From contig JAUTXN010000043.1 in NCBI GenBank assembly GCA_030838045.1, positions 1 to 44,933 of the forward strand: 44,933 nucleotides of DNA, given 5' to 3'. Every line of letters starts with the position of its first letter. The first letter of the stretch is position 1. The notes below the pieces were generated by a model, which was not told the origin of the DNA, did no database searches, and saw nothing but the letters and a program-made list of their open reading frames with translations. Positions 1 to 44,933 of the stretch are shown in pieces. The stretch is from Acidimicrobiaceae bacterium. GTDB taxonomy: Bacteria; Actinomycetota; Acidimicrobiia; Acidimicrobiales; Palsa-688. Position numbers and translations under genes: made by a program.

Positions 1-545
1 CACGAGTCCAGGGCCGGAGTGATCGCCGCCAGCATCTTGGCCGCTGGTACACCGAGGCACACCACCAGACGCGGGGAGAACAACTCGATCTGGGTGCGCA
101 ACAGGGGCTGACAGCGCCGAGTGAACGAAGGCGTCGTCGGGAACGGCTCCGTGTCGGCCGCCCGGTCGGGCAATCCAACGAAGGCGTTGGTCAAGAACAC
201 CTCCTGCGGTGACACCGATGCCAGGAGTTGACGCAGCGCCCGCCACGTCGTCGGGAAGCCGCCGAGATCTCGAGCCAGGATCCGGTTGTAGGAGCGCACC
301 GTCGCCTGATAGTTGCCGACCACGACCAAGCCGTGCTCGGGTGGCGGCGGAAGAGTCTCGGCGACACCGGCACTGCCCGGAGACACGTCCTGCCAGGAAG
401 GTTCCGATAGGAGCCCCGTGGCGCCCGGGAAGAACTGCGGGTCTGCGCACCACTCCGAGACGGGAAACACCCCATCGGGCAGGCCGTCCCCGAAGTCCCG
501 GCCGAGCAGGCCCCGTAGGACCGCTACAGGATGGTCTCCTGGCAT
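1..545 (-). CDS. uracil-DNA glycosylase superfamily-like protein (partial, C-terminus outside window)
   Basis: Reverse-strand translation MPGDHPVAVLRGLLGRDFGDGLPDGVFPVSEW...EVFLTNAFVGLPDRAADTEPFPTTPSFTRRCQPLLRTQIELFSPRLVVCLGVPAAKMLAAITPALDS; UDG-fold-like 'NAF..' and 'SPRLVVCLG..A' motifs. Confidence 0.6.
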   Translation of the reverse strand, partial: MPGDHPVAVLRGLLGRDFGDGLPDGVFPVSEWCADPQFFPGATGLLSEPSWQDVSPGSAGVAETLPPPPEHGLVVVGNYQATVRSYNRILARDLGGFPTTWRALRQLLASVSPQEVFLTNAFVGLPDRAADTEPFPTTPSFTRRCQPLLRTQIELFSPRLVVCLGVPAAKMLAAITPALDS

Positions 546-588
546 GGGCCCGAGGTTAGGCCTGACACCGTGCACGTCCGCAGACCCC

Positions 589-636
589 AGGTGTGCTGAA
601 TTTCCGGTGTGTACACACCGGAAATTCAGCACACCT
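589..636. repeat. 48-bp perfect palindrome, copy 1 (24-bp arms, no loop)
   Basis: AGGTGTGCTGAATTTCCGGTGTGT|ACACACCGGAAATTCAGCACACCT, paired base by base; an outer 11-bp inverted repeat CCGAGGTTAGG (550-560) / CCTAACCTCGG (634-644) overlaps its right end. Confidence 0.97.
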
Positions 637-664
637 AACCTCGGTTTCCGACGAGCAGGGCGGG

Positions 665-779
665 CGTGCGGCCGCTGGTGGATCCCACCGAGTTCAAGGC
701 CGACATCTGGGAGTCGGACGCCGAACTCGAGGAGTTCTTGGCCGACGTTCGACGGTCGCGCAACGCCAACCTCGCCTGA
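665..779 (+). pseudogene. short VapB-like antitoxin remnant
   Basis: Frame reads ..VDPTEFKADIWESDAELEEFLADVRRSRNANLA*, like short antitoxins paired with PIN toxins; no good start codon, and the 5' region carries the palindrome. Confidence 0.55.
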
Positions 780-780
780 C

Positions 781-1130
781 GTCGCTCGCCATGGGGTTCG
801 TCGCCTCGACATTGACGCGGCGTCGCAACTTCAGAAGGAACGACTGCCAATCGACCTAATCGCTCGGCATCTGACGGGCAACCGATTGGCCATGACGTTC
901 GTCACCGAGGACGAGCTGGAAAGTGGGCCGAGCGGCGGTCCTGGGGACCACGACGACGCGACGAGCTCTATACGTGGATCCGCAGGCTCGACGTGCTGCC
1001 ATACGACCAAGAAGTCGCGCGCCGTTGGGGCGGCCTTGCAGCGCGCCCGGAACTCCGGGGTCGACCACGGCCGGTACACAAGAATGTTGGATACGCCGGC
1101 AGAGCAGCCCGTCGCCAGCACCCCGATCCA
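781..1130 (+). pseudogene. VapC/PIN-domain toxin remnant (frameshifted, C-terminus decayed)
   Basis: Frame 1 reads LDIDAASQLQKERLPIDLIARHLTGNRLAMTFVTEDEL; after about 920 the homology continues in another frame as WAERRSWGPRRRDELYTWIRRLDVLPYDQEVARRWGGLAARPELRGRPRP; the usual ND.WIAACC end is missing. Confidence 0.65.
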
Positions 1131-1168
1131 ACAACAATCCCTGCGCTGCAAGGCTTTCTCGGTCTCGG

Positions 1169-1241
1169 TGGGCCCGGCAGGGATCGAACCTGCGACCAAA
1201 GGATTATGAGTCCCCCGCTCTGACCACTGAGCTACGGGCCC
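1169..1241 (-). tRNA. tRNA with CAT anticodon (tRNA-Ile2 or elongator tRNA-Met)
   Basis: Reverse complement GGGCCCGTAGCTCAGTGGTCAGAGCGGGGGACTCATAATCCTTTGGTCGCAGGTTCGATCCCTGCCGGGCCCA; 7-bp acceptor stem; CTCATAA anticodon loop. Confidence 0.9.
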
Positions 1242-1332
1242 TGCGCCTGCTCAGGCCCGGCTCCGAGCCCGCCAACAACGTCATGTCCATCGTCCACCCG
1301 GCCAGGCCCGGCTGTCCCCGGACCGACGCACG

Positions 1333-1405
1333 CTCCGGGGCTGGGACTCGAACCCAGAACCTTTGGCTTAACAGGCCACCGCTCTGCCGATTGAGCTACC
1401 CCGGA
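1333..1405 (-). tRNA. tRNA-Asn (GTT)
   Basis: Reverse complement TCCGGGGTAGCTCAATCGGCAGAGCGGTGGCCTGTTAAGCCAAAGGTTCTGGGTTCGAGTCCCAGCCCCGGAG; CTGTTAA anticodon loop. Confidence 0.93.
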
Positions 1406-1528
1406 AGGACCAAGGCACGATAGCAGCGCCCCACCCGGAATCGTCCCGATCAACCACCGGACCTCCCATTGGCGAAACCGAACCGGTGTTCGGTGGTGCT
1501 CCGGCCGAGTTTCGGCTACAACAGTCGT

Positions 1529-1828
1529 ATGAGACTGCGACTCGGGCTCGTTGCGGGCTTCGCTGCTGGCGCGTACGTCGCGACCGTCGCCCAGCAACGC
1601 TCCAGGCAACTGAACCAACAGCTGAACCAGAAGATCAACCGAACGGCACGACGCACCGCCATCGACACCGCGACAGAGAAGGCCAAGGCGGTGGTTGACC
1701 TCGGCGTCGAGCGGGCCAAGGACGTCGTGGCCAGCAAGCTCGGCGACAAAGGGCTGATCCGGCCCATCATCGAGGCCCCGAGTCGCCTGGCGGCCAACCA
1801 GCGCAACGGCGGCGGCCCGGCGACCTAG
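1529..1828 (+). CDS. small hypothetical protein, YtxH-like (N-terminal hydrophobic segment, amphipathic helix)
   Basis: MRLRLGLVAGFAAGAYVATVAQQRSRQLNQQLNQK...; internal ATG chosen within ORF 1469-1828. Confidence 0.6.
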   Translation: MRLRLGLVAGFAAGAYVATVAQQRSRQLNQQLNQKINRTARRTAIDTATEKAKAVVDLGVERAKDVVASKLGDKGLIRPIIEAPSRLAANQRNGGGPAT

Positions 1829-1905
1829 CCGACGGGGAGCCCGATTGCCCGAGGCGCACTGAGACCAGACGACGGCTCAGCCGGTCTCGGCCGCGACGGC
1901 GCCCC

Positions 1906-3501
1906 TCACTCCTCGTCGAGGTAGTCGCGGAGGCGGCTGCTGCGCATGGGGTGGCGCAGTTTGGCCAGGGTCTTCGACTCGATCTGACGGATCCGTTCCC
2001 GGGTCACGCCGAACTCCTTGCCGACCTCCTCCAGGGTGCGCATCTGGCCGTCGTCCAGCCCGAAACGCAGCCGCACGACCTTCTGCTCCCGCTCGGTCAG
2101 CTCCGACAGGGCCAGGTTGACCGCCTCGTTGAGCATGGCCCTGGTCGCGGCGTCCGACGGCGCGATGGCCCCCTCGTCCTCGATCAGGTCCGACAGGCTG
2201 AAGTCGTCGTCGCCCATCGGTTGCTCCAGCGACACCGTCTCCTGGCTGATCCGCAGGATCTCCCGCACCCGGGCCGGGGTCAGCTCGGTCTTGTCCGCCA
2301 ACTCCTCGACGGTTGGTTCCCGGCCCTGATCCTGGAGCAGCTGCCGCTGCACCCGTACCACCTTGTTGATCGTCTCGACCATGTGCACCGGGATGCGGAT
2401 CGTCCGCGCCTGATCGGCGATCGCCCGGGTGATCGCCTGGCGGATCCACCACGTGGCATAGGTCGAGAACTTGAAACCCTTCGTGTAGTCGAACTTGTCG
2501 ACCGCCCGCATCAGGCCGAGGTTGCCTTCCTGAATCAGGTCGAGGAAGGCCATGCCCCGGTTGCGGTACCGCTTTGCGATCGAGACGACGAGTCGCAGGT
2601 TGGCCTCGACCAGGATGCGCTTGGCGTCGATACCGTCGTGTCGCAGCCGCTCGTCGAGGACCACGGCCTCGGCCTCGGCCGCCTCCGCGCTCTCCGCCCG
2701 TTCGACCTGGCGCTCGATGGCGTGGAGCCCTTCCTCCACGCACTTGGCGAGCATGACCTCCTCTTGGGCCGTGAGGAGCGGGACCTTGCCGATTTCCTTC
2801 AGGTACATGCGGACCGGGTCGCTACTGGGACCCATCCGCCCGTCCAGGTCGATCCGCACATCGCCCACCAGGTGCCGGGCCCGCAGACGCGACGGAGCCA
2901 GGTGAGGAACCGGGCTGGGTTCACCGAGATCGACGGGAACCAAGGCGACTATGTCGAGCTCGGGCATGACACCGATCGCCGGGGCGACCATCGTCGCCGA
3001 GGACTCGACCGACTCGACCGACTCGACCGTCACCGAGGGCTCGACCGACTCGAGCGACTCAACCGGGTCGCCCGCCAGGCGCAATCCCGACCCGCCGCCC
3101 ACGACACCGGTTGCGACCGGTTCGACGGCCAGACTCAAGCCGCCCACTACGACGAGCGGACCGGAGCCGTGGAGGCCACCGGGACCATCCGGTGGCCCTG
3201 CGCCCTCCGGGCCGAGCACGCCGTCGGGCTCCGCCGGGAGCACCCCGAAGCCGAGGTCGCCGTCGGCCAAGGGGTCGCCGTCGGCCAACGGGTCGCCGTC
3301 GTCGCGCCACTCGATCCCCTCAGCCCGGATGCGATCGATGACGAGGTCGATCAGCGCCGGCGTGAGCTCCAGCGATTCGAGAACCACCATGACGTCGTCG
3401 GGGGTCAGGTACCCCCGCTCGCGCCCGAGCAGCAGCAACGCTGCGAAGTCGACGGTCAGCCGGCCGTCGGGTCGAAATGGTGTCGCGAAGGCCTCACTCA
3501 T
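1906..3501 (-). CDS. rpoD: RNA polymerase primary sigma factor RpoD/SigA
   Basis: [95 protein letters not shown]. Confidence 0.97.
3002..3028. repeat. 9-bp tandem repeat GACTCGACC x3 inside rpoD
   Basis: Direct reading; encodes an SVESVES-like segment on the minus strand. Confidence 0.9.
3256..3301. repeat. 18-bp tandem repeat GTCGCCGTCGGCCAASGG x2.5 inside rpoD
   Basis: Direct reading; encodes [13 protein letters not shown]. Confidence 0.9.
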
Positions 3502-5356
3502 CGGCGACCTCGAAACGAGACACGAGCCAGGCTACCAACGGTGACTCGCCATCCTGACCCGATTGGCCATTTCTGACATCTTCCAACGCATGTTTCAACC
3601 ATCCGATAACGGCCCCGTAATCCTGAGGGCGCGATGATCGCCTCGCCTCGCGGTCCAACTCGGCGAGCGCCCGCTTTCCAGCCCGGTCGATGAGCTCGAT
3701 CATCACGGCATCGACATCCTCGTTGGCGTCCTCGACGGCAAATCGTTGGAGGAGGTCGGCCACATCAGGGTCAGCTCCGGCGATGGCTTCGTACAGGTTC
3801 GATGCACCCGTCCGCGCCCGATAGGCACGAACGCTCAGGTCGCCTTCGAACAGCACCTCACCCAACCTGCCCGCGATCGCCTCGGGCCGATGAACGAGCA
3901 GCCGAAGCGCCTCACGTTCGGCCCTTGACTCCACATCGTGTGCGGATCCATCGGCTCTTCCAGCCACCGCACCTCGAGCGGCGTTTCCTCCGGCCCCACC
4001 ACCCGAGCTCGGGCCCCTGCCCCCGCGCCCCGTTGCGCCCGCGGCGCCCGACCCCGCTCCCCCGGCGCCATTTCCCCAACTCTTCCATGCCCCCGAGCGC
4101 AGTTGCCGGGGGTCGACCCGGCAACGATCGGCCACCACCATCAGGTATTGGTCCCGCACGATCTCGCTCGGGTGCTCGGCCACGACCTCCATGGCCCGCG
4201 CGGCCGTGCGGGCCCGGCCCTCGATCGATCGCAGGTCGGCGCGCTCCAGCACCCGGTCCAACCGGAACGCCAGGAACGGCCGGGCGCCGGTCACCGCGGC
4301 CCGCAGCGCCTCGGGGTCACGCCTCGACAGGTCGGCGGGATCGAGGCCCTTGGGCAGCGCCGCCACCGCCACGTCGACCTCGAACTTGCGCTCCCAGTCG
4401 TAGAAGCGCTCGGCCGCCGCCAGGCCGGCGTTGTCGGCGTCGTAGGCCAGCACGACCCGGTGGGCGAAGTTGGTGAGCAGCCGGACGTGGCCCTCGGCGA
4501 GCGCCGTCCCGCAGGTCGCCACCGCCTGCGGCACCCCGGCCCGGTGGAAGCCGATGACGTCGGTGTACCCCTCGCACACCACCACCTCGCCCGCGTCGAC
4601 CACCGCCTTCTTGGCCCAGTTGAGCCCGTACAGCACTCGGCTCTTCTTGTAGACCGCCGTCTCCTCGGTGTTCTTGTACTTGTTGGGCAGCTCGGAGCCG
4701 GGGAGGATCCGGCCCCCCAGACCGACGGGCTTCGCGGCCGCGTCGAAGATGGGAAAAAGGAGCCGGGCGCGAAAGGAGTCGTTCAGACGTCCGGCCCGGT
4801 TGACCGTCGCCAGGCCCGCGTCGCGGAGGACCTGGGAACCGACGTCGAGCGCCTTGACCAGGTGGTCGAAGCCGTCGGGCGCCCAACCGAGGCGGTAGTA
4901 CCGCACGACGTCGGCGTCGTAGCCCCGCTCCGCCCGCAGGTAGCGCCGGGCAGCCGCGGCGTCGGGCGCCTTCAGGAGCCGCTGGTGGTACCACTCGATG
5001 GCCCGCTCCAGCGCCTCGTAGATCTGGGCCTTCTGCTGGTGTTCCCGACCCGCCCGGCCTTCGCTGTAGTGCAGGCCGATGCCGGCGCGCGCCGCCAGGC
5101 TCTCCACCGCCTCGACGAAGTCCAACTGGTCGATCTCGCGGACGAAGGTGATCACGTCGCCCTTGGCCCCGCAGCCGAAGCAGTAGTAGAAGCCCTGCTC
5201 GGCGTTCAACGAGAACGACGCCGTCTTCTCGGGATGGAAGGGGCACAGGCCGGTCCAACGGGTGCCCACCTTGCGCAGCGCCATCTTCTCGCTGGCGACG
5301 GCCACGAAGTCGGTCTCTTCTCGGACCCGGGCCACATCCTCGTCCACGATGCCCAC
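3494..5356 (-). CDS. dnaG: DNA primase DnaG
   Basis: CHC2 zinc finger [34 protein letters not shown]; Toprim segment [17 protein letters not shown]; overlaps the rpoD start. Confidence 0.97.
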
Positions 5357-5445
5357 TGGGCCTGACGGTACCGCCTGCCAACGACCAATCCTCCCCTTTG
5401 GCTAGCCTTCCATCCGGTCGGAGGGGGATCGTCCGAGGAGTCTCT

Positions 5446-5928
5446 GTGAGCGCCCCCAACAAGTCCTTTTTTTCCGGCCTGCACCTGGCCATCACCGGCT
5501 TCGCCGCCTTCGTCACGGCCGTGGTGGCGATTGTCGGCCTGGCGATCAATCAGGGTTGGATCGGTGGCAACTCCAAGTCGGCCAGCACCGGCGGCACGGG
5601 CTCGAGCGCGTCCACCGCCGCGGTGCCGCAGTATTCGGTCGATCCCACGGACATCGTCTTCCAGCCGGTGGGACCCACGACCGCGTCGGTCAAGGTCACC
5701 AACACCGGCGTGGTGCCCATCACCGTCGAGAGCCCGATGGTGAGCGATACCTCACATTTCAGCGCACGCGACCAGACCTGCAGCGGATCGGTGGACCCCG
5801 GTCGGAGCTGCCAGATCCAGGTGACGTTCAAGCATGCGCCGGGCAGTTTTGACGCAACGCTGGTCATTCGGGTCACCGGCGCCCCGAAGGCCACCGAGGT
5901 CTCCATCAAGGCCACCGCGATCCTCTAG
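5446..5928 (+). CDS. membrane-anchored ASH/choice-of-anchor-D-like protein
   Basis: GTG start after cgaggag; one TM segment (LHLAITGFAAFVTAVVAIVGLAI), then VDPTDIVFQPVGPTTASVKVTNTGVVPITVES. Confidence 0.65.
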   Translation: MSAPNKSFFSGLHLAITGFAAFVTAVVAIVGLAINQGWIGGNSKSASTGGTGSSASTAAVPQYSVDPTDIVFQPVGPTTASVKVTNTGVVPITVESPMVSDTSHFSARDQTCSGSVDPGRSCQIQVTFKHAPGSFDATLVIRVTGAPKATEVSIKATAIL

Positions 5929-5971
5929 ACCGCCGGGTCTCGGCCGGCGGGGTCGGGGGACGGCCGGCGGA

Positions 5972-7255
5972 CTACGTCGTGGGGGCTGGCCGGCGCAGGA
6001 CCTCGCGCCAGGTCGTCTTCTTACCCGTGCGCAGGATGGCGCGGCTGTAGACGGTGCCCGCCACCCGGGCCAGCCAGACGATGGCCACGAGCATCAGCGC
6101 GGTCGAGATGGCGACGTCGAGCAGCCCGGCGCCGCCGACCGCGACGCGCGCCGGCATGGCGATCGGCGCCGTAGGGGGAAAGAACGAGAGCACCGTCAGG
6201 AACATGTTGCCGTGGTTGGACGGCAGGACGGTGAACGCGAAGAGGTAGGCGACCAGCAACGGCACGGTGACCGGGAACGCGGCGTTCTGCGCCTCCGACT
6301 GGCGGCTGACCATCGATCCCGCAGCGCCGTAGAGCATGGCGTAGAAGGCGAAGCCGAGCAGGAACCACATGAAGGTCTGGCCCAGCAGGGACACATTGGT
6401 GCCCTTGAGATAGTTGGACCCCGTCGCCGCGGCACACACCAGCGCCGTGGTGACGATCAGCAGGCCCTGTATGAGAGCGACCGCGCCGATGCCCAGCACC
6501 TTTCCCGCCAGCAGCTGGCGCGGCCGCAGTGTGGCCAGCAGGACCTCCACGACCCGGCTCGTCTTCTCCTCGACCACGCCCATGAGGATCCAGGTGCCGT
6601 AGAGGCTGAGGAAGACATAGAGGAGAATGTTGCCGAGCAGCGCCGTCGCCCGCTGCGAGTCTCGGGTGGGGGTGGGTGCCACCAGTCCTTGCACCGGCAC
6701 CGGTGGCGACGCCAGGGCGCGCTGGGCTGCGGACACATCGATCGCGTTGGCCTGGAGCCCCCGGAGGAGGCCGAGGGACGATGCCAACGCCCGGGTCAGC
6801 TGCGCCCGGCTGGACGTGTCGGTATCGCTGAACGTCCGCTTCACGATGACTGCGTCACCTGTCACCGCCACATCGAGTTGGCCTTGTCGGATCTGGGCCT
6901 CGGCGCTCGCCCGATCGGGCACCGTGACCGTGCGGACCTTCACTCCGGTCAGGCCGGTCGTGCCCCGCACGGCGTCTTCCACGGGTCCCGGCAATTGGCC
7001 GACCAGGCCGACGGACAGGACGGTCTTGTTGTTGGAACTGAGTACGTGGGGCACGATGACCGCGGCCGCCACCGCCAGCAGCGAGATGATCGTGGTGATC
7101 TTGAAGGACTTGGCCCGGGTGCGCTCGCGAATCTCCCGGCCTGCGACCAGCAGGACGGGGCGCGAGGGGCGGGAGGGTCGGGTTGTGTCCTCTGCTGCGA
7201 TGGTCACGTCCGGGGCCACGTCCGGAGTCCCGTTCGGGGTCGCGTTCGGGGTCAT
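5972..7255 (-). CDS. ABC-2 type transporter permease (NatB-like)
   Basis: VAGREIRERTRAKSFKITTIISLLAVAAAVIVP...YGTWILMGVVEEKTSRVVEVLLATLRPRQLLAGKVLGIG; start inferred from MTPNATPNG. Confidence 0.85.
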   Translation of the reverse strand: MTPNATPNGTPDVAPDVTIAAEDTTRPSRPSRPVLLVAGREIRERTRAKSFKITTIISLLAVAAAVIVPHVLSSNNKTVLSVGLVGQLPGPVEDAVRGTTGLTGVKVRTVTVPDRASAEAQIRQGQLDVAVTGDAVIVKRTFSDTDTSSRAQLTRALASSLGLLRGLQANAIDVSAAQRALASPPVPVQGLVAPTPTRDSQRATALLGNILLYVFLSLYGTWILMGVVEEKTSRVVEVLLATLRPRQLLAGKVLGIGAVALIQGLLIVTTALVCAAATGSNYLKGTNVSLLGQTFMWFLLGFAFYAMLYGAAGSMVSRQSEAQNAAFPVTVPLLVAYLFAFTVLPSNHGNMFLTVLSFFPPTAPIAMPARVAVGGAGLLDVAISTALMLVAIVWLARVAGTVYSRAILRTGKKTTWREVLRRPAPTT

Positions 7256-8139
7256 GCCGCCACCGCCTCGACGAATACCTCGGAGAGTTTCCGGCGGTCG
7301 AAGGCGAAATGGGTGACCGCACCCGCGGCCCGAGCCGCGTCCAGGACCGTCTGCGGGTCGGTGCCGCCCTCCAGGGCAAGGCGCACCCGGCCCGCGTCGA
7401 CGCTCATCAGCCGTGCCCCCGGCAGGTTCTGGGCCCACGACCCGTCCGGATCGCCCTTGACCTCCACCAGCAGCATTTGGCTGGAGGTGGTCAGGTCGTC
7501 CACCCGGCCACTACGAACGACCCGGCCCCGATTCACGATCGCGACCGATTCGCACAGATGCTCGACCAGGTCGAGTTGGTGGCTGGAGAACAGCACGATG
7601 GCCCCTTCCGCGGCCCGCTGGCGGAGCACACCGGCCATGGCGTCCATACCAATGGGATCGAGGCCGCTGAACGGCTCGTCCAGTATCAGGACCTCGGGGT
7701 CATGGAGGAGGGCTGCCGCCAGCTGCACCCGCTGCTGGTTGCCAAGCGACAGGCTGTCGACCTGGCTGTCGGCCCGGTCGCCCAGGTTGAGCACCTCGAG
7801 CCAGTGGCGGGCGCCGGCCGCCGCCGCCTGGGACGTCATGCCGTGAAGCCGCCCCAGGTACACCAGTTCGTCGAGGACCCGCATGGACGGGTACAGACCC
7901 CGTTCCTCGGGCATGTAGCCGAAACGGACCAGATCGTCCGGGTCAATCTTTCGACCCCGCCAGCGAACCTCGCCTCGCTCGGGTTGGGCTATGCCGAATA
8001 CGGCCCGCATGGCGGTCGTCTTGCCGGCCCCGTTGGGTCCGAGGAAGCCGAACACCTGCCCGGCCGGCACGGAGAATGTCAGGCCGTCGAGGGCGACAAC
8101 ATCGCCGTAGCGGCAATAAAGGTCGTCGAAATCAAGCAC
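7252..8139 (-). CDS. ABC transporter ATP-binding protein
   Basis: Walker A GPNGAGKTT, signature SLGNQQRVQLAAALLHDPEVLILDEPFSGLDP; GTG start at VLDFDDLY. Confidence 0.93.
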   Translation of the reverse strand: MLDFDDLYCRYGDVVALDGLTFSVPAGQVFGFLGPNGAGKTTAMRAVFGIAQPERGEVRWRGRKIDPDDLVRFGYMPEERGLYPSMRVLDELVYLGRLHGMTSQAAAAGARHWLEVLNLGDRADSQVDSLSLGNQQRVQLAAALLHDPEVLILDEPFSGLDPIGMDAMAGVLRQRAAEGAIVLFSSHQLDLVEHLCESVAIVNRGRVVRSGRVDDLTTSSQMLLVEVKGDPDGSWAQNLPGARLMSVDAGRVRLALEGGTDPQTVLDAARAAGAVTHFAFDRRKLSEVFVEAVAA

Positions 8140-8346
8140 AGGCGATCCCTCCCGATGGCGGCTGAAAGGGGGCTGAAGAACGAGGCCCGTGGCGATGTTC
8201 ACGGCTCGTTCGCGAGCCATGGGCAATCCGCCGTTATGTCGCCATTCTTACCGAACGACGGCGCCTTTGCGATCGTTTATGTCTGTTCGTCCGGCTCGCC
8301 TCCTCCGCTACGAGCAGAACCCCCGCCCCAGGCAGATGCGGCGGGC

Positions 8347-8410
8347 AGCTTCCGGCGGAGCGCCAGCTTCGAGCGGAGCGCCAGCTTCCGGCGGAGCGCC
8401 AGCATCGGGC
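8347..8410. repeat. 18-bp tandem repeat AGCTTCCGGCGGAGCGCC x3.5
   Basis: Units 8347-8364, 8365-8382, 8383-8400 and a partial unit; just upstream of the GGT-like gene. Confidence 0.93.
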
Positions 8411-8443
8411 GTGTGTCGCTCGACTGAGTACCCTGCCGTTGCG

Positions 8444-10036
8444 GTGGAAGTTCAACCGGCTGTGACCTATCTGGCACCGGCGGCCATGGTGAGCGCCGTC
8501 GACCACCTCGCTGCCCAGGCCGGTGTTGCCATGTTGCGGGCCGGTGGGACCGCCGCCGACGCAGCCGTGAGCGCCAGCGCCGTGCTCGCCGTCATATCGC
8601 AGCACATGTGCGGCATGGGTGGTGACCTCTTCGCGGTCGTGGCGGCACCGGGTGCCGATCCCGTTGCCCTCAACGCCTCGGGACGGGCGGGATCGGGCGC
8701 CGACCCGGACCGCCTTCGGGCTGAGGGTCATGTGACCATGCCGTTCCACGGCGATATCCGCTCGGTGCCCGTCCCCGGCTGCGTGGACGGCTGGCTGGTG
8801 TTGCACGAACGCTATGGGCGCCTGCCGTTGGGGGAGGTTCTCGGACCGGCCCGAAGGTACGCCGAGGAGGGCTTCGTCGCCTCGGCGACGCTTGCTTCGA
8901 GCGTGCCGATCATCGCCCACCTGCCCGAGGCCGCTGACTTCACTGCGTCCGGCCCGCTACGCGCCGGGACGCTGATCCGGCGCCCCGGCGTCGCGCGAGC
9001 ATTGGCTGACATCGTCGCCCGTGGGCGGGACGGCTTCTACGGAGGCGAGTTCGGCGACGGGCTGCTGCGGTTGGGCGGCGGGGAGTTCGCCCCGGCCGAT
9101 CTTCAACATTCGACGGCGGACTGGGTGCCCGCCCTCATGGTCGACGCATGGGATCGGCGGATCTGGACCGCCCCGCCCAACTCCCAGGGTTACTTGACCC
9201 TGGCCGGCGCATGGATCGCGAGCGGCCTCCCGGTGCCCCACGACCCCTCCGACGACCGGTGGCCCCACTTACTCATCGAGGCTTGTCGGCAAGCGGGGTA
9301 CGACCGTCTCGACGTTTTGTTCGACGGTGCCGATGGCGCCAGCCTGCTCGACCCGGGCCGGCCAGGCGGCCTGGGCGAGCGGCGCGGCGCCATCGATGTT
9401 GCCCGGGCGGCCTCTCTGGGGGGCGCCTTCGGGGGAGGAGGCACCATGGCCTTGAGCGCCGTCGACTCGGATCGAATGGGCGTCTCGTTGGTCCAGTCCA
9501 ACGCGTCCGGGTTCGGCGCCCAGATTGCCGTGCCCGGCGTGCGGATCTTTCTCCAGAACCGCGGCGTCGGGTTCTCACTCCAATCGGGTCACCCCAATGA
9601 ATATCGGGCGGGCCGTCGCCCGGCCCACACGCTGTGCCCCACGGCCGTCACCAACCGCGACGGGACCCTCGCAGGCGTGTTGGGCACGATGGGAGGCGAC
9701 AGCCAGCCCCAGATCCTTCTCCAGTTGCTCGCTCGGTGGCTCCTGGACGGCCAGCCAGCAGGCGACGCCCTGGCCGCCGGTCGGTGGGCTCTGAGGTCAC
9801 CGACCGACGAGACCCACTTCAACACTTGGGGAGAGCAGGGGGCAGTCGAAGTCATGATCGAAGGCCAGGCTCCTGAGTCCTGGCTCGCGGGCCTCGAGCG
9901 CCGGGGTCATCGGACCGTTCTCACCCCGCCGTGGGCCAGTTCGTTCGGCTACGCCCATTTGGTGACGGTCAAAGACGACTGCCTAGCCGGGGCCGCCGAC
10001 CCCCGCTCAGGTTCCGGCGCCGCGGTGGGGTTTTAG
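8444..10036 (+). CDS. gamma-glutamyltransferase-like Ntn hydrolase
   Basis: AGGTAADAAVSASAVLAVISQHMCGMGGDLFAVV, PNSQGYLTLAGAWIASGL, GGGTMALSAVDSDRMGVSLVQSNASGFG; start uncertain (GTG 8444 or 8462). Confidence 0.85.
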   Translation: MEVQPAVTYLAPAAMVSAVDHLAAQAGVAMLRAGGTAADAAVSASAVLAVISQHMCGMGGDLFAVVAAPGADPVALNASGRAGSGADPDRLRAEGHVTMPFHGDIRSVPVPGCVDGWLVLHERYGRLPLGEVLGPARRYAEEGFVASATLASSVPIIAHLPEAADFTASGPLRAGTLIRRPGVARALADIVARGRDGFYGGEFGDGLLRLGGGEFAPADLQHSTADWVPALMVDAWDRRIWTAPPNSQGYLTLAGAWIASGLPVPHDPSDDRWPHLLIEACRQAGYDRLDVLFDGADGASLLDPGRPGGLGERRGAIDVARAASLGGAFGGGGTMALSAVDSDRMGVSLVQSNASGFGAQIAVPGVRIFLQNRGVGFSLQSGHPNEYRAGRRPAHTLCPTAVTNRDGTLAGVLGTMGGDSQPQILLQLLARWLLDGQPAGDALAAGRWALRSPTDETHFNTWGEQGAVEVMIEGQAPESWLAGLERRGHRTVLTPPWASSFGYAHLVTVKDDCLAGAADPRSGSGAAVGF

Positions 10037-10061
10037 ACCGCGTAACTGGGGCAGCGCGCCA

Positions 10062-10107
10062 GGTGGGAGTACAAACCGTCGTCCCCACGACGGTTTGTAC
10101 TCCCACC
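10062..10107. repeat. large inverted repeat/hairpin: 21-bp perfect arms, CCCC loop
   Basis: GGTGGGAGTACAAACCGTCGT-CCCC-ACGACGGTTTGTACTCCCACC between two convergent genes; no T-tract. Confidence 0.95.
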
Positions 10108-10143
10108 CTCGGCCCCGGCAACGGGGCCGGTTTCCGAGCCTGC

Positions 10144-11766
10144 TCAGCGAACGACGGTGACGCGGATGCTGCTGGACGCTTGGTTGCCGGAGGAGTCGAC
10201 CGCCACGGCGCTCACGGTGTGGACACCGATCGCCCGGCGGGCGTCCCACGTGCACGTGAGGGGGCTCGCCGTTGCCTGGCACTTGATGACGTCGTCGACA
10301 AGGACGCGTACCGACGCGACGGCGACGTTGTCCGACGCGACGATCCGGACGCGCACCCTGCCCGAAACGGTTGCTCCGGCCTTCGGAGCCACCAGCCGCA
10401 CAGCGGGCGCCGTCGTGTCGGCCCCGGATGTCGCCGCGGAAACGACGTTCGAGGACGCCGACGCTCCGGCGCCATTGAAGGCGTAGACGCGGTAGTCATA
10501 GATCGTGTTCGCGTCGAGGCCGGTGGTATCGACGAATGTCGTCGTGTCGGCATCCGTCGCCGCGACCTTCACGAACGGACTCGTACCCGTCCGCCGCTCC
10601 ACCCTGAAGCCGGACTCGTTCGACGCGTTGTCTGTCCACGCCAAGCCGATGCTGGACGTCGAGACGCCGGTGGCCACCAACGCTGTCGGTGCCGACGGTA
10701 GCGAGGCGGTGCCAATGGGGGTGAGGCGAAGGCCGTGCTCCAACCCGGTGAGGTTGTTGAAGCCGTACGCCGCGATCTGACCCGCGTCATTTATCCCGCT
10801 CGCTCCGAGCAGCACCAATCCCGACGCCGGGTTGATGAGGGTGTTCAGGTCGACCATGCCGCCGCGGTCGGTGTAGATGAACGCCCGGGACGGTCCCGAG
10901 ACGGCACGGCCGGTGCCCACGACATCTCCGGTGCCGTTGATGCCGAACGCCTGATTGTGCTCGCCAACACCGCCAAGTACGACACTTCCGACGCCGTCGG
11001 TGTAGCGGAAAGGGCGCTCGGTGTTGCCACTGGCCGAGATGGTCGAGCCGGCGACCTGGCCGGCGGCATTGATGGCGTAGCCGAAGCTCTGGGTGAACCC
11101 GGTCGGCACAGGGAGCGCACTGAGCGTACCGGTCTGCCAGCGAAATGCTTGACCGTTGCGCCATCCCGCGACCTGTCCGACGGCGTTGATCGCGTGCGCC
11201 TCGGCGGAGCCGGCCGGAGTGAGGTCGACCATCGCGGCGGCATCGTCTTGCCGGAACCCGTGTGTGCCGTCGAGGTGTGCGCCATCGGCGTAGGAGTACC
11301 CGACCGCCGTACCCGCGGCGTTGACGCCATATGCCTCGCTGAATGGGCCGACGCCAAGCGTCCCGAGATCGCGTGGCACGCCGTTTGTCCACCGGACGGC
11401 ATGCCCGAGATCGGTACCGCCCGTCGTAGCCGAGCCCACGACGACCCCCGCGTCATTGATGGCGCGCGCCAGCGTGTGTGGCCGGTCTCCGGGTGCCGCG
11501 AGGAGCCGTATCCCGGTCCCGTCGGAATAGACGAAGGCTCGGGTCCCTGTCGGGCCGTTCGACCACCCGACGACCTGCCCGGCAGCATTGATGCCCCAAG
11601 CCACGCTGCTGCCATCCCCGCCAAGCGCGCCGAGGTCGTCGACACGGTAGGACGCCTGTGTGGTGGCTGCGGTCGCCGGCATGGGCCAGAGGAAGAGAGC
11701 GACGACAGCAACGGCCAACAACTGACAGCCCAACCGAACACGGATCCGAACAGTCCTCAACAACAT
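10144..11766 (-). CDS. secreted HAF-repeat protein with C-terminal FN3 and Ig-like domains
   Basis: Signal peptide MLLRTVRIRVRLGCQLLAVAVVALFLWPMPATAA; repeated 'GINAAGQVVGW / INDAGVVVGSA / GVNAAGTAVGYS'; FN3-like APTALVATGVSTSSIGLAWTDNA; RBS ggagggaagg. Confidence 0.85.
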   Translation of the reverse strand: MLLRTVRIRVRLGCQLLAVAVVALFLWPMPATAATTQASYRVDDLGALGGDGSSVAWGINAAGQVVGWSNGPTGTRAFVYSDGTGIRLLAAPGDRPHTLARAINDAGVVVGSATTGGTDLGHAVRWTNGVPRDLGTLGVGPFSEAYGVNAAGTAVGYSYADGAHLDGTHGFRQDDAAAMVDLTPAGSAEAHAINAVGQVAGWRNGQAFRWQTGTLSALPVPTGFTQSFGYAINAAGQVAGSTISASGNTERPFRYTDGVGSVVLGGVGEHNQAFGINGTGDVVGTGRAVSGPSRAFIYTDRGGMVDLNTLINPASGLVLLGASGINDAGQIAAYGFNNLTGLEHGLRLTPIGTASLPSAPTALVATGVSTSSIGLAWTDNASNESGFRVERRTGTSPFVKVAATDADTTTFVDTTGLDANTIYDYRVYAFNGAGASASSNVVSAATSGADTTAPAVRLVAPKAGATVSGRVRVRIVASDNVAVASVRVLVDDVIKCQATASPLTCTWDARRAIGVHTVSAVAVDSSGNQASSSIRVTVVR

Positions 11767-11921
11767 GGGGATTCCTTCCCTCCCCCTTATTGTCCGCCAG
11801 GTCGCGGGCGAGAAATAGTGCCGAAGGGCCTGGCCGAAGTGGGCCTCTGACCCGACCTGTGACCTCGCTCGGGTCGACCAGGTAGCGCTGCAGTGTGCGA
11901 GGAGGGTAAACCAGGAGGAGT

Positions 11922-12128
11922 ATGGACGAACTCCCCGAGGAGACAATCGATGACGCGGAGGGGGTCAATACGACCCACTCGCATGATGGCATCTCATCTG
12001 CCGATGCCTCGCTGGTCGAGCACCTGCGGTCGTGTCACGAGCTGGATACCGAGCCCGAGCTCAGCGCGAGCACCCAAGAGGGTTTGCATGACCGCCTGCA
12101 CAGCAGCACCAAAGCCATCGACGATTGA
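11922..12128 (+). CDS. small acidic protein, possible His/Cys metal-binding motif
   Basis: Strong RBS aggaggag upstream of ATG; ..ASLVEHLRSCHELDTEPELSASTQEGLHDRLHSSTKAIDD. Confidence 0.6.
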   Translation: MDELPEETIDDAEGVNTTHSHDGISSADASLVEHLRSCHELDTEPELSASTQEGLHDRLHSSTKAIDD

Positions 12129-12161
12129 GACCCGCTCCGCGGCTCCTGGAGGCCGGTTGCC

Positions 12162-13454
12162 TCAGGCACCCTCCGCCGGGGTTGCGGCCCACTCGTCCAA
12201 ATGTTTGCGGACATCAGTGGCGATCGATTGCAACTTGGCCGGGACCCCGCTGAGCGCGCTCAGACTCGGCTCCTCAGCCAGTTCGCGGCACCGTTCGGTC
12301 AGGACGTCGAGGCGTTCGTTGATGATCTTCCACGCCGCCATCCGGTGGGGCAACACGTAGTAAGCCGGCCGGGCGATGTCGAGGGTCGGACCAACGGTGC
12401 GCCCGGGGTAGGACGGCCCAATCGGCAGGGTCGTCAGAACCGATCCGACGGTACGCATAACCCAGTTCATCAGGTGCTTCGCCGTCCGAGCCAGGGTGTC
12501 GAGTTCGGCCGGCGTCTCGCCGTGATGGACATAGAACCGGCTCAGGACCTGCAAGATCAGCTCGTACAGCCCGCTGCACAGGTCGGCCACCCGCGCCGTC
12601 AGCGGGTTCTCGATGAGAATGCCGGACTCCGTGTCTGGGGGCAGCCGGACGTATGCCGGCTCGACCGGCCGGGCGGGGTCGAAGGTCGGATCGGTGGCCT
12701 GCATGGCAAGGAAGTCCTCAAGGATCCACACGAACCTGCCAAAATGTCCCTTCACCCAGTCGCCTCGCGCCCCCTCGCCCTGCTCGACGATCAGGTCGAT
12801 CGCCTGTGTCGCCGAGGCGAGGTCGGTAATTGCGGTCAGTTCCTTCCATTCGAAGATCTCGGTGACGGCCTGGGCCCTGGGCGGGCCGATGAACACGGCA
12901 TCTTCCCCATAGCGTTCGCAGAGGTGGGCCAGGCCCGCCTCGATCCCCCGGTAGAGGTGACCGACCGTCTCCCAATGCTCGGGCACGGCGACGACCGGTC
13001 GGTCATCGTCCGCCAGGGATGGCACGTCCGGAGCGGGTGCGAAACCCTCGGCATCCGCCAGTGTCATCCCCTCGGGTCGCTCCAGGTACATGAAATGGCG
13101 CAGTGCCCGTTCACCGAAAGGCAGCAACGCGATCTGCACGCCCGACGGGTACCAGCGGGACATGATCGGAAAGTTGGGCCGCTCGAAATGGGGTGCCGCG
13201 CCGATGGCGGTCAGGAGGTTGGTGGCGAGTGCCAGGTGAAGCATCTCCTGTTTGATCACCTCGATGAGCGTCGCTTCCCAGACCTTCATCCGGGCCAGCT
13301 GCTCGGCTGAGAGGCCCTCTTCCGCGGTCCGTTTGAGCGAGAACTGCGCATACAGGTACTGGCACATGAGGCCGTGCTCGATCTCGCAGGCTTCGCCGAC
13401 CAGGTAGACGAGTTCCTCCCGGCTGTCGATCCTCATCGCTTGCTCGGCCGTCAT
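12162..13454 (-). CDS. ferritin-like protein, iminophenyl-pyruvate dimer synthase (VioB/RebD)-type domain
   Basis: LVYLVGEACEIEHGLMCQYLYAQFSLKR...IEVIKQEMLHLALATNLLTAIGAAPHFERPNFP. Confidence 0.75.
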   Translation of the reverse strand: MTAEQAMRIDSREELVYLVGEACEIEHGLMCQYLYAQFSLKRTAEEGLSAEQLARMKVWEATLIEVIKQEMLHLALATNLLTAIGAAPHFERPNFPIMSRWYPSGVQIALLPFGERALRHFMYLERPEGMTLADAEGFAPAPDVPSLADDDRPVVAVPEHWETVGHLYRGIEAGLAHLCERYGEDAVFIGPPRAQAVTEIFEWKELTAITDLASATQAIDLIVEQGEGARGDWVKGHFGRFVWILEDFLAMQATDPTFDPARPVEPAYVRLPPDTESGILIENPLTARVADLCSGLYELILQVLSRFYVHHGETPAELDTLARTAKHLMNWVMRTVGSVLTTLPIGPSYPGRTVGPTLDIARPAYYVLPHRMAAWKIINERLDVLTERCRELAEEPSLSALSGVPAKLQSIATDVRKHLDEWAATPAEGA

Positions 13455-13623
13455 GGATCCCCCAATTTCCTGGCTGGCTGAATCCCGGCGAGTCTGTCCG
13501 AGACGGGCCCTCGTGACCAGTCTCGCGGCACAGGGATCGGCGGATGAACGAAGGGGGCCCGCATGGCGCGGATTCGAAGTGTCACGACCGCGAGCCGAGA
13601 TGTGAGCGCAGTTGCCGGGACCT

Positions 13624-14628
13624 TTAGTGCGTAAAGCCGTCAGACCCGAACGCCTTTACCAGTTGATCGAGCGTTGCCTCGAGCCTCATATCCACGGTGC
13701 GGCGACCAGGGTCGGCGTCGTGCCACTCGACGATCTCGTGTGCGCCATGCCGGAAGGGGACGACCGCGGTCCAACCGGGGACCAGCCTTTTGATCTTGGT
13801 GTTGTCGAACACCATGGTGTGGGCCTTGTCACCGAGCAGGCTGGCGCCCCAGTCCGGATCGACAAGCGCCACGGCGTCTGAGGGTACATGGACGATTCGC
13901 GGCTCGACACCTGCGGCCACTCCGAGAATCCTGGCGATCTGGTCCCACGTCAACGCCTCGTCGGACGTGATGTGAAAGCTATCGCCGACGGCGCCTGACT
14001 CACCGAGCAAACCGACAAACGCCCGGGCGAAGTCGACATTGTGCGTCAGTGTCCACGGTGACGTTCCATCCCCATGCACCACGATCGGCGCGCCGCGGCG
14101 CATCCGGTCGATCATCGTCCACCCTCCATGGAGGGGCACCATCGTCCGGTCGTAGGTGTGCGACGGACGCACGATCGTAACGGGGAAGCCGTCCTCCCGA
14201 TAGCTGCGGACGAGGAGATCTTCACACGCGATCTTGTCCCGTGAGTACTTCCAGAAGGGATTGCGCAACGGTGTCGATTCGACGACCGGGAGTCGGGCAG
14301 GCGGGGTCTGGTAGGCAGACGCCGAGCTGATGAAGACGTATTGCCCGATGCGTCCTCGGAACAAGTCAAGATCAGCGCGGACGTGGTCGGGCGTGAACGC
14401 CAGGAACTCGACCACCACGTCGAAGTCCAACCCGGCGAGGGCACGAGTTACCGACGGGATGTCCCGGATGTCGGCTATCAGGACCCGCGCCTCGGGCGGC
14501 GCCGGCCGAGGACTGTCGTTGCCCCGGTTCAAAATGAACAGGTCGAAGCCCCCCTCGACCGCCTGCTGTGCGCAGGCCGAACTGATAACGCCCGTGCCAC
14601 CGATGAAGAGCAGCCGCGGCCCGGTCAT
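13624..14628 (-). CDS. NAD-dependent epimerase/dehydratase (extended SDR)
   Basis: LLFIGGTGVISSACAQQAVEGG...YVFISSASAYQT...YSRDKIACEDLLV. Confidence 0.88.
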   Translation of the reverse strand: MTGPRLLFIGGTGVISSACAQQAVEGGFDLFILNRGNDSPRPAPPEARVLIADIRDIPSVTRALAGLDFDVVVEFLAFTPDHVRADLDLFRGRIGQYVFISSASAYQTPPARLPVVESTPLRNPFWKYSRDKIACEDLLVRSYREDGFPVTIVRPSHTYDRTMVPLHGGWTMIDRMRRGAPIVVHGDGTSPWTLTHNVDFARAFVGLLGESGAVGDSFHITSDEALTWDQIARILGVAAGVEPRIVHVPSDAVALVDPDWGASLLGDKAHTMVFDNTKIKRLVPGWTAVVPFRHGAHEIVEWHDADPGRRTVDMRLEATLDQLVKAFGSDGFTH

Positions 14629-14687
14629 GACAACGGCTTACCACGACCCGACCTCCTAGGCGGCGATCACCACGTATCAACCTGGCT

Positions 14688-17600
14688 CTATTTGAAGTTG
14701 CCGACAGTAGAGGTGGGCAGGTAACTGGCGTTGCCGTTGTAGGTAGCGGTGTACGTGGGCATTCCAAGGAAGAGGCCGACTGTGGGTCCGCAACTGACTT
14801 TGCCGTTGGCGTCGGTCGTCGCCGAGCAGACGGCGCGGCCGCTGACACTGAATGTGACGGTTTGCCCGGAGAGGGCGAGATGGTCGAAGGTGCGGGTCAA
14901 GGTGGCGGTGAAGGTGGGGTTGAGCCGTCCGACCTGGGCCGCGACCAAGGTCGTGGGCGCCTTGTTGACGACTTGAGCCACCGCGTTCGAGGATCCGGGT
15001 TTGACGTTGGCATCCCCGTTGTAGGTGGCCGTGAGGGCATGTGTCGCGACGACGAGGAACACCACGTTCAAGGTGGCCGTGCCGCTCGCGATGACCGCGG
15101 TCCCCAAGACGGTGGCGCCGTCGGCGAAGGTGACCGTCCCGGTGGCGACACCCGCCCCGGCGGGGGTGGGGGCGGCGTTGGCGGTGAGGGTGACACCTTG
15201 TCCATACACGGACGGGTTGAGGGAGCTGGACAGCACGGTGGCCGAGTTGGCCTTTCCGATTGTCAGACTCCCGGCAACGAACGTGATCGTGTAGTTCGGC
15301 GAGCTCAACCCCGACGCGGTGACGGGGTAGATACCGACGCCGCTGACCGCGCCGGCCGCGGTGCTAAACGTCAAGGTGCCGCCCAAGGAGGCGGGAGTGT
15401 CACCGTTGACCAGGCGGTTGTAGGTGACGGTGAAGGTCGGGTTCGGTTGGCCATAGATCTTGGCTTTGGCGTCGGCGGTCACCGTCAAGGGAGCAGGGAG
15501 CACCGTCAACGCGGCGGTGGTGCCGGTGGCAAACCGGTAGTTGGGGGCGGCCAGGGTTCCGGGGGTGCAGGTAATCGCATAGGGCGAGCCGGGCACCGAC
15601 TCCCCCGCCGCCCGCGAGCAGTCGGCGGCGCCGGCGATCCCCGAACTGGCCGGGCCGTCGGAGAACTTGAAACCCGAGTAGTGCCAGGTGAACACCGGAT
15701 CGGCGTCGCCGTACACCTTAGATTTGGTGTCAGCGATCACGGTCAAGGTAGCGGGGAGCACAGTCAAGGTAGCGGTGGCGCCCGTGGAAAACCCGTAGTT
15801 GGGGGCGGCCAGGGTGCCGGGAGGGCAGATGACGACAAACGGCGAGTTGGGCACGGCCTCACCGGCTGTACGCGAGCAGGCGGCGGAGCCCGTGATCCCG
15901 GAACTGGCCGGGCCGTCAACAAACTTGAACCCCGAGTAGTGCCACGTGAACGCCGGGTCCGCATCGCCGTACACCTTCGACTTGGCGTCGGCCGTCACCG
16001 CCAGCGTCGCCTTGGTGACACTCAGCGGCGCGCCCACCCCTGTGGCAAACCCATAGTTCGGGGCGGCCAGGGTGCCGGGGGCGCAGGTAATCGCATAGGG
16101 CGAGCCGGGCACCGACTCCCCCGCCGCCCGTGAGCAGTCGGCGGCCCCGGCGATCCCCGAACTGGCCGGGCCGTCGGAGAACTCGAAGCCCGAGTAGTGC
16201 CACGTGAACGCCGGGTCGGCGTCGCCGTACCCCTTCGACTTGGCGTCGGCGGCGACGGTCAACATCGCCTTGAAGATGGCGAAGCTGCGTGCCACCCCCG
16301 TCGCCGGGTTGTGGTTGGCGTCGCCAGCCTGGCTGGCGGTGACCGTGCAGCCACCGGCACCGGTGATGGTGACAGTGGCACCGGCCAGGGTGCAGTTGTC
16401 GGCTGGACCAACCGAGAAGGTGACCGCAAGCCCAGACGACGTGGTGGCCGCCACCGGGAAGGGCCCGTCGCCATAGGTGCGATCGGGCAGTGGCCCGAAG
16501 GTCACGGCCTGGTCCGCTTTGCCGACGGTGAGGTTCTGGACGGGTCCGGTCGCGGCGTCGTAGTTGGTCCCCGCCGTGATCGACGCCTGGATGTTGCATG
16601 CGCCGGCGGCGACGAAGGTCACGCTCGCAGCGCTGACGGAGCACACCGCCGGCGTCAGGGACGCGGTCGAGGGAGTGCCGTCACCCGCCTGGGTGTAGGT
16701 AGGGGCAAAGCTGCCGCCGTAGGTGGCGCTCGAAGGAACGTTGTTGATGAGCACCGAACCGGCCGCCCGAGCCACTGCGACCGTCTGCTGCGCCTGGGGC
16801 GCGGAGTTGTATGTGGGATTGCCACCCTGGTTGGCGTCGATGACGCACGTACCGGCGGCACCGAAGGAGACGGTGTCGCCCGACAAGGCGCACGCGCCGC
16901 CGCTGGCTCCGTCGATGGACAACGACACTGCGAGCCCGGAGGTTGCGGTCGCCGCCACGACGTAGCTGCCCCCCACGACCGCACCGGTCGGCGCCGATGT
17001 CGTGAAGGAAATGGTCTGATCCGCCTTACCGACCGCGAGGGTGAAGGTGGACGTGTGCGACGCGGTGCCTTCGACCCCGATCACGACCACGCTGTACGTG
17101 CCCACGGGGGTGGCGGCGGACGTCCCAACAGTGAGCGTCGACGAACCCCCGGCGGCGACAGAGCTCGGGCTCAAGCCGGCGTGGGCGCCACCAGGCAGAC
17201 CGCTGGCCGACAGCGAAACGGTGCCCGGCGACCCGGAGGTGACGGCGGTCGACACCGTCGCGGCCGCCGTACCCCCGGGCGCCACGGTGGCGCCGGCGGG
17301 CGACACTGCGATGGAGAAGTCGTCATTGGCTACGACAAGCGTCACGGTCGTGGAGTGGCTCGTCGAGCCTTCCGTTCCGGTGACGGTGACGGTGTAGCTG
17401 CCCGCCGCGGTGGAGCTTCCGGCGTGAAGGGTGAGCGTAGAAGACCCACCGGCGGTCACCGAAACAGGAGTGAAGGTGGCGGTGGCACCCGCGGGCAGGC
17501 CGGTGGCGGCCAGCGAGACGGCAAGGGGCCGGCCGCTGGTGGCGATGGTCGAGATGGTCGTGATGCCGCTACCGCCCTTGTTGACCGGCACGGTCGCGGG

Positions 17601-18782
17601 CGATCTCGAGAGAGAAAAGTCGCTCGGTACCACGACAATGGAGTGGCTCACCTGGCAGGCGCCGCTGTCGTTGGCCCAGGTGGACTGGACGGGGAACGTG
17701 CCCGTCGTGAGAGTGATGTTCTGCGTCGCGGCGTTGGCCGGTGCCGTTTCCCAGGCGCACTTGTCGGCGTTCTCACCGCCGATGCTGTCAGTCCACCCAC
17801 CGGCCGGGAACTGGTCGGTAATCGTCTCCGCGTACTCGTGGCCACCGACGACGGTGACGCCGTCGAGGGTCCCCGGTGAGTTCACCACGCCGACACCACA
17901 GCCGGGCCCGGCATCGCTGATGTAGGGCATGTTGGTAAACGCGATCGGCCCATATGGCGAGTTCGTACCGCTGTGCCAGGCGCAGAAGTCGCTCGTCGGC
18001 GTGTTGAATCCGTCGGGCGTCGTCCCCGTCGGCGACACGATGAAGTACTGCGCATCGCGATTGGACTCAAAGGTGGTGCGGCCAAAATGGCTCGCAGCCG
18101 CGATCACCTCGCCTCCCAAGTCGCCGAAGGTCGCCGACGCCGGGGCGGCGGCACCGTTGTCGACCCAGACCCCCGCCAAGGCACCCCCCGCCGGGTATCC
18201 CACGTTGGGCGCGTTGGCCGGGCAGGTCGTCGTACCGGCGGCGACACCCTCGCAGTACTGGGTCATGACCCCGCTCCACGTCTCGCCGCCGGTGCCCAGG
18301 CCGTCCAGGAACCTCTGCAGCACCGGCGCCATGCCGTTGGGGTCGCCAGACAGGTTGGTGTAGCCCCCGACTGTCGACGGCGAACCCCACTGGGAACCCC
18401 AGAACACGACGTAGACCTTGGGCGGGCCGGTGGTGACGCCGACGCCGTCGTTGCCGCCGCCGTACCTCAGCGGCCCGTTGGCGTTGGCCGCACGGGTGGC
18501 CGCCTTGGCCTGCGACGACCCGCGGACGGGAACCACGCCATGGCGGTACGAGTGGTCGGCAGCCGGCGCGGCAGCCGGCGCGGCAGCCGGCGCGGCAGCC
18601 GGCGCGGCAGTCGGCGCGGCAGCGTGCGTCGGTAAGGCCGGCGCGGCAGCCGCCGACGTCGGGGCCAGGCCGAGGCCGAGCGCGGCACAGCCCAGGGCCG
18701 CGATCGCGGCCAGCGCCTGCCGACCGGCCTTCGATCGACGCTGCCCAACGGCCCAGATCCGGACGGTCCCCATATCTGTCAC
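14688..18782 (-). CDS. large secreted protein: putative HExxE peptidase-like domain plus Ig-like/MBG repeats
   Basis: Signal-like N-terminus; KVYVVFWGSQWG...TVVGGHEYAETITDQFPAGGWTDSIGGENADKCAWE; repeated 'ADAKSKVYGDADPAFTWHYSGF' MBG-type units; further Ig-like domains. Confidence 0.8.
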   Translation of the reverse strand: MTDMGTVRIWAVGQRRSKAGRQALAAIAALGCAALGLGLAPTSAAAAPALPTHAAAPTAAPAAAPAAAPAAAPAADHSYRHGVVPVRGSSQAKAATRAANANGPLRYGGGNDGVGVTTGPPKVYVVFWGSQWGSPSTVGGYTNLSGDPNGMAPVLQRFLDGLGTGGETWSGVMTQYCEGVAAGTTTCPANAPNVGYPAGGALAGVWVDNGAAAPASATFGDLGGEVIAAASHFGRTTFESNRDAQYFIVSPTGTTPDGFNTPTSDFCAWHSGTNSPYGPIAFTNMPYISDAGPGCGVGVVNSPGTLDGVTVVGGHEYAETITDQFPAGGWTDSIGGENADKCAWETAPANAATQNITLTTGTFPVQSTWANDSGACQVSHSIVVVPSDFSLSRSPATVPVNKGGSGITTISTIATSGRPLAVSLAATGLPAGATATFTPVSVTAGGSSTLTLHAGSSTAAGSYTVTVTGTEGSTSHSTTVTLVVANDDFSIAVSPAGATVAPGGTAAATVSTAVTSGSPGTVSLSASGLPGGAHAGLSPSSVAAGGSSTLTVGTSAATPVGTYSVVVIGVEGTASHTSTFTLAVGKADQTISFTTSAPTGAVVGGSYVVAATATSGLAVSLSIDGASGGACALSGDTVSFGAAGTCVIDANQGGNPTYNSAPQAQQTVAVARAAGSVLINNVPSSATYGGSFAPTYTQAGDGTPSTASLTPAVCSVSAASVTFVAAGACNIQASITAGTNYDAATGPVQNLTVGKADQAVTFGPLPDRTYGDGPFPVAATTSSGLAVTFSVGPADNCTLAGATVTITGAGGCTVTASQAGDANHNPATGVARSFAIFKAMLTVAADAKSKGYGDADPAFTWHYSGFEFSDGPASSGIAGAADCSRAAGESVPGSPYAITCAPGTLAAPNYGFATGVGAPLSVTKATLAVTADAKSKVYGDADPAFTWHYSGFKFVDGPASSGITGSAACSRTAGEAVPNSPFVVICPPGTLAAPNYGFSTGATATLTVLPATLTVIADTKSKVYGDADPVFTWHYSGFKFSDGPASSGIAGAADCSRAAGESVPGSPYAITCTPGTLAAPNYRFATGTTAALTVLPAPLTVTADAKAKIYGQPNPTFTVTYNRLVNGDTPASLGGTLTFSTAAGAVSGVGIYPVTASGLSSPNYTITFVAGSLTIGKANSATVLSSSLNPSVYGQGVTLTANAAPTPAGAGVATGTVTFADGATVLGTAVIASGTATLNVVFLVVATHALTATYNGDANVKPGSSNAVAQVVNKAPTTLVAAQVGRLNPTFTATLTRTFDHLALSGQTVTFSVSGRAVCSATTDANGKVSCGPTVGLFLGMPTYTATYNGNASYLPTSTVGNFK
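15480..16260 (-). repeat. three near-identical MBG-type coding repeats, about 258 bp each
   Basis: Three copies of (V/A)YGDADPxFTWHYSGF.F.DGPASSGI.G.A.CSR.AGE.VP.SP; units 1 and 3 nearly identical in nucleotides. Confidence 0.9.
18558..18623. repeat. 12-bp tandem repeat GGCGCGGCAGCC, about 5.5 copies
   Basis: Direct reading; encodes the (AAPA)n linker after the signal peptide. Confidence 0.93.
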
Positions 18783-19086
18783 TCCCGTCGTCCCGTCCGC
18801 GAGCCCAGCTCACGGATCCAACCTTCGGGAGGATCATGCGCCGACCAGCGGCCCATGATCATCGGCCACCTGGCCAATATTTAGGGCTTCTCCTGTGCAT
18901 CTCGGCCGAACGCGGCCATCAGGAGGACGCGGTGACCAACCGGCGAAGGCTTTCTTGCAACCTTTCAACCCGCGACGTGTTCGCCCGCGATGGTCGACCG
19001 GGCCGAGGGCCGCGACGCCGCGCCAGCTCGGGCCGACCTGACGCCGTCGACGCGTTGACCCCGTCGACAGAACGGCCGGCAGCTAC

Positions 19087-21720
19087 TCAGCCGGCGCGGG
19101 CGATGATCGCCTGGGCCGCCGCCAGCCGGGCGATGGGAACCCGGAACGGCGAGCAGGACACGTAGTCCAACCCGGCGTCGTAAAACAGGTCGATCGACTC
19201 CGGGTCACCCCCGTGCTCCCCGCACACGCCGAGCTTGATGCCGGGCCGGGCCGCCCGCCCGCGGGCCACCGCGATACGGACCAACTCCCCCACCCCGGCC
19301 TTGTCGATCGTCTCGAAGGGATTGCGCTTCAGCAGTCCCTGCTCCAGATAGGCGGGCATCATCCGGCCCTCGACGTCATCACGGCTGAACCCGAACGTCA
19401 TCTGCGTGAGGTCGTTGGTCCCGAAGCTGAAGAAGTCCGCCTCCTCGGCGATCTCCCCGGCCACCAGCGCCGCCCGGGGCGTTTCGATCATGGTCCCGAT
19501 GATCACCTCGGGCTTTTTACGAAGCCCCGCCGTCGCCAACGCGATGGCATCCTCGGCCCAGCCCCGGGCCAGGTGCATCTCCTCGCGACCCACGGTCAAG
19601 GGGATCATGACCTCGATGCGAGGCTTCCCGCGAACCGCCAGCCGCTCCGCCGCCGCCTCCATCAGCGCCCGCACCTGCATGGCGTAGAGCCCCGGCTTGA
19701 CGACCCCGAGGCGCACCCCGCGGATGCCGAGCATGGGGTTGAACTCGTGCCACTGCTGGGCCGCCCGGAACAGTTTCTCCTCCTCGGGCGTCAGCCCCTC
19801 GGCCGCCTTCTTCAGGGCCAGCTCCTCGGTCGAGGGGAGGAACTCGTGCAGCGGCGGATCGAGTAGCCGCACCGTCACCGGCAGGCCATCCATCGCCTCG
19901 AGGATCTCGACGAAGTCCGCCTTCTGGACCACCCGGAGTTCCTCGAGCGCCGCCGCCTCCTCTTCGGGCGTGTCGGCCAGGATCATGCGTCGCACGATCG
20001 GCAGGCGGTCCTCGCCGAGGAACATGTGCTCGGTGCGGCACAGCCCGATCCCCTCGGCGCCGAACTGGCGGGCGTTGGCCGCGTCCGGTCCGGTGTCGGC
20101 GTTGGCCCGGACGGCCAGCTTGCCCTTGCGGACGACGTCGGCCCACTTGAGGATGGTCTCGAACTCCGGCGGTGGCGAGGCGTTGGACAGCGCGACTTCG
20201 CCCAGCACCACCCGGCCGGTCGTGCCGTCGAGGGAGATCACGTCGCCCTGGTTCACGGTCACGCCGCCGGCGGTGAACGACGGACCGTTGATGCGCACCG
20301 ACTCGGCGCCGACCACGGCCGGCTTGCCCCAGCCCCGGGCCACCACCGCGGCGTGACTCACGAGCCCACCGCGCGACGTCAAGATGCCCTCGGCCACGAT
20401 CATGCCGTGCACGTCCTCGGGCGAGGTCTCGCTGCGGCACAGGATGACCCTCTCGCCCCGCTGCTCGACCGCTTCCGCCGCCTCGTCGGCGGTGAAGTAG
20501 ACCTTCCCCACGGCCGCGCCGGGCGACGCCGCCAGGCCCTTGGCGATGACCGTCAACTCGGTGGAGGCGAACTGCGGGTGCAGCACCTGGTCCAGGTGCT
20601 CCGCGGTAACCCGACCGAGGGCCTCCTCGCGGGTGATCTTCCACGTCCGCTGCCTGGTCATGTCGACCGCCATGCGCAGCGCCGCCGCTCCGGTCCGCTT
20701 GCCCACCCGGGTCTGCAGCATCCACAGCTTGCCCTGCTCGATGGTGAACTCGGTGTCGCACATGTCCCGGTAGTGCTCTTCCAGCCGGGAGAAGATGCCC
20801 ATCAGTTCCTTGTAGATGGTGGGCATGTTGTCCTTCAGGGCGGCCAACGGGAGCGTGTTGCGAATACCCGCCACCACGTCCTCGCCCTGGGCGTTGATCA
20901 AGAAGTCGCCGTACGCCCCCGTAGCGCCCGTCGCCGGGTCCCGGGTGAAACCCACCCCGGTGCCGGAGTCGTCGTCGCGGTTGCCGAAGACCATGGCCTG
21001 CACGTTGACCGCGGTACCGAGGTCATGGGGGATCCGCTCGCGAACCCGGTAGGCCTTGGCCCGGGCCCCGTCCCAGGACGCGAAGACCGCTTCGATGGCG
21101 CCCCGCAGCTGGTCAATCGGGTCCTCCGGGAACGGCGCGCCGGTCACGGACAACACGATCGCCTTGTACTCCTGGACCAGGTCGGCCAGCGACGATGCCG
21201 GCACCTCGGCATCGGAGGCGACACCGGCCGCATCCTTGGCCGCGTCGAACGGCTTGTCGAACGCCGCCCCGTCGACGCCGAGCACGATGCGCCCGTACAT
21301 GGCCACAAAACGTCGGTAGGAGTCGTAGGCGAAGCGCTCGTCGTCGGTCTGAGCTGCCAGGCCCTTCACCGAGGAATCATTGAGACCGAGATTGAGGACC
21401 GTGTCCATCATCCCGGGCATGGAGAACTTGGCACCAGACCGGACACTGACCAACAGGGGATCGCCGGAATCCCCCAACTTTTTCCCCATCGCCTTTTCCA
21501 GGCGCTTCAGATGGGACGCGACCTCGCCCGAGAGGCCCTCGGGCCAGCCACCGGCCATGTAGTCGCGGCAGGCGTCGGTGGTGATGGTGAACCCGTGCGG
21601 TACCGGGAGGCCGAGCACCGAGGACATCTCGGCCAGGTTGGCGCCCTTGCCCCCGAGCAGGTCTTTCATGGCCATGGGGGCCTTGCGGTGCTTGTGACTG
21701 AACGCGTAGACGTACGGCAT
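19087..21720 (-). CDS. ppdK: pyruvate, phosphate dikinase
   Basis: LLGGKGANLAEMSSVLGLPVPHGFTIT; LTSRGGLVSHAAVVARGWGKPAVVGAE; GIGLCRTEHMFL. Confidence 0.97.
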   Translation of the reverse strand: MPYVYAFSHKHRKAPMAMKDLLGGKGANLAEMSSVLGLPVPHGFTITTDACRDYMAGGWPEGLSGEVASHLKRLEKAMGKKLGDSGDPLLVSVRSGAKFSMPGMMDTVLNLGLNDSSVKGLAAQTDDERFAYDSYRRFVAMYGRIVLGVDGAAFDKPFDAAKDAAGVASDAEVPASSLADLVQEYKAIVLSVTGAPFPEDPIDQLRGAIEAVFASWDGARAKAYRVRERIPHDLGTAVNVQAMVFGNRDDDSGTGVGFTRDPATGATGAYGDFLINAQGEDVVAGIRNTLPLAALKDNMPTIYKELMGIFSRLEEHYRDMCDTEFTIEQGKLWMLQTRVGKRTGAAALRMAVDMTRQRTWKITREEALGRVTAEHLDQVLHPQFASTELTVIAKGLAASPGAAVGKVYFTADEAAEAVEQRGERVILCRSETSPEDVHGMIVAEGILTSRGGLVSHAAVVARGWGKPAVVGAESVRINGPSFTAGGVTVNQGDVISLDGTTGRVVLGEVALSNASPPPEFETILKWADVVRKGKLAVRANADTGPDAANARQFGAEGIGLCRTEHMFLGEDRLPIVRRMILADTPEEEAAALEELRVVQKADFVEILEAMDGLPVTVRLLDPPLHEFLPSTEELALKKAAEGLTPEEEKLFRAAQQWHEFNPMLGIRGVRLGVVKPGLYAMQVRALMEAAAERLAVRGKPRIEVMIPLTVGREEMHLARGWAEDAIALATAGLRKKPEVIIGTMIETPRAALVAGEIAEEADFFSFGTNDLTQMTFGFSRDDVEGRMMPAYLEQGLLKRNPFETIDKAGVGELVRIAVARGRAARPGIKLGVCGEHGGDPESIDLFYDAGLDYVSCSPFRVPIARLAAAQAIIARAG

Positions 21721-21787
21721 TTCGGCGTGGCCTCCTCGGCAAGAACCGACTCAGCCTATTGCGTCGGGGTTGCCCAGCCCACCCCGA

Positions 21788-22522
21788 TCAGCCGTGATCG
21801 AGGACGTGGACCGCCCGCAGACGGCGCTCCAAGTGCTGCTCCATGGAGTGCGTCGCCAGGGCCGCGACCTCGGATGTCACCGCGCTGTCAGGTTCCTGCA
21901 AGGCGCCTGCAAGGCCTCCGCCCAGGATCCGGCCCAGCAGTTGCAACGCCTCCGGGCTCACTGGGAGCCCCTGGCGGCAATCCCGGCACAAGGCGCCGCC
22001 CTGCGTGAGGTCGAAGGCCACCAGCGCCACGCCCGACGCGGGCGCCGAGCATGACGCACACTGCTCCAAGATGGGCCCGAAGCCCTCCATGCTGAGCAGC
22101 TTCCAGTAGAAGGCCGCGACCAGCAACGGGGAGCGCCGCTCCCGGTCGGCCAGGGTGCGCAGCGCCGCCACCAGCATCTGGTAGAGCCGGGCGTCGGGCT
22201 GGCGTTCCTGGGCCGTCTGGTCGACCGCCTCCAGCATCGACATGGCGTCGGTCATGCGCCCCAGGTCGTCGCGGATGGGCCGGAAGTGGTCGATGCTCTC
22301 GGCCTGGGAGACGATGTCGAGCTCGCCCCGCCCCTCGTAGAACAGCAGGCTGACGTTGGTGGGCGGCTCGAGGCGGCTGCCGAAGCGGCTCTTGGTCTTG
22401 CGGATCCCCTTGGCCACCGCCCGGACCTTGCCGTGGCCCGCGGTCATGAACACCACGATGCGGTCGGCCTCGCCCAGCTTGTAGTGCCGGAGAGCGACGC
22501 CCTGGTCGCGGTACAGGCTCAC
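21788..22522 (-). CDS. recO: DNA repair protein RecO
   Basis: GTG start VSLYRDQGVALRHYKLGEADRIVVFMTAGHGKVRAVAKGIRKTKSRFGSRLEPPTNVSLLFYEGRGELDIVSQAE. Confidence 0.92.
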   Translation of the reverse strand: MSLYRDQGVALRHYKLGEADRIVVFMTAGHGKVRAVAKGIRKTKSRFGSRLEPPTNVSLLFYEGRGELDIVSQAESIDHFRPIRDDLGRMTDAMSMLEAVDQTAQERQPDARLYQMLVAALRTLADRERRSPLLVAAFYWKLLSMEGFGPILEQCASCSAPASGVALVAFDLTQGGALCRDCRQGLPVSPEALQLLGRILGGGLAGALQEPDSAVTSEVAALATHSMEQHLERRLRAVHVLDHG

Positions 22523-23286
22523 GGGGCGAGGTCGCTGTCGCCCTCGACCGCGCCCTCGCGATCGCCACTGCGGGTCCCGCCGAATCGGCGGTCCCGGCGC
22601 TGGAACTCCCGGATCGCCTCGGCCAAGTGTTCCCGGCGGAAGTCGGGCCACAGCACGTCGGTGAACACCAACTCGCTGTAGGCCACCTCCCAGATGAGGA
22701 AGTTGGACAGCCGGAACTCGCCCGACGTGCGAATGACGAGGTCGGGGTCGGGCATGTCGGGGGCGTACATGCGCTTCTTGATGGCGCCGATGTCGACCTT
22801 GCGCGACGGCACCCCGTCGTCGATCAGCGCCTTGACGGCGTCGACGATCTCGGCCCGGCCGCCGTAGTTGAACGCCACCGTGAAGGTCATCTTGCGGTTG
22901 TGCTTGGTCATCTCGGCCGACTCGTCCATGCGCTTCAGCACGCCCTTGGGCACCCTCCAGTCGCGCCGTCCGATGAAGCGGATCCGGACCCCCATCTCGT
23001 TGAGCTCGGCCCGGCGGCGCAGCAGCAACTGGTCGGCGATCACGCTCAGCAGGAAGCGCACCTCGTCGGCCGGGCGGCGCCAGTTCTCCGTCGAGAAGGC
23101 ATACACCGTGAACCAGTCCAGCCCGAGCTCGAGGGCGCCGCAGATGGCGTCGAACAACGCCTCCTCCCCCGCCCGGTGGCCCTCGGTTCGGGGCAGCCCC
23201 CGCTTGGTGGCCCAGCGCCCGTTGCCATCCATGACGCAGGCCACGTGGACCGGCATCCGGTTGGGATCGAGCCCTTCGAGGTCCAC
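22519..23286 (-). CDS. uppS: isoprenyl transferase (undecaprenyl diphosphate synthase family)
   Basis: VACVMDGNGRWATKRGLPRTEGHRAG...YAFSTENWRRP...PDLVIRTSGEFRLSNFLIWEVAYSEL. Confidence 0.96.
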   Translation of the reverse strand: MDLEGLDPNRMPVHVACVMDGNGRWATKRGLPRTEGHRAGEEALFDAICGALELGLDWFTVYAFSTENWRRPADEVRFLLSVIADQLLLRRRAELNEMGVRIRFIGRRDWRVPKGVLKRMDESAEMTKHNRKMTFTVAFNYGGRAEIVDAVKALIDDGVPSRKVDIGAIKKRMYAPDMPDPDLVIRTSGEFRLSNFLIWEVAYSELVFTDVLWPDFRREHLAEAIREFQRRDRRFGGTRSGDREGAVEGDSDLAP

Positions 23287-23292
23287 AAGGTC

Positions 23293-23298
23293 ACGGTA
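23293..23298 (-). promoter_or_regulatory. candidate -10 (TACCGT) 7 nt from the uppS GTG
   Basis: Minus-strand TACCGT-GACCTT-GTG; leaderless spacing. Confidence 0.4.
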
Positions 23299-23335
23299 TC
23301 GCTTGCCAACCGCCCGACCCGGCCAAGGCCGCCGG

Positions 23336-23341
23336 TACCCT
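23336..23341 (+). promoter_or_regulatory. candidate -10 (TACCCT) 7 nt from the DinG-like GTG
   Basis: TACCCT-CTTGCG-GTG; leaderless spacing. Confidence 0.4.
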
Positions 23342-23347
23342 CTTGCG

Positions 23348-25291
23348 GTGACGACCGACGAGGTGGCTGCGGCCCTCGACCGGGTCGTGGGCGGCCTGCC
23401 CGGCGGGGGCGACAGCCGACCGGGGCAGCGCCAGATGGCGACGGCCGTGGCCCGGGCGATCGCGGAGCGGCGCCATTTGATCGTCGGCGCCCAGACAGGG
23501 ACGGGGAAAAGCCTCGCCTATCTCGTCCCCGCCCTGCTGTCGGGCTCCAGGGTGGTGGTGGCGACCGCCACCAAGGCGCTGCAGGATCAGCTGGCCAAAA
23601 AGGATCTCCCCTTCCTCGCCGAACGCCTTGCGATCCCCTTCGAGTTCGCGGTACTGAAGGGCCGGTCCAACTACCTGTGCCGCCAACGGGCGCTCGAGGT
23701 GGCCGGGGCCGGTGACCAGTTGGAGCTGGGGGCGGCGACCGGACCCGACGGGGCGGGCTCCGATGGGGCGGGCTCGGACGGGCCCGGCTTCGACGGGGCG
23801 GCGCTCGGAGCGTTCGGCCGCCAGGTGCGCCGCCTCATCGAGTGGTCGATGACCGCCGAGACCGGCGACCGGGCCGATCTGCCCTTCGAACCCCAACCCC
23901 GGGCCTGGGCCATGGTGAGCGTCTCGTCGACCGAGTGCCCGGGCGCCAACCGCTGCCCCTCAGGCGACGTGTGCTTCGCCGAGGCGGCCCGGGCCAAGGC
24001 GGCCCTGGCCGACGTGGTCGTGGTGAACACCCACCTGTACGCCACCCACCTGGCCTCGGCCGGTGCCGTCCTGCCCCCGCACGACGTGGTGATCTTCGAC
24101 GAAGCCCACGAGCTGGAGGATGTGGCGTCGTCCAGCCTGGGGCTGGAACTGGTCCCCGGCCGGTTCTTCGGCCTGGCCCGCAACGCCAAGCCCCTGATCA
24201 CCGAGGCCGCGGTCCTCGACGCCATCGATGACGGGGGTACACGCCTGAGCGCGGTGCTCGACCAGCGCCGGGGTCAGCGTCTGGCCCATCCGCTGCCCGA
24301 GGAGGTGGAGACGGTGCTGACCGTCCTCCGGGAGCGCGTCGCTCGCGTCAGCGCGGCGTTGCGCCAGGTCGACCAGGCCGACTCGGCCCGCAAGGCCCGG
24401 GCCCAGGAGTCGGCCGGGCACCTGGCCTCCGATCTCGACCAGGTCCTGGCGCTGCCGCCGACGAGCGTGGCGTGGATCGAGGGGCCGGCGTACACGCCGG
24501 TACTCAAGGTGGCGCCCATCGACATCGCGCCCCTGCTGACCACCCTGTTGTGGCAGGGCGACGACGCCCCCACCGCGGTGTTGACCAGTGCCACCATCCC
24601 GCCCAAGCTGGCCACCCGTCTCGGGATACCGGTCGGGTCGTTCGACGAGCTCGACGTGGGCAGCCCGTTCGACTACCCCAACCAGGCGCTGCTGTACTGC
24701 GCCCTGCACCTCCCCGATCCCCGGACCGACCGCTACGAGGCGGCCATGCACACCGAACTCGAGGCGCTGGTACGGGCCGCGGGAGGCCGGACGCTGGGCC
24801 TGTTCACCAGTTGGCGAGCCATGGAGGCGGCGACCAAGGCGCTCCGGGAGGTGCTGCCCTGGCCCATCTTCACGCAGTCCGACCTCCCGAAGCCGCTGCT
24901 GATCCAGGCGTTCAAGAACGACGAGCGATCCTGCCTCTTCGCCACCATGGGGTTCTGGCAGGGGGTGGACATCCCGGGTCGGGCGTTGTCGCTGGTGGCG
25001 ATCGACCGCATCCCGTTCCCCCGGCCCGACGAGCCCTTGCTTCAAGCCCGCCGGGAGCTCTTGGGGCGGGCGGCTTTCGGCGCCATCGACCTCCCCCGCG
25101 CCGCCACCCTGCTTGCTCAGGGGGCGGGCCGGCTCATTCGCTCACCGACCGACCGGGGGGTGGTCGCCATCCTCGATCCCCGCCTGGCGACCGCACGGTA
25201 CCGGTGGGACCTGGTGCGGGCCCTCCCCCCGATGCGCCGCACGCGCCATCGCCGAGAGGTGGAGGACTTCCTCGCCGACCTGCGGACCTGA
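23348..25291 (+). CDS. DinG/XPD-like ATP-dependent DNA helicase
   Basis: VGAQTGTGKSLAYLVPALL, FeS-type Cys set (CPGANRCPSGDVCF), VIFDEAHELEDVASS, GFWQGVDIPG, QGAGRLIRSPTDRGVVAILD. Confidence 0.93.
   Translation: MTTDEVAAALDRVVGGLPGGGDSRPGQRQMATAVARAIAERRHLIVGAQTGTGKSLAYLVPALLSGSRVVVATATKALQDQLAKKDLPFLAERLAIPFEFAVLKGRSNYLCRQRALEVAGAGDQLELGAATGPDGAGSDGAGSDGPGFDGAALGAFGRQVRRLIEWSMTAETGDRADLPFEPQPRAWAMVSVSSTECPGANRCPSGDVCFAEAARAKAALADVVVVNTHLYATHLASAGAVLPPHDVVIFDEAHELEDVASSSLGLELVPGRFFGLARNAKPLITEAAVLDAIDDGGTRLSAVLDQRRGQRLAHPLPEEVETVLTVLRERVARVSAALRQVDQADSARKARAQESAGHLASDLDQVLALPPTSVAWIEGPAYTPVLKVAPIDIAPLLTTLLWQGDDAPTAVLTSATIPPKLATRLGIPVGSFDELDVGSPFDYPNQALLYCALHLPDPRTDRYEAAMHTELEALVRAAGGRTLGLFTSWRAMEAATKALREVLPWPIFTQSDLPKPLLIQAFKNDERSCLFATMGFWQGVDIPGRALSLVAIDRIPFPRPDEPLLQARRELLGRAAFGAIDLPRAATLLAQGAGRLIRSPTDRGVVAILDPRLATARYRWDLVRALPPMRRTRHRREVEDFLADLRT
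23750..23794. repeat. 15-bp degenerate tandem repeat x3 inside the DinG-like gene
   Basis: ggggcgggctccgat ggggcgggctcggac gggcccggcttcgac; encodes GAGSDGAGSDGPGFD. Confidence 0.85.
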
Positions 25292-25303
25292 CCTCCTGGC
25301 TCT

Positions 25304-25371
25304 TGCTCAGGTGCAGTGCCTGCTCAGGTGCAGTGCCTGCTCAGGTGCAATGCCTGCTCAGGTGCAGTGCC
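25304..25371. repeat. 17-bp tandem repeat TGCTCAGGTGCAGTGCC x4
   Basis: Four exact-length units 25304-25320, 25321-25337, 25338-25354 (one SNP), 25355-25371; overlaps the 3' end of the minus-strand secreted-protein gene. Confidence 0.97.
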
Positions 25372-26311
25372 GCACGTGACCGCTCACGTCTGAGACATCG
25401 AAGCTCCAGGTCATCTTCTTGCCCGGCGCCGACCTCGTCAGGACGATGTCGACCGCGTCGGTGGTGCCCGTGGCGAAGCTGGGCACGGTGGCCGTTCCGT
25501 TGACGACCTGGAGATTGTCGATCGCCGCCAGACCGCTCGCCGATTGAACCTCGACGAACCGCTGCGACTGGTTTCCGGATGTCACACAACTGAGGGCCGG
25601 CATTTTTTTCGGCGTGATCGGCGCCGAAGTTGCATGAGCGCTCGAACCGCATGAATTGGTGACGGTCGAGGTAAACGTGTAATCCACGCCGTTCTTCAAT
25701 CCAGTAAAGGCATCGGCGACGCCTATTCCATTGCTCGGAGTAATCGAGGGCACCGTTGTCATGCTCGCCCCGCCCGGGGCCGCCGTGACGGTGACCGAAA
25801 CGGGCAGGTCCGAGGGACCCCCCCGGTTCGAGTACATCGAAGAATTTGCCGGCCAAGCGAACGCCACGGTCGCCGAGCGGTCGCCTACGGCATTCTGCCC
25901 GTCGGAATACGAGTCCCATTGCATCGGCTGCGGGGCCCGGAACCCGGGGGCGACGGCGGAGGCGAAGGGAGTGAAGGTCTGGGTCATGGTGTCCGCCATG
26001 ACCGTGAAGTGCAGGGTGCCGAATTGCACCAGGAATTGCAGGCTGTTCTGATCCGGCGCCAGGTAGAACGTATGGCCGTACGGTAGGAAATCGTTCTGCA
26101 CGTCGACGCGATATTGGACGACGCCGTCATACGGAGCGGTCCACGAGAGGGTGTCGGTGTTGCCTTCGCACTGGGGGCCCGTGACCGAGGCGGTCCCAGC
26201 CGCCTCGCCGGCTGCCACAGCGGCGCCCGCGGACTCTGTCAACAGTCCAACGGAGAGAATCAGGCTAATCAATGATGCGAGTACGACAACCCGTCGCGTG
26301 GAAATGTGCAT
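25358..26311 (-). CDS. secreted hypothetical protein (signal peptide, FN3/Ig-like)
   Basis: MHISTRRVVVLASLISLILSVGLLTESAGAAVAAGEAAGTASVTGPQCEGNTDTLSWTAPYDG... Confidence 0.7.
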   Translation of the reverse strand: MHISTRRVVVLASLISLILSVGLLTESAGAAVAAGEAAGTASVTGPQCEGNTDTLSWTAPYDGVVQYRVDVQNDFLPYGHTFYLAPDQNSLQFLVQFGTLHFTVMADTMTQTFTPFASAVAPGFRAPQPMQWDSYSDGQNAVGDRSATVAFAWPANSSMYSNRGGPSDLPVSVTVTAAPGGASMTTVPSITPSNGIGVADAFTGLKNGVDYTFTSTVTNSCGSSAHATSAPITPKKMPALSCVTSGNQSQRFVEVQSASGLAAIDNLQVVNGTATVPSFATGTTDAVDIVLTRSAPGKKMTWSFDVSDVSGHVRHCT

Positions 26312-26784
26312 ACTGCCCTTTCGTATGAATCCCAGTTCTCAACCAAGGCTATCCCGGTTGTCCAGTTTAGCCACCCCGTCCGAAGCGTCTCTAGCCCCAG
26401 TTTTGGGATAATGGCGCCCAAATTGGCCTGTCTCCCCAGGCGAAATGTCGTCTCCGCCGCGGATGCAAGGAAACCCCGCACCCGGTACGCGGCCTGCGGG
26501 GCGCCCGTGCTCGGCGGATGCCAGATTCGTCCCACTGAATTGGTTGTGGGGTTGGACGCCCCCCGGGGACGCAGCCGCGAATGACCGCGATTCGACACCA
26601 GCCGGACTCGTCTGATGGGGCGAAACATCAGAGAACCTCCCATCCTGTGGCAGAACTGCGCTCCTTCTTCGACCCGGCCCGGCACAGGTCTTCCTTCCCG
26701 CGGGCGGCTCCCCGAGGCCACCAAGGACCAAGGGGGCCTGTCAGCTACCTCCGCCGCTTTGAGAAGTCTAGCCGATTCGACTCG

Positions 26785-27621
26785 TCAGTAGCCCAGACGC
26801 TCCAGAGCGGCCGGGCGGCGCTGCCAGTCCTTGTCGACCTTCACGACCAGCTCCAGGTAGACCCCTTCGGGGAGCTGGGCCCGCACCCGGATGCCGGCTT
26901 CTTTCAACACGGCTCCGTTGTGGCCGATGACAATTCCCTTCTGCGAATCGCGCTCGACCAGGATTTCGACCTTGATATGCGGCCAGTCCCATTCGGTCAC
27001 CCGGCAGGCGATCGAATGCGGCAGCTCGTCGCGGGTGACGGCCAGCAGTTGCTCCCGGACCAGTTCGCTGACCCAGAAGGCCTCGGGAACATCGGTCACC
27101 ATGTCGTCGGGATACAGCTGCGGCCCCTCGGGCATCCGGGCGGCGATGGCATCAACCAGCACGTCCACGCCTTCGCCGGTCCGGGCGGAAACAGGGAAAT
27201 ACTCGCTGAATGCGAGCCCGCCCGCCGCCGCCAACTGAGCGGCAATGGTCGGCTTGCCCGCCACATCGACCTTGTTCACCACGCAAATACCGCTGGGAGG
27301 AACCCGGGCCGCCACCCAACGGTCCCCTTTTCCCATAGGAGCCGTGGCGTCGATCATGAAGATCACCACGTCGACGTCGCCCACCGCTGCCTGGGCGGTG
27401 TCGTTGAGCCGCTGCCCGAGCGCGGTGCGGGGCTTGTGAATACCCGGCGTGTCCACGAAGACGACCTGCACGCCTTCGCGGTTGAGTACGCCGCGGATCT
27501 GATTGCGCGTCGTCTGCGGTTTGTCCGACACAATCGACACCTTGGTGCCCAGGATCTGGTTGAGGAGGGTGGACTTGCCGACGTTGGGCCGCCCGATGAG
27601 GGTGGCGAAACCGGACCTCAC
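26785..27621 (-). CDS. era: GTPase Era
   Basis: GFATLIGRPNVGKSTLLNQILGTKVSIVSDKPQTTRNQIRGV...FVDTPGIHKPRTALGQRLN; KH-domain tail. Confidence 0.97.
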   Translation of the reverse strand: MRSGFATLIGRPNVGKSTLLNQILGTKVSIVSDKPQTTRNQIRGVLNREGVQVVFVDTPGIHKPRTALGQRLNDTAQAAVGDVDVVIFMIDATAPMGKGDRWVAARVPPSGICVVNKVDVAGKPTIAAQLAAAGGLAFSEYFPVSARTGEGVDVLVDAIAARMPEGPQLYPDDMVTDVPEAFWVSELVREQLLAVTRDELPHSIACRVTEWDWPHIKVEILVERDSQKGIVIGHNGAVLKEAGIRVRAQLPEGVYLELVVKVDKDWQRRPAALERLGY

Positions 27622-27642
27622 GAGCTCACGCGTTCACGCTTC

Positions 27643-28986
27643 TCACGACCGGGCGGTGTCGTGTTCGGATGCGGAGTGGTCAGCCGGTGACTCGTCGGCC
27701 ACCGGCGGTCCCGGCGTGGCGACGCGCACCCGGCCGATCCGCCGGCCCTGCACCCGCTCCGCAGTCAGCCGAAGCCCGTCGAAGTCGACCGTCTCACCCT
27801 CGGTCGGGACGTGTCCGAGCAGGTCGTAGATCAGTCCGCCGACGGTGTCCCAGTCGCCCTCGGGGAGTTCGGTGCCGAGGAGCTCGTTCAGGTCGTCGAT
27901 CGCCATGCGGGCCGTCACCCGCACCTCGTGGTCGCTGATCCGCTCCATCGGCGTTTCCTGCACGTCGTACTCGTCCTCGATCTCGCCGACCAGCTCCTCG
28001 ATCAGGTCCTCGAGGGTGACCAGCCCGGCCGTGCCCCCGTATTCGTCGACCACGATCGCCTGGTGCAACTTGGTGGCCTGCATCTCGCGCATCATCTCAG
28101 AGACCCGCTTGGTCTCAGGCACGAAGTGGGTCTCCCGCATGATCTCCGAGACCGCCATGTCGGCGTGGCCTTCCCGCTCGGCTTTCATCAGGTCCTTGCC
28201 GAAGACGAGCCCGAGGATGTCGTCGATGCCCTGCCCGAAGACCGGTATCCGGCTGAAGCCGGCCGCGATGGCGATCTCGATGACGTCGGAAACCTTGGCG
28301 GTGGATTCCACGACGACCATGTCCGGCCGGGGCACCATGACCTCGCGAACGACGGTGTCGCCGAAGTCGATGATGGAGTGGATGAGGCGGCGTTCCTCGC
28401 GTTCGATCACCGAGTCCTGGGCCGCGGCGTCGGCCATGGCGAGCAGCTCCTGCTCCGACACGTAAGGGCCCTGTTTGATGCCCTTGCCCGGCAGGATGAT
28501 GTTGGCCAGGCCGATGAGGGCGTTGCTGATCCAGCGAACCGGCGGGATCTTCACGAGGGCGGCGACGAATGGGGCCGCGACCAGGGCGGCCTGCTCGGAG
28601 TGCTGCACCGCCCAGGTCTTGGGCATGGCCTCGGCGAAGACGAAGATGAAGACGACCTCGAAGGCGGTCGCGGCCGCGACGCCCAGGGCGCCGAAGAGGT
28701 GGGAGGCGACGACGCCGACCAGCGTGGCGGCCACGGTGTTGCAGAGGAGCAGGAGGAACAGCACCGGGTTCAGGGTCCGCTCCGGGTGCTCGACCAGCTT
28801 GAGCAGGGCGGCGGCGCCGCGTTTCTTCTGATCCTGCAGGGCCATGGCCTTGACGCGGTTCATGCGGGTGAGGCCGGTTTCGGCCAGGGCGAGGACCCCC
28901 GACATGACGATGAGCGCTGCGACCGCGACCAGGAGCCACAAGTCGGAGGTGCTCCAGTGCCCGGTGGCTTCGGCGGCGATCATCAC
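27643..28986 (-). CDS. CNNM/CorC-like transporter-associated protein (hemolysin family: DUF21, CBS, CorC_HlyC)
   Basis: LALAETGLTRMNRVKAMALQ...VREVMVPRPDMVVVESTAKVSDVIEIAIAAGFSRIPVFG...VVDEYGGTAGLVTLEDLIEELVGEIEDEYD. Confidence 0.93.
   Translation of the reverse strand: MMIAAEATGHWSTSDLWLLVAVAALIVMSGVLALAETGLTRMNRVKAMALQDQKKRGAAALLKLVEHPERTLNPVLFLLLLCNTVAATLVGVVASHLFGALGVAAATAFEVVFIFVFAEAMPKTWAVQHSEQAALVAAPFVAALVKIPPVRWISNALIGLANIILPGKGIKQGPYVSEQELLAMADAAAQDSVIEREERRLIHSIIDFGDTVVREVMVPRPDMVVVESTAKVSDVIEIAIAAGFSRIPVFGQGIDDILGLVFGKDLMKAEREGHADMAVSEIMRETHFVPETKRVSEMMREMQATKLHQAIVVDEYGGTAGLVTLEDLIEELVGEIEDEYDVQETPMERISDHEVRVTARMAIDDLNELLGTELPEGDWDTVGGLIYDLLGHVPTEGETVDFDGLRLTAERVQGRRIGRVRVATPGPPVADESPADHSASEHDTARS

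Positions 28987-44933: not shown

Follow-up and report, generated by a model that had tools for sequence, protein, structure and literature searches.

Bacteria commonly carry short palindromic repeats, but most of what is known about how these spread comes from tagged REPs. The GTAG/CGTC REPs have a stem of 5–13 bp and a loop of 2–20 nt (PMC3733652, Table 1). Untagged REP-like palindromic repeats have been noted for M. tuberculosis, D. radiodurans, Bordetella, Brucella and cyanobacteria (PMC3733652). The element described here was first seen in the window, the whole 44,933-nt stretch of DNA that was analysed. We hold with moderate confidence that it is a 50-bp non-autonomous mobile loopless hairpin repeat, which would have been spread in the source species by an enzyme acting in trans and recognising the hairpin. 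The case is compact: copies are few, a sister species (the congener) lacks the element at the examined loci, and the genus has two other palindrome families that are shared differently between species. It permits a direct test of how an untagged palindrome moves and how fast it turns over, and in one protein it shows a palindrome contributing extra residues in frame.

Sequence of the element and its copies

Copy 1 had been described in the original prediction as a 24+24 bp perfect palindrome without a spacer. Direct comparison of the arms (589–612 and 613–636, 24 nt each) agrees with this; they are 100% complementary and the spacer is 0. From base composition, the expected number of perfect zero-loop palindromes with 24-bp arms is 3.5e-9 in the window and 3e-7 in 4 Mb, and the core pattern gave no match in 100 shuffles. 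Alignment across copies sets the length of the element at 50 bp (Table 1). The outer 11-bp inverted repeat reported around copy 1 is indeed present in the sequence, and is probably incidental because the other copies of the element lack it. The neighboring UDG gene has its start codon at 545, about 43 bp from copy 1. The original prediction placed copy 1 between this gene and a decayed toxin-antitoxin remnant; the UDG-like gene was corroborated by a profile match, while the remnant is a by-eye reading of broken frames only. The frames adjoining copy 1 on that side are VapBC-like and broken.

Table 1. Coordinates of the palindromic element and associated features in the window
Feature	Position	Strand	Basis
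Element copy 1 (50 bp), perfect palindromic core of 48 bp at 589–636	588..637	.	Alignment and arm comparison
Outer 11-bp inverted repeat, 550–560 (CCGAGGTTAGG) / 634–644 (CCTAACCTCGG)	550..644	.	Copy 1 only
Element copy 2, within an ORF and in frame with it, 20/24 core pairs	33112..33161	.	
ORF hosting copy 2, CpaE/P-loop-like by eye	32159..33358	+	ORF reading and congener comparison
Member of the second hairpin family	10062..10107		
UDG superfamily gene, cut by the window edge	3..545	-	PF03167, E 5e-8
Frame-broken VapBC-like remnant, other side of copy 1	642..1137	+	Read by eye, without profile search

The search of the whole genome and of relatives that the prediction had proposed gave 13 copies in the source genome (a 4.0-Mb draft in 380 contigs, 89.7% complete) and none in the congener. 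All copies are two-sided, with no half copies. The 50-bp consensus is TAGGCCTGCTGAATTTCCGGTGTGTACACACCGGAAATTCAGCAGGCCTA, and pairwise identity averages 89%. In a half-site search of the source genome the only extra matches were five scattered sequences with two mismatches, against one in the reversed control. An Rfam search returned two tRNAs only. Two of the copies lie at contig ends (L102 at the end of C138 and L108 at the start of C43); the contigs share a 250-bp overlap that is 93% identical, and the element differs by one base between them. They are probably one locus in two variants, reflecting strain variation, and we therefore count 12 loci from 13 copies.

The inner ~32 bp of the element is nearly invariant among copies. 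Variable columns make up 10/18 of the outer ~9 bp of the arms and 5/32 of the inner ~32 bp (Fisher p 0.008), and this greater variation of the outer arm columns suggests a recognised core. The edges are mostly (C)TAGG...CCTA/G, with GTAG only at a few ends. Paired changes between the arms are barely above shuffles (random re-pairing P 0.05–0.08), which falls short of demonstrating that the hairpin is still under selection. This signal is weak, and arm covariation was set aside as evidence.

The second copy in the window (33113–33160) pairs at 20 of the 24 arm positions (83%), and its direct comparison with copy 1 reproduces the 44/48 identity given previously. Its in-frame position within a gene is an addition to the earlier description. 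The element region of the host ORF encodes RCDEFPVCTHRKFSRP, and the protein is 11 residues longer, in frame, than the full-length homologue of the congener, being otherwise collinear around the insertion. A Pfam profile search of the protein gave no matches.

Genomic context and RNA folding

Eleven of the 12 loci are intergenic. The copies occupy convergent (4), tandem (4) and divergent (3) spacers and the interior of one gene, with no clear bias relative to background spacers (26/70/38); in these counts the C138 and C43 copies are taken as one site, as inferred above, and the gene calls, made with a simple codon-usage script, are approximate. This mixture of contexts makes the element a poor fit to a promoter operator or a terminator.

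The folded copies give RNA free energies of −26 to −48 kcal/mol (z −6 to −11) with stems of 22–25 bp. Transcribed copies would form very stable RNA hairpins and may have a secondary effect on the 3' ends of adjacent transcripts. Such strong hairpins, and a gene 3' end within ~60 bp at 8/12 loci, would suit a bidirectional transcription terminator or an mRNA 3'-end hairpin spread by recombination. It also speaks for this reading that the congener spacer orthologous to the convergent C255 locus holds a different palindrome, a copy of the 75-bp family described below. However, no T-tract follows the stem, as would mark an intrinsic terminator, divergent and in-gene copies exist, and convergent sites are only slightly in excess of background. 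We regard the terminator as an improbable explanation.

Distribution among relatives and turnover of palindromes

Orthologues of eight loci (C97, window 33112, C320, C323, C79, C151, C255 and C236) were compared in the congener. With flanks at 79–90% DNA identity, the element is absent at 8/8 loci; at C320 orthology is on one flank only. At C79 the congener spacer is ~45–50 bp shorter, and in the source genome the left gene ends in a TAG stop that the element provides. Exact junctions are not readable in this comparison because the spacers have otherwise diverged. The copies are either gains in the source lineage or losses in the congener, and gain is favored, since the other relatives all lack the element.

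The absence extends to all 60 relatives searched (the congener and 59 others). Among 397 genomes of the order that were scanned, more than a single match on a strand occurs in the source genome alone; the other 396 have at most one each, which we read as chance. Searches of the GTDB genome collection (genome_contigs) and of viral contigs, plasmids and phages found no copies. Half-site scans gave two matches in genome_contigs and one in viral contigs, all lone half-sites and none palindromic. On these searches the element is private to the source species.

An assembly or binning artefact is very hard to reconcile with these data. The draft assembly is fragmented and chimeric reads can generate palindromes, but the majority of copies lie well inside contigs, independent sites agree in sequence, the flanks match the congener as above, and an open reading frame is kept through one copy.

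More weight is due to the idea that a DNA-binding protein specific to the species binds the copies, either as a dispersed operator or as a nucleoid or segregation site. Nearly all copies have the invariant core GCTGAATT-CCGG-G on each of their two arms, a dimeric binder fits a zero-loop palindrome, and the modest copy number resembles a parS-type set. Against this, the sites are not restricted to regions upstream of genes, since convergent spacers and one gene interior carry them too, the congener lacks the element at every examined locus, and typical operators are much shorter than 50 bp, so that we consider a binding-site set quite unlikely. A conserved operator at orthologous positions is likewise not what the eight congener loci show, in keeping with the original prediction, which favored a dispersed palindromic element over a local regulatory site; the 13 copies and the palindrome-free orthologues agree with that preference. 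A REP/MITE-type mobile element is favored over a local control site because there are ~12 dispersed near-identical copies and the sister species has none.

Two further palindrome families occur in the genus. The second, GAGTACAAACCGTCGT-n4-ACGACGGTTTGTACTC, was found through a search of selected contigs; the source genome has 41 copies and the congener 22, and 39 other relatives have none. Some copies are paired, 73 or 84 bp apart, and arm variants differ between the two species. The third is a 75-bp palindrome, TTGGCAGTT...AACTGCCAA, abundant in the congener (G001), where 22 copies were located (L124–L143, L147); in the source genome, the motif of its arms occurs at close to background frequency. 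With one family shared by both species and one private to the congener, palindromic elements appear to turn over quickly in the genus. By eye, the congener spacer orthologous to C151 (L169) contains an imperfect hairpin of another sequence, CTGGTA...TACCAG.

Possible mobilisation and comparison with known systems

We infer that the element is mobile and that it was dispersed by transposition. After the split from the congener, a trans-acting enzyme recognising the hairpin would have copied the element to new places in the genome, with purifying selection purging most in-gene insertions. Against mobility stand the low copy number and the lack of any enzyme that could be tied to the element in the draft. 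The most plausible substrate would be single-stranded DNA, as for Y1/HUH-type transposases. Such a single-strand mechanism fits because target duplication is not visible; by eye, none is consistent in the 13 flank pairs, and the congener spacers are too diverged for a clean empty site. A Y1 transposase was sought as the mobiliser. The 89.7%-complete source draft has no match to PF01797, and the congener's transposase copy at C499 looks like an IS200/IS605 element, with its own CCCACGACTTCAGTCGTGGG end hairpins that are unrelated to the palindrome.

The element could also be a MITE derived from a DDE-type insertion sequence that the draft does not contain, with the terminal inverted repeats of that sequence as its ends. 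Its architecture, two terminal repeats head to head, and the CTAG-like outer edges of many copies would suit this origin. However, the genome lacks the unpaired ends expected from a multi-copy parent IS, and the lack of a target duplication also weighs against it. The half-site search and a check of the transposase loci found in the incomplete source genome (IS110, rve) gave no parent IS and no element-like ends. We rate this origin as rather doubtful. Similarly tentative is a broader proposal, that this is a minimal mobile element, a loopless 50-bp hairpin alone, whose hairpin-recognising enzyme belongs to neither the REP/RAYT nor the IS partnerships known so far; each species of the genus would have a private palindrome family and quickly replace it.

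Like the GTAG/CGTC REPs and REPINs, the element is dispersed, hairpin-forming, largely intergenic (11/12 loci), occasionally within a gene and species-restricted, as those often are (PMC3733652, PMC3116915, PMC8266576). In contrast to the GTAG/CGTC REPs, it has no GTAG or CGTC tag, and its stem and loop fall outside their size range, the stem being about twice as long or more. Doublets, as in REPINs, are absent, and a RAYT gene was not found in the 89.7%-complete draft. Prokaryotic MITEs are also short, apparently non-autonomous, scattered insertions with inverted-repeat ends (PMC10969869). Here terminal inverted repeats are present in that the whole element consists of two inverted arms; unlike MITEs, it has no internal region. 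A target duplication was not visible in the flanks, and no parent IS was found in the incomplete draft. Copy 2 recalls the Rickettsia palindromic elements, which are palindromic repeats in frame within protein genes (PMC10969869). Those are ~150 bp and often in genes (PMC10969869), whereas the element is 50 bp, lies in a gene at 1/12 loci and belongs to a different lineage, and it does not fall in that class. The untagged REP-like repeats share with it a short, palindromic form without conserved terminal motifs (PMC3733652), and the element, likened to them by description alone, differs in its 22–25 bp loopless stem and ~12 copies. From its sequence features we would describe it as a low-copy, untagged, loopless, REP/MITE-like palindrome, filed in neither class.
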